Source of the DNA: a virus
Reading direction: 5' to 3' (one strand)
IMG/VR virus record: IMGVR_UViG_3300035701_000011
Span: 1 to 64,000 of that record
DNA: 64,000 nt
Within the stretch, counting starts at the first letter, position 1. Every line of letters starts with the position of its first letter. This document shows positions 1-64,000 of the stretch, piece by piece. The translations under genes and the position numbers were made by a program. The notes beneath the pieces are model-generated. The model did no database searches and was not told where the DNA came from. It worked only from the letters and a program-made list of their open reading frames with translations.

Positions 1-128
1 CCAGTCGGACCTACTACGGTAGAGTCAGCTCCTGTGGGTCCTGTTGCACCTGTTGGTCCAGTCGGACCTACTACGGTAGAGTCAGCTCCTGTGGGTCCTG
101 TTGCACCTGTTGGTCCAGTCGGACCTAT
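1..128. repeat. 57-bp tandem repeat encoding collagen-like units
   Basis: Units begin at 1, 58 and 115 and match base for base over two full copies. The third diverges after about 13 bp. The period is 57 bp, or 19 codons, so copy-number change would keep the reading frame. The array continues past the left edge. Confidence 0.95.
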
Positions 129-224
129 TGCACCATCTGAACCAGAAGAACCAGGACCACCACCATAAACTTTTACATTAATTTTATGATTTTCAGTTTT
201 TATAATTAAATTATCAATTGACAT
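1..224 (-). CDS. Collagen-like repeat protein, probable fibre/appendage (3' part outside window)
   Basis: The gene reads leftwards from an ATG at 224 and runs off the window edge. A non-repetitive head ([17 protein letters not shown]) is followed by glycine at every third residue, in patterns such as [13 protein letters not shown]. This is the Gly-X-Y collagen-like triple-helix signature common in phage tail-fibre and head-fibre proteins. The repeat unit is 19 residues (57 bp), with ADSTVV interrupting each collagen run. The start lies 1 nt beyond the stop of the upstream baseplate-like gene, with a GAGGG ribosome-binding site inside that gene's end, so the two are co-translated. A structural role is inferred from the family; the C-terminal half that would show receptor-binding or trimerisation domains is not visible. 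Confidence 0.8.
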
Positions 225-225
225 T

Positions 226-576
226 TTAAATTTCCCTCAAAGTTACATCTCTTGAAAAATTTATAATACCTTCTAAAATGGTGGTAATATTTCCAGCAGT
301 ATCTTTTATTTGTATATCAAAAAGATACGAACCAATTAAATTAGTATTTGATGGAGTTAAATTTATAACTGCTTCTCCAGTAGTAGGAGAAGTAAAAGTA
401 GTTATAGTATATGAAATTTTAGCAGAAGTATCTACATCATCTAATTTTTCTTTTACTGTAAAAAATAAAGTATAACCAGTTATATCTAAAGGAACAGAAT
501 TCTCATCTGTAAAAAATAAAGTATAAGATTTGCTATCCCCTCTTTTGATTTCTAAACAAACTTGTTCTACACTCAT
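226..576 (-). CDS. BppU-N-like baseplate / fibre-adaptor protein
   Basis: This 116-residue protein ([15 protein letters not shown]...) is rich in beta strands. It carries the pattern KRGDS[24 protein letters not shown] followed by [24 protein letters not shown], typical of the N-terminal domain of phage baseplate upper proteins (BppU_N) and related fibre adaptors. I chose the ATG at 576 because GGGAG lies at the right distance. A TTG at 591 would extend it but leaves no room for a ribosome-binding site and overlaps the terminator U-tract. It is directly upstream of the collagen-like gene, which fits a host-recognition module. No clear promoter lies between it and the terminator at 591-641, so read-through or a more distant transcript may express it. 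Confidence 0.7.
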
Positions 577-590
577 TATTTTTTCTCCCA

Positions 591-641
591 ATAAAAATAA
601 AAAAAGCTAACCATTAATCTTAATCATTAACAGTTAGCTTT
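591..641 (-). terminator. Rho-independent terminator of the structured RNA
   Basis: On the minus strand AAAGCTAAC (641-633) pairs perfectly with GTTAGCTTT (611-603) across a 21-nt loop. A T-rich tract (TTTTATTTTTAT) follows directly. It closes the structured non-coding stretch and precedes the baseplate-like gene. Confidence 0.8.
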
Positions 642-1097
642 AGACTTTAAATCGTTTGATTTAAAGTTGGTTGAAATAATTATAAAACGTAGGGTTAGGG
701 TTATATTTTTTAGCCAACCCTACGGAGCTAATTCAATCGGGTAGCCCTCGCATCCGCAATGACTACCCATAATCCTGGCTTATAAAAACCAGGTATGAAA
801 CATAACTTTTTCCGAGGCTTATCGCTAAATAAGCAGTCAGAAAAAGAACAAGTAACATTTTGGTCTTGTTGGTCTCAAAGGAATTTTATGTTTTTCTTTT
901 TAGCGGAAATTAAGTCATTAAGACTTCTTATCGCTAATAATTAGTTTAACATGCCTACAGGGCGGTGTTCTTTGAGTAGACCTTAAATTTATGTAAAAAG
1001 AACAATTATAAAGACTTATGAAAGGTAGCTGTTCGGTTGCCTCTTATTTTTGTGCGATAATGCACCCATTATGCAACTATCCGTTTTAACCTTCCTA
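600..1097 (-). ncRNA. Large structured non-coding RNA candidate, about 500 nt
   Basis: A promoter at 1104-1131 and a terminator at 591-641 delimit a minus-strand transcript of about 500 nt without a convincing reading frame. Many perfect or near-perfect helices are visible: 645-653/658-666 (9 bp, 4-nt loop), 688-696/716-724 region (CGTAGGGTT/AACCCTACG), a CCTGG/CCAGG hairpin near 774-793, GGGTAG/CTACCC around 739-770, AGCG...CGCT with TAAGTC/GACTT inside (about 900-940), and a long-range GGTCTCAAAG/CTTTGAG-AGACC pairing joining about 872 and 985. Size, density of helices and phage context resemble the ornate large RNAs of phages (ROOL and GOLLD classes), but I cannot assign a family by eye. 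A protein-coding role looks unlikely. Confidence 0.65.
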
Positions 1098-1103
1098 CTA
1101 ATA

Positions 1104-1131
1104 AGTATACTCCAAAAGTCGATTTTCACAA
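1104..1131 (-). promoter_or_regulatory. Sigma-70-like promoter for the structured RNA
   Basis: On the minus strand the -35 TTGTGA (1131-1126) and the -10 TATACT (1109-1104) are separated by 16 bp. The preceding sequence AAATTTTACTTGTGAAA and the ACTTAT after the -10 are shared with the promoter at 2174-2201, so the two are probably co-regulated or duplicated. Confidence 0.7.
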
Positions 1132-1187
1132 GTAAAATTTTAATTATTTTTAGAAAGAAAGGTTTCATACTTCCAAAGAAAGATATT

Positions 1188-1215
1188 ATACTCGTATTAC
1201 TACGTAATACTCGTA
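1188..1215. promoter_or_regulatory. Operator-like palindrome with flanking direct repeats
   Basis: GTATTAC-TAC-GTAATAC (1194-1210) is a perfect 7+3+7 palindrome. ATACTCGTA occurs on both sides as a direct repeat (188-196 and 207-215 within the 1100s and 1200s). It lies about 60 bp upstream of the structured-RNA promoter. Binding by a regulator is inferred only from the symmetry. Confidence 0.4.
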
Positions 1216-1651
1216 TAGTCATCAATTTTAAGGCTTCTGTAAACAGACAGCCTTCCTTTCGCAAATAAAAATCATTTGCTCAAGGGAATCTGCTAATATC
1301 TACCCTAGTTCTTGACCATATTGTTGTCGCTTAAAAATCTTTTCTAACTTAAGGAAAGACAATACCTTACCTCCAATATGGTATAGTATCTTTTGCCAAG
1401 TCTGACTGGGGGTAGGGGGCAACTCGGCACGACGATTTCATAATGTCATCTACTCTGTAAATAGATTCGGAATAGCCTTAAATCGGCTTTTCCTCACTTC
1501 TACCTATTTCTATTGATTATAACCTATTATTATTAAATGACTTATAAATGGTAGATAAAGGTATAATTGATAAGGTAGATAATGGTAGATTGTAATTAAC
1601 TGCTAAAAATTATATTACTTCACTAGTTAAACACAATTCGCTAAGGTAGAT
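1216..1651. other. Non-coding stretch with inverted repeats and GGTAGAT motifs
   Basis: No gene is supported here. ACCATATTG (1315-1323) pairs with CAATATGGT (1374-1382) around an inner TTGTC/GACAA helix, which suggests a folded RNA. GGTAGAT or its complement occurs several times, for example near 1299, 1550, 1574, 1584 and 1645. CTTCACTAGTTAAACACAAT (about 1618-1638) recurs downstream of the promoter at 14197. Without a promoter the strand of any transcript is undecided; the nuclease gene at 1652-2143 could read through it. Confidence 0.5.
1573..1592 (+). repeat. 20-bp direct repeat, copy 1
   Basis: AGGTAGATAATGGTAGATTG is identical to 2478-2497 on the other side of the nuclease gene. It contains two GGTAGAT units 11 bp apart, about one helical turn, which is iteron-like spacing. 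Confidence 0.75.
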
Positions 1652-2143
1652 TTATAAATTGTTCCACCCAAACTTGTCTGTATTTAAATAACCCTTTGAA
1701 AGTAAAATGGTTACAATATTTTCTGCATCTTGCATTGTATGTAAAATAAAAACTGGAGCATACTTTTCATAGCACTTAATTTGCTCCTTATCTACATCTC
1801 GATTTGCATGGTCTAAATTTCTCTTAACTTCAATAATTAGAATTGGTTGTAAATTTTTATCTAAAATAGCTAAATCACATCTAACGTATCTTCCAACTCC
1901 GTCATTTATACCGTATTCTCCTCGAATAAATTTATCGTCTTTAAAAAAATCTCGTAATTTTGTGTAAGCAACAGCCTGAATTTCAAATTCTTTATAAGAA
2001 TGAGGATTTTCATAAGTATTTGGTTGATATAGACTTAGACGAGCTATTTTTGCTTTATTTCTATCCTTTCTTCTGGGATAAACTATAGACCCAAACCTAT
2101 TATAATAATGTCCGTCTGCTCCTAAAATAAACTCTTCTGGCAT
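1652..2143 (-). CDS. PD-(D/E)XK nuclease-like protein (type I restriction HsdR-N-like)
   Basis: The protein has 163 residues. The core RCDLAILDKNLQPILIIEVKRN contains the D...ExK arrangement of PD-(D/E)XK nucleases (Asp near residue 90, Glu-Val-Lys near 104-106), as in the N-terminal nuclease domain of HsdR-type proteins. Helices before and after fit that fold. It has a strong AGGAGG site before the ATG at 2143 and its own promoter at 2174-2201, making it a single-gene unit between two non-coding stretches. It is probably a DNA-cleaving or DNA-repair enzyme, or a homing-like nuclease; the substrate cannot be told. It lies opposite to the plus-strand early genes. Confidence 0.65.
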   Translation of the reverse strand: MPEEFILGADGHYYNRFGSIVYPRRKDRNKAKIARLSLYQPNTYENPHSYKEFEIQAVAYTKLRDFFKDDKFIRGEYGINDGVGRYVRCDLAILDKNLQPILIIEVKRNLDHANRDVDKEQIKCYEKYAPVFILHTMQDAENIVTILLSKGYLNTDKFGWNNL

Positions 2144-2173
2144 GATTTCCTCCTTTTTATGGTCCTACTTATA

Positions 2174-2201
2174 AGTATACCCCAATTTTGGTATTTCACA
2201 A
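2174..2201 (-). promoter_or_regulatory. Sigma-70-like promoter for the nuclease-like gene
   Basis: On the minus strand -35 TTGTGA (2201-2196) and -10 TATACT (2179-2174) are 16 bp apart. The surroundings nearly match the promoter at 1104-1131. Confidence 0.7.
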
Positions 2202-3001
2202 GTAAAATTTTTAAAAAAACAACAATCTTCCAGCACAAAGGTAGATATTTTTTACAAAAATGGTAATCTACCTATATCAAGGGTAGATGTCTTCTGAATT
2301 GAGATTAACTTATGCTTAAAACGCCCTAAAAAGACTGGTTAATCTCTCCTATATAATAAGGAAGACAAAACCTCCTAAAATAAGGTAAAATGGAATAAGA
2401 TGCCTATATATAGGTAGAAGAAGGTAGATGCTAAAAATGGTTATGTATAGTATATTATACATAAATTACAATATAATAGGTAGATAATGGTAGATTGAAT
2501 AAAAACCTACCCATAAACCCCAGATATGCCTCCCAAAAAGCTAAAATTAACCTTCCGTCTATGGATAAACTTGGTTCCCGTAAATAATAGGTAAATTTAA
2601 TATAAGTAATTGATAATAAAAAAGATAAATATAATAATCTTATTCAGCCCGACACACATTAGTAAATTAGACCATATTGTTGTAGGGATTTTTATTGTAA
2701 CATGAGTGAATAGCGAAGGTTATAGAAAATAATTAAATCGAAAGAAAAGTACAGTCTGAGTATCCCTGAATTTTTTGGGTTTTATTGCTAAATTTAACCC
2801 TACCGTCTATAACCTATTGATGTTATTAGGTTTATAATAATTGTATGCCTTTTGAATTAGATTTAACTTATAAGGAGTTAAACTCATTTGAATTATTACA
2901 TATAAACGCTTTTATTTTTTGCGACTATTTTTTTTATAATCACTCAATTAAAACCCTTTTATTATCTTATAGAGTAGTTTAAATTATTTTTTAAAATGAC
3001 C
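2202..3001. other. Non-coding stretch with folded-RNA signatures and GGTAGAT repeats
   Basis: About 800 bp lack any supportable gene. GGTAGAT/ATCTACC motifs recur (near 2240, 2268, 2282, 2432, 2480, 2490). GAGATTAAC and GTTAATCTC (about 2300-2346) form an inverted repeat. Further on, AGGGAT/ATCCCT (2684-2689/2762-2767) and GGTTATAG/CTATAACC (2718-2725/2807-2814) indicate a second folded element. GACCATATTGTTGT at 2670-2683 repeats 1314-1327. AACCTATT/ATTAGGTT follows at about 2811-2832. An origin-like or RNA role is possible; neither is proven. Confidence 0.5.
2478..2497 (+). repeat. 20-bp direct repeat, copy 2
   Basis: This copy is identical to 1573-1592. It is embedded in an AT-rich stretch with a near-palindromic TATAGTATATTATACATA upstream. 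Confidence 0.75.
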
Positions 3002-3029
3002 TTGTAATTTGCTTAAAATGTGTTATACT
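3002..3029 (+). promoter_or_regulatory. First promoter of the rightward early region
   Basis: TTGTAA (3002-3007), a 16-bp spacer and TATACT (3024-3029) with an extended TGT before the -10. It lies 32 bp upstream of the first plus-strand gene and its AAGGAG site. Confidence 0.75.
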
Positions 3030-3060
3030 TATAATGTAGGATAGATAAGGAGATGTTAAA

Positions 3061-3339
3061 ATGGATAATTACAATAAATTTAAAATTGGTAATAAAGAAA
3101 TTGAGGTTATAAAAAACCCCGATTATAGCGATTATAATTATTTAAATAATTTATTTAAGGATAGATATCCTCATTGTTTAAGGGGCGAACCTAAAACCCG
3201 TATAGCGTATGACAAATTTGGCAATCATTATGTATGGCTTGCCGATACAATGCACGAAGAAATAAAAAACTATTTATTAAATAATTTTAATTTGATTATA
3301 AGTAATTACAATATAATAAAAGAGGGTTATAATGATTAG
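3061..3339 (+). CDS. Early-region protein of unknown function (92 aa)
   Basis: First gene of the rightward early operon, preceded by AAGGAG. The middle contains TRIAYDKFGNHYVWLADTMHE, a pattern I associate only with uncharacterised phage proteins. No catalytic motif, membrane segment or zinc site is visible. The end overlaps the next gene by 8 nt. Confidence 0.75.
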   Translation: MDNYNKFKIGNKEIEVIKNPDYSDYNYLNNLFKDRYPHCLRGEPKTRIAYDKFGNHYVWLADTMHEEIKNYLLNNFNLIISNYNIIKEGYND

Positions 3340-3733
3340 AGTATTTATACCAGAGATTAAAAGGAAATTTGGCAAGAGAGATTTAGCGAGGGGTTTCTGG
3401 CGTAGCGATAGCCATAAGATTTTTTATGATTACATTAAGGTTATAAATTATAATCAGAGTATTAGGGGCATTTATTATAAAGATTTATTTTATAATTATC
3501 TTGATACTATTAAGGCAAGTTATAATCAAGAGGCATTATTTTATGTAAATGAAGCCGGGCAAGGCGTAATTTATTATAGCCGAGATAGACAAGAGGTTTT
3601 AAGTAATAGGATTTATAAAGAGGTTTTAAGGGTTAATTTAAAGGTAGAGATTAAAGAGGCGTTAAAGGTATATGGTGGTGTTACTATATATAAGATAGAT
3701 AACAAGTATTTTAAAGAAGTATTCTATAAATAA
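3332..3733 (+). CDS. Early-region basic protein of unknown function (133 aa)
   Basis: A basic, tyrosine-rich protein. Its N-terminus is strongly positive (IKRKFGKRDLARGFWRSDSHK). No family recognised. The start at 3332 overlaps the previous gene's stop and has GAGGG just upstream, which supports translational coupling. Confidence 0.7.
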   Translation: MIRVFIPEIKRKFGKRDLARGFWRSDSHKIFYDYIKVINYNQSIRGIYYKDLFYNYLDTIKASYNQEALFYVNEAGQGVIYYSRDRQEVLSNRIYKEVLRVNLKVEIKEALKVYGGVTIYKIDNKYFKEVFYK

Positions 3734-3745
3734 AGAGATGTTAAA

Positions 3746-3988
3746 ATGGATAACATAAAAGATTTAAGAGAAGCAATTAAAACTATAAGAGATAACAAGG
3801 ATTTTAAGGATATAACCCTAAAGGACAATGTTTATTGTAATTTATTTGGCGATAAACACCCTTTTAAATGTAGAGAAGCAATAAAGGAAGTTATATCTAT
3901 TATAGAGGTAGATATAAATTTATTAAGTTATATCCCGCAAGATATAAGAGAAATAATTAAAGAGGCGGGATATAGTATTTTTAAATAA
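3746..3988 (+). CDS. Early-region helical protein of unknown function (80 aa)
   Basis: Predicted mostly helical, acidic/basic mixed, preceded by AAAGAG. The start repeats the sequence context GAGATGTTAAAATGGATAA seen at the first early gene, which hints at duplication of the leader. No function recognised. Confidence 0.7.
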   Translation: MDNIKDLREAIKTIRDNKDFKDITLKDNVYCNLFGDKHPFKCREAIKEVISIIEVDINLLSYIPQDIREIIKEAGYSIFK

Positions 3989-3999
3989 GAGGTAATACA

Positions 4000-4329
4000 A
4001 TGTTAAGAGAGATTAAATATATTATTGTAAAGGATAAAATAACTGGCCGAGCGAGGCGTTATTGTTCGGAGTGGTTACATCATAGCACAATAGCAAGGGA
4101 CAATGGTTACTCCGACAGCGAGGTTATAGAGGCCGGGCTGTTTTTAGATAAGAGATGTTATATTTTAGAGTGTAAAGATTTAAGGCATATTGAAAGACGC
4201 AAGAGCCGATATATAGGTAATTGCTTAAATTTTTATCAAGATATACGCCTTGCGAATTGGTTACGAGGCCGGGAACTTGAAAGCCAAGTATATTATAGGT
4301 TGCCGGGAATTTTAAAAGAGGGCGATTAA
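4000..4329 (+). CDS. Early-region basic protein of unknown function (109 aa)
   Basis: Rich in Arg (RARRYCSEW, ERRKSRY, RGREL) and possibly nucleic-acid binding; no family recognised. Several GCCGGG words lie within it. It is followed by the next gene after one base. Confidence 0.7.
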   Translation: MLREIKYIIVKDKITGRARRYCSEWLHHSTIARDNGYSDSEVIEAGLFLDKRCYILECKDLRHIERRKSRYIGNCLNFYQDIRLANWLRGRELESQVYYRLPGILKEGD

Positions 4330-4330
4330 A

Positions 4331-4711
4331 ATGATAAAATTATATCATTATAGCAATAAGGATTTTAAGGGGTATATTAAGCCAAGTTTTTTTGGTTTAA
4401 ATAATTATACATCTGCAAGTAAAGAATTAAGCGGATATAAGCGGATTTATTTTTATGCAGATGATAAAAGTAGAGAGTATTTTTTTAATGGTAGTAAGTT
4501 TTTGTATATTGCAGAGATAAAACAAAATAAAGTATATGATTTAAAAATAGATGTTTTAAATTGTATAGGCAATTTTGACAGCATAAGTGAGTTTATATCT
4601 TATATAAGTAGTAAGGGATTTAAGGGATTTAAAGATTTTAATGGTAAACAAGATGTTATATGCTTATTTAAAGCGATAAAAATAATTGATAAAATAACCT
4701 TGACAAGATGA
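4331..4711 (+). CDS. Paralogue family A, copy 1: LYHYS-motif protein
   Basis: 126 residues, clearly paralogous to 5429-5821. Shared positions include IKLYHYS-DFKGYI-P-FFG-N-Y at the N-terminus, the YFY-D...REY-F-G block, YIAEIK in the middle and a closing IKI. The LYHYS opening recalls the first strand of small ADP-ribosyltransferase-like proteins (LYHGT-type motifs), but I see no confirmed catalytic glutamate, so that remains a weak idea. The gene has no recognisable membrane segment. A promoter for the following gene overlaps its stop codon. Confidence 0.7.
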   Translation: MIKLYHYSNKDFKGYIKPSFFGLNNYTSASKELSGYKRIYFYADDKSREYFFNGSKFLYIAEIKQNKVYDLKIDVLNCIGNFDSISEFISYISSKGFKGFKDFNGKQDVICLFKAIKIIDKITLTR

Positions 4712-4728
4712 TTTTTATATGTTATACT
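4700..4728 (+). promoter_or_regulatory. Consensus promoter inside the end of the preceding gene
   Basis: TTGACA (4700-4705), 17 bp, TATACT (4723-4728), with extended TGT. It overlaps the stop of 4331-4711 and drives 4794-5357. Confidence 0.85.
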
Positions 4729-4744
4729 TTTTATATAAAGGGTT

Positions 4745-4767
4745 GCAGTTTATCCTTTGAAAACTGC
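4745..4767 (+). promoter_or_regulatory. 5'-leader hairpin
   Basis: GCAGTTT (4745-4751) pairs with AAACTGC (4761-4767) around a 9-nt loop, in the 5' leader between promoter and start codon. It could stabilise the mRNA or act as an attenuator. Confidence 0.5.
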
Positions 4768-4793
4768 GAGAGTAATAAAAAGTGAGGGATAAA

Positions 4794-5357
4794 ATGTTAT
4801 ACAGAGCAAAAAGCGATAAGGATATTGGCGTAAAGGGTTGTAAAGTGGTGGGAATTGGTGATGTTTTTGGTTATGAATTGATACAAAACTTTTTTGTGGA
4901 CAATAGCGGATTTGGTAGTGATGATGAGCCAGCATTGACTTTTAGCAATTTTTTAACAAAGGTTAAGGCAGGTTATTTTTATGGAATTAGAGATGTAGGG
5001 CAGTTTCAAGTTAATATCGGAGAATTTAAAAAAATAGCCAAGCCAAGAGCCGAGATATTAGCCGAACAGGGAATTGTAAGTAGTAAGTTAATAAAAAATA
5101 ATACAAGGTTGACTATATATAAAAATGGCGACAAAGTTTTGAGGTTACATTCTACGGATATAATAAAATGGCAAGGTAACAAGATTATTTTAAATTCTGG
5201 CGGTTGGGATACAATGACTACAAGGGCAAGGTTTAACGAATTTTTACCCGACAGAATATCTATATTTAGAAAAAAAGGGGTTACTTATATTAAAAATTCT
5301 TTAAAATATCCCGACGAAATTACAGAGTTTAGCGACGGAATAGAGATTAACCTTTAA
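4794..5357 (+). CDS. Conserved phage protein of unknown function with SGGW-TTRAR motif (187 aa)
   Basis: The C-terminal half has the signature LRLHSTDIIKW followed by ILNSGGWDTMTTRARFNEF. I know this only from uncharacterised phage proteins, where the HxTDI and SGGWxTxTT blocks are the conserved part. I chose the ATG at 4794 (GAGGG 6 nt upstream). It has its own promoter and leader hairpin, so it is an independent unit. Confidence 0.75.
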   Translation: MLYRAKSDKDIGVKGCKVVGIGDVFGYELIQNFFVDNSGFGSDDEPALTFSNFLTKVKAGYFYGIRDVGQFQVNIGEFKKIAKPRAEILAEQGIVSSKLIKNNTRLTIYKNGDKVLRLHSTDIIKWQGNKIILNSGGWDTMTTRARFNEFLPDRISIFRKKGVTYIKNSLKYPDEITEFSDGIEINL

Positions 5358-5428
5358 TTTTTAAGGCATAGCAAGGGCAAGGTTACATTATTTTAAGGTA
5401 AGGCATACAATATAAGGGGGCGATTAAG

Positions 5429-5821
5429 ATGATTAAATTATATCATTATTCGAGCCAAGATTTTAAGGGGTATATTGAGCCGGGATTTTTTGGGGCTAAT
5501 AGTTACTCTAATAATTCCGCAAGGTTAAGCGGAGTTAAGCGGAGTTACTTTTACCTTGACCGAGCCGGCCGGGAGTATTATTTTGAGGGGGCAAGATATT
5601 GCTATATAGCCGAGATTAAGGAAAGCCGATTATATAATCTTAACATTGACCCTTTAAAACTGGCCGGGCGTAACATAAGGGATATATTCGCTTATATTAA
5701 GCGGTTAGGTTATAAGGGTTTAATCGGCTCTAATGGATATAAGGACGGGGTTATATTCTACCCGATAAAAATAAAACAGCGTAAGACCTTGACAGAGGCC
5801 GGGCGATATGCTATACTATAA
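5429..5821 (+). CDS. Paralogue family A, copy 2: LYHYS-motif protein
   Basis: 130 residues, paralogous over its whole length to 4331-4711 (IKLYHYSSQDFKGYIEPGFFG; YFYLDRAGREYYFEG; YIAEIK). The two copies flank the SGGW-motif gene, so a local duplication and divergence is the simplest history. This copy is richer in GC words (GCCGGCCGGG) than copy 1. Function unknown. Confidence 0.7.
   Translation: MIKLYHYSSQDFKGYIEPGFFGANSYSNNSARLSGVKRSYFYLDRAGREYYFEGARYCYIAEIKESRLYNLNIDPLKLAGRNIRDIFAYIKRLGYKGLIGSNGYKDGVIFYPIKIKQRKTLTEAGRYAIL
5789..5817 (+). promoter_or_regulatory. Consensus promoter inside the end of the preceding gene
   Basis: TTGACA (5789-5794), 17 bp, TATACT (5812-5817), extended TGC. 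It lies in the last codons of 5429-5821 and serves 5838 onwards. Confidence 0.85.
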
Positions 5822-5837
5822 TCAAAAGGGGGTTACA

Positions 5838-6077
5838 ATGATAAATTTTAAGCAATATATCGGAAAGCGGTTTATAGTAAAGGGATTTAATGAGCCGAGA
5901 GAATTAGAAATTGTAGAGGGTTATTTTTTAGGCAATAATAAGCGATACCCGACTTTTAAGTGTAAAGTTATAACCGATACAAAGTATTTTAAGGTGGGCG
6001 ATAGAGAAAATTTTTTGTATAGGGATATAATTAAGGCCGGGCAGTTAGTAAAAGAAATTAAAGTTTTATCAGCGTAA
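5838..6077 (+). CDS. Early-region small protein of unknown function (79 aa)
   Basis: Starts at MINFKQYIGKRF, the first ATG with a spaced GGGGG site. A longer frame from 5808 would start inside the promoter. Beta-rich with basic patches; no family recognised. Confidence 0.7.
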   Translation: MINFKQYIGKRFIVKGFNEPRELEIVEGYFLGNNKRYPTFKCKVITDTKYFKVGDRENFLYRDIIKAGQLVKEIKVLSA

Positions 6078-6087
6078 GGGGGGTAAA

Positions 6088-6270
6088 ATGTTAGACAGAT
6101 ATAGACAGAATTTAAAAGTTGAGGGTAGCAAAGTATATTCTTATAATACTTTAGTAGCCGAGATTAACAGCGAGGCCGGGGAATTGCGTCAATTAGGTTG
6201 GTGGAGTGTAACTACTCAAAAACATATAAATTATGTAAGCCGGGAATTAGGTTTAAAAATAGTTAAATAA
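6088..6270 (+). CDS. Early-region small protein of unknown function (60 aa)
   Basis: 60 residues ending HINYVSRELGLKIVK, preceded by AAGGGGGG. The TTQKHINYVSRELG stretch is a short helix that phage proteins often carry. No function can be given. Confidence 0.65.
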   Translation: MLDRYRQNLKVEGSKVYSYNTLVAEINSEAGELRQLGWWSVTTQKHINYVSRELGLKIVK

Positions 6271-6286
6271 AAAAAGGGGGTGTAAG

Positions 6287-6592
6287 ATGAAAACATATAT
6301 TGCAAGAGGTTTTGTTTTAGGTAAAAATTGGGGCGGTGGTTTTGGGGCTTATGAAAGCCGAGAAATTAGGGCAAAAAGTAAAGCCGAGTTATTAAAACTG
6401 GCCGAGCAAGATTTAAAAAGTGGGGCGTTAGATAGCGGTATGGGTTTTGAATTTTTAAAGGGGGCAAGGTTGGATATAAAAGAAGTTGACCGGGTTATTG
6501 TAAAGGGTAAAGAATACGAAAGAGCCGAGTATATAACAGAATTTATCGGAAATTTGACAGAAAAAGAGCAAGATTTTTTGTTAGAATTATAA
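6287..6592 (+). CDS. Early-region protein of unknown function (101 aa)
   Basis: Begins with a glycine-rich segment (GKNWGGGFGAYESREI) followed by helices; the spacing to the AAAGGGGGTG site is ideal. No recognised domain. Confidence 0.7.
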   Translation: MKTYIARGFVLGKNWGGGFGAYESREIRAKSKAELLKLAEQDLKSGALDSGMGFEFLKGARLDIKEVDRVIVKGKEYERAEYITEFIGNLTEKEQDFLLEL

Positions 6593-6608
6593 AAAAGGGG
6601 GGTTAAAA

Positions 6609-6728
6609 ATGAGAAAACCTTTTTATAAAATATCTATAATAGGATATTATAAATTATTAAGATATTATGTTATCGGTATTTTAGCCGATATTAGATTATT
6701 TATATTTAAAAAATGGTATAAAATATAA
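6609..6728 (+). CDS. Small hydrophobic/basic protein (39 aa)
   Basis: MRKPFYKISIIGYYKLL... with a hydrophobic core (YVIGILADIRLFIF) and a basic tail (KKWYKI). It is preceded by AAAGGGGGG and sits tightly in the operon, so it is probably a real membrane-associated microprotein. Confidence 0.55.
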   Translation: MRKPFYKISIIGYYKLLRYYVIGILADIRLFIFKKWYKI

Positions 6729-6742
6729 CAAAGGGGGTTGTT

Positions 6743-6931
6743 ATGGGAAATCTTTTTGAATTGGCAGAATTGCAGTTAATAAAAGAGGGGAAAGAGCCGA
6801 CAGAGGCGTTAATTTTAAGCCGGGCGGTTGCTATTAGGCGGTGGTTAGATAAACATAGAGGCATAGCGGACAAGATACTGGCCGGGCGTAAGGTTTATCA
6901 ATATGGGAATAGGTTTGTATGTAGTAAATAA
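6743..6931 (+). CDS. Paralogue family B, copy 1: small helical protein (62 aa)
   Basis: MGNLFELAELQLIKEGKEPTEALIL...RRWLDKHRG...ADKI. It shares its order of motifs (LFELAE, then IRRWLD or IRKWLD, then a KI helix) with 13814-14050 and is a likely paralogue. Preceded by AAAGGGGG. No function known. Confidence 0.65.
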   Translation: MGNLFELAELQLIKEGKEPTEALILSRAVAIRRWLDKHRGIADKILAGRKVYQYGNRFVCSK

Positions 6932-6943
6932 AGGGGGTGGATA

Positions 6944-7162
6944 ATGATTAAAGATTTTAGACCAGAAAAAGATTTATTTAATCAAGGTTATAAAGTAACT
7001 ATTTATAAAACTAAAAAAGAAATTACAGAAATTAGTTTTATAAAGAAAACTAAAACAAAAACTTTAGGCGTAAGTTATGGTTGTGATAGTTTTAAGCAAA
7101 AAGATTTAAGAGATGTTTTTAATTTTATAAAAAATAACGGATATAAATATAGTATCAATTAA
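6944..7162 (+). CDS. Early-region small protein of unknown function (72 aa)
   Basis: Lysine-rich, beta-rich protein with AAAGGGGGTGG upstream. Lower in GCCGRG words than its neighbours. No family recognised. Confidence 0.65.
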   Translation: MIKDFRPEKDLFNQGYKVTIYKTKKEITEISFIKKTKTKTLGVSYGCDSFKQKDLRDVFNFIKNNGYKYSIN

Positions 7163-7179
7163 AAAAAGGGGGGTAAAAA

Positions 7180-7389
7180 ATGGCAAAAAAATTTGATTTA
7201 GTAGGGGCAATTATGAGTTATGAGGCCGGGGAGTTAAGAGGGCAAGAGGTTTTAAGGTTATTTAGCGAGTTAATAAAAAGCGGTAAGGCGTGGAGTTTGC
7301 AAGGGAGTTATGGGCGTATGGCCGGGCGGTTGATAGACGAGGGCTATTTATCAGCAAAAGGCGAGATATTAAAAGAGGTTGAGAAATAA
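7180..7389 (+). CDS. Early-region helical protein of unknown function (69 aa)
   Basis: Predicted all-helical. The pattern AIMSYEAGELRGQEVLRLFSELIKSGKAWSLQGSYGRMAGRLIDEGYL matches a family of small phage proteins of unknown role found widely in phage genomes. Preceded by AAAAAGGGGGG. Confidence 0.75.
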   Translation: MAKKFDLVGAIMSYEAGELRGQEVLRLFSELIKSGKAWSLQGSYGRMAGRLIDEGYLSAKGEILKEVEK

Positions 7390-7457
7390 ACTGACCGGGC
7401 GAGTGTAAGGCGAGGCGATAGCGAGGCAACGTGTATATTATAAGGGGGTAATTTAAA

Positions 7458-7571
7458 ATGAGATATTATATAGTTTATTTTACTACCATAACAAGTTTAT
7501 TAGTTTTTGATACTTTTAAAAATGTATTTGAAAAATTTGGCAGTAAAGTATTATATATAAAAGAGGTATAA
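7458..7571 (+). CDS. Small protein of unknown function (37 aa)
   Basis: MRYYIVYFTTITSLLVFDTF... with a hydrophobic N-terminal half. It has AAGGGGG 10 nt upstream and an uninterrupted frame. The 70 bp before it contain no gene. Confidence 0.5.
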   Translation: MRYYIVYFTTITSLLVFDTFKNVFEKFGSKVLYIKEV

Positions 7572-7572
7572 G

Positions 7573-7677
7573 ATAGAAATTTATTTTATCAAAAAGACCC
7601 GAGAAAATTTTAAAGAAATTAAAGAGTTATATAAAGACCTTAAAAAGAGCCGAAAGGATTTACATAAGTTATTGTAA
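7573..7677 (+). CDS. Possible small protein starting at ATA
   Basis: The frame from 7573 (ATA GAA ATT TAT) to the TAA at 7675-7677 encodes 34 residues ending SRKDLHKLL and shows the local codon style. There is no ATG, GTG or TTG after the upstream in-frame stop at 7558-7560. AGAGG lies 7 nt before the ATA. It may be a gene with a rare start or a decayed remnant. Confidence 0.25.
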   Translation: MEIYFIKKTRENFKEIKELYKDLKKSRKDLHKLL

Positions 7678-7695
7678 GACAAGGAGTTATGATAA

Positions 7696-8133
7696 ATGAG
7701 GCAGTATAGATTTGGGGAGTGCATAGCCGAAAGTGTAAAGGTATATAATCGATTAAAAAGGCAACGCAAAAACCCTAAATTAGTTGAGGGGTGGGTAGAG
7801 GTTAGCGACTGGCCGGGTAATTTATTACCTTGCAGAGAATTTTTAGAATTATATTATCCCGATATGATTAAAAAATTAGATAAAGATATTTTATTTGATG
7901 ATTATATTAGAGTTTTACCGCATACTTGGGTTATTTGCGACGGAAAAATTATTGATAAGACCCGAAATCAGTTTGATATTTATGGCGGTATATTAGTTTA
8001 TTACGAAAAAATGAAATATAGACCGAAAGGAAAAGCAAAAGCATATAATATAGAAAATTGGTTTGATGAAAGAGATTATATTATAACAAGGGATAAATTT
8101 ATACATTATCCCGACGAGATAAAAGCAAAATAA
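7696..8133 (+). CDS. Possible transglutaminase/papain-like fold protein (145 aa)
   Basis: The sequence has a Cys near the start (FGECIAESVKV), later LPHTWVICDGKIIDKTRNQFD. A Cys, then His-x-Trp, then a short turn with DG and D-x-T, resembles the Cys-His-Asp order of transglutaminase-like cysteine-protease folds seen in small phage proteins. The family call is inference from this order alone. GGAG lies 9 nt upstream of the ATG. Confidence 0.5.
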   Translation: MRQYRFGECIAESVKVYNRLKRQRKNPKLVEGWVEVSDWPGNLLPCREFLELYYPDMIKKLDKDILFDDYIRVLPHTWVICDGKIIDKTRNQFDIYGGILVYYEKMKYRPKGKAKAYNIENWFDERDYIITRDKFIHYPDEIKAK

Positions 8134-8157
8134 AAAAATTTAATTTTACATACCCAG

Positions 8158-8179
8158 AAAATAATTAAAAAATTATTTT
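8158..8179 (+). terminator. AT-only hairpin, weak terminator candidate
   Basis: AAAATAATT (8158-8166) and AATTATTTT (8171-8179) form a perfect 9-bp hairpin with an AAAA loop after the gene ending at 8133 and before the promoter at 8234. With no GC pairs it would be a weak terminator. Confidence 0.35.
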
Positions 8180-8233
8180 TGAAAAAAGTTGTAAGTTGTT
8201 GTAAGACATAAAGATAAAAGTTTTACGATACCC

Positions 8234-8262
8234 TTGACAAGACCCGATTTTTATGTTATACT
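8234..8262 (+). promoter_or_regulatory. Consensus promoter
   Basis: TTGACA (8234-8239), 17 bp, TATACT (8257-8262) with extended TGT; drives the SprT-like gene. Confidence 0.85.
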
Positions 8263-8289
8263 TAATTAGAAACTAAAAGAGAGGATATA

Positions 8290-8685
8290 ATGAGAGCCGA
8301 TAAAATAATAGAGGCAAGACCGATAGCCGAGCAGTTAAGAGATTTAATTTGTAATAAGTATAATCTTAATCCGATAAAAATTAGGGTTAAAGATATTAGA
8401 CAGGGATTTGCTTATTACGATAACCGAGCGATTAGCATACCGATTTGGGCTTATTTAGAGGGATTAGATTATTTTAGGGCTTATGTTTTACACGAATTAG
8501 GGCATTTTATAAATTATGATACTACGGAAACATACGGACATAACAAGAATTTTAAGAGAATAGAAAAAGAATTATTGGCCGGGTTTGGATTAGTGCCTAT
8601 ATATAAGAGAGTTTATATTAAGGCATTAAAAAATGATAAAGGTGATTTAGTATGGTTAAAAAGAGGATATGAAAATGAAATTTAA
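8290..8685 (+). CDS. SprT-like zinc metalloprotease domain protein
   Basis: 131 residues. LHELGHFI (HExxH with the catalytic Glu) lies near residues 77-84 and is followed by a third ligand region, YGHNKNFKRIEKELLAGFG. The spacing HExxH...GHNKxF matches SprT/Spartan-type proteases, which cleave DNA-associated proteins. The protein is shorter than bacterial SprT (about 165 residues) and has no C-terminal zinc ribbon; the next gene, which overlaps it, encodes a separate small Cys protein that could supply one. It has its own promoter. Confidence 0.7.
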   Translation: MRADKIIEARPIAEQLRDLICNKYNLNPIKIRVKDIRQGFAYYDNRAISIPIWAYLEGLDYFRAYVLHELGHFINYDTTETYGHNKNFKRIEKELLAGFGLVPIYKRVYIKALKNDKGDLVWLKRGYENEI

Positions 8686-8854
8686 GCAAGAGATAAAAGA
8701 GATTAACGGAATAAGAAAAGCAATTTGTCCGATTTGTAAAGAGATTATTGATTATCCTTTTGGAGTTTATTTTAGAAATGGCGTAGAAGTGCATACAAAA
8801 TGTATTACCATAGCAAGATTAAGACGAGACCAGATAAACGGAATAGATAGGTAA
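8675..8854 (+). CDS. Small zinc-ribbon-like protein (59 aa)
   Basis: Carries CPICKEIIDYPFGVYFRNGVEVHTKC, a CxxC...HxxC arrangement that probably binds zinc. I prefer the ATG at 8675, 8 nt after AAGAGG, over the ATG at 8669. It overlaps the SprT-like gene by 11 nt, so the two are coupled and may cooperate. Confidence 0.6.
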   Translation: MKFKQEIKEINGIRKAICPICKEIIDYPFGVYFRNGVEVHTKCITIARLRRDQINGIDR

Positions 8855-8858
8855 GGAC

Positions 8859-8888
8859 TTCCGGGAAAGCAAAAGGATATGTTATACT
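8859..8888 (+). promoter_or_regulatory. Extended -10 promoter with weak -35
   Basis: TATACT at 8883-8888 is preceded by TGT. The -35 region (near 8859-8864) is poor, so the extended -10 probably carries recognition. Confidence 0.6.
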
Positions 8889-8905
8889 TATAAAGAGAGG
8901 TGAAA

Positions 8906-9193
8906 ATGGACAATACCGAAATTAGAAAAGAAATTAAACGACTTAAAAGATTAAAAAAAGATTTGAGGCCGGGAAGTAAAGAACGAATAGAGATTTTTAG
9001 GAAAATTAAAGACCTTAAAAAGCAAAGAGCCGAAATTACCGCAGTAGAGCCGGGCAAAGAGGAATTGATAACCGAAATTTTAAGTATATATGATAAGCAA
9101 AACATTAAGCCGAGATTTGAGGATATAGGGATAGATTTACATATTTATACCATAAAACAATTAGAACTTCATTTAAAAAAGATAAGACCTTGA
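8906..9193 (+). CDS. Early-region highly charged helical protein (95 aa)
   Basis: The N-terminal third is a coiled-coil-like Lys/Arg/Glu helix (EIRKEIKRLKRLKKDL), and the C-terminus is IYTIKQLELHLKKIRP. I use the ATG at 8906 with GAGAGG upstream; a GTG at 8900 is part of that site. Function unknown. Confidence 0.65.
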   Translation: MDNTEIRKEIKRLKRLKKDLRPGSKERIEIFRKIKDLKKQRAEITAVEPGKEELITEILSIYDKQNIKPRFEDIGIDLHIYTIKQLELHLKKIRP

Positions 9194-9218
9194 CAGATAA
9201 AAAAGTATATGTTATACT
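9190..9218 (+). promoter_or_regulatory. Consensus promoter overlapping the preceding stop codon
   Basis: TTGACA (9190-9195), 17 bp, TATACT (9213-9218) with extended TGT; drives the 552-residue gene. Confidence 0.85.
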
Positions 9219-9241
9219 TTAATTAAAAGGAGTTAGATTAA

Positions 9242-10900
9242 ATGATTAAAAAATATCATATAGAAAATACCGACGAAACTTATTTAAGGATATGGCAAAA
9301 AATAAATTTAGGTAAAGAAATTTTGGTTAAAGAATTTTTTGAGGAAAATAAAGTAAATGAAAGTGATGAGAGTTATAGATTAAATGTTTGTCAATATGAC
9401 CCGAATACCCGACTTTTTTATTTAGGTGGTTTTTTATATTGGGTTACTTCTGATGAGGCAATTTATAATTATCTTGATACAGGCCGGGCGGTTAGTTTAT
9501 ATGAGAGAAGTCATTATAGTAATGATAATATAGCGAATTTTTACATATACAATGATTTACTTATTACGGATAAGGATATAATAGATTTTGAAAATTATAA
9601 AGATAAGAAAAATTTAAGTTTAAAAATTTTATCCGAAACTGATACCGAAAAAGTAAATTTAATTTTTAACGAGGATTTAGACAAAATTAAAAGCCGATTA
9701 GCAGAAATCCGAGCCGAAGAAGAACAGATAAAAAAATCAGAAGTAAAAGAAAAAATAGATAATACACAAGAAGAAGAACGATTAGTCAGTTTGATTAGGC
9801 AATATGATAAAATGACTTTATTAGAAGATACAGAGACAATAATTAAGGATAATTATTTTATAGATAAAGACGAGGGATTTAAAATTGAATTTAAAGATAA
9901 AGTTGTAAAACTTTTTAGTAAAAATGATTTAGTAAGTGAAAGTTATTATGGGGGTAATTTTATACAGATAAATTTTAGAAATTTTTTAGATAAATTAGAG
10001 AGAGTTTATAGTCAAGGAAAATACGCCGAACCGATAGAGGAAAAATTAAAAGGATTAAATAAAAAGTGGTTAAGTTTTAAGATTTATTCTTATGATAAAG
10101 AAACAAAAGCCGAAGTATTTTTAAAAGAAATAAAAATAGAAAATAATGTTAATGATAAAAGTAAAAGAAGATTTAAAGTAAATGGCGTAAAAATGCCGAT
10201 ACAAAAAATGGCTAAAGTATTAGAGTTTATTTTAGCCGGGCGTTACGGACACGAAAGGGAAACGACAATAGAGAGATTAACTAACCTTGAAAAGTATTTA
10301 GAGCAGATTAGGTTATATAGCGGAACGCAATTAGAATTATTACAGGGTAAGACCATAGAAATAACTTTAAGTGGAGTTAGAATACCTATACATTTTAATA
10401 TAATGGCAGAGGATAAAGACCGCTGGGAAATTAGTATTGACGATTTTAAGGTAAAGAGAGATTATACCGCAGTAAAAGATAGTTTTAGGTGGTTAAGAGG
10501 TGGTGGTTTGACCGCTATTAGTAAAATTTGCGATACGCTAAAGGCCGGGCAGAAATTAGAGGACATTTTAATAGGTAAGGTAAAAGGTTATGTAGAGAAA
10601 CGCAGATTAGCCGAAGAAAAGGCAGAGAAACTATTTGCAGAATTTTTAGAAAAGAATAAGACCAGAGTATTTAAAAGAGAGGGTGGTTATATTGTAAAGG
10701 GTAAGTTAAAGAATTATTTAGTTAAGATGAAAAATGACGAGGACTGCGGAGTTTGGAGTTACCCGAATAACGAGTATGTATGTATAAATGAAAAAAGTAG
10801 AGCCGGGCAATATCTTTGTAAGGCAGATAAATTATTGCAGTTTTGTCTTGTTATGCTAAACGACGGAAATTTACGCAACGAAATCACAACGATACATTAA
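9242..10900 (+). CDS. Large early-region protein of unknown function (552 aa)
   Basis: The largest early-region gene. It has an N-terminal domain (1-120), a charged helical linker (about 140-190: EIRAEEEQIKKSEVKEKID), a central region containing WLSFKIYSYDKETKAEV and a C-terminal block (about 470-552) with GGYIVKGKLKNYLVKM, CGVWSYPNNEYVCI and LLQFCLVMLNDG. The C-terminal block with two spaced cysteines recurs in phage proteins of unknown role. No ATPase, polymerase or nuclease signature is present. It has its own promoter and heads a unit with 10913-11074. Confidence 0.75.
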   Translation: MIKKYHIENTDETYLRIWQKINLGKEILVKEFFEENKVNESDESYRLNVCQYDPNTRLFYLGGFLYWVTSDEAIYNYLDTGRAVSLYERSHYSNDNIANFYIYNDLLITDKDIIDFENYKDKKNLSLKILSETDTEKVNLIFNEDLDKIKSRLAEIRAEEEQIKKSEVKEKIDNTQEEERLVSLIRQYDKMTLLEDTETIIKDNYFIDKDEGFKIEFKDKVVKLFSKNDLVSESYYGGNFIQINFRNFLDKLERVYSQGKYAEPIEEKLKGLNKKWLSFKIYSYDKETKAEVFLKEIKIENNVNDKSKRRFKVNGVKMPIQKMAKVLEFILAGRYGHERETTIERLTNLEKYLEQIRLYSGTQLELLQGKTIEITLSGVRIPIHFNIMAEDKDRWEISIDDFKVKRDYTAVKDSFRWLRGGGLTAISKICDTLKAGQKLEDILIGKVKGYVEKRRLAEEKAEKLFAEFLEKNKTRVFKREGGYIVKGKLKNYLVKMKNDEDCGVWSYPNNEYVCINEKSRAGQYLCKADKLLQFCLVMLNDGNLRNEITTIH

Positions 10901-10912
10901 AAAGGGGGATAT

Positions 10913-11074
10913 ATGGAAGGAAAAAAGATATTATCAATAGACGAAATGACCGAGAAAATAGAGAGATTAGGGCATAGGGCGGTTTGGAATTTGATAGAAA
11001 AGATAGGGAATTGGCAAGACCGAATTGCATATAGACAATTATTCTTTCTGACCGGGGGCAGTTTAGATGATTAG
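10913..11074 (+). CDS. Small protein of unknown function (53 aa)
   Basis: MEGKKILSIDEMTEKIERLGHRAVWNLIEKIG..., predicted helical. AAAGGGGG lies 6 nt upstream. It ends in TAG, one of the rarer stops here, just before the Ubl promoter. Confidence 0.6.
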   Translation: MEGKKILSIDEMTEKIERLGHRAVWNLIEKIGNWQDRIAYRQLFFLTGGSLDD

Positions 11075-11078
11075 GGGC

Positions 11079-11108
11079 TTGACAGATAGCAATAAGGTAT
11101 GCTATACT
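11079..11108 (+). promoter_or_regulatory. Promoter of the Ubl/E1 pair
   Basis: TTGACA (11079-11084), 18 bp, TATACT (11103-11108) with extended TGC. It starts 5 bp after the preceding gene's stop. Confidence 0.85.
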
Positions 11109-11143
11109 TATAGTAGAAGATACAAAAAAGAGGGGGTGTTAAA

Positions 11144-11341
11144 ATGATTAGGGTAATAGTATTAGATGAGAGTGGAGATACAAGGTTAGAAGTGGCAACG
11201 ATAGACGAATTAAAGGCAAAGGTTGACTTAAAAGATAAGTTTATTTTTGCTGATAATAAGTATATCAACGAAGTTACTCTTGACGGAATTACTCAATTAC
11301 CGAGAGAAATAGTAGTTACCGAAAGACTAATTGGTGGCTAA
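11144..11341 (+). CDS. Ubiquitin-like beta-grasp protein ending in Gly-Gly
   Basis: 65 residues. Strand IRVIVLD, strand TRLEVAT, helix IDELKAKVD, strands KFIFADNKY and EVTL, and a last strand REIVVTERL lead to the terminal residues Ile-Gly-Gly. This order and the exposed C-terminal Gly-Gly are what ubiquitin, ThiS and MoaD share: the C-terminus is adenylated by an E1-like enzyme. The next gene encodes exactly such an enzyme. Size fits ThiS/MoaD (65-80 residues). The module has a dedicated promoter and an AGGGGG site. Whether it is conjugated to a target protein or acts as a sulfur carrier cannot be told. The fold is inferred from the pattern, not computed. Confidence 0.7.
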   Translation: MIRVIVLDESGDTRLEVATIDELKAKVDLKDKFIFADNKYINEVTLDGITQLPREIVVTERLIGG

Positions 11342-11367
11342 ATTCTCTCGTAAGGGTTGACCTAAAC

Positions 11368-11402
11368 GAGTGGGGTTAGCCGAAGAAGTTATAATCCCAC
11401 TC
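11368..11402 (+). promoter_or_regulatory. Hairpin between the Ubl and E1 genes
   Basis: GAGTGGGGTTA (11368-11378) pairs with TAATCCCACTC (11392-11402), 11 bp including one G-U, around a 13-nt loop. The following TGTCTTTATAAAA is only mildly T-rich. It could be a partial terminator or processing site setting the Ubl:E1 ratio. Confidence 0.55.
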
Positions 11403-11432
11403 TGTCTTTATAAAAAATTAAAGGAGTAAAAG

Positions 11433-12023
11433 ATGAAAGATAATCTAAAAATAGCAGTAATAGGATTAAACGGAATAGGTAGTTATTTTGTCAGGGGTTT
11501 ATCCGAGTTAATTAAAAAAGATGTGGCCGGGCTTGACAGAATAAATGTTATGGGTATAGATTTATTTGATTTTGATACCATAGAAGAAAAGAATTTTAGT
11601 TATACCATTTATGATATTGAGCATATTGGAAGAAATAAGGCAGAAGTAATGGCAGAAATGACAGGGTATAAGGCAAGAGCCGAGAAAATAGAGAGAGCCG
11701 AGCAGTTAGCCGAGTATGACCTTGTTATTATGGCAGTAGATAATAATGAAGTGCGAAAAATTGTTTATGAGGCCGGGAGACCATTTATTGATTTAAGGGC
11801 TAAAGGTAAGGCAGTTATGGTATATTTGACACAAAAAGACGATATAGAATACCTTAATTTGACAAAAGATACAGGGGAAAAGGGCGGTTGTCAGTATGAT
11901 AGGGATATAGAAGAAAAGACCATTGAACTTGGAAATCGTGTGGTTGCGGAATTAGGTTTGCAGTATTTAATTGACTATTGTAGGGGTAAAATAGAAAAGA
12001 AGAATACGATTTTAATGATTTAA
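11433..12023 (+). CDS. E1/ThiF-like adenylyltransferase (Ubl-activating)
   Basis: 196 residues with a Rossmann start IAVIGLNGIGSYFV (residues 7-20), the nucleotide-binding acid block IDLFDFDTIEEKNF (42-55; Asp48, Asn54), GRNKAE (67-71, the conserved Lys region) and IMAVDNNEVRK (99-109; Asp103, Arg108). These are the conserved elements of ThiF/MoeB/E1 enzymes, which adenylate the C-terminal Gly of a ubiquitin-like partner. Cys153 (GGCQYD) is a candidate for the thioester/persulfide cysteine. It is shorter than ThiF (about 245). It lies 92 bp after the Ubl gene in the same unit. No E2 or JAB protease was recognised nearby. Confidence 0.8.
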   Translation: MKDNLKIAVIGLNGIGSYFVRGLSELIKKDVAGLDRINVMGIDLFDFDTIEEKNFSYTIYDIEHIGRNKAEVMAEMTGYKARAEKIERAEQLAEYDLVIMAVDNNEVRKIVYEAGRPFIDLRAKGKAVMVYLTQKDDIEYLNLTKDTGEKGGCQYDRDIEEKTIELGNRVVAELGLQYLIDYCRGKIEKKNTILMI

Positions 12024-12037
12024 AAAAAGGGGTAGAA

Positions 12038-12199
12038 ATGAAATTATCTAAAAAAGTTTTAATTCCGAAAGAAGTATTAAAAGATAAACAATATAATGCT
12101 ATTAGTGATTATTTATCAGATAAGTTTGGTTTTTGTGTTAATTCTTTTGAATTAAAAGGTAATTATGCAATTAAAATAAATTGGGATATAACTATTTAA
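12038..12199 (+). CDS. Small protein of unknown function (53 aa)
   Basis: MKLSKKVLIPKEVLKDKQYNAISDYLSDKFGFCVNSFELK..., preceded by AAAGGGG. It sits 14 bp behind the E1-like gene and could belong to the same transcript. No family recognised. Confidence 0.6.
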   Translation: MKLSKKVLIPKEVLKDKQYNAISDYLSDKFGFCVNSFELKGNYAIKINWDITI

Positions 12200-12214
12200 A
12201 AAAGGGGGTATAAA

Positions 12215-12391
12215 ATGCAAAGAAACATAGTGAGGTTAGCATTAAAGTTAAAAAAAGAACTGCAAGAGGATATTCTTAATAGATATGATAATAGCGAGTA
12301 TTGGGAAACGCAGGTTGCAGATGATTTTTATAAGGATAATAAAGTAAATGATGATGAGGCACAAAAGATTATAGAGATTTTAGAATTATAA
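12215..12391 (+). CDS. Small acidic helical protein of unknown function (58 aa)
   Basis: MQRNIVRLALKLKKELQED... ending IIEILEL. Preceded by AAAGGGGG. A structured RNA element begins 1 nt after its stop. Confidence 0.6.
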   Translation: MQRNIVRLALKLKKELQEDILNRYDNSEYWETQVADDFYKDNKVNDDEAQKIIEILEL

Positions 12392-12392
12392 T

Positions 12393-12473
12393 TTTTTAGA
12401 GTAAAGCGAAAGTAGGGAACATAAAATTTTAGGGATAATACCCTAAACGAAGAAATCTCTACCACTCTAAAAA
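12393..12473 (+). ncRNA. Compact three-helix RNA element, 81 nt
   Basis: Three nested helices are visible. P1 is 393-402/464-473 (10 bp, TTTTTAGAGT/ACTCTAAAAA). P2 is 412-418/456-462 (7 bp with one G-U). P3 is 428-434/441-447 (7 bp, ATAATA loop), all in the 12,000s. Purine-rich internal loops (AAAGCGAAA; ACATAAAAT opposite CGAAGAAA) separate them. It lies between two small genes, 20 nt before the next start codon. This could be a cis-regulatory leader or a processing element; no known riboswitch class was recognised. Confidence 0.5.
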
Positions 12474-12492
12474 TTAAATAAAGAGGTTAAAA

Positions 12493-12630
12493 ATGAGAAA
12501 GATTAGAGAAATTTTAGGGTTACCCTTTATGTTTTGTGGATTTATTTTAATTGCAGTAGGTATGATTATTAGTTTTGGATTTAGAACTTTTGAGGAATTT
12601 TCTGATGAATTTAATAAGCATTTTAATTAA
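12493..12630 (+). CDS. Single-pass membrane microprotein (45 aa)
   Basis: MRKIREILGLPFMFCGFILIAVGMIISFGF is a basic start followed by a clear transmembrane helix (about 10-31) and an acidic tail. AAAGAGG lies upstream. Holin-like size, but no lysis neighbours, so no function is assigned. Confidence 0.6.
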   Translation: MRKIREILGLPFMFCGFILIAVGMIISFGFRTFEEFSDEFNKHFN

Positions 12631-12677
12631 AATGAATAAGACCAGAATAATACTCAAAAATAATTTTTTAAATCTAC

Positions 12678-12716
12678 CCGGGAAGATGCTTCATTATAAT
12701 TTTTTTCTCTTCCCGG
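12678..12716 (+). terminator. GC-rich hairpin, possible terminator
   Basis: CCGGGAAGA (12678-12686) pairs with TCTTCCCGG (12708-12716) around a 21-nt loop holding a T tract. There is no T run after the stem, so it is more likely an RNA-stability or attenuation hairpin. Confidence 0.4.
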
Positions 12717-12748
12717 CCACAATAAAATTTTAAGAAAAGGAGTATAAA

Positions 12749-13135
12749 ATGGTAAAAATGGCAAGTATCAAAAAGGTAAAAACATACGAAGATTTAGAGG
12801 CATTAGGAATTGGTAGAGTTTATTGTGATATATCTTATAGGGGTGGTGGCATTGGTTTTTATGCCGAAGATGTAGCAAGGGCGTTTGATGTTAGCGATTA
12901 TCAATTACCCCGACATTTTGGGGCAGGTTGCAATTATTTAGGCGGTGGTTTAAGGGGTAGTATCTTTGCAAGTGATTTTTCTAAAGAAATTACAGGTAAG
13001 AAAAGGCAGTTATTGGAAGCATTGGCAGAAGCGTGTGTTAGGGCATATGAGAGTTGTGAAAATGAGGGTGAAATTGAAGATGACCCTATAAATACAGGAA
13101 TTGGCCGGGTAAAAGGAGTAAAAAGTGCATATTAG
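12749..13135 (+). CDS. Conserved phage protein with SYRGGGIGFY motif (128 aa)
   Basis: Contains YCDISYRGGGIGFYAEDVA and CNYLGGGLRGSIF, then a helical tail with KKRQLLEALAEACVRAYE. I know this arrangement from uncharacterised phage proteins. Two glycine-rich turns and several cysteines are the conserved features. AAAAGGAG sits 7 nt before the ATG at 12749. Confidence 0.7.
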   Translation: MVKMASIKKVKTYEDLEALGIGRVYCDISYRGGGIGFYAEDVARAFDVSDYQLPRHFGAGCNYLGGGLRGSIFASDFSKEITGKKRQLLEALAEACVRAYESCENEGEIEDDPINTGIGRVKGVKSAY

Positions 13136-13173
13136 AAGACAGACCGGAAGAAAATTTTTTTAGCACGGGGAAA

Positions 13174-13485
13174 ATGATAAAATTACCTATATATAAAGGC
13201 AAAGCATACCGAGTAGAGAGTAATCTTTTATTTGGTGGTAAGACCATTTTAGATGTGATTAAATTTGAAGAACAAGAATTGGGTAATAAACAAGATTATA
13301 AACATCTTTCTTCAAAATTAAGAAAAGAATTATCTAAAATTCCTGCCGATAGATGTATTTGGGTTTGTAAAATAAAACAAGACGCAAAGATATACGGAAC
13401 TCCCGAAGAAATACAATTAGGTAAAAATCCTAAAATAATCGCATACGATTATTGTGGGGGATATTTAGTATTAAAAACAAAATAA
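13174..13485 (+). CDS. Phage protein of unknown function (103 aa)
   Basis: The C-terminal half reads CIWVCKIKQDAKIYGTPEEI followed by KIIAYDYCGGYLVLK. This resembles a pattern found in uncharacterised phage proteins, sometimes attached to ADP-ribosyltransferase-like N-termini. No catalytic residues can be assigned. The upstream GGGG site is good. Confidence 0.65.
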   Translation: MIKLPIYKGKAYRVESNLLFGGKTILDVIKFEEQELGNKQDYKHLSSKLRKELSKIPADRCIWVCKIKQDAKIYGTPEEIQLGKNPKIIAYDYCGGYLVLKTK

Positions 13486-13501
13486 TAATTAAGGAGGAAC
13501 A

Positions 13502-13591
13502 ATGTTAAAAAAATTTTTTATAAATCTTTATAGGAGGTTAGATAATTTTTTAACAATGATTTGTAGAGAAATTAGCCAGAGGAGGATATAA
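13502..13591 (+). CDS. Small basic protein (29 aa)
   Basis: MLKKFFINLYRRLDNFLTMICREISQRRI, amphipathic and basic. AAGGAGG lies 2-8 nt upstream, and the stop overlaps the next gene's ATG by one base, which supports translation. Confidence 0.45.
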   Translation: MLKKFFINLYRRLDNFLTMICREISQRRI

Positions 13592-13794
13592 TGAAAAAAG
13601 ATAGAATACATTACGAGGTTTTTACTTCTGATTATAAAACAGGCAGAACGGAAACAATAGCGAGTTTTGATACTTTAAGACAAGCAAAAATATATAGAAC
13701 TAAATTAGCAAAAACAGGATATTGTAAAAAGAACGAAAAAAGTTTATACATCGATAAATGGATAAATGAAACTCCTTATAATGTAAATTGTTAA
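13591..13794 (+). CDS. Early-region small basic protein (67 aa)
   Basis: MKKDRIHYEVFTSDYKTGRTETIASFDTLRQAKIYRTKLAKTG..., with AGAGGAGG before the ATG. The TLRQAKIYRTKLAK helix looks like the ridge of a small alpha/beta domain. Unknown function. Confidence 0.65.
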   Translation: MKKDRIHYEVFTSDYKTGRTETIASFDTLRQAKIYRTKLAKTGYCKKNEKSLYIDKWINETPYNVNC

Positions 13795-13813
13795 TAAAGA
13801 AAGAGAGGACATT

Positions 13814-14050
13814 ATGCGTAAAATAGGTAGTTTATTTGAACTTGCAGAAAAAAGGTTGATGAGAGAAAAAAAGTTAGGAATAATCCCTTGTTATACCTTG
13901 TCAGATGTAATAGAGTATGCAATTTTGATAAGAAAATGGTTAGATAATAACCCGAACCGAATAAATAAAATTATGAAATTGACCCGGGAAGAGTTAAAAA
14001 GAAATCACAGGGAAAGTCAGAAAAGATACGCATTAAAAATAAGGAAATAA
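13814..14050 (+). CDS. Paralogue family B, copy 2 (78 aa)
   Basis: MRKIGSLFELAEKRLMREKK...YAILIRKWLDNNPNRINKIM parallels 6743-6931 in motif order (LFELAE, IRKWLD, KI). The C-terminus is extended with a basic tail. Function unknown. Confidence 0.65.
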   Translation: MRKIGSLFELAEKRLMREKKLGIIPCYTLSDVIEYAILIRKWLDNNPNRINKIMKLTREELKRNHRESQKRYALKIRK

Positions 14051-14051
14051 A

Positions 14052-14195
14052 ATGATTAAAATAACTAAATTTTGTATTGGAAAAAAGAAAAAATATAAAG
14101 GAATAGCCATAAAATTATTGTGGTTTAAATTTGAAAGAATTGGATTTGGAAATAAATTTATGTGGAGATTTGAATTTACTAATTGGGAAGAATAG
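14052..14195 (+). CDS. Small basic protein (47 aa)
   Basis: MIKITKFCIGKKKKYKGIAIKLLWFKFERIGFG... rich in Lys and aromatic residues, possibly nucleic-acid binding. AAGGAA lies upstream. It ends in TAG just before a promoter. Confidence 0.5.
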   Translation: MIKITKFCIGKKKKYKGIAIKLLWFKFERIGFGNKFMWRFEFTNWEE

Positions 14196-14196
14196 A

Positions 14197-14217
14197 AATC
14201 AGGATTTATGTTATACT
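14197..14217 (+). promoter_or_regulatory. Second-class promoter, copy 1
   Basis: The block ending in TATACT (14212-14217), with TCAGGATTTATGT in front, is identical over 21 bp to 15650-15670 and similar to 22248-22268. There is an extended -10 but no -35 consensus, so a different activator or sigma is possible. Confidence 0.65.
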
Positions 14218-14252
14218 TCACTAGTTAAACACAATATAAAAGGAGAAGAAAG

Positions 14253-14477
14253 ATGTTATATAATATAGTTAGAAACGGAAAGTGTTTAAGTTGTGGACAA
14301 TTATCAAGTATGTTTATAGCCGAAGCAGAAGCAAAAAATTCTGAAGAAGCAATAGATATAGCAAAAAGCCATTGGATAAACGAAAAATATGGCGACGCAG
14401 GAAGTTTAAGAGAAGAAGAAATTAGAGAAGAAGATGAATTTTTACAAGGAGATTTTGTAGCAGAAAAAGTAAATTAA
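14253..14477 (+). CDS. Small acidic protein (74 aa)
   Basis: MLYNIVRNGKCLSCGQLSSMFIAEAEAKNSEEAIDIAKSHW... The CLSCG pair could be half a zinc site. The protein ends in a Glu-rich helix. AAAGGAG upstream. The C-terminal style (many Glu codons GAA) marks the change away from the GCCGRG-rich zone. Confidence 0.65.
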   Translation: MLYNIVRNGKCLSCGQLSSMFIAEAEAKNSEEAIDIAKSHWINEKYGDAGSLREEEIREEDEFLQGDFVAEKVN

Positions 14478-14478
14478 A

Positions 14479-14649
14479 ATGAAATATCACGCAGGAGTAA
14501 TTTTAAAGACAGGCGAAGTTAAAGGCAGGGCTTTTGAAGATAAATCAAGTGCGGAAGCATATATCCTTGATTTAGCCGAGAAAGAGGATATAAAGCAGGG
14601 TAGGATAAGAAATTTAAGCACAGGTGAGGAAGAAGTAATAAACTTTTAA
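14479..14649 (+). CDS. Small protein of unknown function (56 aa)
   Basis: MKYHAGVILKTGEVKGRAFEDKSSAEAYILDLAEKED..., a short beta-hairpin followed by a helix. It starts 2 bp after the preceding stop, and its codon use matches its neighbours. Confidence 0.55.
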   Translation: MKYHAGVILKTGEVKGRAFEDKSSAEAYILDLAEKEDIKQGRIRNLSTGEEEVINF

Positions 14650-14662
14650 AAAGAAGAATAAG

Positions 14663-14845
14663 ATGAAAAAGAAATTTAGAGTAAGTTATAGTGAAATAGT
14701 GCATTACGAGGCAACGATAATAAAAGCACAGGACAAAGACGAAGCAGATGAAATTTTTAGAAATATGTTAGATAATGGTGATATTGAAGTAGATGAAACC
14801 AAGATTGAACATTTTGATATTGAAGAAATTGAAGAAACAGAATAA
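14663..14845 (+). CDS. Small acidic protein (60 aa)
   Basis: MKKKFRVSYSEIVHYEATIIKAQDKDEADEIFRNML..., an alternating strand then a helix then an acidic tail (FDIEEIEETE). This strand-helix layout resembles 15385-15624; both may be diverged copies of one small fold. Confidence 0.6.
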   Translation: MKKKFRVSYSEIVHYEATIIKAQDKDEADEIFRNMLDNGDIEVDETKIEHFDIEEIEETE

Positions 14846-14858
14846 ATAAAATAATAAA

Positions 14859-15164
14859 ATGATACGACTAAAATGCTCTAATAAAAGTTGTGCTTATTGT
14901 TATTCAATTTCTGTAAAAGAATTTGAAGAATACAAAGATACTTACCATAATTTTTGTATGATTTGTGGCAGTAAATTAGAAGTTACTAATCTGGAAGAAA
15001 TTGTTGCTAAAGATATTTATAAAAGAGCAGAAGAATACATAAATAAATGGGTAGCGGATTTGGGGTGGGATAGAACTTTAGATTTAATAGAAAAAAATAA
15101 AGACCAAGCGTGTTATAGAATTTATAAAGAAATACTTGAGAAAAGGGGATTTAAGATAAAATGA
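14859..15164 (+). CDS. Zinc-ribbon protein (101 aa)
   Basis: LKCSNKSCAYCYSI near the start and FCMICGSKLE at residues 31-40 make a four-cysteine zinc site. A helical C-terminus follows. The ends overlap the next gene by 4 nt (ATGA). Probably regulatory or nucleic-acid binding. Confidence 0.65.
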   Translation: MIRLKCSNKSCAYCYSISVKEFEEYKDTYHNFCMICGSKLEVTNLEEIVAKDIYKRAEEYINKWVADLGWDRTLDLIEKNKDQACYRIYKEILEKRGFKIK

Positions 15165-15388
15165 CAATAGGATATTTTGGGAGAGCATTTAATTTTAAAC
15201 ATAAATCATTAACTACGAAAACGCATATAGTAAATAATGACAGGGTATTATGCGGATATAAACCTCATAAGACATTAAGTTTTCAATGGTGTATTATAGG
15301 GGTAGGAATAAATAAATTAGATATAGTAGAGTGTAAAGAGTGTAGAGTAAGAGCCGAAAAATTATTACAAAAGGAGAAAGTAAAATGA
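15161..15388 (+). CDS. Small Cys/His protein (75 aa)
   Basis: Contains CGYKPHK and ECKECRVRAEKLL, a CxxC close to the C-terminus, so zinc binding is plausible. It overlaps both neighbours by 4 nt, which indicates tight translational coupling. Confidence 0.6.
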   Translation: MTIGYFGRAFNFKHKSLTTKTHIVNNDRVLCGYKPHKTLSFQWCIIGVGINKLDIVECKECRVRAEKLLQKEKVK

Positions 15389-15624
15389 AATACTTTTTAA
15401 TAAAAGTAGAAATCAGAGATGGTGAAATGGAATATAGAGAAGCAATTACTATAAGGGCAAATACTCTTGATGAAGCAGGAAAAATAGCCGATAAAAACCT
15501 TAAAAAAGAATTTAGTTATGGTAAGGGAGATTATCGGTTATTTGAAGTAGCAAGTATTCAAGAAATTAAAGAAAATGAAGCAAAACTATTATCTAATTTA
15601 GGATTAAGTTATGTTGTTAATTAG
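15385..15624 (+). CDS. Small alpha/beta protein (79 aa)
   Basis: MKYFLIKVEIRDGEMEYREAITIRANTLDEAGKIADKNLKKEF..., two strands then a helix. AAAGGAG lies 9 nt upstream, inside the previous gene. Unknown function. Confidence 0.6.
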   Translation: MKYFLIKVEIRDGEMEYREAITIRANTLDEAGKIADKNLKKEFSYGKGDYRLFEVASIQEIKENEAKLLSNLGLSYVVN

Positions 15625-15649
15625 ATTTAATTCTTATTTAGTTAAATAT

Positions 15650-15670
15650 AATCAGGATTTATGTTATACT
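15650..15670 (+). promoter_or_regulatory. Second-class promoter, copy 2
   Basis: Identical over 21 bp to 14197-14217; TATACT at 15665-15670 with extended TGT. Confidence 0.65.
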
Positions 15671-15689
15671 ATAAGAAAGAGAGGAAAAG

Positions 15690-15956
15690 ATGAATAAATG
15701 TATTATTTGTGGATACAATATAGAAACTTTACAAGATGAAAATGCGGTAACTTATAATGGTAAAGACGGATTTATGTGCGAGAAATGTTTTACAAAAGAT
15801 ACAAAAAAAGAAAATATAAAAATTATACCCACTTTTATTATTAAATGTAATGAACCGATAAGCAAAGAAGCATACGAAGTTTTAGTGCAAGAAATAAGCG
15901 AGTGGACAGCAGAAAATAATCTTTATTTAGATGATGTAATAGAAGAAAAGGAGTAA
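15690..15956 (+). CDS. Zinc-finger-like protein (88 aa)
   Basis: NKCIICGYNIETLQ and GFMCEKCF give a CxxC...CxxC zinc knuckle in the first 35 residues. The rest is a mixed domain with VLVQEISEWTAEN. First gene behind its promoter. Confidence 0.65.
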   Translation: MNKCIICGYNIETLQDENAVTYNGKDGFMCEKCFTKDTKKENIKIIPTFIIKCNEPISKEAYEVLVQEISEWTAENNLYLDDVIEEKE

Positions 15957-15959
15957 AAA

Positions 15960-16166
15960 ATGCCTAATACGACTTGTATAAAATGTGGTAAAATGGCTTA
16001 TGAATTAAATGATGAAATAATTTGTTTAAAGTGTAATAAACCCGAAAAACAATGTACTTGTTGCACAATTCATTATGAATTAAATAATAATAGAGAAACA
16101 ATAAAAACTATTAAACGCCACTTAAAAGGAATTGAAATTGCGGTTAAAAAATTAGAAAAGGAGTAA
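15960..16166 (+). CDS. Zinc-finger-like protein (68 aa)
   Basis: TTCIKCGKMAYEL and ICLKCNKPEKQCTCC give up to seven cysteines, followed by a helix (IKTIKRHLKGIEIAVKKLEK). It resembles a zinc knuckle with a coiled tail. AAAAGGAG precedes the start. Confidence 0.65.
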   Translation: MPNTTCIKCGKMAYELNDEIICLKCNKPEKQCTCCTIHYELNNNRETIKTIKRHLKGIEIAVKKLEKE

Positions 16167-16168
16167 TT

Positions 16169-16468
16169 ATGGCAAAGAAAGTTAAATGGAATTATGCAGT
16201 TGTTAAGAGTATATTTGGTGATTATTGGGTAGGGAAAACAAAATTAAAGGCAGATGAGATAACAATTTTTGCGGATATTGAAGATGTTATTAAACAGGTA
16301 GAAGAACAATTTTTAGATGAACATATTGATTTTGACCCTAATTTAGATGAAGATGATGAAAATTATGATGATGAATTAAATTATAAGTTTGAGGAAATAA
16401 GAGAACACGCAGAAGAACCCGATGAAATTACAAAAGGAATGGAAAAATTTATTGTAAAGAATTATTAA
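16169..16468 (+). CDS. Acidic protein of unknown function (99 aa)
   Basis: Basic start (MAKKVKWNY) and a very acidic C-terminal half (DPNLDEDDENYDDELN). Such acidic tails can mimic DNA, but this is only a guess. Last gene of the early region. Confidence 0.65.
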   Translation: MAKKVKWNYAVVKSIFGDYWVGKTKLKADEITIFADIEDVIKQVEEQFLDEHIDFDPNLDEDDENYDDELNYKFEEIREHAEEPDEITKGMEKFIVKNY

Positions 16469-16482
16469 TAATAATTTAAAAA

Positions 16483-16524
16483 CCTTAATTACTTCTCTGA
16501 ACTAAAAAAGAGAACTCATTAAGG
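16483..16524 (+). promoter_or_regulatory. Hairpin after the last early gene
   Basis: CCTTAAT (16483-16489) pairs with ATTAAGG (16518-16524), and inside TTCTCT (16493-16498) pairs with AGAGAA (16509-16514). It lies just before the terminator. Confidence 0.5.
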
Positions 16525-16537
16525 CAAGAGATTTAAG

Positions 16538-16589
16538 ACCTATTTACCCAAGAAATTGGCTCAATAGAGGGGTAGATAGGTTTTTTTAT
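16538..16589 (+). terminator. Strong intrinsic terminator closing the early region
   Basis: ACCTATTTACCC (16538-16549) pairs with GGGTAGATAGGT (16570-16581), 12 bp with one G-U. A nested ATTG/CAAT lies in the loop, and a run of T follows (16581-16587). Confidence 0.9.
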
Positions 16590-16616
16590 TGTATAAATTA
16601 CATTTTAAGATATACT
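16589..16616 (+). promoter_or_regulatory. Promoter of the RuvB/recombinase operon
   Basis: TTGTAT (16589-16594), 16 bp, TATACT (16611-16616), directly behind the terminator and directly before a repeat array. Confidence 0.65.
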
Positions 16617-16622
16617 TATAAC

Positions 16623-16697
16623 TAGGTAATAAAGTAGGTAATAAAGTAGGTAATTTGGCTTAAAGTAGGTAAAATAAGAGATTATTACCCACTTTAT
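16623..16697 (+). repeat. Operator-like or iteron-like 12-bp repeat array
   Basis: TAGGTAAT begins at 16623, 16635 and 16647 with the 12-bp unit AAAGTAGGTAAT, and TAGGTAAA recurs at 16666. At 16681-16697 a near-copy lies inverted (ACCCACTTTAT). The array starts at the expected transcription start, so a repressor or activator could control the promoter. Iterons for replication are the alternative. Confidence 0.75.
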
Positions 16698-16722
16698 AAG
16701 ATAAGGGCAAGAAAGGGCTACA

Positions 16723-16974
16723 ATGACCAAAAAACAAGGCAAAAATAGAGGCATAGAGAGTTTATTGGGCTATTTAGATGAGCAAATAAATGGTTATTAT
16801 CAAAAGACAGGAAATTATCCGATTAAATTAATTATAAGTAAAGAAACAAGAGATAAAATATTTGCTGAATTAAATTTAGAGCCGACATTAGATAATTGCT
16901 GGTTTAATAAAAAAGACAATTATAGAAATATAAAAATAGAAATATCTAATATAGAGCAGATAAAATTAGAATAG
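16723..16974 (+). CDS. Protein of unknown function heading the RuvB operon (83 aa)
   Basis: MTKKQGKNRGIESLLGYLDEQINGYYQKTGNYPIKLIISKETRDKIFAELN... The basic start and the position right behind the repeat array would suit a DNA-binding regulator, but no helix-turn-helix is evident. The ATG sits behind a weak AAAGGGC site. Confidence 0.6.
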   Translation: MTKKQGKNRGIESLLGYLDEQINGYYQKTGNYPIKLIISKETRDKIFAELNLEPTLDNCWFNKKDNYRNIKIEISNIEQIKLE

Positions 16975-16983
16975 GAGAAGTAT

Positions 16984-17979
16984 ATGTTTGATTTTGATTT
17001 ATTAGGTATGATAGTAGGAATGGGAGATTTATTATTGGAAAAGGTGGGATTAAAAAAATCTGAACAATATCATTCTGAACAGATAGAACCAGTTAAATTT
17101 GATTTCACGCCTACTAATCTTGATGAATATATCGGTCAAATCAATGCAAAATTAAGAATAAATACTTATATCAAAAAAGTTATGACAATAAAACCTATTC
17201 ATTTATTGATTAGTGGAACAAGAGGACACGGGAAATCAACCCTTGCTTATATTATTTCTAATTTATTAGGATTGCCGATAGATACTTATGTTGGTGGGTC
17301 ATTTACAAAAGAAAATCTAATAAAATTTTTAGCAAAAAGTCAAAATGACCACAATAATTTACATATTCTTCTTATTGATGAAATTCACGGATTGGAAAGA
17401 GAAGTAACCGAATATATGCTTCCAATACTTCAAAGTTTTATACTTCCAGAAGGAAATTTAAAATTAAAAAAATTTATAATGCTTGGTTGTACTACGAATT
17501 TAGAAATATTACAAAAAAAAGCAGAACCCTTTGTTGATAGATGTGATACCATTGAATTAGAGTGTTATACCGCAAGTGATATAAAACAAATTCTCAAACA
17601 ATATAATGATAAATTGTATCATAAAAATATTCCAGACGAAATATATGATAAAATTTCTATTAATACAAGATATAATCCGAGAACAAGTTTATCGGTTTTT
17701 GAGGATTTTCTTGTAGAAGAAAATATAGAACGAGTTTTGGGGGGTAGACAAATAATAAAAAATTCCTTAACAGTAAAAGATATTATTATATTAAAACATC
17801 TAATTGAAATAAACAAACCCGTAGGAGTAGAAGTATTATCGATATTAACTCAACAGACTAAACAAACATATATGGAATTACAAGAACCATTTTTGATACA
17901 ACAGGGATTTATTTCTCGCACAGCGAGAGGTAGACTTGCCACAGAAAAGGCAAAAAATTTCTTACAAGAAATAAAATGA
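16984..17979 (+). CDS. ruvB: RuvB-like Holliday-junction ATPase
   Basis: 331 residues. LDEYIGQINAKLRI parallels the RuvB start of the ATPase domain. Walker A is GTRGHGKS (about 79-86), Walker B is LLIDEIHG (about 128-135), and the C-terminal winged helix carries the RuvB signature EPFLIQQGFISRTARGR (about 300-316). Length matches bacterial RuvB (about 335). RuvB is the hexameric motor for branch migration and normally needs RuvA, which was not found in this window. A RuvC-like resolvase is present at 48716. A phage recombination or replication-restart role is inferred. Confidence 0.88.
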   Translation: MFDFDLLGMIVGMGDLLLEKVGLKKSEQYHSEQIEPVKFDFTPTNLDEYIGQINAKLRINTYIKKVMTIKPIHLLISGTRGHGKSTLAYIISNLLGLPIDTYVGGSFTKENLIKFLAKSQNDHNNLHILLIDEIHGLEREVTEYMLPILQSFILPEGNLKLKKFIMLGCTTNLEILQKKAEPFVDRCDTIELECYTASDIKQILKQYNDKLYHKNIPDEIYDKISINTRYNPRTSLSVFEDFLVEENIERVLGGRQIIKNSLTVKDIIILKHLIEINKPVGVEVLSILTQQTKQTYMELQEPFLIQQGFISRTARGRLATEKAKNFLQEIK

Positions 17980-18182
17980 AAGAACATATAACAATAACTA
18001 TAAAAAATCTTGATAATATTCATAGTGTATTGGGAAGTTTAGAATTACTTTTTAAAAAATTAATGGAATATTATGCAGATAAAGATTTAAACAATTTAAA
18101 GATACTTATAATAAGTTGTAGTGTATGGTTTGGTATGATATTGCAGAAATTTGGTTATGATAAAGATTTAGAGGAAAAATAA
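17976..18182 (+). CDS. Small protein of unknown function (68 aa)
   Basis: Helical, with a hydrophobic stretch (NLKILIISCSVWFGMILQKF). It overlaps RuvB by 4 nt and the recombinase by 1 nt, so all three are coupled. It is too short and unlike in sequence for RuvA. Confidence 0.6.
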   Translation: MKEHITITIKNLDNIHSVLGSLELLFKKLMEYYADKDLNNLKILIISCSVWFGMILQKFGYDKDLEEK

Positions 18183-18991
18183 TGGATATACTTATTAAAT
18201 ATAAAGAATATTTAAAAGCAAGAAATCAATCAATGGTTTATTATAATTATATTAAACTATTCTTGACTTATTGTAACAGTAAACAAATAAATTATTTAGA
18301 AATTAATCAACAAATTATAACAGATTTTTTTAATGGAAATAATTATTCTCCTAATAGTAAAAATAATTTTATTAAAGCAGGTAGGTCATTCTATAATTTT
18401 TTAAATATACCGAGAGAAAATAATGAATGGTTTAAAATCCGTATGTTAGAAATCGCCAGAAAAGAAATAGAAGTTATAGATTTAAAAGATATTGAAAAAG
18501 TTGTTAAAAGTGTTGCTACTTATAATTCAAGATTAAATGCAGATAAGATAGAAATTATCTTACTTTTAATGTTCTATACTATTATTCGTAAGAGTGAATT
18601 ACTTTCTTTAAAGCGACAGGATATAGATATTGTTAATGGTGAAATGAAAATATATGAACAAAAAACAAAACAAGAAAACATTATAGATTTTCCATTAAAT
18701 TTAATACCAAAAATAATTGCTTATTTTAATGCCTATCCAGAAGAAAATAATGCATTTAACATAACTTTTGCAGAAATAAATTATTTATTTAGAGGAGTTA
18801 TGACCAAAGTATTAGGAAAAAAATGTAAACCACATCTTACAAGACACGGGGGAATTAGGTATTTATTAAGTAAGATACCGCCCCAAGATGTTCAATCAAT
18901 GGCAGGGCATAAAGATATAAGGACTACTTTGCAATATGGAATTGTGAATAGAGAAGAAAGAAAGAAAACTTATAGACAAAAGATAGGATAA
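18182..18991 (+). CDS. Tyrosine recombinase/integrase (XerC/D-like)
   Basis: 269 residues with an N-terminal SAM-like core-binding domain and a catalytic domain. Arg at IIRKSELL (about 135), the HLTRH box (about 217-221, giving His and Arg), GHKD (about 242) and the nucleophile Tyr in TLQYG (about 252) are all present. The enzyme breaks and rejoins DNA at specific sites. No att-like direct repeat was seen nearby, so it may resolve dimers or invert/integrate elsewhere. It is part of the RuvB operon. Confidence 0.88.
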   Translation: MDILIKYKEYLKARNQSMVYYNYIKLFLTYCNSKQINYLEINQQIITDFFNGNNYSPNSKNNFIKAGRSFYNFLNIPRENNEWFKIRMLEIARKEIEVIDLKDIEKVVKSVATYNSRLNADKIEIILLLMFYTIIRKSELLSLKRQDIDIVNGEMKIYEQKTKQENIIDFPLNLIPKIIAYFNAYPEENNAFNITFAEINYLFRGVMTKVLGKKCKPHLTRHGGIRYLLSKIPPQDVQSMAGHKDIRTTLQYGIVNREERKKTYRQKIG

Positions 18992-18997
18992 ATTATT

Positions 18998-19567
18998 ATG
19001 AAAACTAAAATTTGTAGTAGATGTAAAAATAAATTATTTTTAAATCAATTCGGGAAGAATAATCTTATGGCAGATAAATTACAGAATTGGTGCAAAAATT
19101 GTAGACAAACTTATTGTAAAGTTTGGAGATTTAAAAATAAGAAAAAAATTAAAAAATATATTAAAACACATAAAAAAGAAATAAAATTATATATGGGAAA
19201 TTACAGAAGAAAAAATAAACAGAAAATAAAAAGATATACTTTGTCTGCAAGGGGAATTTATTTAATAATTAGAAATAGAGCAAAAAGATTTAAACAAAAA
19301 TTTAATATTACAAAAGCAGATTTTATTAAATGGTATAATTTTCAAGTCAAAAAATGTTATTATTGTGGTAGAACTTTAGAAGAAGTTAAAAAAGAAATAT
19401 ATTTTGCAAAATCAAATAGACTAACAGTTGATAGAAAAAATAATATTAGTGGATATACATTAAATAATATAGTTTTGGCTTGTATGAGATGTAATATAAT
19501 AAAATCTAATTTTTTTAATGAACAACAGATGAAAAAATTAGGTAAAATAATTAGAAAATTATCATAA
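18998..19567 (+). CDS. HNH endonuclease (distinct subfamily)
   Basis: 189 residues. An N-terminal CSRCKNKLFLNQF...CKNC zinc finger is followed by a Lys-rich linker. The nuclease core is CYYCGRTLEE...LTVDRKNNISGYTLNN...CMRCNIIKS. The zinc-binding HNH-type ends point to a free-standing mobile nuclease. Its N-terminal finger resembles that of 43573-44220, although the nuclease core differs. Confidence 0.8.
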   Translation: MKTKICSRCKNKLFLNQFGKNNLMADKLQNWCKNCRQTYCKVWRFKNKKKIKKYIKTHKKEIKLYMGNYRRKNKQKIKRYTLSARGIYLIIRNRAKRFKQKFNITKADFIKWYNFQVKKCYYCGRTLEEVKKEIYFAKSNRLTVDRKNNISGYTLNNIVLACMRCNIIKSNFFNEQQMKKLGKIIRKLS

Positions 19568-19591
19568 CCAAATAAAATAAAGAGAAAAATA

Positions 19592-20164
19592 ATGGACAAT
19601 CTTCCAGAATTTAAAGAATTTAAAAAGATACCAAGATTAAGTAGAGAAATTGTAATCACAGAAAAAATTGATGGTACTAATGGTTTAATTTATATTGATG
19701 AATTGGGTAATTTTTTTGTAGGTAGCAAAAATCGTTGGCTTGATGACCACCAAGATAATCATGGATTTTGGCATTGGGCTGTGGATAATAAAGAAGAATT
19801 ATTAAACCTAGGTAAAGGTTATCATTATGGTGAGTGGTGGGGTAAAGGAATACAAAGAGGATATAATCTACAAGAAAAAAGATTTAGTTTATTTAATGTT
19901 GGTAAATGGGTTAAAGATAGAACTCAAACTTTAAAAGAAAAACAAGAATACTGCCCAGAATGTTGTAATGTTGTGCCAATTCTTTATGAAGGAATGTTTA
20001 ATACTTCTATTATATCAAGTGTATTAGATGAATTAAAAATTACAGGAAGTAAAGCATCTCCAAATTTTATGAAACCAGAAGGAATAATAATTTATCATAA
20101 GGTAGGTAATTTATATTTTAAAAAGACAATAGAAAATGATGAGAAAGGTAAAACTAATGAATAA
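19592..20164 (+). CDS. RNA ligase (T4 Rnl2-like, nucleotidyltransferase core)
   Basis: 190 residues. Motif I is TEKIDGTNG (Lys25 is the adenylated residue), followed by the YHYGEWWGKGIQRGY block (motif III region), EGIIIYHK (motif IV) and LYFKKTIE (motif V). These are the conserved motifs of the covalent nucleotidyltransferase superfamily. It lacks a C-terminal accessory domain, so it is a minimal ligase. Nick sealing in cleaved tRNA as a counter to host anticodon nucleases is the usual role. Confidence 0.85.
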   Translation: MDNLPEFKEFKKIPRLSREIVITEKIDGTNGLIYIDELGNFFVGSKNRWLDDHQDNHGFWHWAVDNKEELLNLGKGYHYGEWWGKGIQRGYNLQEKRFSLFNVGKWVKDRTQTLKEKQEYCPECCNVVPILYEGMFNTSIISSVLDELKITGSKASPNFMKPEGIIIYHKVGNLYFKKTIENDEKGKTNE

Positions 20165-20423
20165 TACCTGGACAATGAGTATAGAAGATTACCTAACAAT
20201 AATGGAAGAAGCAATTAAACTCGGTAAATCAAGAGGAAAAATAGAAGGAGATAATCTTGAACAAGAATTTTTTGAAGTAGCAGAAAAGAAAGGAATGACT
20301 AATAAAATAAAGCATTTAGGCATAACAGAAATGGATAAAGATTTGTTAGTAGGAAATTTGAGAGAAGAAGGACTAAAAATTCTTAATTTAGGAGAGAAAA
20401 GAAATGTTATGCCCTCAAAATAA
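20157..20423 (+). CDS. Protein of unknown function (88 aa)
   Basis: Starts at MNNTWTMSIEDY (ATG 20157) overlapping the ligase stop by 8 nt. Acidic and helical, no motif recognised. Confidence 0.6.
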   Translation: MNNTWTMSIEDYLTIMEEAIKLGKSRGKIEGDNLEQEFFEVAEKKGMTNKIKHLGITEMDKDLLVGNLREEGLKILNLGEKRNVMPSK

Positions 20424-20733
20424 TAATAAAGATTTTGATGATTTAGATTGTAGAGATTGTAAGTGGTTTTTTCAATGTTTTAAAATGTGGCAAAATGGAA
20501 ATATTTGGGGAAAAGATAAAACGATAGGAGATAATTATCCTGTTATTCCAAAAGAAAAAAAATCTCCAACAGATACAGAAAAAACAATAATAAATGCTTT
20601 AGCACAGGAAATTAAGGATTATGGTGAAGAAAGAGTTTGGAATAATTTGAATACAATACCAATAGATAAAAGATTAGATTATTTAGAATTATTTTTATCT
20701 GCAAAACATTTATTAGAAACAGGAGAATATTAA
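20404..20733 (+). CDS. Cys-rich protein of unknown function (109 aa)
   Basis: MLCPQNNNKDFDDLDCRDCKWFFQCFKMW has four cysteines likely to bind a metal, then a helical part (DTEKTIINALAQEIKDYG). GGAG lies 8 nt upstream, inside the previous gene. Confidence 0.6.
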   Translation: MLCPQNNNKDFDDLDCRDCKWFFQCFKMWQNGNIWGKDKTIGDNYPVIPKEKKSPTDTEKTIINALAQEIKDYGEERVWNNLNTIPIDKRLDYLELFLSAKHLLETGEY

Positions 20734-20897
20734 TGGTATGCAAATTATGTAAAAAAAATGAAGTTAATGACCTAAACCCAAAAATTCATATCTGTTCATT
20801 ATGTAGAATGGAGATAGAGTTAAGTTTTCAATATTTTATTGATGGTAAAGAAGTAACCAAAGAAACTTATGATAAGAGGATAGAAAATGCTTTTTAA
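20733..20897 (+). CDS. Four-cysteine zinc microprotein (54 aa)
   Basis: MVCKLCKKNEVN...HICSLCRMEIE gives CxxC...CxxC. The ATG overlaps the previous stop by one base (TAATG), and an AGGAG site precedes it. Confidence 0.6.
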   Translation: MVCKLCKKNEVNDLNPKIHICSLCRMEIELSFQYFIDGKEVTKETYDKRIENAF

Positions 20898-21060
20898 TTT
20901 ATTAATGGGTATCTATTGTTTTTATTGTAAGAGTTACAAAGACCCCTATACAGAAGTTTATCTGAATGTTTTATATGAAGGTAGTATCACTTGTGAGAAA
21001 GACCATTTATGCGGAAATATAGCAGACCCACAATGGCAAAAATTTACAGGTGAAGAATGA
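20887..21060 (+). CDS. Small Cys protein (57 aa)
   Basis: MLFNLLMGIYCFYCKSYKDP...ITCEKDHLCGN, with two cysteine pairs. It overlaps the previous gene by 11 nt and the next by 4 nt. Confidence 0.5.
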   Translation: MLFNLLMGIYCFYCKSYKDPYTEVYLNVLYEGSITCEKDHLCGNIADPQWQKFTGEE

Positions 21061-21215
21061 TTTGTTCTTATTTTTATTTCTATCACGATGAATTAATCTG
21101 TAAATGTACACAAGAAGAAAGTAAATGTTGTGCAATTTTGGAACAATGTGAAAATAAATTAGCCAAAGAGAGTTATTTACAAGATTTAAAGGAAAACAAT
21201 GACAAATCTAACTGA
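21057..21215 (+). CDS. Small Cys-rich protein (52 aa)
   Basis: MICSYFYFYHDELICKCTQEESKCCAILEQC... with seven cysteines. It overlaps the previous gene by 4 nt and the sigma-like gene by 17 nt. Resembles 50192-50341 and 28476-28586 in opening MI(Y/C) and Cys spacing. Confidence 0.5.
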   Translation: MICSYFYFYHDELICKCTQEESKCCAILEQCENKLAKESYLQDLKENNDKSN

Positions 21216-21909
21216 ATTAGTAAAAGAGTATAAGCAAACCAAGAATAAACTTATTATAGATAAGATTTATTTGGAATTAAAATCTACAATTCAGCAAAAA
21301 GCAAGATTTATTTATTATGCCAAGTGGTATCCACTTAATCTTTATCATAATTGTAAATTTTGCAGAAACTGTGATAAATTAAATAATGTGCCAAAGAGTG
21401 AACATATTATTATTTGTAAAGATTGTGATATTTGTAAATGTATTAAAGGATTTTTTAATTTAAGAAAAAATAATTTATGCGAGTATGAAGATGTTGAAAA
21501 TGATATTTGGTTAGAAATTATGAGAACAATTGAAAATTTTGACATAACAAAAGATTTTAATACTTATTTATTTAGTTGTTTATGGGAATTTGTGCCTTCG
21601 TTTATAACGAAAAATTTCGTTAAATCTCTTTCAAATAAATCATTAACTAAAATAGATGAAGAAGGAAATGAAACTGAAATGGAAATTCCAGATGAACAAG
21701 ATAAAAAAACAGAGCCAAAAATATCTATAGAAGAAATCTTTGAGATTTGTAAAGATAATTTCGAAAAAAAGATACTTACCTTAATTTTACAGGGTAAACC
21801 GGTTAATAGGACTGTTATAGCAAAAGAATTGAATGTAAGTCCTCAATATATCTCATTGATATTAAAAGACTTACGAAAACGTCTAAAAAAATTCCTTTCA
21901 AAAATCTAA
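21199..21909 (+). CDS. Sigma-70 family-like transcription factor with zinc insert
   Basis: 236 residues. A region-2-like helix set (DVENDIWLEIMRTIENFDITKDFNTYLFSCLWEFVPSFI) and a C-terminal helix-turn-helix like region 4 (NRTVIAKELNVSPQYISLILKDLRKRLKKFL) bracket a linker, as in ECF sigma factors. An inserted CKFCRNC...CKDCDICKC cluster (about 53-78) probably binds zinc, which is unusual. It could direct RNA polymerase to late or class-two promoters. A non-sigma DNA-binding role cannot be excluded. Confidence 0.7.
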   Translation: MTNLTELVKEYKQTKNKLIIDKIYLELKSTIQQKARFIYYAKWYPLNLYHNCKFCRNCDKLNNVPKSEHIIICKDCDICKCIKGFFNLRKNNLCEYEDVENDIWLEIMRTIENFDITKDFNTYLFSCLWEFVPSFITKNFVKSLSNKSLTKIDEEGNETEMEIPDEQDKKTEPKISIEEIFEICKDNFEKKILTLILQGKPVNRTVIAKELNVSPQYISLILKDLRKRLKKFLSKI

Positions 21910-21917
21910 ATTTGGAG

Positions 21918-21923
21918 TATACT
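21918..21923 (+). promoter_or_regulatory. -10 element before spoVG
   Basis: TATACT in TTTGGAGTATACTTAATAG. The GGAG before it matches the -10 context at 1104 and 2174 on the minus strand (GGAG/GGGG before TATACT). The -35 is unclear. Confidence 0.5.
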
Positions 21924-21945
21924 TAATAGTAGAAAGGCAAAGACA

Positions 21946-22248
21946 ATGAGAAAAGCGAAAAAGAGCACAAAAGAGATAATTTCAGAGATAGAATTTTTTC
22001 CCATTATTCCAAAGAATGGAGTTATTGCTTTTGTTTCTTTTACCTATCAAAATTCCTTACGAATACAGGACTGTGCGATATTAACTCGACCTACGGGTGG
22101 TTATCGTTTGTCTTTTCCTATTAAAAAATTAGCAAACGGAAAAACTATTCAATCAGTTTATCCCATAAATAAAAAATTAGGCACACAAATAGAAGAAATC
22201 CTCTTAATAAATTTTGAGGATTTTTTATTAAGAAAAGTTAAAGATTAA
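21946..22248 (+). CDS. spoVG: SpoVG-family protein
   Basis: 100 residues. The stretch GVIAFVSFTYQNSLRIQDC followed by GGYRLSFPIKKLANGK and SVYPINKKLGTQIEEILL matches SpoVG (AxVxFDNxFxVxDIxVI, PSRKxxxGE, HPIxxxxRxxI). SpoVG binds nucleic acids and regulates in Firmicutes and spirochaetes. A phage copy might modulate host or phage RNA. It has its own promoter region. Confidence 0.8.
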   Translation: MRKAKKSTKEIISEIEFFPIIPKNGVIAFVSFTYQNSLRIQDCAILTRPTGGYRLSFPIKKLANGKTIQSVYPINKKLGTQIEEILLINFEDFLLRKVKD

Positions 22249-22268
22249 ATCAGTAATTATGTTATACT
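22248..22268 (+). promoter_or_regulatory. Second-class promoter, copy 3 (diverged)
   Basis: Matches the blocks at 14197 and 15650 except near the centre (CAGTAATTATGT then TATACT at 22263-22268). Confidence 0.6.
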
Positions 22269-22307
22269 TATAATGAAAGACGAAAAAGAGTTAAAGGAGA
22301 AAATGAG

Positions 22308-23393
22308 ATGAAAAATTGGACAAAAGAAGAAATTAAGTTAGTAGGAAAATTAAAAGCAGAAGGCAAATCTATTCAAGAGATTGCAGATATTCTTTCTAAA
22401 TCTTATGATAGTGTTGCCCATAAGTATCGTCATTCTCAAGTGGAAGCACCAATAAAAGAAAATAAAATATCAACCCAATCTAAAAAAGATAAAATAAATT
22501 TATCTGCTCTCATTATCCAGACCTTGAAAGATGAGTTGATAAATGTTGAACCTTATAAGGCTTCTACACAAAGTAAAGTAGATGTTAAGGGGGATACATT
22601 AGTTTTACTTCTTTCAGATTTTCACGCTGGGAAAGAAGTTAAAAATCAAGAAGGAGAAATAATTTATAATGAACAAATTTTTAAGAATAGAATTAATCGT
22701 CTATGTGAACAAACACTCAAACTTTTAGATAATAATATAAGTAAGGGAGTTCCAATCAGGGATGTAGTTTTACTTTTATGTGGAGATTTGTGTAATGGAG
22801 AAAATATATATCTTACCCAAGTTTTTGAACAAGAAACTGCCCCTCCTAAGCAAGTTATGCTTGTTGTTGAAGTTCTTACAAAATTAATAACATCTTTATT
22901 AAAAAGAAATTTATCTGTTAAAGTATATGGAGTCAGGGGGAATCATGGTCGCACAGCAAAAGAAGATAATCCAATTTCAAATTGGGATATTATGATTTTT
23001 GAAATACTGGATTTTTGGAGTAAATTAGTTTTAAAAAATTCAAAATTACAGATTAAATTTGCAGAAACCGAGCACATGGTATTTGATATTAGAGGGCACA
23101 AATTTATGATGCGACATTTAGCCCCTGAACAAGTAGACTCTCCTGCTGGTCGGGTAAAAATAAACGAATGGGCAAGACAATATGATGTTGAAGGAATAAT
23201 TTACGGACATTATCACCATGCTGCTATTAGTGATTGTGATAATATTAGGGTAATTAGAGGTGGTTCGACAGTTGGTGGCGATTCTTTAAGCGATAGCATG
23301 GCAAAACATTCAGAACCAATTCAAATTTGCTTCGGAGTAAATGAACAACGTGTTACCAGTTTTATATACTTCGTTGATTTGGGAGTTAAGTAA
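22308..23393 (+). CDS. Calcineurin-like phosphoesterase with N-terminal SANT/HTH domain
   Basis: 361 residues. The first 45 residues (WTKEEIKLVGKLKAEGKSI... SYDSVAHKYRH) form a Myb/SANT-like helix-turn-helix seen in phage DNA-binding proteins. The catalytic domain holds the metal motifs LLLSDFHAG (about 100), LCGDLCNGEN (about 161), GVRGNHGR (about 216) and YGHYHHA (about 300). Domain order suggests a DNA-targeted phosphoesterase or nuclease. It is first in a unit with its own promoter. Confidence 0.8.
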   Translation: MKNWTKEEIKLVGKLKAEGKSIQEIADILSKSYDSVAHKYRHSQVEAPIKENKISTQSKKDKINLSALIIQTLKDELINVEPYKASTQSKVDVKGDTLVLLLSDFHAGKEVKNQEGEIIYNEQIFKNRINRLCEQTLKLLDNNISKGVPIRDVVLLLCGDLCNGENIYLTQVFEQETAPPKQVMLVVEVLTKLITSLLKRNLSVKVYGVRGNHGRTAKEDNPISNWDIMIFEILDFWSKLVLKNSKLQIKFAETEHMVFDIRGHKFMMRHLAPEQVDSPAGRVKINEWARQYDVEGIIYGHYHHAAISDCDNIRVIRGGSTVGGDSLSDSMAKHSEPIQICFGVNEQRVTSFIYFVDLGVK

Positions 23394-23394
23394 A

Positions 23395-24045
23395 ATGAAT
23401 ATCAAAATTTGTAAAAATCCAAAATGTAATAAAGAATTTGAATCTTTTAAAGGTTCTAATAAAAAATATTGTTCTGATTTGTGTCGCAAACAAAATTTTA
23501 AGAAGTATTTTTGTAAATGTGGTAAAGAAATAACTATACATATAAAACAATGTCAAAAATGTTATTGGGATTATATTAGAAAATATCCAGAATTTCATCC
23601 CCAATATAAACATGGAAAAACTAAAAATAATGAATGTATTGATTGTCATAAACATATAACTTTTTATGGAATCAGATGTCATTCTTGTGCCGAAAAATTA
23701 AAAATAGGAGAATTAGCACCAGGTTATATACATGGAAAAGGTTACGAATCGTATCCCGTAGAATTTAATGATAAACTTAGAGAAACAATCCGTAAACGAG
23801 ATAATTATGAATGTCAGAACTGTGGTATGACCGAAGAAGAGCATTTAATAGTTCGGGGAAGAATTTTAGATATTCATCACATAGATTATAATAAAGAAAA
23901 TATAAACGAGAGTAATTTAATTACATTATGTAATTCTTGTAATGTCAGAGCTAACTTTAATGCTTCTTATTGGCAAGAATTTTATACAAATAAGATTAAA
24001 ATAATAATTAATCGAGGCGTAGATGTCAATTATCTGCCGAAATAA
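23395..24045 (+). CDS. HNH endonuclease with zinc fingers (distinct subfamily)
   Basis: 216 residues from the ATG at 23395, right after the phosphoesterase stop. Three CxxC-type fingers (CKNPKC, CSDLCRK; CKCG...CQKC; CIDCHK...CHSC) precede an HNH core RDNYECQNCGM...LDIHHIDYNKENINESNLITLCNSCN. This is a typical mobile or NUMOD-like HNH nuclease with multiple DNA-binding fingers. The gene probably entered as a mobile element. Confidence 0.85.
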   Translation: MNIKICKNPKCNKEFESFKGSNKKYCSDLCRKQNFKKYFCKCGKEITIHIKQCQKCYWDYIRKYPEFHPQYKHGKTKNNECIDCHKHITFYGIRCHSCAEKLKIGELAPGYIHGKGYESYPVEFNDKLRETIRKRDNYECQNCGMTEEEHLIVRGRILDIHHIDYNKENINESNLITLCNSCNVRANFNASYWQEFYTNKIKIIINRGVDVNYLPK

Positions 24046-24091
24046 AGATAAAGGTGAAGTTAATAAATCAAGAGATAATTCTCTACGCCTC
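24014..24091 (+). repeat. Inverted repeat spanning the HNH gene end
   Basis: GAGGCGTAGA (24014-24023) and TCTACGCCTC (24082-24091) are perfect 10-bp complements, with CAACTTTTAAATT after the second arm. GC content is high for this genome. It may be a terminator with a long loop, or the mark of insertion of the HNH gene. Confidence 0.6.
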
Positions 24092-24113
24092 AACTTTTAA
24101 ATTAGGAGATTAA

Positions 24114-24305
24114 ATGAAGAAAAGAAGTTCTTCTTGTTATCAGAATAAAATTAAAAAGATTACTGAATGGTATAATGATTTGCAAGAAGCAAGAAAAGAC
24201 CCCAAAGGAGATAATTTAATTAATCCGAATACGAAGGCGGAACCAAAAAAAAGAGAATTAAAACCCCTCGAATATTATTTAGATTTATTAAAAAAGGAAA
24301 AATAA
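24114..24305 (+). CDS. Small basic protein (63 aa)
   Basis: MKKRSSSCYQNKIKKITEWYNDLQEARKD..., highly basic with a Pro-Lys-rich C-terminus. AGGAG lies 6 nt upstream. Unknown function. Confidence 0.6.
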   Translation: MKKRSSSCYQNKIKKITEWYNDLQEARKDPKGDNLINPNTKAEPKKRELKPLEYYLDLLKKEK

Positions 24306-24306
24306 A

Positions 24307-24402
24307 ATGAGTCAAAAAACTTTAGAAATTATAATAGTAATAATTTGTTTAGGATATTTAATCTATTTAGGAAGAAAGAATTTAAAGGAGAAGAAGAAAT
24401 GA
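24307..24402 (+). CDS. Single-pass membrane microprotein (31 aa)
   Basis: MSQKTLEIIIVIICLGYLIYLG is a transmembrane helix, followed by RKNLKEKKK. The stop overlaps the next gene's ATG (ATGA). Confidence 0.5.
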   Translation: MSQKTLEIIIVIICLGYLIYLGRKNLKEKKK

Positions 24403-25217
24403 ATGAATTATTAAAAGATGGTTTAATGATTTTATCAGGATTAATTGGAGGTTATTTACTTATTTTAATTAGAAATAAAATTTTTAAAACTACAAAACAA
24501 GAAGTAATTAAAATAATTCCTGAAGAAGAAAAAATTAAATTATTAGACTTATATAATAAAGGTTTAGTTACTTTATCTCATTTAAAAAGTTTAGGAATAG
24601 AAGTAGAAAAAAAAATAGAAGGCAAAATAGAAGCATTTAGCGGAGAAAAATTAGCAACAGGTATGTTAAAAGTAAATAATGGGGTATTATGGGCTAAAGA
24701 TATTGCTTCTATTTTTAATTTGAGAAAATTAATTATAATAGGAGTAATAATTGGTTGTATTTATGGTTATGGTTGGTATAGAGGAACACAAGGAAAACCT
24801 GTTCATTTTGATATGAGAGGAAAAGAAGCATTAATACAATTAAATGAACATTATTTAAAAATTGATAAAGACGGAACTGCTAATGTAGTAGATAAAGATG
24901 GAAAAATACTTAAAACAATTAAAGTAAAAGATATAGATGCTCTACGAAGGGCATTACGACCCTATGGATTTATTCTTGAACCAATTGTAGTAGCAGGGGG
25001 TAGTTTAGGTGAGAGTGGAGCTGGAGTTGAGGCAGGAGCAGGAATTTCTTGGTTTAAATGGTATAAAACTAAGTTAGATTCTTTTTTAACAAGCAAGGGA
25101 TTCTATCCATTAGGATTATCTTATTCTATTACAGATAATTCTGGCATAGGATTGGGTGCTGGTATCGGATTTAAAGGAGATAAAAGAATTATATTATATT
25201 ATAAGTGGAGATTTTAA
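24399..25217 (+). CDS. Two-pass membrane protein with glycine-rich C-terminus (272 aa)
   Basis: Two hydrophobic segments are clear (GLMILSGLIGGYLLILIRN, about 7-26, and LIIIGVIIGCIYGYGWYRG, about 110-130). A soluble region (about 135-200) with repeated beta turns (KIDKDGTANVVDKDGK) and a glycine-rich C-terminal segment (GGSLGESGAGVEAGAG) follow. The ATG at 24399 has AAAGGAG upstream; a longer frame from 24345 would overlap the small upstream gene. Beta-rich C-terminus may be a membrane or virion component. Function unknown. Confidence 0.65.
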   Translation: MNELLKDGLMILSGLIGGYLLILIRNKIFKTTKQEVIKIIPEEEKIKLLDLYNKGLVTLSHLKSLGIEVEKKIEGKIEAFSGEKLATGMLKVNNGVLWAKDIASIFNLRKLIIIGVIIGCIYGYGWYRGTQGKPVHFDMRGKEALIQLNEHYLKIDKDGTANVVDKDGKILKTIKVKDIDALRRALRPYGFILEPIVVAGGSLGESGAGVEAGAGISWFKWYKTKLDSFLTSKGFYPLGLSYSITDNSGIGLGAGIGFKGDKRIILYYKWRF

Positions 25218-25229
25218 TAAGGAATAATA

Positions 25230-25385
25230 ATGCCTATTTTTAAAAGATGTGCGGTATGTGGTTTGAATTTACCTATAAGTGTTATGCAACCAATTCAGGT
25301 CAAACATCAAGATAAAATTATAACAGTAGGAATTTGTAATATTTGTAAAAAAATTAAGGAAGAAGAAACCAAAAAGGAAAACTAA
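25230..25385 (+). CDS. Zinc-finger-like microprotein (51 aa)
   Basis: MPIFKRCAVCGLNL...VGICNICKKIKEEE carries two CxxC pairs. It overlaps the next gene by one base. Confidence 0.6.
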   Translation: MPIFKRCAVCGLNLPISVMQPIQVKHQDKIITVGICNICKKIKEEETKKEN

Positions 25386-25771
25386 TGAACCAACTCATTA
25401 AATTACATTTGGGTTTGATTAAATATTTAAAAATAGAATTAAGAAAGAAAAGAACATTAAAAGAATTAATTTTATTCTTTGCAAATATAATTAAACTTTA
25501 TTTAAAAGAGTTAATAAGATTATATAAAACTTTATTTTTGGTATTCGATAAAGATTATCAAAAACAACAACAAGAATATAAAAAATATCAACAAGCAAAA
25601 AAAGAAATCGTAGGACTAATTAAATTATTAAGATATTCTAAAGAAAAATTAAGAAAAGCAGGAATATCAAGACAAAGAATTAAAAGATTTTTTATTGATT
25701 TAGGTAGTAGAGATGACAATGCACTTCAAATTTTATGTGATGAATTAATGAAAGAAATAGGAGGAAAATAA
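25385..25771 (+). CDS. Basic coiled-coil protein of unknown function (128 aa)
   Basis: Lys-rich with a long helix (QEYKKYQQAKKEIVGLIKLL) and an internal hydrophobic stretch. No family recognised. Confidence 0.65.
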   Translation: MNQLIKLHLGLIKYLKIELRKKRTLKELILFFANIIKLYLKELIRLYKTLFLVFDKDYQKQQQEYKKYQQAKKEIVGLIKLLRYSKEKLRKAGISRQRIKRFFIDLGSRDDNALQILCDELMKEIGGK

Positions 25772-25772
25772 A

Positions 25773-26039
25773 ATGCCCTATATTAATCAAACACAAAGAA
25801 ATAAATATGATATAATAATGAGAGCAATTAAATCTTCTACTGGAATAGAAACAAAAGGAGATTTAGAATATTTAGTATTTGCTCTTATGAGAAAATTTAT
25901 GTCTACCAGAGAAAATCGATATTCAACTTTGCATGAAGTAGTTTATGCTGTTATGCATTGTGCTGATGAATATCGAAGACGTTATTTAGATAAAAGAGAA
26001 GATGAAGCAAGAGAAACTAATGGAGATATAGAAGTATGA
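25773..26039 (+). CDS. Conserved phage protein, MPYI-type (88 aa)
   Basis: MPYINQTQRNKYD...GDLEYLVFALMRKFM...YSTLHEVVYAVMHCADEYRRRYLDKREDEA matches a widespread family of small phage proteins of unknown role (MPYI..., GxLNY, ECAxxEFYRR layout; DUF6899-like). The family is often next to nucleotide-metabolism genes. Confidence 0.75.
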   Translation: MPYINQTQRNKYDIIMRAIKSSTGIETKGDLEYLVFALMRKFMSTRENRYSTLHEVVYAVMHCADEYRRRYLDKREDEARETNGDIEV

Positions 26040-26323
26040 AAGCATTAAAAATATCTCTTGTAATCGATTCAGTATGTAAAGAATTAGGAATACCTTATTG
26101 CTCTATTAATCCTCATTTAGTTACTTTAGATGAAGATGTAAGAAAAATGAGTAGTATTTATTTACAATTAAAACAAATTATAGGAACATTATTAGAAATA
26201 GAAGATAGACATGATTTACAAAATCTGAGAAGAAATATGGAAAAAATTATTAAAGAACTTAATGAGGCAGACCATGAAGTTATTAAATTGGCAAGACAAT
26301 TAGTAGAAAAAGAAGATGATTAA
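26036..26323 (+). CDS. Helical protein of unknown function (95 aa)
   Basis: Helical, with a long C-terminal heptad-like stretch (LQNLRRNMEKIIKELNEADHEV). Overlaps both neighbours. Confidence 0.6.
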   Translation: MKALKISLVIDSVCKELGIPYCSINPHLVTLDEDVRKMSSIYLQLKQIIGTLLEIEDRHDLQNLRRNMEKIIKELNEADHEVIKLARQLVEKEDD

Positions 26324-26561
26324 ATATTTATTGATTTTTATATTTGGTGTAATAGAAACTTATATTTATACTGGATGGGCATTAACTGCTACACAAAAAA
26401 AGAAATGGGTTTCTTCTATACTTATGTTTTTATATATGACAATTTATCTTTTTATTTTGGATAGTGCATTTAAAGATACAAATTCTAAATTAATGATAAT
26501 AACTTATGCTACATCTTGCGGAGTTGGTAATTTTATTAGAGTTAGACAAGAAAAAAAATGA
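26316..26561 (+). CDS. Membrane protein with three hydrophobic segments (81 aa)
   Basis: LLIFIFGVIETYIYTGWAL, WVSSILMFLYMTIYLFILD and a third, weaker segment ending before basic RVRQEKK. The pattern is seen in small phage membrane proteins. Function unknown. Confidence 0.65.
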   Translation: MIKYLLIFIFGVIETYIYTGWALTATQKKKWVSSILMFLYMTIYLFILDSAFKDTNSKLMIITYATSCGVGNFIRVRQEKK

Positions 26562-27244
26562 AAAAAAATAATAAAAAAGAAATTAGATTAATAGATATTA
26601 CTAAGATAAGATTTGCTGTGGAAATTGAAGTAGAATTTCCTCATTCAAAAGATAGCCAAAAATTAATTGATAGACATAGAGTATTAAATGGTTGGGAAAT
26701 CGATTGTGATGGTTCATTAGATAATGGTGCAGAATATAGACCAAAAGATGGAAATCATCTTTATTATAATGAAGAATCTTTAACTCAATTGAAAGAAATG
26801 TTAGCACTTATTAGAGTACATAGAGGAAAAGTAATGAAATCATGTGGATTACATATTCATATAAATTGTAAGAATTTTACAGATAAACAGATTTTATTTA
26901 TTATAAAAGAATTTATCGCATGTCAAAAATACATTATTAAAACTTTTGAAGTTCATCCAGATAGGTTAGCAGATACTTGTAAATTATTACCAAGAGAAAA
27001 TTTAAATAAATTAACAGAAAAACAGATACACAATTTTAGAAAACAAACTCAAGAATGGTCTTATGATGGTTATAATGGACTTCTTGATGAAAAATATCAG
27101 GCTTTAAATGTGAGTCATCTTAGACAAGGAGACTATGGTACTCTGGAATTTAGATTATTCGATGCCACACTTTCTTATAAGAAATTAGTGGCTCAAATAA
27201 AATGGACATTAGAATTTATTAAGAGGAGCATTGAACGTGAGTAA
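26558..27244 (+). CDS. Amidoligase-family enzyme (ATP-dependent COOH-NH2 ligase)
   Basis: 228 residues with EIEVEFP (residues 22-28, start of the Glu-rich metal site), GWEIDCDGSLDNGAEY (about 47-62), KSCGLHIHI (about 93-101) and GTLEFRLFDATLSY (about 194-207). This is the putative amidoligase family, related to glutamine synthetase. Members are thought to join amino groups to carboxylates. It sits near the M14 carboxypeptidase at 27736, separated only by an HNH gene, which is a pairing of ligase and peptidase. Substrate unknown. Confidence 0.85.
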   Translation: MKKNNKKEIRLIDITKIRFAVEIEVEFPHSKDSQKLIDRHRVLNGWEIDCDGSLDNGAEYRPKDGNHLYYNEESLTQLKEMLALIRVHRGKVMKSCGLHIHINCKNFTDKQILFIIKEFIACQKYIIKTFEVHPDRLADTCKLLPRENLNKLTEKQIHNFRKQTQEWSYDGYNGLLDEKYQALNVSHLRQGDYGTLEFRLFDATLSYKKLVAQIKWTLEFIKRSIERE

Positions 27245-27743
27245 AATGAATAAGAAAGATAAGAAAAAGAGAAATATTTATTTAAAAATTTGGAGATTAA
27301 AAAATCAGCAAAAATTATTATTATATTTTAGAAAATATAGAGCCAAACATCAAATAGAATTGAGAGAATATCAAAGAAAATATAGATTAACACATAAAAA
27401 AGAATTAAATTTAAAATTAAAAATGCGATTAAAAAATAATATTAATCTTAGACTTTCAAGTCAAATAAGAAAACGAATATATGAAGTTTTAAAAGGAAAC
27501 CCAAAAGCAGAAACTACAATGAAATTAGTAGGATACTCTATTGAACAATTAAAACAACATTTAGAGAAACAATTTAAATTAGATATGTCTTGGGATAACT
27601 ACGGAAAATGGCATATAGACCATATAAGACCTTGTGCGAGTTTTGATTTAAGTAAAGCAGAAGAACAGAAAAAGTGTTTTCATTACACAAATCTACAACC
27701 CCTTTGGGCTAAAGAAAATCAAATTAAAGGAACAAATGCGTGA
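27237..27743 (+). CDS. HNH endonuclease, expanded family, copy 1
   Basis: 168 residues from a GTG at 27237 (AGGAG 8 nt upstream; ATG at 27246 is an alternative). A Lys-rich N-terminal region with KYRA/KYR repeats leads to the core KWHIDHIRPCASFDLSKAEE...CFHYTNLQPLW. The His-Asp-His triad and conserved PCASFDL tail are shared with 43573, 46279, 53326 and 56660. It lies between the amidoligase and the M14 gene, overlapping both, so it looks like an insertion between them. Confidence 0.85.
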   Translation: MSKMNKKDKKKRNIYLKIWRLKNQQKLLLYFRKYRAKHQIELREYQRKYRLTHKKELNLKLKMRLKNNINLRLSSQIRKRIYEVLKGNPKAETTMKLVGYSIEQLKQHLEKQFKLDMSWDNYGKWHIDHIRPCASFDLSKAEEQKKCFHYTNLQPLWAKENQIKGTNA

Positions 27744-28476
27744 AATTAGAAGTTATTCAAAATTAGTGAATGAAATTATCAATCTTAATATTTCTTTTAG
27801 GATTGAAATAATAGGATATGTTATTTATTTTGAAAAAATATATCCGATAATAGCTTTAAAATATAATTCAAAAATGAATAATAAAACTATAATATTTTTA
27901 AGTGGAAATCACGGAGATGAACCATATGCAATTACCACACTTTTAAAATGGTTAAAACAACCAATTATGTTTCCCGATTTTAATTATTATATTTTTCCAA
28001 TTATTAATCCATTTGGATATTCTACAGGTAGAAGAACCAACGGAAATCGTCAAGATTGTAATAACGATGCTAATTTTATTAAGGATTCTAAAGTATCAGA
28101 ATTATCAATTTTGTTTGAACAATTTCCGCAAACAGCAAGTATGATATTAGATATTCATGGAGATACAGGAAAGTCAGAAGTATATTGTTATGAACATAAA
28201 TCAGATAATCTTCCTTCAATTGCAGAAAAAGCATTAATAGAAAATGATAATTTATTACCTTATTTAAAAACAAAAACAATTTATAAGGTTCCTGTAAATA
28301 ACGGTATAATAATTCCTCCAAAAGAAGATATAGGTATTGAAGGATTTTTAGAAAAATTAGGAATACAATATTCTCTTACTTTAGAATTGCCTGGAAAGTT
28401 TGATGGACAAAAACGAGCCGAAGGTGGTATAGCAATTATAAATTCGATTATTCGTAATTTTAAAGAGGTTAAATAA
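27736..28476 (+). CDS. M14-family zinc carboxypeptidase-like enzyme
   Basis: 246 residues. The zinc ligands are GNHGDE (His59, Glu62) and DIHGD (His141), and the catalytic Glu is in TLELPG (Glu217). NPFGYSTGRRTNGNRQDCN holds the substrate-binding Arg and Asn. This is the core of M14/succinylglutamate-desuccinylase-type peptidases. Possible substrates are peptides, including amino-acid tags added by the nearby amidoligase, or peptidoglycan peptides. No signal peptide, so it acts inside the cell. Confidence 0.82.
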   Translation: MREIRSYSKLVNEIINLNISFRIEIIGYVIYFEKIYPIIALKYNSKMNNKTIIFLSGNHGDEPYAITTLLKWLKQPIMFPDFNYYIFPIINPFGYSTGRRTNGNRQDCNNDANFIKDSKVSELSILFEQFPQTASMILDIHGDTGKSEVYCYEHKSDNLPSIAEKALIENDNLLPYLKTKTIYKVPVNNGIIIPPKEDIGIEGFLEKLGIQYSLTLELPGKFDGQKRAEGGIAIINSIIRNFKEVK

Positions 28477-28586
28477 TGATTTATTGTTGGGTAAGAGATT
28501 ATTATGTAGAACAAGATGAATGTTGTGTTTTATGTAAGAATTACGATGAACAAACAGATAGTTGTAAAGAGGAGAAGAAGAAATGA
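28476..28586 (+). CDS. Small Cys-rich protein (36 aa)
   Basis: MIYCWVRDYYVEQDECCVLCKNYDEQTDSCKEEKKK. Five cysteines and the MIYC start match 50192-50341. The stop overlaps the next ATG (ATGA). Confidence 0.5.
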   Translation: MIYCWVRDYYVEQDECCVLCKNYDEQTDSCKEEKKK

Positions 28587-28813
28587 AAAAAGATACCGAA
28601 TGTATTGAATGTGGCGGTATAGCGGAAATAAATTATTACTGTGATACTTGTAGGGATAATTTAATTACAAAATTTTTAGGAGTTCCTATTACAGTTACAT
28701 TTTCTTACGGAAGTAATTTAGATGGAGAAGAATATCATTTTTGTGGTTATAAATGTTTATTAGATTTTATTGTAAACGAATTAAAAAAAATTAAAAAGGA
28801 AGCAACTAAATGA
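28583..28813 (+). CDS. Zinc-finger protein (76 aa)
   Basis: ECIECGGIAEINYYCDTCRDN is a CxxC...CxxC knuckle, and a second one, HFCGYKCLLDFI, follows at 51-62, like a MYM/FCS-type finger. AGGAG upstream. Confidence 0.65.
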   Translation: MKKDTECIECGGIAEINYYCDTCRDNLITKFLGVPITVTFSYGSNLDGEEYHFCGYKCLLDFIVNELKKIKKEATK

Positions 28814-29661
28814 AAGAAAAAACATTCGTAAAAGATTTAATCGAAAGTATAGTATTGGGTATTGTTATAGGTATACTAATTATTTTTGGTATTGTACAAT
28901 ATCAAAATAAAAATGCTACTAAATTAGCAATAAAAGAATTACAAAATCAAATTATCGATATACAAGAAGCATATAATAATCTTCTTGATAATGATATAGA
29001 ATTAACTAAAGAAATTCAAGAAATAAATAGAAATATTCAAAAAGAACCAAATATAAAACAATTACTAAATAGTAGTGTATTTGTAAAGTCTGAGTTTGGA
29101 TTGGGTGCAGGAACTGTTATTAAAAAAACCGAAACGGAAATGTATGTTTTGACTTGTTATCATGTTGTGGCTGAAATAATAGAAATGAATAAAAAAGGAT
29201 ATAATACCAAACCTTCAGTCGGATACACTAAAATAGATAATTTAAATAGAATTGCAGGAATGGTTGTTTATGGAGCAAAAATAATTAAATATGATGAAGA
29301 TAATGATTTGGCTCTTTTAAAAATAAATGTTATTGATGATAATTTAGAAGTAGTTTCTATAGCAGAAATTTATCCAGAACAAGGAGAAACAATTTATTCT
29401 GTAGGAAATCCATTAGGATTTTTAAGAACTATTTCTAAAGGAATTCTAAGTAGGATAACTGAAAAATTTTATATTTCGGACAATACAACGACCTATGGAA
29501 ATTCTGGAGGGGGTTTGTTTAATAAAGATGGAGAATTAATAGGTATTCCTGTTCAACTTGGTTATATTTATAATTTAGAAGGTTCTCTTTCTCCCGAAAC
29601 AAGTTTAGGAAAATCAGTTAAGTTATCAATTATTAAAGATTTTTTAGAAGGAGCATTTTAA
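28810..29661 (+). CDS. HtrA-like trypsin-fold serine protease with membrane anchor
   Basis: 283 residues. One transmembrane helix lies at about 14-30, then a coiled-coil spacer (35-78). The protease domain has LTCYHVV (His118), DNDLALLKI (Asp166) and the nucleophile TYGNSGGGLF (Ser232), all in the trypsin order with the spacing of DegP/HtrA enzymes. There is no PDZ domain. The anchor suggests a cell-envelope protease outside the membrane, for processing or quality control. Confidence 0.85.
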   Translation: MKEKTFVKDLIESIVLGIVIGILIIFGIVQYQNKNATKLAIKELQNQIIDIQEAYNNLLDNDIELTKEIQEINRNIQKEPNIKQLLNSSVFVKSEFGLGAGTVIKKTETEMYVLTCYHVVAEIIEMNKKGYNTKPSVGYTKIDNLNRIAGMVVYGAKIIKYDEDNDLALLKINVIDDNLEVVSIAEIYPEQGETIYSVGNPLGFLRTISKGILSRITEKFYISDNTTTYGNSGGGLFNKDGELIGIPVQLGYIYNLEGSLSPETSLGKSVKLSIIKDFLEGAF

Positions 29662-30333
29662 GTGGAAGAAAATAAAAGATTAAAATATACTTCGTACTTG
29701 GCTGGGGCGATTGAGGCTGCTTCTAATAAGGAAATGAAATCTTGGAGAAAAGAAGTAGCCGAAAAATTAGCTAGTCCTGATTTGGGTATTTATGACCCCG
29801 TAGAACAAGAATCTAGTAAGGTAGGAAAAGAATCAGGTAAACAAGTTGAATACATTACTGGATTAAAACAAGGAGGTCATTGGGATATTTTTGGAGAAGA
29901 GATGTCTAAGATTTGGTGGGGAAAAATAGATACTCTTAAATTAGATAAAATTAGATTACTTATTTATCTTTATGAAAAAGCCAGATTAGAAGGAAATTAT
30001 TTAACCGATTTTTGTTATTGGGGAGATTACGAAGCAACTGTCCGTTCAGATTTTATTATTACTTATTATCCAAAAGATATTAGAACAGTAGGAACATTAA
30101 ATGAAGTACATACTTGTTATCTATTCAACATACCTATTTATTTAATTCTTCCAGACCATCCAAAAACAGAAGAAAATTCTACATTAATAGATGAAGTTAT
30201 GAAAAGTGGGGGCGAAATTTTTTATTCGATTAATGAGGCATGTACTTTTATTAAAGATAAATATCATTTAAAAGAACCTAAAGAAGAAAAAGAAGAAATA
30301 AAATCCGAAGAAAAGAAAGAGGACAAAAAATAA
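29662..30333 (+). CDS. Nucleoside 2-deoxyribosyltransferase-like protein
   Basis: 223 residues starting at GTG directly after the protease stop. SYLAGAIEAAS (about 11-21) and SDFIITYYPKDIRTVGTLNEVHTCYLFNIPIYLI match nucleoside 2-deoxyribosyltransferase-like folds, where the conserved Asp and GT(x)xE(v) loop form the active site. The C-terminal KEEKEEIK tail is disordered. It neighbours a dATP/dGTP diphosphohydrolase-like gene, so nucleotide metabolism or a base-exchange role is plausible. Confidence 0.75.
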   Translation: MEENKRLKYTSYLAGAIEAASNKEMKSWRKEVAEKLASPDLGIYDPVEQESSKVGKESGKQVEYITGLKQGGHWDIFGEEMSKIWWGKIDTLKLDKIRLLIYLYEKARLEGNYLTDFCYWGDYEATVRSDFIITYYPKDIRTVGTLNEVHTCYLFNIPIYLILPDHPKTEENSTLIDEVMKSGGEIFYSINEACTFIKDKYHLKEPKEEKEEIKSEEKKEDKK

Positions 30334-30785
30334 TGAGAAAATTTAAAACAGGAGCGACTCGTGATAATGAAGAAGGTAAATTTGATTATGAAGGATTTTA
30401 TAATCCTTTAGTAATTAAAAGATTTGGTCAATACATGGATAAACACCGTAAACAAGCAGATGGGAAATTAAGAGATTCGGATAATTGGCAAAAAGGAATC
30501 CCCAAAGATGCTTATATTAAATCTGCTTGGAGACATTTTATAGATTGGTGGATGGAACATAGAGGATATAAAAGTAGAGAAGGAATCGAAGATGCTCTTT
30601 GTGCACTTTTATTTAATGTACAAGGTTATCTTTTTGAAATTTTGAAAAATAAAGAAGATAGACCATTTATAGAAAAAGAAGAAATAATAAAACCTACTCC
30701 GTTACCAGTAATTTGTATTGAATGTAAACAATCTAAACATTATTCATGTTTTGCTTGTACAGGTAAAAAAGGAAATAAAAAATGA
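30333..30785 (+). CDS. dATP/dGTP diphosphohydrolase-like domain protein
   Basis: 150 residues. GATRDNEEGKFDYEGFYNP, then KHRKQADGKLRDSDNWQKG and SAWRHFIDWW match the N-terminal domain of phage dATP/dGTP pyrophosphohydrolase-like proteins. These all-alpha phage enzymes alter the nucleotide pool. A C-terminal Cys tail (CIECKQSKHYSCFAC) may bind zinc. It overlaps the upstream NDT-like gene by one base. Confidence 0.75.
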   Translation: MRKFKTGATRDNEEGKFDYEGFYNPLVIKRFGQYMDKHRKQADGKLRDSDNWQKGIPKDAYIKSAWRHFIDWWMEHRGYKSREGIEDALCALLFNVQGYLFEILKNKEDRPFIEKEEIIKPTPLPVICIECKQSKHYSCFACTGKKGNKK

Positions 30786-30961
30786 CCGATAAACTCTATT
30801 TAGCATGTATAATATTTTTTACAATTGATTTAACATTAGTTGCGACTACCTGTGTATGTGTAATGATTTTAGTAAGGAAAGTTATGTTGGGTAAGGTTGA
30901 AATAAAGATAGTAGATAAGAAAATTAGATTAGACCGAGATTTTATAACAACAGGAAAATAA
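30782..30961 (+). CDS. Single-pass membrane protein (59 aa)
   Basis: MTDKLYLACIIFFTIDLTLVATTCVCVMILVRK... A transmembrane helix (about 6-31) is followed by a basic tail. ATG overlaps the previous stop by 4 nt. Confidence 0.55.
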   Translation: MTDKLYLACIIFFTIDLTLVATTCVCVMILVRKVMLGKVEIKIVDKKIRLDRDFITTGK

Positions 30962-30962
30962 A

Positions 30963-31163
30963 ATGTCAGACCCAAAAGAAACAAAAAAACTAATAAATCT
31001 ACCAGAAAATATTCCTGTAGATTATAATTTTGAAAGAATGTTAAAATCTTTTATGAAACAAATCGACAAAGATGGTATTATTAAAGAAATTAAAGCTAGA
31101 CGTTATTATATTAAACCATCGGAAAAAAAGAGATTAGCAAAAAAAACAAAAAGGAGAAACTAA
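30963..31163 (+). CDS. rpsU: Ribosomal protein bS21 homologue
   Basis: 66 residues. VDYNFERMLKSFMKQIDKDGIIKEI-KARRYYIKPSEKKR-KKTKRR follows the bS21 pattern (FE-ALRRFKR-VEKAGI--E-RKREHYEKPSEKRKRK) almost position by position. bS21 sits near the anti-Shine-Dalgarno end of 16S rRNA and takes part in start-codon selection. Phage copies are known from large phages and are thought to bias translation towards phage messages. The extra N-terminal 17 residues are an extension beyond cellular bS21. Confidence 0.88.
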   Translation: MSDPKETKKLINLPENIPVDYNFERMLKSFMKQIDKDGIIKEIKARRYYIKPSEKKRLAKKTKRRN

Positions 31164-31606
31164 TGAAAACAGAATATTTTGTAGATACAGTAGGATTAGA
31201 GAAGTTATTAGTAGATTATAAAGAAGTATTTGATTTATTGGATGATATTTCTCAACAACTTTTGCAAGGAATTATAGCAACTGTAGACCAATATAAAGAG
31301 ATATTAAATCAAGCAACAGGAGCTTATGGAACATTAGAACCTCTTTATTCTATGTCTATTGCCTATAAAGAAAATTCAGAACTACATTATTTTGTAGAGA
31401 AAAAGAGAGAATTAGAATCTAAAGGAGAAAAACTTACTGTAGCTTCTGTTGATAAAGAAGCAAGTGAATCTGTAGGTCAGATTAGAAGAGTTAGAAATAT
31501 TTTAGAGGCATATGTTTCTGTTTCTGAAAAAATTATTATTACTGCTCAAACACAGATGAAACAAATGGCACAAGATTATAAATTTAAACCACAAGAAGAA
31601 AGATAA
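31163..31606 (+). CDS. Coiled-coil phage protein of unknown function (147 aa)
   Basis: Mostly helical with heptad-like repeats (FDLLDDISQQLLQGIIATVDQYKEIL; ESVGQIRRVRNILEAYVSVSEKIIITAQTQMKQM). No enzymatic motif. The stop-start overlap with bS21 links it to the same unit. Confidence 0.65.
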   Translation: MKTEYFVDTVGLEKLLVDYKEVFDLLDDISQQLLQGIIATVDQYKEILNQATGAYGTLEPLYSMSIAYKENSELHYFVEKKRELESKGEKLTVASVDKEASESVGQIRRVRNILEAYVSVSEKIIITAQTQMKQMAQDYKFKPQEER

Positions 31607-31711
31607 ATGAATAAAAATAATAATTTACAGAATTTATTTGTTTTACTTTTATTACCTGTTATTATGTTTATAGGAATTTTTGTATGTATTTATGAGGAAA
31701 TAAATGGTTAA
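31607..31711 (+). CDS. Single-pass membrane microprotein (34 aa)
   Basis: MNKNNNLQNLFVLLLLPVIMFIGIFVCIYEEING. The stop overlaps the start of the exonuclease gene by 8 nt. Confidence 0.45.
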   Translation: MNKNNNLQNLFVLLLLPVIMFIGIFVCIYEEING

Positions 31712-32444
31712 AAAATTAATTATAGTTGATAGTGGTAACATTATGTTCAAAGCAATCTTTGCTTTCAGGAACAATAGTCAAGTACCAGCAGTTTATACTT
31801 ATTTTAGAATGATAATTGGTTATTTGAAAAAAATTGGAGTAAACTTAGATGATAAAATAGTGGTCGCCGAAGATTTTGGTTCTTGGAGAAAAGATATAGA
31901 CCCAATGTACAAAGCTCAACGAAAAGATTATCGTGAAAGTAAAGAGGACAGCGATTGGTGGGCTGAAGTATTTAAAGAGTTTAATGATTTTCTTCCTAAA
32001 TTAGAACAATGTTTACCCTGGAATTTTGTAAAAATTTATAAGATGGAAGCAGATGATGTAGCAAGTGTGGCAATTCGTTATTTAGAAGCTGATGAAAAAA
32101 TAATGATAAGTTCTGATGAGGATTGGCAGCAATTGTGCGTTTTACCAAACGTTAAGGTATTTTCTCCATATTCAAAAAAGTATAAAATTGTTAAAAATCC
32201 AGAAAAAATCTTATTGAAAAAGATTAAAGGAGATATAAGTGATAATCTTCTGGAGGCACCAAAAACTGAAGCAGAATTTGAAAAAAGAAAAATGATTGTC
32301 GACCTTATTCATTTACCAGTTCATATAGAACAAATTATTAGACCAGTAATAGAAACCCTTCCGATTAAGAATTTGTATATTAACAAGGTACCCTTCCGTA
32401 CATGTCGTGTGGAATTACAAAAACTTTACAAATTGGAGGAATGA
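31704..32444 (+). CDS. 5'-3' exonuclease (FEN/T5 D15-like)
   Basis: 246 residues with the acidic clusters of the FEN family: VDSGNIMFKAIF (residues 8-19), VAEDFGSWRKDI (about 54-65), YKMEADDVASVAIRYL (about 112-127), MISSDEDWQQL (about 134-144) and GDISDN (about 175-180). These acids bind two metal ions. It removes RNA primers and flaps during replication and may serve recombination. Length is similar to T4 RNase H-type enzymes but shorter. Confidence 0.85.
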   Translation: MVKKLIIVDSGNIMFKAIFAFRNNSQVPAVYTYFRMIIGYLKKIGVNLDDKIVVAEDFGSWRKDIDPMYKAQRKDYRESKEDSDWWAEVFKEFNDFLPKLEQCLPWNFVKIYKMEADDVASVAIRYLEADEKIMISSDEDWQQLCVLPNVKVFSPYSKKYKIVKNPEKILLKKIKGDISDNLLEAPKTEAEFEKRKMIVDLIHLPVHIEQIIRPVIETLPIKNLYINKVPFRTCRVELQKLYKLEE

Positions 32445-32608
32445 TGGTAAAGATAATTAACAAATTACTTTTAACTACTTGTTGGATTTGTCAAGGAAAA
32501 GGATGTAAAGTTTGTAATAATACAGGAAAATGGAAAGATAATATAAATTATATTATTTATGAAAAAAATGGTAAGAAATTTGCCATAGATTCGGATAATA
32601 TAGGATAA
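32444..32608 (+). CDS. DnaJ-type zinc-knuckle microprotein (54 aa)
   Basis: MVKIINKLLLTTCWICQGKGCKVCNNTGKW holds CxxCxGxGCxxCxxTG, the knuckle of DnaJ zinc fingers. I take the ATG at 32444, 5 nt after GGAGG. It overlaps the exonuclease stop. Confidence 0.6.
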   Translation: MVKIINKLLLTTCWICQGKGCKVCNNTGKWKDNINYIIYEKNGKKFAIDSDNIG

Positions 32609-32621
32609 AGGAGAAAATAAT

Positions 32622-32798
32622 ATGAGAAATTTAGCCAAAATTGTAAAAGATAAAAACAATGCTGTTTATCTTAAAGTCTATGATAAGAATGTTAAAGTTT
32701 TGGCTTATTTTAAAATTGAAGAATATAATACAGACCCAGAAGGTAAAGTAGAAGAATTAAGTGATGTATTTAGTATTGATTTATCAGGAGAAAAATAA
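32622..32798 (+). CDS. Small protein of unknown function (58 aa)
   Basis: MRNLAKIVKDKNNAVYLKVYDKNVKVLAYFKIEEYNTDPEGK..., beta-rich. AAAGGAG upstream. The stop overlaps the next ATG. Confidence 0.55.
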   Translation: MRNLAKIVKDKNNAVYLKVYDKNVKVLAYFKIEEYNTDPEGKVEELSDVFSIDLSGEK

Positions 32799-32917
32799 TG
32801 AAATTAAAATATAGATTAGGATTGATTGCTTATACAATTATAAGTAAATTTGGATTAAATAAAGTTACAATAGATTTATTAAGTTGGATAGAAAGAAAAT
32901 TAAATAAGGAGGAATAA
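32798..32917 (+). CDS. Small helical protein (39 aa)
   Basis: MKLKYRLGLIAYTIISKFGLNKVTIDLLSWIERKLNKEE, amphipathic. Coupled to the preceding gene by an ATG/TAA overlap. Confidence 0.45.
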   Translation: MKLKYRLGLIAYTIISKFGLNKVTIDLLSWIERKLNKEE

Positions 32918-32918
32918 A

Positions 32919-33464
32919 ATGGAAGTAAAAGGTAAAATTCTTGCAAAAAAAGGAGATAATAAAGCATTTAAACTTGATGATGGTAATTGGTACAATTTGA
33001 ATGATAATGTTATACCTTATTTAGAAAAAATGAATAAGGGAGATGAGGTTGTAGTTACTTTCGAGAAGAAGGGTGTAAGTCGTTATGTATCAAAATTAGT
33101 AAATACAGCAGAAGTAGCAAAAACAGAAACAACTTCTACTACCGAATTTGCTTGCGAGGTTTGTAATGCTCCTTTGAAAGATGGAAAATTTAAGAAATGT
33201 TATATGTGTAACAAATCTGGTGCAACCAAAAAAGAAGACCCAAAAAGTAATCCAGCAGTAACAGAACCAAAAAAACCTTATACACCTTATGATAATCCTG
33301 AAAAAACAGCACAGATTCAAAGAGGTAATGCTTTAAATGCTGCTGCTGCGGTTGTTGGTGGATGTAATTTGAATAATCCAAAAACATCAGAAGAAATAGA
33401 GGCAATAAAACAATTTACATTATTATTGGCAGAAGATTTTCTAACTTGGTTAAGAGGCGAATAA
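32919..33464 (+). CDS. OB-fold/zinc-ribbon DNA-binding protein candidate (181 aa)
   Basis: The N-terminal 65 residues read like a small OB or SH3 barrel (VKGKILAKKGDNKAFKLDDGNWYNL...VVVTFEKKGVSRYVSKL). A zinc ribbon, CEVCNAPLKDGKFKKCYMCNKSG (about 80-102), follows, and the C-terminus is helical with AAAAVVGG and DFLTWLRG. Position before the primase-helicase suggests a ssDNA-handling accessory. This is inference from layout. Confidence 0.6.
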   Translation: MEVKGKILAKKGDNKAFKLDDGNWYNLNDNVIPYLEKMNKGDEVVVTFEKKGVSRYVSKLVNTAEVAKTETTSTTEFACEVCNAPLKDGKFKKCYMCNKSGATKKEDPKSNPAVTEPKKPYTPYDNPEKTAQIQRGNALNAAAAVVGGCNLNNPKTSEEIEAIKQFTLLLAEDFLTWLRGE

Positions 33465-33486
33465 TTATTCATTATTTTTGAATAAA

Positions 33487-33669
33487 ATGAGAAAAATAAT
33501 TGCTTATTGCTTCCATTGTAAAAAAGATACAGAACAAAATGCAGTAGCGGAATCGTATTTAGGACTCGATGGGATTACTATTTTTATTAATTATTGGACA
33601 AGATGTTTAGAATGTGGAGAGAACTGTATTAACAAAACTAAAGAAATTAATTCTGAGGATTTAGAATAA
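33487..33669 (+). CDS. Zinc-ribbon protein (60 aa)
   Basis: MRKIIAYCFHCKKDTEQNAV...RCLECGENC: CxxC pairs about 34 residues apart make a classic ribbon. The ATG at 33487 is preferred over an upstream TTG. Confidence 0.6.
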   Translation: MRKIIAYCFHCKKDTEQNAVAESYLGLDGITIFINYWTRCLECGENCINKTKEINSEDLE

Positions 33670-33670
33670 A

Positions 33671-33790
33671 ATGAAAAAATGCAAATACGAACAATGTCAG
33701 TATGATAAAAGTATTTTTTGTATACATCCAAAAAATAAAGCACAATTATGTGAACAAAATTTTTGTCCATTATTAAAGAGGAAAAAATAA
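33671..33790 (+). CDS. Small Cys-rich protein (39 aa)
   Basis: MKKCKYEQCQYDKSIFCIHPKNKAQLCEQNFCPLLKRKK with five cysteines. TAA overlaps the primase ATG by one base, so translation into the primase is coupled. Confidence 0.5.
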   Translation: MKKCKYEQCQYDKSIFCIHPKNKAQLCEQNFCPLLKRKK

Positions 33791-35622
33791 TGATAACAAC
33801 CGAACAATTATTCCAGTATCTTGAAAAAAAGATACCTACTTTTGTTAAAACAAGAAAGGCAAAGACAGGCGAGATGCTTTTTACATGCCCAAACATTGCT
33901 AATCATAAATTTAAATCGGCTCCTTCTGCAACATTTTCTCCAAGTGGAAATGTTGTATGTCTTATTTGTGGTTGGAAAGGCACAATGTTTGATGCCATTC
34001 GCATATTAGAAGAAGATAAGAAAAATAATACAGATGCTGATATTACTGATTATCTTATTGGTCTTTTACATCTCGATATGTATACTGAATTATCTTTTTA
34101 TGAAAAGTATGGATTTGCTTTAATTCCTCTTCTTCAAAATTCTAAAGCAGCATTTGAAAAAGGATGGACAGAATCTCAATATAGAGATAAAGTACATTGG
34201 ATAAAGTGGTTGAATAATTCTTTAAACATTGGACTTCGGACTGGAGAAGTTAATGGAATTACAGTCATTGATGCTGATTTTAAAGTTGCACCAATTGGAT
34301 TTGAAGAAATTTATAAAGAATTAATTGGATTAAATACATTAATGCAAGATACACCTCATGGGAGACATTTTGTTATTAAGTATGATAAAGATATTCAACA
34401 AACTACAAAAATTGCAGGAATACATCTTGATATTCGTAATGATGGTGGACAGATTGTGGCTGCACCATCTCAAATTGATAATACTTCTTATAAATGGGTT
34501 AATTTAGGAATAGAAATTAAAACCATTACTCCAGAATTAAAAATTAAATTATTAGAATTAATGAAGAAACAAACTAATAATTCTGATAAAATTTCTGATG
34601 AAGAATCTTTGAAAGTAAAGAATAACGATTTGGCAGGATGTCGAAATGATACGATGGTTTCTATTGGGGGTATGTTGATAAAACAATTAACTCCAGAGCA
34701 TACCGAATTTGTTCTAAATATTATTAATAGACATCTTTTAGAAAAATCAATGCCTTCTCATGAACTCCGAGCAATGATGGGCAGTTTAATGAATTATAAA
34801 GGGGATGATGAAGGAACTTATGAACAAACTATATACGATTATATGAGATTAATGCAGACAGATGTTACACCAAGAGATGTAATAGATAATACTAAATTAC
34901 CAAGAGCCATTGTTGATAAGTATTTAAGTAAATTTGTTAAAGAAGGCAAAGCAGTAAGAATGGGAAGAGGTCGTTATCAATATAAAGAAAAAATTGAATG
35001 GTCTGATACTATTCCTGAAATGGTAACAGAATATAAATATAAAATACCTTATTTTAATGATATTGCTATTTTTCAGGATAAAGATGTTATTCTTTTGGGT
35101 GCCAAAACTAATGATGGTAAAACTACAATAGCATTAAATATGATTAAAGAAATGATAGTACAAGGAATTAAACCTTATTATATTTATTCAGAAGCTGGTT
35201 CAAGGTGGCAGAAAACATCAGAATTTTTAGGTATTACGGGAAAATTTTATCGTACTTATCATGAGAATCCATTAGCAATAGAATTAGAATATAATGCTTT
35301 TAGTATTATAGATTGGTTACATTTAGAACATAAAGAGCTTACAGATACTACATTAAAACATTTGAATGATGAATTACAGAGAAAAGGTGGTATTTTAGTT
35401 ATTTTTACACAATTAAAAACTACAAATGAATGGTTCGCACCAAATTTAATAGACCACTATCCTACATTTGCAGCTAGATACATACAAGATAATGATTCTA
35501 AGACTGAAGGGCATTGGGATATTCAGAAAATAAAAGAACCAAGAGGTAATTTCTGTACATACATTCTTCCTAGTGAATACAATCAAGAAACTCGTATTTT
35601 TAAGAAAAAGGATATTATCTAA
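33790..35622 (+). CDS. Primase-helicase: zinc finger, prim-pol domain, RecA-like ATPase
   Basis: 610 residues from the ATG at 33790. A CHC2-like zinc motif (Cys33, His39, Cys57, Cys60) leads to a prim-pol (AEP) domain with YGFALIPLL, the acidic pair in ITVIDADF (about 157-164) and GRHFVIKY. A linker with a winged-helix-like block (about 370-400) precedes the ATPase, with Walker A GAKTNDGKT (about 437-445) and LVIFTQLKTT, like DnaB/RecA helicases. It makes primers and unwinds DNA at the fork. One fused gene does both jobs, as in T7 gp4-like designs but with an AEP primase. Confidence 0.85.
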   Translation: MITTEQLFQYLEKKIPTFVKTRKAKTGEMLFTCPNIANHKFKSAPSATFSPSGNVVCLICGWKGTMFDAIRILEEDKKNNTDADITDYLIGLLHLDMYTELSFYEKYGFALIPLLQNSKAAFEKGWTESQYRDKVHWIKWLNNSLNIGLRTGEVNGITVIDADFKVAPIGFEEIYKELIGLNTLMQDTPHGRHFVIKYDKDIQQTTKIAGIHLDIRNDGGQIVAAPSQIDNTSYKWVNLGIEIKTITPELKIKLLELMKKQTNNSDKISDEESLKVKNNDLAGCRNDTMVSIGGMLIKQLTPEHTEFVLNIINRHLLEKSMPSHELRAMMGSLMNYKGDDEGTYEQTIYDYMRLMQTDVTPRDVIDNTKLPRAIVDKYLSKFVKEGKAVRMGRGRYQYKEKIEWSDTIPEMVTEYKYKIPYFNDIAIFQDKDVILLGAKTNDGKTTIALNMIKEMIVQGIKPYYIYSEAGSRWQKTSEFLGITGKFYRTYHENPLAIELEYNAFSIIDWLHLEHKELTDTTLKHLNDELQRKGGILVIFTQLKTTNEWFAPNLIDHYPTFAARYIQDNDSKTEGHWDIQKIKEPRGNFCTYILPSEYNQETRIFKKKDII

Positions 35623-35804
35623 TGAATAATATACATATTGAAATTTGTCCTTATTGTAATCAAAAAATAGAAGTAAGTTATGGAACTAGACCTTGCCCGA
35701 AATGTAATAAATTAATTAACATTTTTCCAGATGATTCAATTATACTAAGGAGGATGATAAATGTTGGGATTGGAGAATTATTTACAAAACTTTTTACAAG
35801 ATAA
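35622..35804 (+). CDS. Zinc-ribbon protein (60 aa)
   Basis: ICPYCNQKIEVSYGTRPCPKCNKL (residues 8-31) is a four-cysteine ribbon, coupled to the primase by an ATG/TAA overlap. It may modulate replication or transcription. Confidence 0.6.
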   Translation: MNNIHIEICPYCNQKIEVSYGTRPCPKCNKLINIFPDDSIILRRMINVGIGELFTKLFTR

Positions 35805-35925
35805 GAATTTAATTAAAAAATATTTAAAACAAATTAATACTATTACATTAATTGAAATTATAAAAATTTTACAAGAAGAATTAAAATTAAGAATTAAAGA
35901 ATTTGAGACAAAAAAGAATGAATAA
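35761..35925 (+). CDS. Small helical protein (54 aa)
   Basis: MLGLENYLQNFLQDKNLIKKYLKQINTI... An excellent AGGAGG lies 7 nt upstream, inside the zinc-ribbon gene, so it overlaps that gene by 44 nt in another frame. Confidence 0.55.
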   Translation: MLGLENYLQNFLQDKNLIKKYLKQINTITLIEIIKILQEELKLRIKEFETKKNE

Positions 35926-36160
35926 TCTTATTAAACATATAAATAAATTAAATAATCTTTATCATTCTTTTAAAAAAAATTATTCTGACATGAAAAAAAT
36001 GTTTCGCAATCATTCTTGTATTTTACAAAAAATTAAATTATCAGAAGAAATTTTAATGCAAGCATATATGTTAATTTCAGAAAAAACAGAAGAAACAGAA
36101 CAACATAGAGAATTTAATAAAATTATAAAAGGGATAAAAAATGAAAACAAAAATCTATAA
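35918..36160 (+). CDS. Helical protein of unknown function (80 aa)
   Basis: Starts at MNNLIKHINKLNN (ATG 35918). Lysine-rich helices; no motif. Overlaps both neighbours. Confidence 0.55.
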   Translation: MNNLIKHINKLNNLYHSFKKNYSDMKKMFRNHSCILQKIKLSEEILMQAYMLISEKTEETEQHREFNKIIKGIKNENKNL

Positions 36161-36383
36161 AATTAATCCTACTAAGAAACAATTAGCCATAATGAAACTT
36201 TATTGGGATATGTTTCAAGCTGAACAAAGTAATTTGTGGATAAGAATAGGTGAATTAGAAAGAGAAATGAGCAAGAAAACTGGAATTGAAGAACTTGAAT
36301 TTTTTCAAGATGATAATGATTGGGTTGGAATAGGTCAGGGAAATAGAGAAATGAGATTAATTTATGGAGAAGATTTAAAATGA
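36141..36383 (+). CDS. Helical protein of unknown function (80 aa)
   Basis: MKTKIYKINPTKKQLAIMKLYWDMFQAEQSNLWIRIGELEREM... Similar short proteins occur in many phages (KxQLxxxxxYWD pattern), without known function. It overlaps the next gene by 4 nt. Confidence 0.65.
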   Translation: MKTKIYKINPTKKQLAIMKLYWDMFQAEQSNLWIRIGELEREMSKKTGIEELEFFQDDNDWVGIGQGNREMRLIYGEDLK

Positions 36384-36706
36384 ACACTAAAGATGTAGGA
36401 AGAAAACTCGAAGAATATATTCTTGCTAAAGTAAAAGAAATAGACCCACAGGCAAGATTAAGTAGAGGGTCTGGTTGTGGCAATGATTATTCCGATATTA
36501 CAAGTTCACTTTATTTTATTGAGTGCAAGAAACGTAATACAATAGATTTTACAATTAAAGAAAGTGTGTGGAATCATCTAAATAATAATTTACCCATTAA
36601 TACAAAAAAGATTTGTTTTATGGTGCACGAAAATAAGAATGGTAAACGATTAGTAACATTGGATGCAGAAGATTTTTTTAGATTATTAAAGGAGAAAAAT
36701 GAATAA
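36380..36706 (+). CDS. PD-(D/E)XK nuclease / Hjc-like resolvase candidate
   Basis: 108 residues. GRKLEEYILAKVKEIDPQARLSRGSGCGNDYSDI (Glu11 and Asp near 40-43) and YFIECKKRN (ExK) give the E...D...ExK pattern of archaeal-type Holliday-junction resolvases and related PD-(D/E)XK nucleases. It may act with the RecA homologue and RuvC-like protein. The exact substrate is not certain. Confidence 0.7.
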   Translation: MNTKDVGRKLEEYILAKVKEIDPQARLSRGSGCGNDYSDITSSLYFIECKKRNTIDFTIKESVWNHLNNNLPINTKKICFMVHENKNGKRLVTLDAEDFFRLLKEKNE

Positions 36707-36866
36707 TAAAACATTTTTAAAAATAGATATTGAAACCGATAATGTCATTATTAATGGTATTTGTATGAATGATGGAACCTTATTATGTAATTTAGGTTAT
36801 GCTTGTGATTGCTGTCCTTATAATTATGACCCAGAAGTAGAAGAACGCTTACAGGTGGGATTATAA
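36699..36866 (+). CDS. Small Cys protein ending EERLQ-GL (55 aa)
   Basis: MNNKTFLKIDIETDNVIINGICMNDGTLLCNLGYACDCCPY...EERLQVGL. The C-terminus is shared with the next gene. Confidence 0.5.
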   Translation: MNNKTFLKIDIETDNVIINGICMNDGTLLCNLGYACDCCPYNYDPEVEERLQVGL

Positions 36867-37018
36867 TGTTACATATTACTTATTGTTATAAAGAGGATTC
36901 TGAAGTTACTTACGAAGCAAGTTGTGAAAAATGTGTTTATTTTACTCATTTTGTGCAATTGTCTGTAGATTGGTTTGAATGTACTTATTTAGAAGAACGT
37001 TTACAAACAGGATTATAA
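36866..37018 (+). CDS. Small Cys protein ending EERLQ-GL (50 aa)
   Basis: MLHITYCYKEDSEVTYEASCEKCVYFTHF...EERLQTGL. Shared ending with 36699-36866 and adjacent position suggest duplication. ATG overlaps the previous stop. Confidence 0.5.
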   Translation: MLHITYCYKEDSEVTYEASCEKCVYFTHFVQLSVDWFECTYLEERLQTGL

Positions 37019-37019
37019 A

Positions 37020-37115
37020 ATGGATTATTTTATAGATTTAATATTTGTAATAATAATAGGAATTGGTGTAGGAATAATTATTAGTAAATTATTACTTTTA
37101 ATACCGATAGGATAA
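37020..37115 (+). CDS. Single-pass membrane microprotein (31 aa)
   Basis: MDYFIDLIFVIIIGIGVGIIISKLLLLIPIG is nearly all hydrophobic with glycine spacing, so a membrane helix is likely. Confidence 0.45.
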   Translation: MDYFIDLIFVIIIGIGVGIIISKLLLLIPIG

Positions 37116-37117
37116 TT

Positions 37118-37315
37118 ATGAAAAAATTATGTAATACATGTAAAAATTGGACAAGATATTTAAAATTAGAAGATAACTGTTTATGTTCAATTCAATCAAG
37201 AAGTATGACTGATATTTATACAAATGCTAGAGATTCATGTGGACTATATAAAAAATGGGAACATAATTTTAAAAAATTTAGAAATAGTATTAAACCTAAA
37301 ATAAAAATAATATGA
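37118..37315 (+). CDS. Cys protein of unknown function (65 aa)
   Basis: MKKLCNTCKNWTRYLKLEDNCLCSIQ...DSCGLYKKW has CxxC, CxC and a further Cys, typical of phage zinc microproteins. Ends in a basic tail overlapping the next ATG. Confidence 0.6.
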   Translation: MKKLCNTCKNWTRYLKLEDNCLCSIQSRSMTDIYTNARDSCGLYKKWEHNFKKFRNSIKPKIKII

Positions 37316-37557
37316 AAAATAAACTAAAAATAAAAGAACCTATCTGGATTTCTCGTAGCGTGGGTATTGCTGCCAAAAGAGCATTTGCAGACCTTGAGAT
37401 ACAAATTATGTATAAGGACTCTTATGGTAATAAAGTTTATCCTGCTCTTTATAAAATTGCAAAAGAAAAGATTATAACATATCCATATAGATATATTGGT
37501 GGTAATAGAATTTATATAGTACCTATAAAAGATTTAACAATTATAAAGGAGAGATAA
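37312..37557 (+). CDS. Protein of unknown function (81 aa)
   Basis: MKNKLKIKEPIWISRSVGIAAKRAFADLEIQIMYKDSYGNKVYPALYKI... A family of phage proteins with this SVGIAxxR pattern exists without assigned role. Overlaps its upstream neighbour by 4 nt. Confidence 0.6.
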   Translation: MKNKLKIKEPIWISRSVGIAAKRAFADLEIQIMYKDSYGNKVYPALYKIAKEKIITYPYRYIGGNRIYIVPIKDLTIIKER

Positions 37558-37677
37558 ATGGACTATTGTGGAAGTTGCGATATTGCGTATGAAGGAAGAG
37601 ATTGTCCACTTTGTGAAGCAATGAAAGAAATAGAGGAATTGAAAAAAGAAATAGAAAGAATAAATAATTTAGAATAG
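37558..37677 (+). CDS. Zinc-knuckle coiled-coil microprotein, copy 1 (39 aa)
   Basis: MDYCGSCDIAYEGRDCPLCEAMKEIEELKKEIERINNLE. Two CxxC pairs are followed by a heptad helix that could dimerise. The paralogue at 56536-56655 shares nearly every conserved position. GGAG upstream. Confidence 0.65.
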   Translation: MDYCGSCDIAYEGRDCPLCEAMKEIEELKKEIERINNLE

Positions 37678-37685
37678 GAGTAAAA

Positions 37686-37934
37686 ATGTCAAGAACTAAG
37701 AAGTATATTTACGGAAGAAATAATACAATACATCGTACTAAATTATTAAATATAGAAGTAGATAAAAGAACAGGTGAGATAGTTTCAGTATGGTTTAGAT
37801 GTATGATTCTTCCCTTTGATGTAACAAAAATAGATAAAAATAGAGCAAATGAAATGAGAAGAGTATATAAAGAAAATGAGATAATACAAATAAATGCTAT
37901 AGAAATAGAGGAGGTTATAGATGGGAAGAACTAA
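37686..37934 (+). CDS. Conserved phage protein upstream of recA (82 aa)
   Basis: Contains TKLLNIEVDKRTGEIVSVWFRCMILPFDV, a pattern seen in phage proteins of unknown function. It overlaps recA by 14 nt and may be translated together with it. Confidence 0.7.
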   Translation: MSRTKKYIYGRNNTIHRTKLLNIEVDKRTGEIVSVWFRCMILPFDVTKIDKNRANEMRRVYKENEIIQINAIEIEEVIDGKN

Positions 37935-38937
37935 AGGTGCAAAAGGTAAAAAGAATAAAGCAGAAATTGCATTAGAAATTGTTAGAAAACAAGAATGTTC
38001 ACCAGTAAATGAACATTCACAAATAGTGAACAATCCTTTAATAGAAAAAAATAATATACAAATCTCTCAAGAAAGAAAAGATAAATTAAATCAAACTCTG
38101 AGGGAGATTAATAAAATTATTCCTGATTCTGTTAAGTATGCTAAAGATATTGAAGTTAAGGAGAGGCAATCCTTTGGTTATAAATGTCTTGATAAATTAA
38201 CAGGCGGTGGCATAATTAGAGGTAATTTTACGACTATTTGGGGGTCAAAAGCATGTGGAAAAAGTACAATTGCTTATAAAATGATTGCAACAGCCCAAAA
38301 AGAAGGTAAAATAGCAACTTATTTGGATATTGAGAGGTCTTACGACCCCCTATGGGCTGCAAAATTTGAAGTAAATGTAAACGATTTAGTTATTGTGAAT
38401 ATAGAAACAGCAGAACAAGCATTAGATACAATTATAAAATTATGCCGAGAGGATGTTATTGATTTGATTGTTTTGGATAGTATTCAAGGTCTTACACCGA
38501 AACAAGAAAATTATGCTGGTAAAGGAGAAAAAGAAAGGTCTGTGGAAGACGATAGTATGGCATTACTTGCCCGTAAACTTTCACAATTTTTTAGAATGGC
38601 TGCTGCTCCAGTTTCTAAGGCTAAATGTGCAATATTATTGATTGGGCAAGCACGAATGGATTTATCATCATTTATTAAGTTAGAAACCTTATCAGGAGGT
38701 CATGCTTTGTTACACAATAGTCGTTTAATTTTAAGATGTAGAAGAGGACAGGGTGCAGATGCTCCCACAGAAAAAAAAGAAACAGGAAAAATAACAGAAA
38801 AAGGTAAACCAGAAATGAAATCTGTACCAATAGGATTTGATTGTGTTATTCATGTAAATAAATCACAGATACAAGGATGTACAGAAGGTGATGAAATACA
38901 CGTACCCTTCTATTATAAGGATGGAATAAAAGAATGA
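37921..38937 (+). CDS. recA: RecA/UvsX-like recombinase
   Basis: 338 residues. A Lys-rich N-terminal extension of about 70 residues precedes the core. Walker A is GSKACGKST (about 108-116), Walker B is LIVLDSIQGL (about 178-187), and loop L2-like residues follow (QARMDLSSFI, GGHALLHNSR). The enzyme polymerises on ssDNA for strand exchange. Length is near bacterial RecA (about 350), but Walker A has an unusual SKAC. Confidence 0.88.
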   Translation: MGRTKGAKGKKNKAEIALEIVRKQECSPVNEHSQIVNNPLIEKNNIQISQERKDKLNQTLREINKIIPDSVKYAKDIEVKERQSFGYKCLDKLTGGGIIRGNFTTIWGSKACGKSTIAYKMIATAQKEGKIATYLDIERSYDPLWAAKFEVNVNDLVIVNIETAEQALDTIIKLCREDVIDLIVLDSIQGLTPKQENYAGKGEKERSVEDDSMALLARKLSQFFRMAAAPVSKAKCAILLIGQARMDLSSFIKLETLSGGHALLHNSRLILRCRRGQGADAPTEKKETGKITEKGKPEMKSVPIGFDCVIHVNKSQIQGCTEGDEIHVPFYYKDGIKE

Positions 38938-39077
38938 AAAAAATAGGTATTTTTAAAATTTATTTTTATCCTTTAACAATTACTGGATTTGGAATTCATG
39001 CCGATTACAAATTATTAGAAATTAGTTTGATTTGGTATAATTTAATTATTGATTGGGATGAGGAAGAAAATGGATAA
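38934..39077 (+). CDS. Small hydrophobic protein (47 aa)
   Basis: MKKIGIFKIYFYPLTITGFGIHADYKLLEISLIWYN... aromatic-rich. The ATG overlaps the recA stop. Confidence 0.5.
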   Translation: MKKIGIFKIYFYPLTITGFGIHADYKLLEISLIWYNLIIDWDEEENG

Positions 39078-39216
39078 CTTCACTTTAGATAAATGTTCAG
39101 TTTGTGGTGAACATAAGGCATTGAAGAATGGTGTATGTGTTGATTGTGATAAGAAGAATGATATGCCTAATTTTTTAAAAGATTTATTTGGAGGATTTAA
39201 AAATGAAAAAATATAA
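39070..39216 (+). CDS. Zinc-knuckle microprotein (48 aa)
   Basis: MDNFTLDKCSVCGEHKALKNGVCVDCDKKND carries CxxC and CxxC. Overlaps both neighbours. Confidence 0.6.
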   Translation: MDNFTLDKCSVCGEHKALKNGVCVDCDKKNDMPNFLKDLFGGFKNEKI

Positions 39217-39613
39217 AAGAACTCTATTAGATGAAATAAGATATTATGGATTTTATATTTGGTGGAATTTTATTACTGATTTAAAATGGAAAATTCCTAA
39301 TCTTATTCATCGTGCTTATTATGGATGGGGTAAGGCAGATACGTGGAGTTTTGATACTTATTTAGCAAAAATAATTAATGAAGGAATTACTTATCTCAAA
39401 AAAGATAAATCAGGAATACCTTGTGATTTAGCAGAAAAATATGATGATGAAATTGCTATAATAAAACGAGATGAAAGATTAGATAAAATAATTCATGCTT
39501 TTAAATTACATCTTATTTGGGTAGACGGAAGAATATTAACAGAAGAAGAAAAAATAGAATACCAAGAAGGATTAGAATTATTTATAAAATATATGGGAGA
39601 TTTGTGGAGTTAA
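39203..39613 (+). CDS. Conserved phage protein of unknown function (136 aa)
   Basis: MKKYKRTLLDEIRYYGFYIWWNFITDLKWKIPNLIHRAYYGWGKADTW..., then DERLDKIIHAFKL and EGLELFIKYMGDLW. The pattern of a W/Y-rich first half followed by KIIxAF and a closing FxxYxxxLW is known from large phages, function unknown. The ATG at 39203 is preferred (GGAGG 8 nt upstream). Confidence 0.7.
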   Translation: MKKYKRTLLDEIRYYGFYIWWNFITDLKWKIPNLIHRAYYGWGKADTWSFDTYLAKIINEGITYLKKDKSGIPCDLAEKYDDEIAIIKRDERLDKIIHAFKLHLIWVDGRILTEEEKIEYQEGLELFIKYMGDLWS

Positions 39614-39615
39614 TT

Positions 39616-39762
39616 ATGGCTAAATTACCTTTTTATTTTAAAGATGTTAAAAACTATGTTAAAAATGGAAAATTATGGGTGGATTTTAAAATATCTAATA
39701 TTGGTATATTATGTTTAATTATAGATTGTTTAATTAAAAAATTAATTAGAATTAAAAAATGA
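39616..39762 (+). CDS. Small hydrophobic protein (48 aa)
   Basis: MAKLPFYFKDVKNYVKNGKLWVDFKISNIGILCLIIDCLIKKLIRIKK. The C-terminal half is hydrophobic with basic ends. ATG at 39616 follows the previous stop directly. Confidence 0.5.
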   Translation: MAKLPFYFKDVKNYVKNGKLWVDFKISNIGILCLIIDCLIKKLIRIKK

Positions 39763-40124
39763 AAATTCTTATTTTAGAAGATAATTTAGACCGTATAGAA
39801 AAATTTAAACAATTATTTAGAAATCAAGAATTATTTATTTGTGAAACTGTAAATGCAGCCAAAGAAGCATGTTTATTAAATGATTTTCAAACGATTCTAT
39901 TAGACCATGACCTCGGAAATGCAATTTGGGTAGATTCAAATGAAGAAAATACAGGGTATACATTTGTAAAATGGTTGGTTGATAATGAAAGTCAAAAGCA
40001 AGCATTATGTTATATTCATTCTATGAATTTTGTAGGGGCAAATAAAATGATGAATTATTTATTAGATAATGGAAGAGATGGAATTTGGATTCCATTTCAT
40101 TTATTAAAATTGGAGGGCATGTAA
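39759..40124 (+). CDS. Cyclic-phosphate-processing receiver-domain protein
   Basis: 121 residues. MKILILEDNLDRIEKF (first strand with Glu-Asp), TILLDHDLGN (strand 3 with DHD) and CYIHSMNFVGANKM (third strand) form a receiver-like Rossmann fold with the extra acids of the cyclic-phosphate processing receiver family. This family is tied by comparative genomics to RNA-end repair. The RNA ligase at 19592 makes that context plausible. Confidence 0.75.
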   Translation: MKILILEDNLDRIEKFKQLFRNQELFICETVNAAKEACLLNDFQTILLDHDLGNAIWVDSNEENTGYTFVKWLVDNESQKQALCYIHSMNFVGANKMMNYLLDNGRDGIWIPFHLLKLEGM

Positions 40125-40825
40125 TGGATAAAGATAGAATGATACAGCAACAAACAAACCTAAAACAAAATAAAAATAAATCTTCTGAAGAAATTGAACA
40201 ACTGGTTGATAAAAAAATTCAGGAAGAAGAATTATTAACTGCTTTTATTGGATTAAATGATACCGAAAAAATAAAAGCAATGCAATTATATAATCAGTAT
40301 ATAACCGAACATAGTTTTGAGTCTTTAGCCGAAAAGAGTACACTTATTAATTTAGTCTATCTTGAAATTTTAAATGATAGAGTTAAATTATTTATTGAAA
40401 AAGAAGGTAATGAAAAACAAGGTGCTATACCATTAAGAATGACCGAACAACTTGTTGAAAATACTACACAAATAATGGTACTCAAAGAAAAATTAGGTAT
40501 GCTCAAAAATAAAGAAGATGAATCTGCTTTAGATTTGATTAATGAATTAAAAGAAAAAGCATTAACCTATTATAATGAACATGCTGGAGAGACCTATGTA
40601 AAATGCCCAGAATGTCAGAGTTTATTCAGATTATTAATGAAAGTAGATGGATTAGAACCTGCAAAAGCGACATTTTTTCGTGGCACGACCCTTTACAATG
40701 TTAAATTAATGGAACTTTATCATTATAAAAAAGTAACATTAGAAGACTGTGCAGAAATAATGGGAGTTAATAGTAAGTATATTACTTTTATTTATGAAAA
40801 TATTTATTTAAAAAAGGCGGAATAA
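40124..40825 (+). CDS. Helical protein with zinc ribbon and C-terminal HTH, possible small terminase (233 aa)
   Basis: A long helical N-terminal part (about 1-165), a CPECQ zinc site and a C-terminal helix-turn-helix (KKVTLEDCAEIMGVNSKYITFIYENIY). Placed about 1.1 kb before the terminase large subunit. The DNA-binding C-terminus and position suit a terminase small subunit, though this is inference. The ATG at 40124 overlaps the previous stop. Confidence 0.55.
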   Translation: MDKDRMIQQQTNLKQNKNKSSEEIEQLVDKKIQEEELLTAFIGLNDTEKIKAMQLYNQYITEHSFESLAEKSTLINLVYLEILNDRVKLFIEKEGNEKQGAIPLRMTEQLVENTTQIMVLKEKLGMLKNKEDESALDLINELKEKALTYYNEHAGETYVKCPECQSLFRLLMKVDGLEPAKATFFRGTTLYNVKLMELYHYKKVTLEDCAEIMGVNSKYITFIYENIYLKKAE

Positions 40826-41041
40826 ATGAAAATTATTATAAAAAATTTAATTCCACAATCAATAACAACTTTTAATAAAGATAGTAAAAGAATTAGATAT
40901 GCTGGAAAGGATGTAGGAAAAATAATAGAATTTATCGAAACTGATACTGGAATAGATGCAATAGCAGAAATTACTAATAAAAAATTAATTATTAAACTTA
41001 GAAATGGAAATCATAATATTAATTTAAATAAAGGAGAATAA
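40826..41041 (+). CDS. Small beta-rich protein (71 aa)
   Basis: MKIIIKNLIPQSITTFNKDSKRIRYAGKDVGKIIEFIETDTGIDAIAEITNKKLI... beta-rich with a GKIIEF turn. Unknown function. Confidence 0.55.
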   Translation: MKIIIKNLIPQSITTFNKDSKRIRYAGKDVGKIIEFIETDTGIDAIAEITNKKLIIKLRNGNHNINLNKGE

Positions 41042-41200
41042 ATGGAATTTATTTATTCAAAAGAAATTCAGGATTTAATAGATAAACTTGAAGAAATAAG
41101 ACATTTATATCCTAAAGATTTTATAGATAATCAAATTATTAAAATAAAAGAATTAGCAATACCAATAATTTTGATTAAAAAACGACAAAAAATCTATTAA
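41042..41200 (+). CDS. Small helical protein (52 aa)
   Basis: MEFIYSKEIQDLIDKLEEIRHLYPKDF... with AAAGGAG 5 nt upstream. Unknown function. Confidence 0.5.
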   Translation: MEFIYSKEIQDLIDKLEEIRHLYPKDFIDNQIIKIKELAIPIILIKKRQKIY

Positions 41201-41223
41201 AGATTAAAGGAGATTAATAGGTT

Positions 41224-41385
41224 ATGGAAAATAATTGTGTTAAGAGATATAGTGCTTATAGACTTTCCAAAGATTTTAGAATTATCAATTTCGATAAACA
41301 AAGTCCTAAATGTAGAACTTGTTGTGATTACGATTGGTGTATTCACGAACAGCCAGAAAGAGACAGATTGGGGAGAATTAAATAG
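41224..41385 (+). CDS. Small Cys protein (53 aa)
   Basis: MENNCVKRYSAYRLSKDF...KCRTCCDYDWCIHEQ. Five cysteines, TAG stop. AAAGGAG precedes it, though spacing to the ATG is long (about 14 nt). Confidence 0.5.
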   Translation: MENNCVKRYSAYRLSKDFRIINFDKQSPKCRTCCDYDWCIHEQPERDRLGRIK

Positions 41386-41388
41386 ACT

Positions 41389-41631
41389 ATGGAGAAGAAA
41401 ATTTTTATTTGGTTACAAATAGAACCAGAAGAAAATAATAGAATAAATAGAGATTTATTAGAATCTTTTGGCTTAGAAAATTCAGGAGGAAATGCTAAAG
41501 GTTATTCTGATTATGAAGGTTATATTACAGACGAACAAATTGAAATAATTAAAAAAATTAATATAATTAAATTACATATTCATTCAGAATTTAAAAAAGG
41601 AGAGAAAGAAGATGAAAGATTGGCTAGATAA
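41389..41631 (+). CDS. Small protein of unknown function (80 aa)
   Basis: MEKKIFIWLQIEPEENNRINRDLLESFGLENSGG..., a strand-helix-strand pattern ending in a charged tail. Coupled to neighbours by overlap. Confidence 0.55.
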   Translation: MEKKIFIWLQIEPEENNRINRDLLESFGLENSGGNAKGYSDYEGYITDEQIEIIKKINIIKLHIHSEFKKGEKEDERLAR

Positions 41632-41770
41632 AGCAAAGGAACATTTAGAAAAATGCAAACAATTCATAGATGAAGGTTGTTCTGAATGTAAGGATTGTAT
41701 TGAAGATTGTGAGGGATTTAAAATTAAAAAATTACTTAATAGGGCATATAAATTATTTACCCAAAAATGA
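41612..41770 (+). CDS. Small Cys protein (52 aa)
   Basis: MKDWLDKAKEHLEKCKQFIDEGCSECKDCIEDCEGFK..., five cysteines in a helical hairpin. Overlaps both neighbours. Confidence 0.55.
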   Translation: MKDWLDKAKEHLEKCKQFIDEGCSECKDCIEDCEGFKIKKLLNRAYKLFTQK

Positions 41771-41967
41771 TAACTAATAAAAATTTAACTAAACAAGAAA
41801 AAAGAATATTAATTCATTTGACAAATGCTTGGAATGAATTTATTAAATTAGATACTCAACACCCTGATGAATTAAGAGATTTTGCAGATGGATTGCATAA
41901 ATGTCAATATTTAATTGGTATGAGAATAGCAAGAAGAATAGAACCAAAAATATTTCCCATAAAATGA
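41767..41967 (+). CDS. Conserved small phage protein (66 aa)
   Basis: MITNKNLTKQEKRILIHLTNAWNEFIKLDTQHPDELRDFADGLHKCQYLIGMRIARR... The HPDELRDFADGLHKxQxLI pattern recurs in phages beside terminase or replication genes, function unknown. It overlaps the terminase gene by 4 nt. Confidence 0.7.
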   Translation: MITNKNLTKQEKRILIHLTNAWNEFIKLDTQHPDELRDFADGLHKCQYLIGMRIARRIEPKIFPIK

Positions 41968-43580
41968 TAGCCAAAATTAAAGAAAACGATTTAAAAGCAT
42001 TTCAGGTCTTATCTCATCCGATAAGTGCGTCTCAAATTCTTTTCCATGATTTTGATTCATTAGGAACGTGGGATAAAGAAAAATTTGGACATATTCGTGT
42101 TTATCAGTATCCTATGATGTCATTTGATAGTTTATTTTTATATGATAAGAAATTATCTAAAGAAAAGAATTGGGAAATTAAAAATAATTTAGCTGAAAAT
42201 TATAATCTTGGGGGGAGACTTACTGGAAAATCAGCAATTTCTATTCTTATAGATTCTATAGTTGGCACTTTTAATAAAGTTTATACTTGGACTGTAATTA
42301 GTTCCTATGATAAGTTACATCTACAAGAAATCTTTGAAAAAATGATTAATTGTTTTGAAAATCATAAAATAATGAGAATTTTAAATGTACATCCGTTAAG
42401 AAGTCCTACTTTTAAATTAAATTTTGCAAACGGATGTTTATTAGAAAGTGTAAATATGAATATTGCCAGCAAAAATCCAGGTGGTCAATTCTTTGGTAAA
42501 CATTTTGGAAGACACTATATGGAAGAATCTTCGTATTTAACTAAAGAAGTTTCTGGAAAAATGCTTATGGCACAATCAGAACAAGGTTGTATAAATCGTT
42601 TTTCTGGTATGACTACATTTACAAAAACATCTCCAGTAGGCGAAATATTTTTTGATTTAAAAAACAAAAAAAAGATTATTAATCTTCCTTCCTATATTAA
42701 TCCTACTTGGAATGATAAAAAAGAAGCAGATGCTATAAAAGAATTTGGTGGTAAGGATTCTCCTGGTTATCAAGTACAGATTGATGGTAAGGTTATTGAA
42801 GGTGCCGAAAGTGTTTTTGATATTCAAAGAATTAGGCAAACTTATTTAGTAGATAAAAAAGGCAATCCTATTTCTATTAAAGCATTTGAAGTAAATAAAG
42901 ATAGTTTTTTTAGATATAAAGAAATTGTTATTGTTGAGAAACCTGTTAATGCTGAATTTTTAGGAATCTATGCAGACATTGGCGAGGGTGGGGCAGCATC
43001 TGAATATATTATTATTTCAAAAACAAATCAAATTTATAGATATATATATCGTATCACTACATTTCAATTATCACCCGAAGAAGAAAAAGAATTTCTCGGA
43101 TATTTAATTAGTCTTTTACTACCTAATATTATAGGGTTGGATAATACTTCTGGAGTAGGCAAGGCATTGATAAGTGCATTAAGAAAAGATTATCCTGATA
43201 ATGTTATTCCCGTTTCGTTTAATGAAAACATTCAAATTGGATTAGCCAGAGATAAAGATGGAAAATTTATTACAGATAAATCAGGGCAGATTGTATATGA
43301 AGAAGCCAATATGGTAGATTGGAGTATGCAGAGATTAAAAGATATTTTCTATAGTAAAAAAATACAGATGTTGGAAGATATAAAATTCGATACAGAAATT
43401 AATAATGTTATTGTTGGAAGAACAAAACAAGGTAAGGTCATGTATGGTTATAAAGTGGCTAACCATTTATTTCAAGCCTTTCAAGTATTTGCAATTTGTG
43501 ATTGGTTAAAAGAGGGTTTACCTAATTTAAAACCCATTAAAAAACGTCGCCCTGGGTTTGGGAGTTTCGGAAATGCATAA
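41964..43580 (+). CDS. terL: Terminase large subunit (DNA packaging ATPase-nuclease)
   Basis: 538 residues from the ATG at 41964. Walker A is LGGRLTGKS (about 82-90), Walker B with the catalytic Glu is HYMEESS (about 184), and the coupling motif region is FSGMTTF (about 211). The RNase H-like nuclease has FLGIYADIGEG (about 334), NIIGLDNTSG (about 391) and a third acid in the last 60 residues (EDIKFDTEINN). The C-terminus IKKRRPGFGSFGN is typical. It pumps DNA into the procapsid and cuts concatemers. The HNH gene that follows overlaps its last 8 nt. Confidence 0.88.
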   Translation: MIAKIKENDLKAFQVLSHPISASQILFHDFDSLGTWDKEKFGHIRVYQYPMMSFDSLFLYDKKLSKEKNWEIKNNLAENYNLGGRLTGKSAISILIDSIVGTFNKVYTWTVISSYDKLHLQEIFEKMINCFENHKIMRILNVHPLRSPTFKLNFANGCLLESVNMNIASKNPGGQFFGKHFGRHYMEESSYLTKEVSGKMLMAQSEQGCINRFSGMTTFTKTSPVGEIFFDLKNKKKIINLPSYINPTWNDKKEADAIKEFGGKDSPGYQVQIDGKVIEGAESVFDIQRIRQTYLVDKKGNPISIKAFEVNKDSFFRYKEIVIVEKPVNAEFLGIYADIGEGGAASEYIIISKTNQIYRYIYRITTFQLSPEEEKEFLGYLISLLLPNIIGLDNTSGVGKALISALRKDYPDNVIPVSFNENIQIGLARDKDGKFITDKSGQIVYEEANMVDWSMQRLKDIFYSKKIQMLEDIKFDTEINNVIVGRTKQGKVMYGYKVANHLFQAFQVFAICDWLKEGLPNLKPIKKRRPGFGSFGNA

Positions 43581-44220
43581 ATTAAAAGTATGTTCAAAAT
43601 GTAAAAAAGAATTGAATATTAATAATTTTACAATAGATAATAGAGCTAAAGATAAATTATTAGGTTATTGTAAACAATGTGTTAAAGATTATCAAATTTT
43701 ACATAAAAAAGAAAGAAAGATATATTTGGAAAATAATAAACAAAAATTTATTTGTTACAGGAAAAAATATTATCAAATAAATAAAGAAAAAGCAAAACAA
43801 TATTATCAGGAACATAAAATAGAAGTTATTCAAAAACATAAAAATTATTATGAAAAAAACAAAGAAAAAATTTTATATCGTATTAAAATTTATCAAAATA
43901 AAAAAATAAAAATAGATATTAATTTCCGATTAGCTGCTTATCTAAGAACAAGAATTTGGCATGCTCTTAAAGGCAATCCTAAATTATCTACAACTATGAA
44001 ATTGGTAGGATGTAATATTAAACAATTAAAACATCATCTTGAAAAACAATTTATTAAAGGAATGACGTGGAAAAATTATGGTAAGTGGGAAATAGACCAC
44101 ATAAGACCTTGTGCTTCTTTTGACCTTAGCAAACCAAGTGAACAGAAGAAATGTTTTTATTATAAGAATCTTCAGCCTTTATGGAAAGAAATAAATAGAC
44201 GTAAACAAGGAAAAATATAA
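43573..44220 (+). CDS. HNH endonuclease, expanded family, copy 2
   Basis: 215 residues. N-terminal zinc finger (CSKCKKELNINNF...CKQC) and a Lys/Tyr-rich linker of YY--H/NK repeats precede INFRLAAYLRTRIWHALKGNPK, the LVGC block and KWEIDHIRPCASFDLSKPSEQKKCFYYKNLQPLW. In this copy the first His of WHIDH is replaced by Glu (WEIDH), which could affect activity. It lies exactly between terminase and DNA polymerase, sharing bases with both, so it is an insertion at a gene boundary. Confidence 0.85.
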   Translation: MHKLKVCSKCKKELNINNFTIDNRAKDKLLGYCKQCVKDYQILHKKERKIYLENNKQKFICYRKKYYQINKEKAKQYYQEHKIEVIQKHKNYYEKNKEKILYRIKIYQNKKIKIDINFRLAAYLRTRIWHALKGNPKLSTTMKLVGCNIKQLKHHLEKQFIKGMTWKNYGKWEIDHIRPCASFDLSKPSEQKKCFYYKNLQPLWKEINRRKQGKI

Positions 44221-46289
44221 TGTTATCATTTGGAGTAACAAATATTGCCAATGTTGGTCGGGAGATATATGTCTGGTATCGCATAGACAAGACTCTATCT
44301 TGTTTTAAGGATTCTACTTTTCGACCTTACTTTTATCAGATTTCTCCAAATGGTATTTACAAAACAATTGATGGCAAAAAAGTAGAAAAAATAATATGTA
44401 GTAGACCTTCAGATGTTAAGAATCGCAGAGACGAAGGAAGTTATGAAGCTGATATACTTTTCACGAAACGATATATAATAGATAAGATTACTAATTTTAA
44501 TAAAATAGACCTACATTGGTCTTTTATAGACATTGAAGTACTTTGTAAAGAACTTCCTAATTATCTCAACCCATCTCAGCCTATCTCTTGTATTTCATGT
44601 TCTAATTCTTATACTGGGGAAATTAAGACTTTCTTTTTATTAGATTATTATGATTCTGTAAAATCAGATGTTCCTCTTGCAGAGAATAAAGATTGGATTG
44701 AAATTGCAGAGGAAGAATTATTAAATGATTTTGTAAAATGGACAAAAGAACAACAATTTGATTTGGTATTGGGATGGAATTTTATTGAATTTGATTGGCT
44801 TTATCTTTGTGCTAGATATAAGAAAATATTTAGTTGTGAATTAGCAGAAATGTTAAGTCCAATAGCACAATCAAAATATTTAGGAAGTTCTCAAAAAGTG
44901 GAACCTACATTAATTCCTGCTGGATTAAGTGTATGCGATTATTTTGATATGTATAAAAAGATTTATCGCACAGAACCATCTTATGCTTTAGATATAATTG
45001 CTCAAAAGCGTTTAAATGAACAAAGTTTTAAAAAGGTAGATTTTAGTAGATTAATTCCAGAAATAAAGGAAAAGAATATAAATGATGTTAAAAGAATGAT
45101 AGATATTGAAAAGAAATTAAAAATAATTGAATACTATGATGAACTTAGGCGAATGTCTATGTGTGAATGGAGTGATGTTACCTGGAATTCTAAAATGATA
45201 GATATGATTCTTCTTAGAGAAGCTAAACAAAAAGGAATAATACTTCCCTCTAAACATTACGGTGAAGGATTAGAAGTCGATGAAATCGGATTTGAAGGAG
45301 CCTATAGAAGATGTGATACTGGTCTTTATAAAGGTCTTTGGAAACTTGACCTTTCCTCTGCTTATCCAATGGCAATAATTAATTTCTGCCTGGATATTTC
45401 AAACATTAAAAATGAAGGAATTACCATAAACATGGTAAAGTTTTACCAGAATGAAAATGCTCTTCTTCCCACAATAGCCAGAAAATTAATTAGTAAGAAA
45501 GATATTTTAAAAGCACAATTAAAATCTTTAAATCCAGAAACTGAAGAAGCCAAAGATTTACAAATTAAATATGATGCAATTAAAGCGGTTGTTAATTCTC
45601 TTTTTGGAGTGTGCGGACTAAAGATTTTTAGATTGTTTGATTATAGAGTTGCTGCAAGTATTACATTTTTAATTAGAGATTTATTGCATTATGTAGAAGA
45701 TAAATTAATAGAAAAAGGAATGAAAGTAATTTATATAGATACAGATTCATTTTTTATAGATGCAAAAGAAAATCCTAAAGATTTATGTAATGAACTAGTC
45801 AAACAATGGGCAAAAGAAAAATATAACAAGGATAAGATTGGTATCGAATTTGATTTAGAAGGTAAGTTTGATAAGATTTTTATAATTGCTCTGTGCCATT
45901 ATAAAGGATATTTAAATACACCAAGGGGTGTAAAAGAAGAAATAAAAGGTATAGAGGCTCGTAGGAAGGATAGTTCTAATTTTATTAGAGAATTCCAGAC
46001 TAATCTTATTGAAAAAATAATGAATGAAAAGCCACAAGAAGAAATAATTAAATGGATTAATTTAGAAAAAGAACGAATTAAAACATTACCCCTGCAAGAT
46101 ATTGGATTTCCTGCAAGATTAACAAAACAAGATGGAGAGTACAAAACTATAGTAACAAATGCTAAAGGAACAACTTATAATAGAAAGTTACCAATTCATA
46201 TCCAAGCAAAAAATAATAGCAAAAAAATATTTGGAAAATTTGATAAGCAATTGGGTGATAATTATTGGTGGATTTATTATGTGGACTAA
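44220..46289 (+). CDS. Family-B DNA polymerase, main fragment
   Basis: 689 residues. Exonuclease acids FIDIEV (Asp104, Glu106), LVLGWNFIEFDW (ExoII, about 177-188) and a later Tyr/Asp (ExoIII region) are present. Polymerase motif A is DLSSAYP (about 377-383), motif B KAVVNSLFG (about 457-465), and motif C YIDTDSF (about 504-510). The fragment stops at YWWIYYVD, where the thumb should continue into the conserved C-terminal tail. That tail is encoded separately at 46824-47012 after an HNH gene. The main fragment keeps all catalytic motifs. Confidence 0.88.
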   Translation: MLSFGVTNIANVGREIYVWYRIDKTLSCFKDSTFRPYFYQISPNGIYKTIDGKKVEKIICSRPSDVKNRRDEGSYEADILFTKRYIIDKITNFNKIDLHWSFIDIEVLCKELPNYLNPSQPISCISCSNSYTGEIKTFFLLDYYDSVKSDVPLAENKDWIEIAEEELLNDFVKWTKEQQFDLVLGWNFIEFDWLYLCARYKKIFSCELAEMLSPIAQSKYLGSSQKVEPTLIPAGLSVCDYFDMYKKIYRTEPSYALDIIAQKRLNEQSFKKVDFSRLIPEIKEKNINDVKRMIDIEKKLKIIEYYDELRRMSMCEWSDVTWNSKMIDMILLREAKQKGIILPSKHYGEGLEVDEIGFEGAYRRCDTGLYKGLWKLDLSSAYPMAIINFCLDISNIKNEGITINMVKFYQNENALLPTIARKLISKKDILKAQLKSLNPETEEAKDLQIKYDAIKAVVNSLFGVCGLKIFRLFDYRVAASITFLIRDLLHYVEDKLIEKGMKVIYIDTDSFFIDAKENPKDLCNELVKQWAKEKYNKDKIGIEFDLEGKFDKIFIIALCHYKGYLNTPRGVKEEIKGIEARRKDSSNFIREFQTNLIEKIMNEKPQEEIIKWINLEKERIKTLPLQDIGFPARLTKQDGEYKTIVTNAKGTTYNRKLPIHIQAKNNSKKIFGKFDKQLGDNYWWIYYVD

Positions 46290-46824
46290 AGAAGATTGGA
46301 AACAATACGCAAAAGAATATTATCAATTATATAAGAAAAAAATTCTTTTAATTCGAAAAATTTATAATAAAATTCATAAAAAAGAAATTGCTTTATATAA
46401 AAAAGAGTATGACCAACTAAATAAAGAAAAAATAAGTTTACAAAGAAAAAAGTATTATCAAGACCATAAAAAAGAAACCATCGAACAAGATAATGTTTAC
46501 AAATATAATAGGTACCATAGAGATATTAATTTTAGAATACGAATTTGTCTTAGACAAAGATTGCGAAAAGTATTAAAAAAAATTCATAAATCTACTTCCA
46601 TATTGAAATTAATTGGTTGTTCTTTAAAAGAATTAAAACAACATTTAGAATCACAGTTTTTAAAAAATATGTCGTGGTCTAACTATGGATTGTGGCACAT
46701 AGACCATATTAAACCTTGTGCTTCATTTGATTTGCGAAAAAAGTCAGAACAACGCAAATGTTTCCATTATACTAACTTACAACCTCTGTGGGCAGTTGAT
46801 AATTTAAAAAAAGGAGCAAAATAA
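46279..46824 (+). CDS. HNH endonuclease, expanded family, copy 3 (splits the polymerase)
   Basis: 181 residues. MWTKEDWKQYAKEYYQLYKKK, Lys/Tyr-rich repeats, INFRIRICLRQRLRKVLKK and LWHIDHIKPCASFDLRKKSEQRKCFHYTNLQPLW. It starts inside the last codons of the polymerase main fragment (46279-46289 overlap) and its TAATG stop is shared with the start of the polymerase tail (46824). The three are therefore translated from one message as separate chains. Confidence 0.85.
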   Translation: MWTKEDWKQYAKEYYQLYKKKILLIRKIYNKIHKKEIALYKKEYDQLNKEKISLQRKKYYQDHKKETIEQDNVYKYNRYHRDINFRIRICLRQRLRKVLKKIHKSTSILKLIGCSLKELKQHLESQFLKNMSWSNYGLWHIDHIKPCASFDLRKKSEQRKCFHYTNLQPLWAVDNLKKGAK

Positions 46825-47012
46825 TGATTCCAATTGCTTTTGATGAAAATACTATAGATTTATTAGATAAAACAAAAATTGCTTGGACTAAAATGATAGA
46901 AAGAAGTATAATTTCAAAGGTTGAACATATTTTTTTAGCATTAAAATGGGATTTATCACTTATTAAGGAAATTAAACCTAAAAAAGAAAGAAAAAAGAAA
47001 TGCATTATATAG
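46824..47012 (+). CDS. Family-B DNA polymerase, detached C-terminal tail (62 aa)
   Basis: MIPIAFDENTIDLLDKTKIAWTKMIERSIISKVEHIFLALKWDLSLIKEIKPKKERKKK. The order VIxFDE, then a helix, then W-KMIER-I--K-E-I--AL-WDL is the usual end of family-B phage polymerase thumbs. It continues where the main fragment ends (YWWIYYVD). The tail could re-associate with the main chain. It is a fragment, not an independent enzyme. Confidence 0.72.
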   Translation: MIPIAFDENTIDLLDKTKIAWTKMIERSIISKVEHIFLALKWDLSLIKEIKPKKERKKKCII

Positions 47013-47749
47013 TTAGTTATTCAGGTGGAAAAGATTCAACTGCGATGCTTATAAGACTTATAGAAGAAAAAAGACCTATAGATGAAATTTTATTTTTTGA
47101 TACAGGATGGGAATTTTCTGCTATTTATTCTACAGTTAAAAAAATCGAAGAATATATTAAAAGACCTATTGTTTGGCTTAAACCTGAAAAATCTTTTGAA
47201 TGGTACATGTATCAGAAATCAAATAAACGTGGATTAGGTTTAGGATTTCCTCGATTTAATATTCGTTGGTGTACAGGTTTAAAGAAAAATACGATTAAAA
47301 CATATTTAAAAGATAAAAAACCATATATTAACTATCTCGGTCTTACTAAAGGAGAAGAATATAGAGCAAAAAGATATGCAGATGATAAAACAATATTACT
47401 TCCTTTAATTGAATGGAAAATGACAGAACAAGATTGTTTAAATTATTGTAAAAATAAAGGATTTGATTTTGAAAATCTTTATAGTTGTATGAGTAGTGCT
47501 TCATGTTGGTGTTGTCCTTTGCAACCTATGACATCATTAAGAGGTTTATATAAAAATTTTCCCGATTTATGGAAAAAATTATTAGAAATGCAATCTAAAA
47601 CTAAAAGTGCTTTTAAAGTGGGTCATATTAATAATAAAAAAGGAAAAGATAGATTTCCTCCAATTTATGTTACAGATTTAGATATTCGTTTTAAAAAAGA
47701 AATAGAAGATGGAACATTTAATAAAAAAATGCAAAAGAAAAATGACTAA
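47000..47749 (+). CDS. PP-loop ATPase, PAPS reductase-like (249 aa)
   Basis: The PP-loop is VSYSGGKDST (residues 5-14). LFFDTGWEF (about 31), FPRFNIRWCTGLKK (about 89-102) and CMSSASCWCCPLQ (about 158-170) give the Cys-rich active region. Phage members are often near DNA-modification or queuosine-like genes. It may activate or transfer sulfur or adenylate a substrate. It overlaps the polymerase tail by 13 nt and the second PP-loop gene by 8 nt. Confidence 0.78.
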   Translation: MHYIVSYSGGKDSTAMLIRLIEEKRPIDEILFFDTGWEFSAIYSTVKKIEEYIKRPIVWLKPEKSFEWYMYQKSNKRGLGLGFPRFNIRWCTGLKKNTIKTYLKDKKPYINYLGLTKGEEYRAKRYADDKTILLPLIEWKMTEQDCLNYCKNKGFDFENLYSCMSSASCWCCPLQPMTSLRGLYKNFPDLWKKLLEMQSKTKSAFKVGHINNKKGKDRFPPIYVTDLDIRFKKEIEDGTFNKKMQKKND

Positions 47750-48713
47750 TAAAATTCAAATCTGGGAATTAAAACAAAGACAGTCATTACCTTTAGAAGC
47801 TAAAATAACTTTGGCTAAAACAAGAATAGAACAATTTCATACAAAAATGGATGGTAATGTATGTGTATCTTTTTCTGGAGGTAAGGATAGTACCGTTCTT
47901 CTTCATTTAGTAAGGTCAATTTATCCAGATGTTAAAGCAGTTTTTGTTAATACAGGACTAGAATGGCCGGAAGTGGTGCAATTTGTCCGAGAAACTGAGA
48001 ATACAGAGATTATACGTCCCGAGATGACTTTTAAAGAGGTCTTAGATACTTATGGTTATCCAGTTACTAGCAAAAAGATTGCCAAAATGATTGATACTCT
48101 ACAAAATCCCACAAAAGGAAATAAAGTTATTAGAAATCTTTATTTAACAGGTATTAGGGGAGATGGCAAAAAAGCAACTGGAAGTTGGAAGGTACCAAAG
48201 AAGTGGAGATTTTTAATTAAGGCTCCTTTTAAAATTTCCGACCAATGTTGTGCAGTTATGAAAAAACAACCATTTAAAGAGTATACTAAAAAGACAGGAT
48301 TACACCCCTATGTTGGCACACAAGCAGCAGAAAGTAGATTAAGAGAAATTTCTTATTTACAGTATGGATGTAATTCTTTTAAAGGTAAGATTCAATCCAG
48401 ACCTTTAAGTGTTTGGTTTGAAGATGATATTTGGACATATATTAAGAAGTTTAATTTAAAGTATGCTACCATCTATGATAAAGGTCAGAAAAGAACTGGA
48501 TGTATGTTCTGTATGTTTGGTACACATTTGGAAGATGAACCAAATAAATTTCAATGTATGGCAAAGACACATCCGCAACTTTGGAATTATTGTATTAATG
48601 AAATAGGTGTAGGTAAAGTATTAGATTATATTAATGTACCTTATAAATTATTAGAAAATAGTACAAATGATGGACAACCTGACCATGAATTACCAATTCA
48701 TGAACTGGAGTAA
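47742..48713 (+). CDS. PP-loop ATPase, PAPS reductase/DndC-like (323 aa)
   Basis: 323 residues. The PP-loop is VSFSGGKDST (about 42-51), then VNTGLEWPEVVQF, KISDQCCAVMKKQPF and the zinc/Cys site GCMFCMFG (about 260-267). This is a larger PAPS reductase-like paralogue of the one before. Tandem PP-loop pairs occur in phages; a nucleic-acid thiolation or modification role is one possibility, but no DndD/E partners are present. Confidence 0.8.
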   Translation: MTNKIQIWELKQRQSLPLEAKITLAKTRIEQFHTKMDGNVCVSFSGGKDSTVLLHLVRSIYPDVKAVFVNTGLEWPEVVQFVRETENTEIIRPEMTFKEVLDTYGYPVTSKKIAKMIDTLQNPTKGNKVIRNLYLTGIRGDGKKATGSWKVPKKWRFLIKAPFKISDQCCAVMKKQPFKEYTKKTGLHPYVGTQAAESRLREISYLQYGCNSFKGKIQSRPLSVWFEDDIWTYIKKFNLKYATIYDKGQKRTGCMFCMFGTHLEDEPNKFQCMAKTHPQLWNYCINEIGVGKVLDYINVPYKLLENSTNDGQPDHELPIHELE

Positions 48714-48715
48714 AA

Positions 48716-49291
48716 ATGAATTTTAAAATTAAAGACATTGAAAAACGATTAGGATTTAAATTAAGAAGAAATACTTATTGTATTGGCGTTGATACAGCCT
48801 CAACAACAGGATTAGCGATATTAGAAACTGATGATAAAATGTTAAAGATTAAGACTTCTATTTTTAAATTACCTGTAGTTAAAAAGGCTGACGAATTATC
48901 AGATAAATTTGTAGAGAAACTTGAATTTATGTTACGTTCAATTCGTGATTTTAAGCAAAAAGAATTTGGAAATAAAAAAGCATCTAAAACAGTTTTAGTA
49001 TTGGAGAATAGTTTTCTTTCTTTCAATCCAGTAACTTTTGGATTATTAAGAATGTTGTGTGGTATTATTTTTGCTGAACTATTTGATAATTTTGAGGAGA
49101 TTAAAATAATATTTCCTATGTCAGCAAGAAAACAAGTTGGATTTAAATCTCAATTGAAAAGAGGAAGCAAGAGAGAAGAAAAGAAAAAAGAATTAATAAC
49201 TTTTATAAATAATATTTTTAATACAAAAGAGACATCGGATGATATTTGTGATGCAATAATTTTATCTCTTTGTGGATTAAAGGAGGAATAA
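48716..49291 (+). CDS. RuvC-like Holliday-junction resolvase
   Basis: 191 residues. YCIGVDTASTTGLAIL (Asp26) is the first acidic strand, VLVLENSFLS (Glu about 102) the second, and SDDICDAIILSLCG the closing acid pair (Asp about 180-184). This is the RNase H-fold pattern of RuvC resolvases, which cut four-way junctions. Length is close to E. coli RuvC (173). With RuvB at 16984 it gives two parts of the RuvABC system in one phage. Confidence 0.75.
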   Translation: MNFKIKDIEKRLGFKLRRNTYCIGVDTASTTGLAILETDDKMLKIKTSIFKLPVVKKADELSDKFVEKLEFMLRSIRDFKQKEFGNKKASKTVLVLENSFLSFNPVTFGLLRMLCGIIFAELFDNFEEIKIIFPMSARKQVGFKSQLKRGSKREEKKKELITFINNIFNTKETSDDICDAIILSLCGLKEE

Positions 49292-49648
49292 ATGACAGAT
49301 TTAAATAAGATTTTGGTTACAGGAATTTTGGTTCAGGATGTAGAACTTCGATTTACACCAACTGGAACGAAGACTGCTAACTTGCGAATTGCTATTCATA
49401 GGAGATATAAAAATAAAACTCAAGAAATCAAAGAAGAGACTGAATTTATTACTGTGGTAGTATGGCAGATTTTAGCAGAAAATTGTGCCAATTATTTAAA
49501 GAAAGGTAGTAGAATTTTTGTTGAAGGAAGATTACAGACTAGAGAATTTATTGACAAATACCAACAGAAAAGAACAGTAACAGAAATTGTAGCAGAAGAT
49601 GTAGAATTTTTAGACAGACCTGAAAAGAAAGAAATTAAGGAAGAATAA
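49292..49648 (+). CDS. ssb: Single-stranded DNA-binding protein
   Basis: 118 residues. NKILVTGILVQDVELRFTPTGTKTANLRIAI and FITVVVWQILAENCANYLKKGSRIFVEGRLQTR are the standard OB-fold core of bacterial-type SSB. The C-terminal tail (DRPEKKEIKEE) is short and acidic but lacks the DDDIPF motif. It coats ssDNA at forks and recombination sites. Confidence 0.88.
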   Translation: MTDLNKILVTGILVQDVELRFTPTGTKTANLRIAIHRRYKNKTQEIKEETEFITVVVWQILAENCANYLKKGSRIFVEGRLQTREFIDKYQQKRTVTEIVAEDVEFLDRPEKKEIKEE

Positions 49649-50034
49649 TGGATTGGAAAGACGAATTAATAAAAAAAGAAAAAGAACTTAATCTACCAAA
49701 AGGAGGAGAAGATGGACAGATTATTTCATCTAGTAGTATTAGTAATAGGAATAATACTAGGAGCAACAGCGATGTACATAGGGTATCCGTACATAAAGAA
49801 ATAAATAATATTAAAAAAGGAGGTAATGTAATGATTACAAAAGAAGCAGCAGTTAGTGATTTAGAAAAAATTGATGTTAATGGTCCAGTAGGTAAAGTTA
49901 TTGTTGAAGTAGGTAAAGTTATTATTAAAGTTTTAGCAACTATTAGGTCTAATCAACTTTTGACTGATGAAGAAAAAGTTAAAATTCGTGAAGCAAGAAA
50001 ATTAAGAGACAGCAGAAAAGAACCACAGAAATAA
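49648..50034 (+). CDS. Acidic/helical protein, possibly expressed from an internal start (128 or 67 aa)
   Basis: The frame opens at MDWKDELIKKEKELNL (ATG shared with the SSB stop) and continues to 50034. The stretch about 20-60 (GEDGQIISSSSISNRNNTRS) has unusual composition because a membrane microprotein gene is read there in another frame. A strong AAAGGAGG precedes the in-frame ATG at 49831 (MITKEAAVSDLEKIDVNG...), so a 67-residue product MITKEAA... may be the main or only protein. The C-terminus is basic. Unknown function. Confidence 0.5.
   Translation: MDWKDELIKKEKELNLPKGGEDGQIISSSSISNRNNTRSNSDVHRVSVHKEINNIKKGGNVMITKEAAVSDLEKIDVNGPVGKVIVEVGKVIIKVLATIRSNQLLTDEEKVKIREARKLRDSRKEPQK
49712..49804 (+). 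CDS. Nested membrane microprotein in another frame (30 aa)
   Basis: MDRLFHLVVLVIGIILGATAMYIGYPYIKK is a transmembrane helix with charged ends. AAAGGAGG(AGAAG) lies ideally before its ATG. It overlaps 49648-50034 in the +1 frame. Confidence 0.5.
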   Translation: MDRLFHLVVLVIGIILGATAMYIGYPYIKK

Positions 50035-50042
50035 TTCAAGAT

Positions 50043-50069
50043 GGAAGGGTTGATAATAATCACCCTTCC
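50043..50069 (+). terminator. Hairpin after 50034, possible terminator
   Basis: GGAAGGGT (50043-50050) pairs with ACCCTTCC (50062-50069) around an 11-nt loop. The T-run after it is missing, so it may be an attenuator or mRNA end. Confidence 0.5.
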
Positions 50070-50082
50070 CCAAGACAAAATG

Positions 50083-50091
50083 TGCTATACT
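50083..50091 (+). promoter_or_regulatory. Extended -10 promoter
   Basis: TATACT (50086-50091) is preceded by TGC. No -35 consensus at the right distance. It follows a hairpin, which suggests a new transcription unit. Confidence 0.55.
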
Positions 50092-50108
50092 TATAGTATA
50101 AAAATAAA

Positions 50109-50195
50109 ATGTTAATATTAGGATTACAAATTTGGGTAATAACTATGGCATTAGGTATTGGTATAATTATTTTAACTGATAAAGGGGAATTATGA
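50109..50195 (+). CDS. Membrane microprotein (28 aa)
   Basis: MLILGLQIWVITMALGIGIIILTDKGEL, a single hydrophobic helix. The stop overlaps the next start (ATGA). Confidence 0.4.
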   Translation: MLILGLQIWVITMALGIGIIILTDKGEL

Positions 50196-50341
50196 TTTAT
50201 TGTGAAAAGATAAAAAATTATATAGACCAGGAAGAAAAATGTCTTGCATGTATTTTTTATATAAAAGATGAAGATACTTGTGATTGGGAAAATTGGCATC
50301 CTGGATTAATTAAAGGAAAAGATGAATCCAATCTTAATTAA
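50192..50341 (+). CDS. Small Cys protein (49 aa)
   Basis: MIYCEKIKNYIDQEEKCLACIFYIKDEDTCDWENWHPG... Layout (MIYC, CxxC, DTC) resembles 28476-28586. It overlaps its neighbours, including the SWEET-like gene by 20 nt. Confidence 0.5.
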   Translation: MIYCEKIKNYIDQEEKCLACIFYIKDEDTCDWENWHPGLIKGKDESNLN

Positions 50342-50690
50342 AGATATTTTAGGAGGATTATTAATATTAACATCTATTGGAGATGCAATAAAATATACTA
50401 TTCAAGCCAATAAAATTTCGAGAGCAAAAACCGCTAAATCAATGTCTCGTAAATTTATTAATCTTGCTCTTCTAAATGATTTTGTAAAATTATCTTATGG
50501 CATAACAATCAAAGATTTATTTATTATAAGTTCAAGTATTTTAGCTTTAATTTGTATGATTCATTTATTTGGAATAATTTATAAATTTTATCCTTATAGA
50601 ATGAGAGGATGTTCTAATTTTAAACGACCTAATATATTTTTATATATAATTAATAGTTTAATTCCAAATCGAATTAGAAAGAGGTTATAA
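50322..50690 (+). CDS. SemiSWEET/PQ-loop-like membrane protein
   Basis: 122 residues with three hydrophobic segments: DILGGLLILTSIGDAIKYTIQ, KFINLALLNDFVKLSYGI and LFIISSSILALICMIHLFGII. The spacing and the NKISRAKTAKSMSRKF block (in place of PQ-x-K-S-x-S) match the three-helix SemiSWEET unit. SemiSWEETs dimerise to carry sugars. A transporter in a phage is unusual; the call rests on pattern only. Confidence 0.55.
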   Translation: MNPILIKDILGGLLILTSIGDAIKYTIQANKISRAKTAKSMSRKFINLALLNDFVKLSYGITIKDLFIISSSILALICMIHLFGIIYKFYPYRMRGCSNFKRPNIFLYIINSLIPNRIRKRL

Positions 50691-51017
50691 TTGTTAGTTA
50701 ATTATTGTGATTTATGTGGGCAACCACTAAAAGAAAATAATTTTCATTCTTTATATTGTTCTTCTCCTGATATAAATGCTCCTGACCCAAATAAATACGA
50801 AGAAATGGATAAATATTATAAAGATTATGCTCGTTATTTACTTCAAGTACAAAAAGAAGTAAAAGAAATTTGTCCTACATGCAAATATGTTTATGATAAA
50901 ATTTTTGAATATAGATTACAAGGATTAAGTAAGATGACAGAAGAATGTGCAAATTTATTTAATTTACCTTCAAAAAAGAATCCAAAGGAGAGAGGAAATG
51001 GCAAAGAAAAAAAGTAA
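50691..51017 (+). CDS. Zinc-ribbon protein starting at TTG (108 aa)
   Basis: YCDLCGQPLKENNFHSLYCSS and ICPTCKYVYDKIFEY (CxxC). AGAGG lies 7 nt before the TTG at 50691, the first usable start after the SWEET-like stop. The remaining sequence is helical and acidic/basic. Unknown function. Confidence 0.6.
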   Translation: MLVNYCDLCGQPLKENNFHSLYCSSPDINAPDPNKYEEMDKYYKDYARYLLQVQKEVKEICPTCKYVYDKIFEYRLQGLSKMTEECANLFNLPSKKNPKERGNGKEKK

Positions 51018-51267
51018 AGAAAAATCTAATTGCTGCCATGCAAAAGTAAGAGTAAGTGGTATAGGAGATTTTGAAGGTGATAAAATTGCATGTACACTAT
51101 ATTATATTTGTACAAAATGTAATCAACCTTGTGATGTTTATATTCCTATAAGAAGGACTTGGAATATTAATCCTGTTACTAAAGTTAAAGGAGATAGTCG
51201 TGGAAAAGAAAAAGAAAAACTTACAAAAAAGGAAATCGAAGAATTTAGACGTAACGAAGATTTTTAA
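50998..51267 (+). CDS. Zinc-ribbon-like basic protein (89 aa)
   Basis: MAKKKSKEKSNCCHAKVRVSGIGDFEGD...LYYICTKCNQPCDVY. CCH plus CxxC...C may form a ribbon. Very basic N- and C-termini. GGAGAGG precedes the ATG. Confidence 0.6.
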   Translation: MAKKKSKEKSNCCHAKVRVSGIGDFEGDKIACTLYYICTKCNQPCDVYIPIRRTWNINPVTKVKGDSRGKEKEKLTKKEIEEFRRNEDF

Positions 51268-51337
51268 ATTATTCGGAGAACAACCACAACGAACTTGTTC
51301 TTACGATGGTCATCCCCATTACGATAATTGGAGATAA
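51200..51337 (+). CDS. Small basic protein starting at GTG (45 aa)
   Basis: GTG at 51200 is preceded by AAAGGAG at good distance. The product (VEKKKKNLQKRKSKN... ending CSYDGHPHYDNWR) is Lys-rich then acquires a Cys/His tail. It overlaps the end of the previous gene by 68 nt in another frame, so it may be genuine or spurious. Confidence 0.4.
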   Translation: MEKKKKNLQKRKSKNLDVTKIFKLFGEQPQRTCSYDGHPHYDNWR

Positions 51338-51342
51338 TGATA

Positions 51343-52371
51343 ATGAATAATGTTTTAATCTATTCTGATTTGCATATCAATCAATCCTCCCTAAAAGAAT
51401 GTATAACAATCCTTGAAGAAATAGGTATGCTTACTAATAAGTATAATATTGATACACTTATTAATTTAGGTGATACATTCGATGGTCTAAAACCAAGTAG
51501 TCAAGAGTTAGATGTTTTTGCAACTTTTATTAAAAGATTAGGAAATGATAAAAAACATATTATCCTGGCTGCGGACAGCCATGAAAGTACCACGCAAGAA
51601 GAATCAATTTTAAATCATTATGGAATTCTTTCTGATAATGTGCAAATTGTCAAAGAATATAAAGATGGTAATCATCTTTATTGTGGACATTTTAGTATTA
51701 AGGAATCTATTGTAAATTATGGAGCCAAACTTTCTAAAGAAGATTTAAAAAATTATATATATGTTTTTCTTGGACACATTCACAGTTATCAAGTTATAAA
51801 GCCTAACATTTGTCATTTAGGAAGTTGTAGATATGTTGATTTTGATGAGGCAAAAGATGAGTATAAAGTCATAACCATTATTAGCGATTATAAAACAGAA
51901 CAGGAAGAAGTTCATTTTATGAAGTTAAAAAGTCCTATCCCAATGATTCAATTAGAGTTAGGTAAAAATAACCCAAAAGAGGCGATTTTAGACACGATTT
52001 CGGACCAAAACAAAGGTATAGAGAAAGATACTCTGGAACCTAAATCGAGGCAAATTGCCTGTATAAACCCCCTAAATTCCTATAGTTTTGAGGCAGTATG
52101 TCAATTTTTAGATAAAGCAGACCACAAGACTAAAGTTAAGGTTAAAATCCTCGATTTTGAATCTTTCCGCCAATTCCTTCCCTTATGTAGTAAATACAAT
52201 ACAAAATTTGAGACATTTAAGTATGAAACTGATTTTACAATCATTTCGGTAGATAATCAAAATTGTAAAGATACTGCAATAGTTAGTTTTAAAGAAGCAT
52301 TTATTAATTGGCTCAATAATCAGAAAATAGATGATAAGATTAGAGAAATCCTACAAAAAGAGATAGAATAA
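51343..52371 (+). CDS. sbcD: SbcD/Mre11-like nuclease (T4 gp47-like)
   Basis: 342 residues. Metallophosphoesterase motifs: IYSDLHINQ (about 6-14), LGDTFDG (about 44-50), LAADSHES (about 76-83, in place of GNHE), HFSIKE and LGHIHSYQ (about 140-147). Mre11/SbcD works with the SbcC/Rad50 ATPase to open and trim DNA ends. The usual Asn-His-Glu has become Ser-His-Glu here. I chose the ATG at 51343 from its spacing to GGAG. The SbcC-like genes follow. Confidence 0.85.
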   Translation: MNNVLIYSDLHINQSSLKECITILEEIGMLTNKYNIDTLINLGDTFDGLKPSSQELDVFATFIKRLGNDKKHIILAADSHESTTQEESILNHYGILSDNVQIVKEYKDGNHLYCGHFSIKESIVNYGAKLSKEDLKNYIYVFLGHIHSYQVIKPNICHLGSCRYVDFDEAKDEYKVITIISDYKTEQEEVHFMKLKSPIPMIQLELGKNNPKEAILDTISDQNKGIEKDTLEPKSRQIACINPLNSYSFEAVCQFLDKADHKTKVKVKILDFESFRQFLPLCSKYNTKFETFKYETDFTIISVDNQNCKDTAIVSFKEAFINWLNNQKIDDKIREILQKEIE

Positions 52372-52553
52372 TGATAGAACACAGAGTTTGGTGGGAAGAA
52401 ATAGAAAGATGTAAAGGAAAAAATAAAAATGGTTCTCCTTGTCATTTACCAACTCGTAGGGGATTTGAAATTAGTCCTGGAAATTTATTTGTTCCTTTAA
52501 CTTGTTGGAGACATCAAGAACAAGAAAATAAATTAAGGCAAATCAAAACATGA
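52371..52553 (+). CDS. Small Cys/His protein (60 aa)
   Basis: RCKGKNKNGSPCHLPTRRG...PLTCWRHQEQENK has a CxxxxxxGxxC...CxxH pattern common in small phage zinc proteins. Coupled between SbcD and the SbcC N-half by overlaps on both sides. Confidence 0.65.
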   Translation: MIEHRVWWEEIERCKGKNKNGSPCHLPTRRGFEISPGNLFVPLTCWRHQEQENKLRQIKT

Positions 52554-53329
52554 TAATTAAATCCTTAAAGATTAATAATCTACAACTTATCAAATCAGCT
52601 CAGGTTAATTTTGATAAGATTAATATTATTTCTGGAATAAATAAAGATAATCCTTCCGAAAGTGGTAATGGGTCTGGTAAGTCTACTTTTGTTTTGCGTG
52701 CCATTTTATTTTGTCTCTACGGGTATTGCGAGGAAGGTCTAACCCTCAAAGATTTAATTCGCTTTGAAGAAAAAGAATGTTCAGTTACTTGTGAAATAAC
52801 CAATAACAATGAACATTACAGAATAATAAGAAAAATACCTAGTGAATTACAACTTTTCCTTAATGATAAGGAAATTCAAGCAAATACCGCAACTATTAAA
52901 CAAAATTTAATAAACGAATATTTTGGTGATGTTAGTTTTTTCAGACAATATAGATGTGTTGATTTAAAGAATGGAATAAATGTTTTAGATATGGGTATTG
53001 TATCTCTTCGCAAGACATTAATGAGTTTTATAGAAGGTATCTTTACTGAAATAAGAACTCGATTATTGGCACAAAAAGTAGAAAGAGAAAGGTATTCAAT
53101 TGATAAAAAATTATTCAAAAATTTCCTCTCAGAGAAGCGATTAAATATCTTAAATGCTTCATTAATTGAAGCAAAAACTGATTATCAACGATTTGAAAAA
53201 GAAAGAGATATACAACAAAATATTATTAATAAAATCAAATCAGAAATACAATCAAGAGAACAAATTATCTATTATAAAAAATCAGAATTAGAAAAATTAA
53301 AAAAAGGACAATGTCCTATAATAAAATGA
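52550..53329 (+). CDS. sbcC: SbcC/Rad50-like ATPase, N-terminal fragment
   Basis: 259 residues. MIIKSLKINNLQLIKSAQVNF leads to Walker A NGSGKST (about 42-48) and a Q-loop/FFRQYRCVDL region (about 126). A coiled-coil arm runs from about 175 to the end. It stops at KLKKGQCPIIK, at the place where Rad50/SbcC arms carry the CxxC zinc hook. Its stop overlaps the ATG of the HNH gene (ATGA). The C-terminal half is at 53997-54689. Confidence 0.85.
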   Translation: MIIKSLKINNLQLIKSAQVNFDKINIISGINKDNPSESGNGSGKSTFVLRAILFCLYGYCEEGLTLKDLIRFEEKECSVTCEITNNNEHYRIIRKIPSELQLFLNDKEIQANTATIKQNLINEYFGDVSFFRQYRCVDLKNGINVLDMGIVSLRKTLMSFIEGIFTEIRTRLLAQKVERERYSIDKKLFKNFLSEKRLNILNASLIEAKTDYQRFEKERDIQQNIINKIKSEIQSREQIIYYKKSELEKLKKGQCPIIK

Positions 53330-53997
53330 ACAAATGTATAATTTGTAAAGAAAAATTTCAACCAAATAGTAATAATCAAAAATGTTGTTCAATTGACTGT
53401 TATAAAATTCATAAGAACAACTATCAAATAATTTATCGCAGTAACAGGAACCAAGAAAAGAAAATGATTTGTTTGATTTGTAAAAATGAATTTATTAAGA
53501 TTGGTAATCAAATATGTTGCAGTAAAAAATGTTCTACTATTAATAAAAAAGAGAAACATATAATTTATCGATTAAATCATAAAAAAGTAAAAGAAATTTA
53601 TGATAATAATTATCGGCAAATTCATAGAATAGCAATAAATGAATCACATAAAAAACGTTTTGAATCTGATATTAATTTTAGAATAATGTGTAATTTAAGA
53701 AGTAGATTACTTTCAGCAATTAGGGGTAATCCAAAATTAGAAACTACTACAAAATTAGTTGGATGTAGTATAGATAAATTTAAGAAACATCTTGAAAAAC
53801 AGTTCAAAATAGGGATGAATTGGAATAATTGGGGTAGGGGTTGGAGTGGAATGGGCATGAAAGAATGGCATATAGACCATATTATTCCTTGTTGTCAATT
53901 TGATTTAACGAAAAAATTGGAACAAAAGAAGTGTTTTCATTATACTAATCTTCAACCTCTGTGGGCAATAGAAAACATGCAAAAAAGGAAAAAATAA
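53326..53997 (+). CDS. HNH endonuclease, expanded family, copy 4 (splits SbcC)
   Basis: 223 residues. It has two extra zinc knuckles at the N-terminus (CIICKEKFQPNSNNQKCC; CLICKNEFIKIGNQICC), unlike the other copies. The core is INFRIMCNLRSRLLSAIRGNPK, LVGCSIDKF, and EWHIDHIIPCCQFDLTKKLEQKKCFHYTNLQPLW. An insert (NNWGRGWSGMGMK) precedes the HNH triad. Start and stop overlap both SbcC halves by 1-4 nt, so it is translated with them. Confidence 0.85.
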   Translation: MNKCIICKEKFQPNSNNQKCCSIDCYKIHKNNYQIIYRSNRNQEKKMICLICKNEFIKIGNQICCSKKCSTINKKEKHIIYRLNHKKVKEIYDNNYRQIHRIAINESHKKRFESDINFRIMCNLRSRLLSAIRGNPKLETTTKLVGCSIDKFKKHLEKQFKIGMNWNNWGRGWSGMGMKEWHIDHIIPCCQFDLTKKLEQKKCFHYTNLQPLWAIENMQKRKK

Positions 53998-54689
53998 TGG
54001 AATGTCCTATTCTAAAAGAAAAATATAACCTAATATATAAAGAAAAAGAGCAAGAAATTTTAAAATTAAATGAAGAGATTAACGATTATAAGAAACAATT
54101 AGAATTAGAACAAGATTCTATTTCTTATTATAATGATATGTTGGAATCAATTCGCAATAAAGAAGAAAAAGTACGACAAAAATTAACACAATTAAAGTCT
54201 GCATTTCAATTTGCTGATTATAAATATACTAAAGCCGACATCGTAATCTATGATGAAGCGGTAAAAATTTTAGATACATTTGCTGGTGAATATATAAAGG
54301 AATGGTTATCTTCTCTTTCAGTAATTATAAATAACCTTCTTCAACCTATAAATATTTCAGTAGAGTTTACTGCGGATAAAGATTTTTTACATGTTTATGA
54401 TAATGAACAAATGTTAAAGTATGACCAATTATCGAAAGGTCAGAAGACATTTTTGGGGTGTTTATTTAAATTTGCTATCTTAATGCAGCAAAATAAATCG
54501 GGGATAGTGATTTTAGACGATGGACTCAATGATATTGATTGGATTAATTTTAAAAATTTAATAAATATAATTAAAACTCTTCCCTTTCAAGCAATCTGTG
54601 TGTATCAGGGATTGCAAGAAAAAATAGAAGATACAAAACATTTTTTAGTTATAAGAGAAAAAGGAATTTCAAATGTTAAAACTGAATAA
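53997..54689 (+). CDS. sbcC: SbcC/Rad50-like ATPase, C-terminal fragment
   Basis: 230 residues. It opens MECPILKEKYN, which repeats the CPI-K of the N-fragment's end, then a coiled coil (about 10-70: EKEQEILKLNEEINDYKK), the ABC signature YDQLSKGQKTFLG (about 140-152) and Walker B GIVILDDGLNDIDW (about 168-181). The D-loop is intact. Two chains each bearing a CP motif at the arm tip could still form the ATPase head and hook. This is inference from motifs. Confidence 0.85.
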   Translation: MECPILKEKYNLIYKEKEQEILKLNEEINDYKKQLELEQDSISYYNDMLESIRNKEEKVRQKLTQLKSAFQFADYKYTKADIVIYDEAVKILDTFAGEYIKEWLSSLSVIINNLLQPINISVEFTADKDFLHVYDNEQMLKYDQLSKGQKTFLGCLFKFAILMQQNKSGIVILDDGLNDIDWINFKNLINIIKTLPFQAICVYQGLQEKIEDTKHFLVIREKGISNVKTE

Positions 54690-54948
54690 GAAAAAACATT
54701 TTAATTGTAAAAATTGTATCTGCCAAGAAAAGGTAAAATTTCAGAACAATGTATTATTTTGTTTTGGATTAATTAAAAAAACTTATTATAAAGAAGACCA
54801 CTATCGTTTTTGTATAATTAAAGGAAAAAAACGTTCAGCAAATGATATAATGTTAGAAGAACTTCATAGTATGTTAATGGGATTGTCAAGGATTCTTTTT
54901 CAAAAAAGATTAGAAGAAGTAAATAAAGATAGGAGATTAAAAAAATGA
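54673..54948 (+). CDS. Small Cys/basic protein (91 aa)
   Basis: KKKHFNCKNCICQEKVKFQNNVLFCFG...HYRFCIIKGKK with five cysteines, then a helix. Overlaps the SbcC C-fragment by 17 nt. Unknown function. Confidence 0.6.
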   Translation: MLKLNKKKHFNCKNCICQEKVKFQNNVLFCFGLIKKTYYKEDHYRFCIIKGKKRSANDIMLEELHSMLMGLSRILFQKRLEEVNKDRRLKK

Positions 54949-56099
54949 ATACTATTCAAATTAATAAGCCAGGGAATTCTACTATGGTATTAGTTATGGC
55001 TCCTACAGGAGCCTATTACGAAGATGATAAATATAAAGGTATATCTCATTTTTTAGAACATATGTGTTTTAAGGGAACTAAAAAAAGAACCAGAGAAGAA
55101 ATAAATTCTACAATAGAAAATGTAGGTGGTGATATTAATGCTTTTACTGATTGGGAAGTTACTGCTTATTGGGCAAGAGTTGGAAATGCCTACAAAAAAA
55201 TAGCATTTGATATTATTGAAGATTTAGTTACTAATCCTATTATTCCTGATAAAGAAGTAGATAAAGAAAGAGAAGTAATTATACAAGAATTAAAAATGGG
55301 CGTGGATGATGCCAAAGGATATACTTGGGATTTATTTCATTCTGCTCTTTATGAAAAAAAATCTGGATTTCATATATCAATTATAGGAACCAAAGAATCT
55401 CTTTATAGAATTAAACAAGAGGATTTGGAAAAATATCACAATCAATATTATAAATCAAATAATTTAACTAAAATAATCGTGGGTGATGTTCCCAATATTG
55501 AAAAATTTCAAATGAAATCCTACAATATAAAAGAAAATTTTGTGAATAAAAATCCTAAAGATAAATTAGTTACTCGCAAAGATATGACTCAAGCAAATAT
55601 TATTATAGGAAATAGTACAAAACCTTTTGTATCTACTCAAGAAGGAGAAATTTTAAATTGGTTATTATCTTCTCTCTATAATGATATGAGTGGTAGATTG
55701 TTTTCTGTTATTAGAGAACAAAATCATTTAGTTTATAGAATAAGATTTGGAATTGATTATAATAGAAATAGAGAAATGACTTGGAGTGTTTCTCTGGGAT
55801 TAGATAAGAAGAATATTGAAAAAGCAAGAAAATTAATTGTTCAAGAATTAATCAGACCTGCTACAAAAAAAGAAATTGAAACTATCATAAATAAAACTAT
55901 AGGTACTTTAGATTTATATTTGGATGATAATATTCATATAGCAAATCAAATCGCTTATTTTGTTACTCGTAATATTGATTATAAATTCTTTATTTATGAC
56001 TACAAAAAATATATAAAGCAAACTGCAAATTTAATTAATGATTATATTCAAGATTTACATTTTGAAAAAAATGTATTAGCTGGAGTAGTAGGAGAATAG
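54945..56099 (+). CDS. M16-family zinc peptidase (pitrilysin/processing peptidase-like)
   Basis: 384 residues. The inverted zinc motif is ISHFLEHMCF (His35, Glu38, His39), with the third ligand Glu at EREVIIQE (about 115). YHNQYYKSNNLTKIIVGD and the C-terminal half (RLFSVIREQNHLVYRI) match bacterial M16 peptidases. The single-length chain resembles the ~400-residue processing peptidases. It cleaves peptides in the cytosol. It starts the peptidase stretch of this window. Confidence 0.88.
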   Translation: MNTIQINKPGNSTMVLVMAPTGAYYEDDKYKGISHFLEHMCFKGTKKRTREEINSTIENVGGDINAFTDWEVTAYWARVGNAYKKIAFDIIEDLVTNPIIPDKEVDKEREVIIQELKMGVDDAKGYTWDLFHSALYEKKSGFHISIIGTKESLYRIKQEDLEKYHNQYYKSNNLTKIIVGDVPNIEKFQMKSYNIKENFVNKNPKDKLVTRKDMTQANIIIGNSTKPFVSTQEGEILNWLLSSLYNDMSGRLFSVIREQNHLVYRIRFGIDYNRNREMTWSVSLGLDKKNIEKARKLIVQELIRPATKKEIETIINKTIGTLDLYLDDNIHIANQIAYFVTRNIDYKFFIYDYKKYIKQTANLINDYIQDLHFEKNVLAGVVGE

Positions 56100-56534
56100 A
56101 TGATTAAATATTTTATATTTACCTTAATTTTAGCCATTATAACTGCTCTATGGGAGATTCAGGCTGAAGGACATGATGGTTGGGCTAGGAATTTACCTAC
56201 TTTCCGCATCAATGTATTCTTTAAAAAGTTATTAGGTGGTAAAAGTTTGACTGGTTATCATATCTTTTTATTACTCTTATTTATAACAGTATTTCATGGA
56301 TTATTTATTAATGAATTAGGAACTTGGAAAATAGAATGTACTATTATTGGACTAGTATCTTGGTTTTTTGTAATAGAAGATGCATTGTGGTTTATTTTTA
56401 ATCCTCATTATACATTAAAAAAATTCTGTAAAGGAAAGATAGATTGGCATCGCAGATGGTTCTGTAAATTACCGATTACTTATTGGTGGGGAATGATTAT
56501 AGGTACTTTATTATTAATTTTAGGAGGAAAATAA
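56100..56534 (+). CDS. Membrane protein of unknown function, about four segments (144 aa)
   Basis: IKYFIFTLILAIITALWEIQ, YHIFLLLLFITVFHGLFI, CTIIGLVSWFFVIEDALWFIF and WWGMIIGTLLLILGG are hydrophobic. Between them lies EGHDGWARNLPTFRI, a pattern I know only from uncharacterised membrane proteins. Possibly linked with the envelope-active genes nearby. Confidence 0.65.
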   Translation: MIKYFIFTLILAIITALWEIQAEGHDGWARNLPTFRINVFFKKLLGGKSLTGYHIFLLLLFITVFHGLFINELGTWKIECTIIGLVSWFFVIEDALWFIFNPHYTLKKFCKGKIDWHRRWFCKLPITYWWGMIIGTLLLILGGK

Positions 56535-56535
56535 A

Positions 56536-56655
56536 ATGTATTATTGTAATGATTGTGATATTGCACATGAAGAAAGAAATTGCCCTCTTTGTGAAGCAAA
56601 AAAAGAAATTAAACAACTAGAACAAGAAATAGAAAGATTAAATAATTTAGAATAA
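56536..56655 (+). CDS. Zinc-knuckle coiled-coil microprotein, copy 2 (39 aa)
   Basis: MYYCNDCDIAHEERNCPLCEAKKEIKQLEQEIERLNNLE, a paralogue of 37558-37677 with the same length, cysteines and EIER-NNLE ending. Confidence 0.65.
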   Translation: MYYCNDCDIAHEERNCPLCEAKKEIKQLEQEIERLNNLE

Positions 56656-56659
56656 TAAA

Positions 56660-57247
56660 ATGCCATATAAAAATAAAAAAGTTAGAACTAAATACCATAA
56701 AATATATTATTCGAAGCATAAAGATAAAATTTTAAGAATTGCAAAAAAATACATAAAATTACATAAAATAAAAGTTTCTATTTATCAAAAAAATTATCGC
56801 AAGAAGCATAAAGAAAAAATTAAACAATATAATGAACAACATAAGAAAAAAATTAATTTACAGATGAGAAAATGGAGAAAAGAAAATAGAAAAAAGATAA
56901 CTCATTATATCAGGCAACGTAGAAATAATAATTTAGATATTAAATTAAAAGATTATTTAAGAAATAGATTATATCAAACTTTAAAAGGACTTTATAAATC
57001 TAAATCAATTTTAAAATTACTCGGTTGCTCTATTAATTTTTTAAAAAATCATTTAGAAAAATTATTTGCTAAAGGTATGAATTGGCAAAACTATGGTAAG
57101 TGGCATATAGACCACATCAAGCCTTGTGCTTCATTTGACTTGAGCAAACCCGAAGAGCAACGTAAGTGCTTTCATTATAAAAATCTTCAGCCCTTATGGG
57201 CGAAAGAAAATTATATTAAACACGATAACATTATAAAAGAGGAATAG
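56660..57247 (+). CDS. HNH endonuclease, expanded family, copy 5
   Basis: 195 residues. Long basic N-terminus with repeats such as KYHKIYYSKHKDKI and KIKQYNEQHKKKI, then LDIKLKDYLRNRLYQTLKGLYK, LLGCSINF and KWHIDHIKPCASFDLSKPEEQRKCFHYKNLQPLW. It lies between a complete microprotein gene and the peptide deformylase gene, sharing only a base or so with the latter, so it is a boundary insertion. Confidence 0.85.
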   Translation: MPYKNKKVRTKYHKIYYSKHKDKILRIAKKYIKLHKIKVSIYQKNYRKKHKEKIKQYNEQHKKKINLQMRKWRKENRKKITHYIRQRRNNNLDIKLKDYLRNRLYQTLKGLYKSKSILKLLGCSINFLKNHLEKLFAKGMNWQNYGKWHIDHIKPCASFDLSKPEEQRKCFHYKNLQPLWAKENYIKHDNIIKEE

Positions 57248-57874
57248 ATGCTCAAAGATAAATTTCAAAATATTGAAGAATTTGATTTATATATAAAAGA
57301 ACAATTGGATAGACAAGTTAAAGGATATTTGACTTATACAGAAAGAAAACAATTAAAAATATTATCGGATAAGAATTATAAACCTATTTTTACAAAAGAA
57401 GAAAAACCTAAACTTCCTATAGTTACTGATATAAATGAATTAAAAAAACCTTGCCAAGAAGTAACTAAGGAAGATAACATTTCCGAAATAATCCAAAAAC
57501 TTAAAGATACCTTAGAAAGTAGAGGTGGGCTTGGAATTTCAGTCAATCAAGTAGAAATTAAAAAAAGAATCTCTTATATAAAAATCCCTAAATTCACCAA
57601 AGATAAAAGAATAGAATTTAATGAATATATCTTGATTAATGCTAAAATAATAGAAAAAGATAAACCTATTAAGGTTAAAAATGAAGGATGTTTGTCTTTC
57701 CCTGGAGTTTATGTAGATACATTAAGATATGTATTTTGTACAGTACAATTTTTAAATGAAAAAATGGAACAACAAACTGGAACGTTTCAAGATTTAGAGA
57801 GTCTTGTGGTACAACACGAATGTTCGCATCAAGAAGGTAAAACCATTTTCGATTATAAATGGAGAAATAAATGA
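57248..57874 (+). CDS. def: Peptide deformylase-like protein
   Basis: 208 residues. Motifs GGLGISVNQ (motif 1, GxGxAAxQ-like), EGCLSFPG (motif 2, EGCLS, with the metal Cys) and QHECSHQEG (motif 3, HExxH; His-Glu-Cys-Ser-His replaces HEYDH). About 75 residues precede motif 1, longer than usual for bacterial PDFs. It removes the formyl group from nascent chains. Phage PDFs are best known from marine phages. The Asp-to-Ser change in motif 3 is unusual. Confidence 0.82.
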   Translation: MLKDKFQNIEEFDLYIKEQLDRQVKGYLTYTERKQLKILSDKNYKPIFTKEEKPKLPIVTDINELKKPCQEVTKEDNISEIIQKLKDTLESRGGLGISVNQVEIKKRISYIKIPKFTKDKRIEFNEYILINAKIIEKDKPIKVKNEGCLSFPGVYVDTLRYVFCTVQFLNEKMEQQTGTFQDLESLVVQHECSHQEGKTIFDYKWRNK

Positions 57875-58449
57875 TTTTATTATTTTTAATAAGTTTAATA
57901 ATTTGTATTTTTTGTCATGAATTTGCACATTTAATAACAGCAAAAAAATGTGGTTGTGGAGTTTTAGTTTTTAGTATAGGATTTGGAAAACCAATTTATA
58001 GTTTTGAATGGAAAAAAACTCGTTATAATTTCACTCCTTTTTTACTGGGAGGATATTGTAAATTAGAAGGAGAATTAGATGGCAAATCAAACTCTCCAAT
58101 AGCATTTACCAATTTATCCTATAGAAAAAAATTAATGATTGCTTTGGCAGGAGTAACTACAAATATGTTAATGGGCTCAATGATTTTTTTAATAGGTAGA
58201 TTTATTCATTGTTATACATTAACTTATTTTGGATATTTAAGTTTTCTTTTAGGTCTTACAAATGCTATCCCATTTCCTGCATTAGATGGTAGTTATCCTA
58301 TTTTAGTTTGGTTAGAAAAATTTTATGGAAAAGAAAAAGGATATAAATTAATGGGAATTGTTTGTAAATGGGGATTTATTATTCTTATGATATTAAATAT
58401 ATTATGTATTCCTTATCTTATTCATTTAATAAAACAAGGGATTTTATAA
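57871..58449 (+). CDS. M50-family intramembrane metalloprotease-like protein
   Basis: 192 residues. The first helix bears FCHEFAHLITA (HExxH), the second KKLMIALAGVTTNMLMG and a later FPALDGSYPI (the LDG zinc site) within transmembrane segments. This is the core of site-2 proteases, which cut proteins within the membrane. No PDZ domain. Overlaps the deformylase-like gene by 4 nt. Confidence 0.82.
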   Translation: MILLFLISLIICIFCHEFAHLITAKKCGCGVLVFSIGFGKPIYSFEWKKTRYNFTPFLLGGYCKLEGELDGKSNSPIAFTNLSYRKKLMIALAGVTTNMLMGSMIFLIGRFIHCYTLTYFGYLSFLLGLTNAIPFPALDGSYPILVWLEKFYGKEKGYKLMGIVCKWGFIILMILNILCIPYLIHLIKQGIL

Positions 58450-59621
58450 TGAAAATAAATAAAAAACTTTTTTGGATTTTTGTACTCAGTTCCTCTGTTT
58501 ATTTTACTCAAGGAATTGAAGGTCTTCCTGGATTGGCTTTAACATTTTATTTAAAAGAAAAATTACATCTTAATCCTTCAACTATAATGTATCTTGGGTC
58601 AATCATAGGTCTTGCTTGGTTAATAAAACCATTATGGGGATATTTATGTGATAATTATTTAACAAAAAAGAAATGGATAGTATTTTCTTTATTAGGAAGT
58701 TTAATAACTTGTCTTTATTTAGGATTAAATCCTTTTCTTGCCTTACCTATTATTATCTTGTTGGCTTCAATAGGAAGTTGGACTACAGCAATAAGAGATG
58801 TAGCGGTAGATGGGATTATGTGTGTGGAAGGGAAAGAAGCAAATGAATGTGGTAGAATTCAAAGTATCCAGTGGACATCTATTACTATTGCAGGAATTAT
58901 TGCAGGTCTTATTGGTGGATATGTTGCTGACCATTTTAATTATCAATTTGGATATTTATGTTTAATTCCCTTCTATTTAATAATTATGGGAGTCGTATTA
59001 AGATATAGAACAACTGTACCAAAAAATAGAATAAAATCTATATCTATTATAGATTCTATTTTATCTTATAAAGAATTATTTACTAATAAAAAATTCTTAA
59101 TTGGTTGCTTATTTTTATTTCTCTATAATTTTAATCCTTCATTTGGTACTCCATTATTTTTTATAGAGAGAGATTCGTTTCATTGGTCTGGTACATTTAT
59201 GGGGATATTGGGAGCCATTACTTCAGGTATAAGTATTATTGGGTCGATTTTATATTGGAAATTTGGAAAGAAAATAAATATTAAAAAATGTCTATTCTGG
59301 TCTGTATTTATTGGAGCTGGAACTACATTATGTTATCTTTATTTTACACCAATTAGTGCTGTAATTTATGGTCTAATATTTTCATTGGCAGGAATGTTCA
59401 TTTTTCTTAATGTGATGGCATGGATGGCTGAATCTACTATCACAGGGAAGGAAGCCACTTCATTTGCCTTACTTTGTAGTATAAATAATCTTGCAGGAAC
59501 TTGTTCTGGTCTTACTGGAGCATTTCTTTTTCCAAAAATAGGATTACAACCATTGATTATAGTTTCGGCATTAACGAGTTTTGCATGTTTACCTATTTTA
59601 AAAAGATTGGAAATAAAATGA
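58449..59621 (+). CDS. BT1/AmpG-type MFS transporter
   Basis: 390 residues from the ATG at 58449. About 11-12 hydrophobic segments. FTQGIEGLPGLALTFYLKEKLHL near the start and the signature IRDVAVDGIMC with ECGRIQSIQW identify the BT1/AmpG group of MFS carriers, which move folate, biopterin or muropeptides. AmpG brings anhydro-muropeptides back into the cell. In a phage it might recover cell-wall fragments or feed nucleotide synthesis. The substrate is inference. Confidence 0.78.
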   Translation: MKINKKLFWIFVLSSSVYFTQGIEGLPGLALTFYLKEKLHLNPSTIMYLGSIIGLAWLIKPLWGYLCDNYLTKKKWIVFSLLGSLITCLYLGLNPFLALPIIILLASIGSWTTAIRDVAVDGIMCVEGKEANECGRIQSIQWTSITIAGIIAGLIGGYVADHFNYQFGYLCLIPFYLIIMGVVLRYRTTVPKNRIKSISIIDSILSYKELFTNKKFLIGCLFLFLYNFNPSFGTPLFFIERDSFHWSGTFMGILGAITSGISIIGSILYWKFGKKINIKKCLFWSVFIGAGTTLCYLYFTPISAVIYGLIFSLAGMFIFLNVMAWMAESTITGKEATSFALLCSINNLAGTCSGLTGAFLFPKIGLQPLIIVSALTSFACLPILKRLEIK

Positions 59622-59722
59622 ATAACGAAAAATTTGAATACGATTTATTAGAAGATTTAAGATTTTTAGAAGAGAAATATTCTCATATAGAAAAAGATTA
59701 CCAACCCAGACAGGAGGAATAA
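59618..59722 (+). CDS. Small acidic protein (34 aa)
   Basis: MNNEKFEYDLLEDLRFLEEKYSHIEKDYQPRQEE, acidic helix. ATGA overlap with the transporter and AGGAGG at its end for clpP. Confidence 0.5.
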   Translation: MNNEKFEYDLLEDLRFLEEKYSHIEKDYQPRQEE

Positions 59723-60313
59723 ATGAATAGACCAAGAAGAGAAGAAGAACCAATAGAAGAATCTTTGGGAGACAAAAAAAACCGTTTCAATGAAGAATAT
59801 TATTTTAAAATGTTAAACAAGAACAGAATAATATTATTATATGATGAAATTGGTAATATTTCTGCTGATGTAGTATGTTCCAAAATTAAAGTCATGAATA
59901 TTCTTGATACTAAAAAAGAAATAACAATCGAAATAAATTCCCCTGGAGGAGATATTTCTTACGGATTTTCTATAATTAATGCTATGGAACAAAGTAAGGC
60001 ACCAATTCATACAATAATTAGTGGACAATGTTGTAGTATGGCAGCTATGATTAGTATAGTAGGCAAAAAAAGAAGTATATATTATAATTCTTACTGGATG
60101 AATCATCCTCTTTCTGAGGGGCAAGCAGACTATTTAAGTTTTATTAAAGATAGAACTACTTTTTTAATACATTTGGATAAAATGACAGAAAATCTTTTAA
60201 AAAAATATACTAAACTAAATAGAAAAGATTTAATAAAGATTGCTACTGGCGAATTATGGTTATCAGCAGAAGAATGTTTGAGAAAAGGTATTGTAGATAA
60301 AATAATAAAATAA
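59723..60313 (+). CDS. clpP: ClpP-like protease
   Basis: 196 residues. The oxyanion region INSPGGD (about 71-77), nucleophile GQCCSMAAMI (Ser105), His128 in YWMNHP and the downstream Asp region (near 170-175) make the catalytic triad of ClpP-type proteases. Such phage copies often mature capsid proteins or degrade host proteins. No ClpX/ClpA is seen here; it may use a host unfoldase. AGGAGG lies before the ATG. Confidence 0.85.
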   Translation: MNRPRREEEPIEESLGDKKNRFNEEYYFKMLNKNRIILLYDEIGNISADVVCSKIKVMNILDTKKEITIEINSPGGDISYGFSIINAMEQSKAPIHTIISGQCCSMAAMISIVGKKRSIYYNSYWMNHPLSEGQADYLSFIKDRTTFLIHLDKMTENLLKKYTKLNRKDLIKIATGELWLSAEECLRKGIVDKIIK

Positions 60314-60323
60314 GGAAAATAAA

Positions 60324-61937
60324 ATGACACTTGGTGTGGCTATAATAGTTAAAAATGAAGAAAAAGTAATTGAACGAGCTTTATCTTCTTGCAAAGATAT
60401 AATTGATAAAATCATTATATGTGATACTGGGTCTACAGATTCTACTATTGAAAAGATTAGAAATTTTGCAGAAATTAATCATATACAATATGAAATTCAT
60501 TCAAGAGAATGGAAAAATTTTAGTTGGAATCGTACAGAATTATTAAAAATTGCTAAAGATAAAACCGATTATTTATTATTACTTGATGCAGATGAAATAG
60601 TTGTTATTTCTAAAGATTTTAATAAAGAAAAACTTAATGCCGATGCCTATTATTTACATTATATAGGTGAATTAGATTATGCTCAACTTCTTTTGATTAA
60701 CAACAGAATTAATTGGAATTATATAGGAGTAACTCATGAATATATAGAATCAAAAGAAGCCAATACTTATATAGATTTGAAAGAAATTAAAATGCAAGAT
60801 TTTTGTGATGGAACAAATCGTAAAGATAAATTTACAAGAGATATACAGTTATTACAACAAGGAATTATAGATGAACCAAGCAATAGTCGTTATCATTTCT
60901 ATTTAGGACAAAGTTATAAAGATTTAAAAAAATATGAAGAAGCCATAAATTATTATTTAAAAACTATAAAATTAAGTTATTGGGTTAAAGAAATTTTTTA
61001 TTCAAAATATCAAATTGGTAGATGCTTTGAAAATTTAGGAAAGACCGATGAAGCAAAAATTGCTTATTTAAAAGCATGGGAATTTAGACCTGGAAGAGCA
61101 GAACCATTATATCGTTTAGCAGTTTTATGCCGAAATAATAAAGAGTATTATCAGGCTTATTTATTTTGTAAAAGAGCATTAGAAATTTCTTATCCTACAG
61201 ACCATTTATTTTTGGAGAAATCAATATATGATTATTTATTAATATTCGAATTGAGTATAAATGCATATTATGTAGGTCGTTATACAGAATCCTTAGAACT
61301 TTGCAAAAAATTAATGAAAATGGAAAATATTCCCGAATCAATTCTAATGCAGAACAGAATTAATATCCAATTCAGCGAATTAAAATTATATGGTAGTATT
61401 CTTACTTCTACTTTTGATAGAGAATCTGCTTTAGAAAATTTAAAAGATGTTTATAATATTTGTAATAAGTTAAATATTCCTGTTTTTCCAAATGCAGGAA
61501 CTTTATTAGGAATTATTCGAGAAGGAGATTTTATCAGTCATGATGAAGATATAGATTTTGGAATAGAAATAAATAATTATTCTCCTCAATTAATAAAAGA
61601 ATTAGAAAATAATGGATTTAAATTTGAACATACTTTTGGAACCGTAGAATTAGGTTATGAATTAAGATTTACAAAAAGAGGAATACAAACTGAATTTTCT
61701 TTATTTTATAATAAAAAAGATTATATTTGTACCTATTGTTATAGTGATGATGGCAAAATTTATGAATTAAAATATAAAAAATTTAAATTAGAAAAGTTTA
61801 ATTTTAAAAATATAAAAATTAAAGTACCGAATAATCCCGAAGAATATTTAAGACAACAATATGGAGATGATTGGAGAGTTCCAAAAAAAGATTGGAATTA
61901 TCTGACTGACCCCAAAAATATAATATTGGAGAAATAA
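60324..61937 (+). CDS. Glycosyltransferase (GT2) - TPR - LicD fusion protein
   Basis: 537 residues. The GT2 domain opens LGVAIIVKNEEKVIERAL, with CDTGSTDSTIEK and LLDADEIV (about 90). TPR-like repeats follow (about 190-290: YHFYLGQSYKDLKKYEEAINYY). The C-terminal LicD domain has NAGTLLGIIREGDFISHDEDIDFGI (about 390-414), the metal-binding HDEDID motif. LicD-family enzymes attach phosphocholine-like groups to glycans. Such a three-part fusion suggests one enzyme adds a sugar and a phospho-group, with TPR for protein contact. Target unknown. Confidence 0.82.
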   Translation: MTLGVAIIVKNEEKVIERALSSCKDIIDKIIICDTGSTDSTIEKIRNFAEINHIQYEIHSREWKNFSWNRTELLKIAKDKTDYLLLLDADEIVVISKDFNKEKLNADAYYLHYIGELDYAQLLLINNRINWNYIGVTHEYIESKEANTYIDLKEIKMQDFCDGTNRKDKFTRDIQLLQQGIIDEPSNSRYHFYLGQSYKDLKKYEEAINYYLKTIKLSYWVKEIFYSKYQIGRCFENLGKTDEAKIAYLKAWEFRPGRAEPLYRLAVLCRNNKEYYQAYLFCKRALEISYPTDHLFLEKSIYDYLLIFELSINAYYVGRYTESLELCKKLMKMENIPESILMQNRINIQFSELKLYGSILTSTFDRESALENLKDVYNICNKLNIPVFPNAGTLLGIIREGDFISHDEDIDFGIEINNYSPQLIKELENNGFKFEHTFGTVELGYELRFTKRGIQTEFSLFYNKKDYICTYCYSDDGKIYELKYKKFKLEKFNFKNIKIKVPNNPEEYLRQQYGDDWRVPKKDWNYLTDPKNIILEK

Positions 61938-61938
61938 A

Positions 61939-62475
61939 ATGTATTACTTTTGGTCTGATACTCATTTGGGTCATTGGAACATTGTAAAATATTGTAATAG
62001 ACCATTCAAAACATTGAAAGAAATGGATTCTACTTTAATTAAAAATTTCAATGATAGAGTAGATGAAAATGATGTCGTATTCTTTTTCGGAGATTTTTGT
62101 ATGAAAAAATCTTCTGAAGCTAGTGAAGCTCCACAAGATGCCTTTGATTATTATCGGAATCAGTTAAAATGCAAAAATATTATTTTTATTAAAGGAAATC
62201 ACGATAAAAATAATTCAACCAAAACTATAATTGAATCTGTTGTAATCGATTTTGGTGGAAGTCACATCTACATGACTCACGACCCTAAGTATGCCAAAGA
62301 AGACTTTCAATTTAATTATTGCGGTCATACACATGGAAAATTCGGAAAGTTCCGAAAATTAGGACATAAATCTGTTATTGTAGACCTTTCGGTAGAAAAT
62401 TGGGATTATAGACCTGTAAATATTAATGATATTAATCAAGCGTATTCGAAATGGATAAGGGGAAATAAAAAATGA
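61939..62475 (+). CDS. Metallophosphoesterase (YfcE/MJ0936-like)
   Basis: 178 residues. WSDTHLGHWNIVKYCNRPF (first metal motif), FFGDFCMK (GD), KGNHDK (GNHD) and CGHTHGK are in order. These cover a two-metal phosphodiesterase. The same arrangement is widespread in phages without assigned substrate. Confidence 0.82.
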   Translation: MYYFWSDTHLGHWNIVKYCNRPFKTLKEMDSTLIKNFNDRVDENDVVFFFGDFCMKKSSEASEAPQDAFDYYRNQLKCKNIIFIKGNHDKNNSTKTIIESVVIDFGGSHIYMTHDPKYAKEDFQFNYCGHTHGKFGKFRKLGHKSVIVDLSVENWDYRPVNINDINQAYSKWIRGNKK

Positions 62476-62663
62476 AAAATCGAATTAATTGGGGAATTTT
62501 ATTGTGGGCTGCATTTTTAATTTTAATAACTTCTGATTGTAAAAATTTAAAATATTTGCCTAACTTAATAAAAGAATTACATAAACTATTTAAAAAAGGT
62601 TCTGGTTATACGGAAGATAGTGGATTTATCCTGATTCATAAAAGTAAAGTAAAGGATTTATAA
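62472..62663 (+). CDS. Small protein with N-terminal hydrophobic segment (63 aa)
   Basis: MKNRINWGILLWAAFLILITSDCKNLKYL... A basic start and hydrophobic stretch end in SDC, a possible lipobox-like Cys (ITSDC), so a lipoprotein is possible. Coupled to its neighbours. Confidence 0.5.
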   Translation: MKNRINWGILLWAAFLILITSDCKNLKYLPNLIKELHKLFKKGSGYTEDSGFILIHKSKVKDL

Positions 62664-63463
62664 TGAAGATTTTAATTACTGGAGCAGATGGATTTTTAGG
62701 TAAACAATTAATGTTTACTCTTTATCCTACCAATAATGTAGTAGATATTGATAAAGAAATAGATATTACTGAATATTCTAATTTACAACAAACTATACTT
62801 CATTATGCTCCGAATATTATTATTCATTGTGCTGGAATTGTTGACCCAGCCATTTGTGAAGAAAATAAAGAATTGGCATATAAAGTAAATATAATTGGAA
62901 CTGCTAATTTAATACAAATTTGTAAAGAATTGAATATTAAATTAATTTTTATATCTACCGATTGCATTTTTTCGGGAATAAAAGAAGAATATTATGAAAA
63001 TGATATTCCCGACCCAATTAATTATTATGGTTGGACTAAATATTGTGGAGAAAATTTAGTTAAAACTTTAGATAACTATTTAATTCTTAGACTTTCTTGG
63101 CTTTATGGAAAAGATTCTAAATTTATAAAACAAATATTAAACTGTAATTCTCCAATTTATTTAGACCATAATCAAATTCGCTATCCTCTTTTAGTAGACG
63201 ATTTGACTTATATAATTTCTGATTTAATCAATGATAATAGCAAAAGAATATATCATATTAGAGGACAAGAAGGAGTTACTAAATTTTATCTAGCTCATTT
63301 AATCTCTGAAAAATTTAATTTAAAAAATTCTTATAATTTTTTAGAAGAAAAAGATGATTCTTACCTTAGACCAAATATTAAATTCAATTATAATTATTTT
63401 AGTCAGATTCATAGTTTAATTGATGGACTAGAAATAATTAAACATCAATCGGAGAATAGATGA
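62663..63463 (+). CDS. RmlD-like NAD(P)-dependent sugar reductase
   Basis: 266 residues. GADGFLGKQ (6-14) is the glycine-rich nucleotide-binding loop, FISTDCIFSG (Ser-Thr-Asp region) and YGWTKYCGE (YxxxK) are the active-site positions. RmlD makes dTDP-rhamnose from dTDP-4-dehydrorhamnose in the last step. It sits between the LicD fusion and the LicC-like enzyme. Exact sugar unknown. Confidence 0.82.
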   Translation: MKILITGADGFLGKQLMFTLYPTNNVVDIDKEIDITEYSNLQQTILHYAPNIIIHCAGIVDPAICEENKELAYKVNIIGTANLIQICKELNIKLIFISTDCIFSGIKEEYYENDIPDPINYYGWTKYCGENLVKTLDNYLILRLSWLYGKDSKFIKQILNCNSPIYLDHNQIRYPLLVDDLTYIISDLINDNSKRIYHIRGQEGVTKFYLAHLISEKFNLKNSYNFLEEKDDSYLRPNIKFNYNYFSQIHSLIDGLEIIKHQSENR

Positions 63464-64000
63464 AAGTAATAATTTTGGCTGCTGGACAGGGTACTCGTTT
63501 AGGACAATTAGGAGAAAAAATTCCAAAATGTTTATTGCCTTTAAATGGAAGTACTTTGCTGGAACAATCGATACAAACATTAAAAAAACTAAATTTAACT
63601 GACATTACTGTAATTATTGGATATATGGCAGAAAAAATACAAATTGTTTGTCATGAGGTTAAAACAGTAATTAATTCAGAATATTCTACTTCTCAACCTC
63701 CATATTCTGCAAGATTAGGAATTATATCTAATGGTTTTTTAGAAGATGATTATTTAATAATTGATGGAGATTTAATATTTGATTCTTCAATTATTGAAAA
63801 TTTGATTAATAATTATGTTAATAAATCTGTTTTAGTAACTTATACTGCATTAACTCCACTTGAAGCAGGGAGTCGTATTGAAGAAGACAATAACAAAATA
63901 AAATCCATTGGAAGATACATTTCTCCTACTTTTCCTTTTCAAATTCATGCAGGAATAACTAGAATTACAAAAAACGATTCTAAACAATACATTGAATTAA
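63460..64000 (+). CDS. LicC-like nucleotidyltransferase (3' end outside window)
   Basis: At least 180 residues, cut off by the window edge. MKVIILAAGQGTRLGQLGEKIPKCLLPLNG is the nucleotide-binding start of sugar-/choline-phosphate nucleotidyltransferases, with a later DDYLIIDGDLIFD. LicC-type CTP:phosphocholine cytidylyltransferases share this fold. Directly downstream of an RmlD-like gene and near a LicD domain, so a CDP-choline or NDP-sugar supply role is likely. The ATGA overlap supports one operon. Confidence 0.8.
   Translation, partial: MKVIILAAGQGTRLGQLGEKIPKCLLPLNGSTLLEQSIQTLKKLNLTDITVIIGYMAEKIQIVCHEVKTVINSEYSTSQPPYSARLGIISNGFLEDDYLIIDGDLIFDSSIIENLINNYVNKSVLVTYTALTPLEAGSRIEEDNNKIKSIGRYISPTFPFQIHAGITRITKNDSKQYIEL

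Follow-up and report, generated by a model that had tools for sequence, protein, structure and literature searches.

A ubiquitin-like protein and an E1/ThiF-type enzyme as the candidate activation core of a virus-encoded protein-conjugation module

Described systems and the viral locus

Bacterial operons in which genes for a ubiquitin-like protein (Ubl), a JAB protease, an E1, and an E2-like protein occur together were described by Iyer et al. in 2006, and a function in protein tagging was proposed for them (PMC1779556). Tagging by Ubls in bacteria has so far been associated mainly with host antiviral defense (CBASS and Bil) or with plasmid operons; in type II CBASS, Cap2/Cap3, a pair consisting of an E1-E2 and a JAB protein, is used for conjugation (PMC10097602). 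JAMM deSAMPylases are found on Borgs, archaeal mobile elements of which one has its own SAMP (PMC12660748). The RaFAH paper (PMC8276007) describes a ThiF-family gene (“MoeB”) that is prevalent in predicted archaeal viruses and links it to ubiquitination. A magrovirus survey makes no mention of ubiquitin, ThiF, or JAB, and the open-access literature searched held no published description of the viral Ubl, the large partner protein, or the module reported here.

The locus lies in the window, a stretch of 64,000 nucleotides that is part of a 97,145-base virus record. Both ORFs named in an earlier note on this DNA are present on the plus strand: the gene for a 65-residue Ubl (11144..11341), whose product has the mature C terminus LIGG (RLIGG with the preceding residue), and the gene for a 196-residue E1/ThiF-type activating enzyme (11433..12023) with the motifs GLNGIGSYF and DFDTIEEKN, the residues D103 and R108, and C153 as the predicted thioester cysteine. 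That note overlooked a recognizable partner just upstream of the pair, a 552-residue protein (9242..10900, plus strand) identified by neighborhood conservation, which has a conserved C-terminal domain and the conserved residues Cys514 and Asp529. A small ORF of 53 residues (10913..11074, plus strand), conserved in the three close viruses, separates this large gene from the Ubl gene.

By E1 homology, the closest described system is that of the PRTRC plasmids (operon type 6d in PMC1779556). PRTRC ThiF (TIGR03736) is the best NCBIfam model for the window E1, and a profile-profile comparison of the two gave an E value of 5.5e-26. Both systems have a small Ubl with a C-terminal Gly and bring JAB and E1 together, and the viral JAMM is related to PRTRC A (E 3.5e-6). 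In contrast to PRTRC, no B-type E2 and no F homolog was detected in the viral module, and the neighboring place is held by the unrelated large protein. The viral E1 is shorter and has Tyr-Gln or Tyr-Thr where PRTRC has Arg-Gln, while the viral Ubl ends in Gly-Gly and PRTRC C, with which no alignment was possible, mostly ends in Lys-Gly; the Ubl was considered as a PRTRC C homolog and rejected for want of profile support. With a TIGR03736 score of 44 bits against a cutoff of 144.75 and no homology to B, C, or F, the locus falls outside the PRTRC system. As a separate observation, two of the eight PRTRC plasmids read (L094 and L097) carry PAPS-reductase genes 2 to 5 kb from the PRTRC ThiF gene.

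The module shares with Cap2/Cap3 of CBASS and with the Bil/6A systems the logic of an E1 and a JAMM that conjugate and deconjugate a protein with a C-terminal Gly. However, Cap2 unites E1 and E2 in a single polypeptide and uses cGAS as its tag, whereas in the viral module the E1 stands alone and the Ubl is a protein of its own; the 196-residue enzyme matched the PADLOC defense E1-E2 and BilD models weakly, and we do not assign it to type II CBASS or Bil. Borg JAMMs were explained as removing host tags (PMC12660748), while the viral module brings its own Ubl and E1. The ThiF-family E1 of the RaFAH paper probably belongs to the same enzyme family as the viral E1; in its available part, that paper (PMC8276007) does not report a Ubl, a JAMM, or a large partner.

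The cultured phages crAss001, FpV4 (Flavobacterium), and PhiXhv-15 (Xanthomonas) have related E1 genes that carry a thiamine biosynthesis annotation. crAss001 encodes a ThiF (gp76), a JAMM (gp77), and a Ubl-like protein (gp79), and in both crAss001 and FpV4 the JAMM gene adjoins the E1 gene. The E1 of crAss001 and FpV4 is homologous to the one studied here (profile E 1.4e-24), and a small beta-grasp-like N-terminal stretch can be recognized by eye. On the other hand, the Ubl part in these phages is extended and has no free Gly-Gly end, the other partner proteins differ, and no profile link was found between their Ubl group and that of the window. The segments concerned are 3244-7654 of crAss001 (L099), 2613-6624 of FpV4 (L089), and 2733-6612 of PhiXhv-15 (L090), all with a ThiF-type E1 and a Ubl-like stretch and the first two with a JAMM; they also encode a neighbor whose HSH/HPH...C-G motif resembles an E2 on visual inspection, with no profile support. 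Searches of annotated phage records gave no direct matches to the window sequences.

The Ubl, the E1, and the large partner protein

The small protein had been called beta-grasp-like from its letters, and structure prediction agreed. Its AlphaFold model (pLDDT 74) has the elements E2-8, E11-17, H20-26, E32-36, E39-41, and E55-60, which is the beta-beta-alpha-beta-beta order of the beta-grasp fold, and the best 50 PDB matches were all ubiquitin, SUMO, NEDD8, ISG15, or FAT10-type chains (top match E 4.7e-3, probability 0.99, TM about 0.47). We regard this as moderate evidence for a beta-grasp fold in a protein that belongs to no Pfam family and had no convincing match in Pfam, NCBIfam, or PHROGs. 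The C-terminal Gly-Gly (G64 and G65), on whose conservation the modifier reading had been made to depend, was invariant in all 52 non-redundant homologs, as expected of a modifier; among background small ORFs, a Gly-Gly within the last five residues was seen in 18 of 398 (4.5 %). The tail that follows it is absent in 25 of the 52 Ubls and consists of one residue in 11, two in 15, and three in 1. In the window virus and its two close relatives, the Ubl already ends in Gly-Gly.

Gene order is kept in two IMG/VR viruses (109,585 and 96,496 bases), with amino acid identities of 82 and 70 % for the Ubl and 64 and 61 % for the E1, and further homologous pairs were found by profile, so the pairing goes beyond chance. 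At the codon level, the Ubl has a dN of about 0.10, with dS close to saturation (about 2.8), and is under strong purifying selection.

Assignment of the second protein to the ThiF/E1 superfamily, whose Rossmann-type adenylating domain is marked by GxGGxG, D-x-D, and a catalytic Lys and Asp, was confirmed by Pfam (PF00899, 39.6 bits, cutoff 28.1) and by the invariance of D46, D48, K69, D103, R108, R122, C153, and Q154 in all 99 relatives; the sites for the nucleotide and for Mg are conserved in the family. Cys153 aligns with the SC motif of PRTRC, which is consistent with a thioester-forming E1. We are cautious about the predicted activity of the window copy because position 13 in the nucleotide loop, a Gly in 98 of the 99 sequences, is in this copy alone an Asn. 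Matches to the ThiF equivalog models were weak. MoeB and ThiF typically have a paired CxxC zinc motif and carry the Arg of an RQ motif; the window E1 lacks the zinc motif since it has only two cysteines, and its family has a tyrosine (Tyr57) at the place of that Arg.

In the large protein, Cys514 is conserved in 94 of 95 sequences and Asp529 in all 95, and the family adjoins the Ubl, E1, or JAMM genes in most related loci. The shared domain was modeled with a pLDDT of 81. Foldseek gave no PDB counterpart for the model, which did match two unnamed viral models, with E values of 5e-6 and 3e-5. No convincing match was found in Pfam, NCBIfam, or PHROGs, nor a profile match to PRTRC B or to the crAss001/FpV4 neighbors. 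The predicted order of helix, four strands, Cys, and helix was suggestive of a classical E2, a reading that we rejected as no E2 was found among the best 50 PDB fold matches, by Pfam, or by profile. The earlier note had seen no JAB, sulfurtransferase, or E2-like gene nearby, and the searches of the 97-kb record indeed found no JAB, no rhodanese, and no E2 of the PF14460 type that a Ubl conjugation pathway would lead one to expect. It is possible, if rather doubtful, that the conserved-Cys protein founds a class of Ubl transferases distinct from UBC and not seen before, and that the viruses thereby encode a complete Ubl-E1-transferase pathway, usually with a JAMM, that is unlike any characterized one and is spread across bacterial and archaeal viruses.

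The dedicated promoter noted ahead of the pair is real as a sequence: a sigma-70-type TTGACA-18-TATACT with an extended -10 (TG) stands at 11079..11108 on the plus strand, 5' of the Ubl gene, and one of the same class stands 5' of the large partner gene (9190..9218, plus strand). The window holds five perfect copies of this type (starts 4700, 5789, 8234, 9190, and 11079), all on the plus strand and within the first 11 kb, while shuffled sequences gave about 0.9 matches per spacing even with two mismatches allowed. At 11079, the -10 TATACT is kept in the two closest relatives (L002 and L003) and the -35 in L003. The cluster resembles an early-gene region read by the host polymerase. The gap between the Ubl and E1 genes (11342..11432, plus strand) contains an RNA hairpin (stem about 11368-11402) that alignment found conserved in L002 and L003, where both partners of base pairs have changed, and that gave folding z scores of -1.9 in the window and -3.0 in L002; it is a possible element of expression or processing. 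A second intergenic hairpin was seen at 12388-12478 (z -4.2). Neither hairpin matched an Rfam family, apart from one subthreshold BsrC match at 12437.

Distribution of the module and the JAMM protease

A first round of profile scans of viral contigs returned 78 E1 relatives, and a later one 315, from which the 80 best were retained. Among the 123 distinct E1 loci that were counted, 37 combine all four genes, for the Ubl, the large protein, the JAMM, and the E1; the large protein, JAMM, and E1 occur together in 73, that is, in 36 beyond the 37 with all four; and the Ubl, large protein, and E1 in 9. The Ubl was detected in 49 of the 123; some of the missing ones are explained by divergence or by a position outside the flank that was fetched. 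The JAMM residues H, H, S, and D were invariant in all 89 sequences, and in one locus (L133) the E1 and JAMM matches fall on one ORF. The hosts of the module include both archaeal-type viruses and bacterial phages: a TFB-like gene, typical of archaeal viruses, sits between the large protein and E1 genes in many loci, while L009, L010, and others have the tight order large-Ubl-JAMM-E1 with genes for DNA polymerase or a sigma factor alongside, a setting typical of bacterial phages. In cellular genomes, the narrow E1 profile found nothing and the broad one found 45 loci, several of them in archaeal or Omnitrophota bins and some possibly viral. The module is real, widespread, and partly anticipated, and two of its families are undescribed.

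A JAMM/deubiquitinase-type partner is thus present in most members. In the window virus and its two close relatives, neither Pfam nor a viral JAMM profile detected one; the Pfam search did match two related viruses, and the set searched with the viral profile included no positive genome. The E1 tree groups the window branch with the JAMM-less loci L105-L108 at modest support (0.77-0.79), inside a JAMM-rich group. A reasonable reading is that the JAMM was lost together with the change to a Ubl that needs no trimming, and the records may be incomplete. The association between Ubl tail and JAMM (24/15 versus 3/9) is weak, and its counts ignore kinship. The “minimal self-contained” modifier of the earlier note has to be revised, as in homologous loci the large protein is nearly always encoded as well and a JAMM usually is; because its relatives have these partners, we view the window pair as one branch, lacking the JAMM, of a more extensive module.

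Two further observations concern the JAMM-less loci. L105, L107, and L108, with the arrangement large-E1-Ubl, come from contigs that were assigned to Aenigmatarchaeota, Omnitrophota, and Methanoperedens bins and may be viral or plasmid, and in L105 and L107 an ATPase gene follows. In the window, a candidate SprT-like metallopeptidase with HELGH (8290..8685, plus strand) scored 19.2 bits with PF10263, below the cutoff of 25.6, and its membership in the module is uncertain. It is preceded by a promoter of the same class (8234-8262); L002 has the HELGH as well, and L003 has HEIGH within a protein. It could take the role of the absent JAMM, or its substrates could be DNA-protein crosslinks.

Probable protein tagging and the competing explanations

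On balance, the pair is probably the activation core of a virus-encoded Ubl protein-conjugation module that is expressed from an early-type promoter and transfers the Ubl to target proteins, and the most likely function of the module is covalent protein tagging early in infection. The E1 would adenylate Gly65 of the Ubl and then bind the Ubl through a thioester at Cys153, from which the Ubl would be passed on, probably via Cys514 of the large partner or else directly, to amino groups of host or viral proteins; as no E2 fold was found, the route through Cys514 is an inference. The JAMM of most family members may trim the tail of 0-3 residues after Gly-Gly, remove the tag, or do both. Since the Ubl of the window virus and its closest relatives has a Gly-Gly end that needs no processing, and no JAMM was detected in these viruses, their tagging would be irreversible or would depend on a host protease for its reversal.

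An alternative is that the Ubl is a sulfur carrier like ThiS, MoaD, CysO, or QbsE: the E1 would adenylate its C terminus, a donor would convert this to a thiocarboxylate, and the sulfur would go to a small molecule, a tRNA, or a DNA base. The E1 does belong to the ThiF family, with its weak equivalog matches, and a JAMM is compatible with this chemistry, since JAMM proteases also trim Ubl tails in the known sulfur systems QbsD/QbsE and Mec/CysO. PAPS-reductase-family genes are present in the window virus, as two adjacent PP-loop genes at 47000-48713, and in one other module virus (G001). However, the family is absent from 14 of the 16 module viruses, the close relative G002 included, and rhodanese, a sulfurtransferase partner expected with ThiS/MoaD, is absent from all 16. 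Moreover, the window E1 has no CxxC zinc pairs, and the constant partner is the large protein and not anything recognizable as a sulfur acceptor. The possible link that the earlier note drew with the PP-loop ATPases (47-48.7 kb) is weak, and its ThiS/MoaD-like system gained no positive support. Conjugation is preferred because the constant partners are the JAMM and the conserved-Cys protein, while rhodanese occurs in 0 of 16 viruses and the PAPS-reductase family in 2 of 16; sulfur carriage is less likely, and as a full account of the pair we consider it unlikely.

Less probable again is that the large protein is the target and not the transfer enzyme, in which case the Ubl, possibly linked to Cys514 or to a lysine, would act as its switch in early infection. 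In favor, the large protein is the most constant neighbor besides the E1, and its Cys (94/95) and Asp (95/95) are retained, but a near-invariant single Cys together with an invariant Asp resembles an active site more than a lysine acceptor. Very improbable is a counter-defense decoy, in which the viral Ubl or E1 disturbs host Ubl-based immunity (Bil, type II CBASS) with no conjugation of its own: the early-type position of the genes and the weak E1 matches to defense E1-E2 and BilD models fit it, but the invariant catalytic residues and Gly-Gly favor an active enzyme, and the family is also present in archaeal-type viruses.

The occurrence of the module in dozens of distinct bacterial and archaeal viruses suggests that viruses run their own ubiquitin-style tagging. 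If this is true, a virus-borne Ubl and E1, often with a JAMM, would mean that prokaryotic viruses use protein tagging themselves, with two undescribed protein families, the viral Ubl and the large conserved-Cys protein; the module would also be a compact natural system, protease-free in some branches, for direct study of conjugation chemistry and targets. Genetics is feasible because related modules are present in the cultured phages crAss001 and Flavobacterium FpV4.

Two other features of the window were recorded. Two paralogous ORFs (4331-4711 and 5429-5821) start with IKLYHYSxxDFKGxIxPxFFG and by this motif look like an ADP-ribosyltransferase-type fold; in L003 (892-1938), such an ORF is fused to a HEIGH metallopeptidase-like region. 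On the minus strand, positions 1-170 have short repeats that encode a Gly-Pro-rich (collagen-like) sequence, and collagen-like ORFs follow the module in L002 (9872) and L003 (10204).
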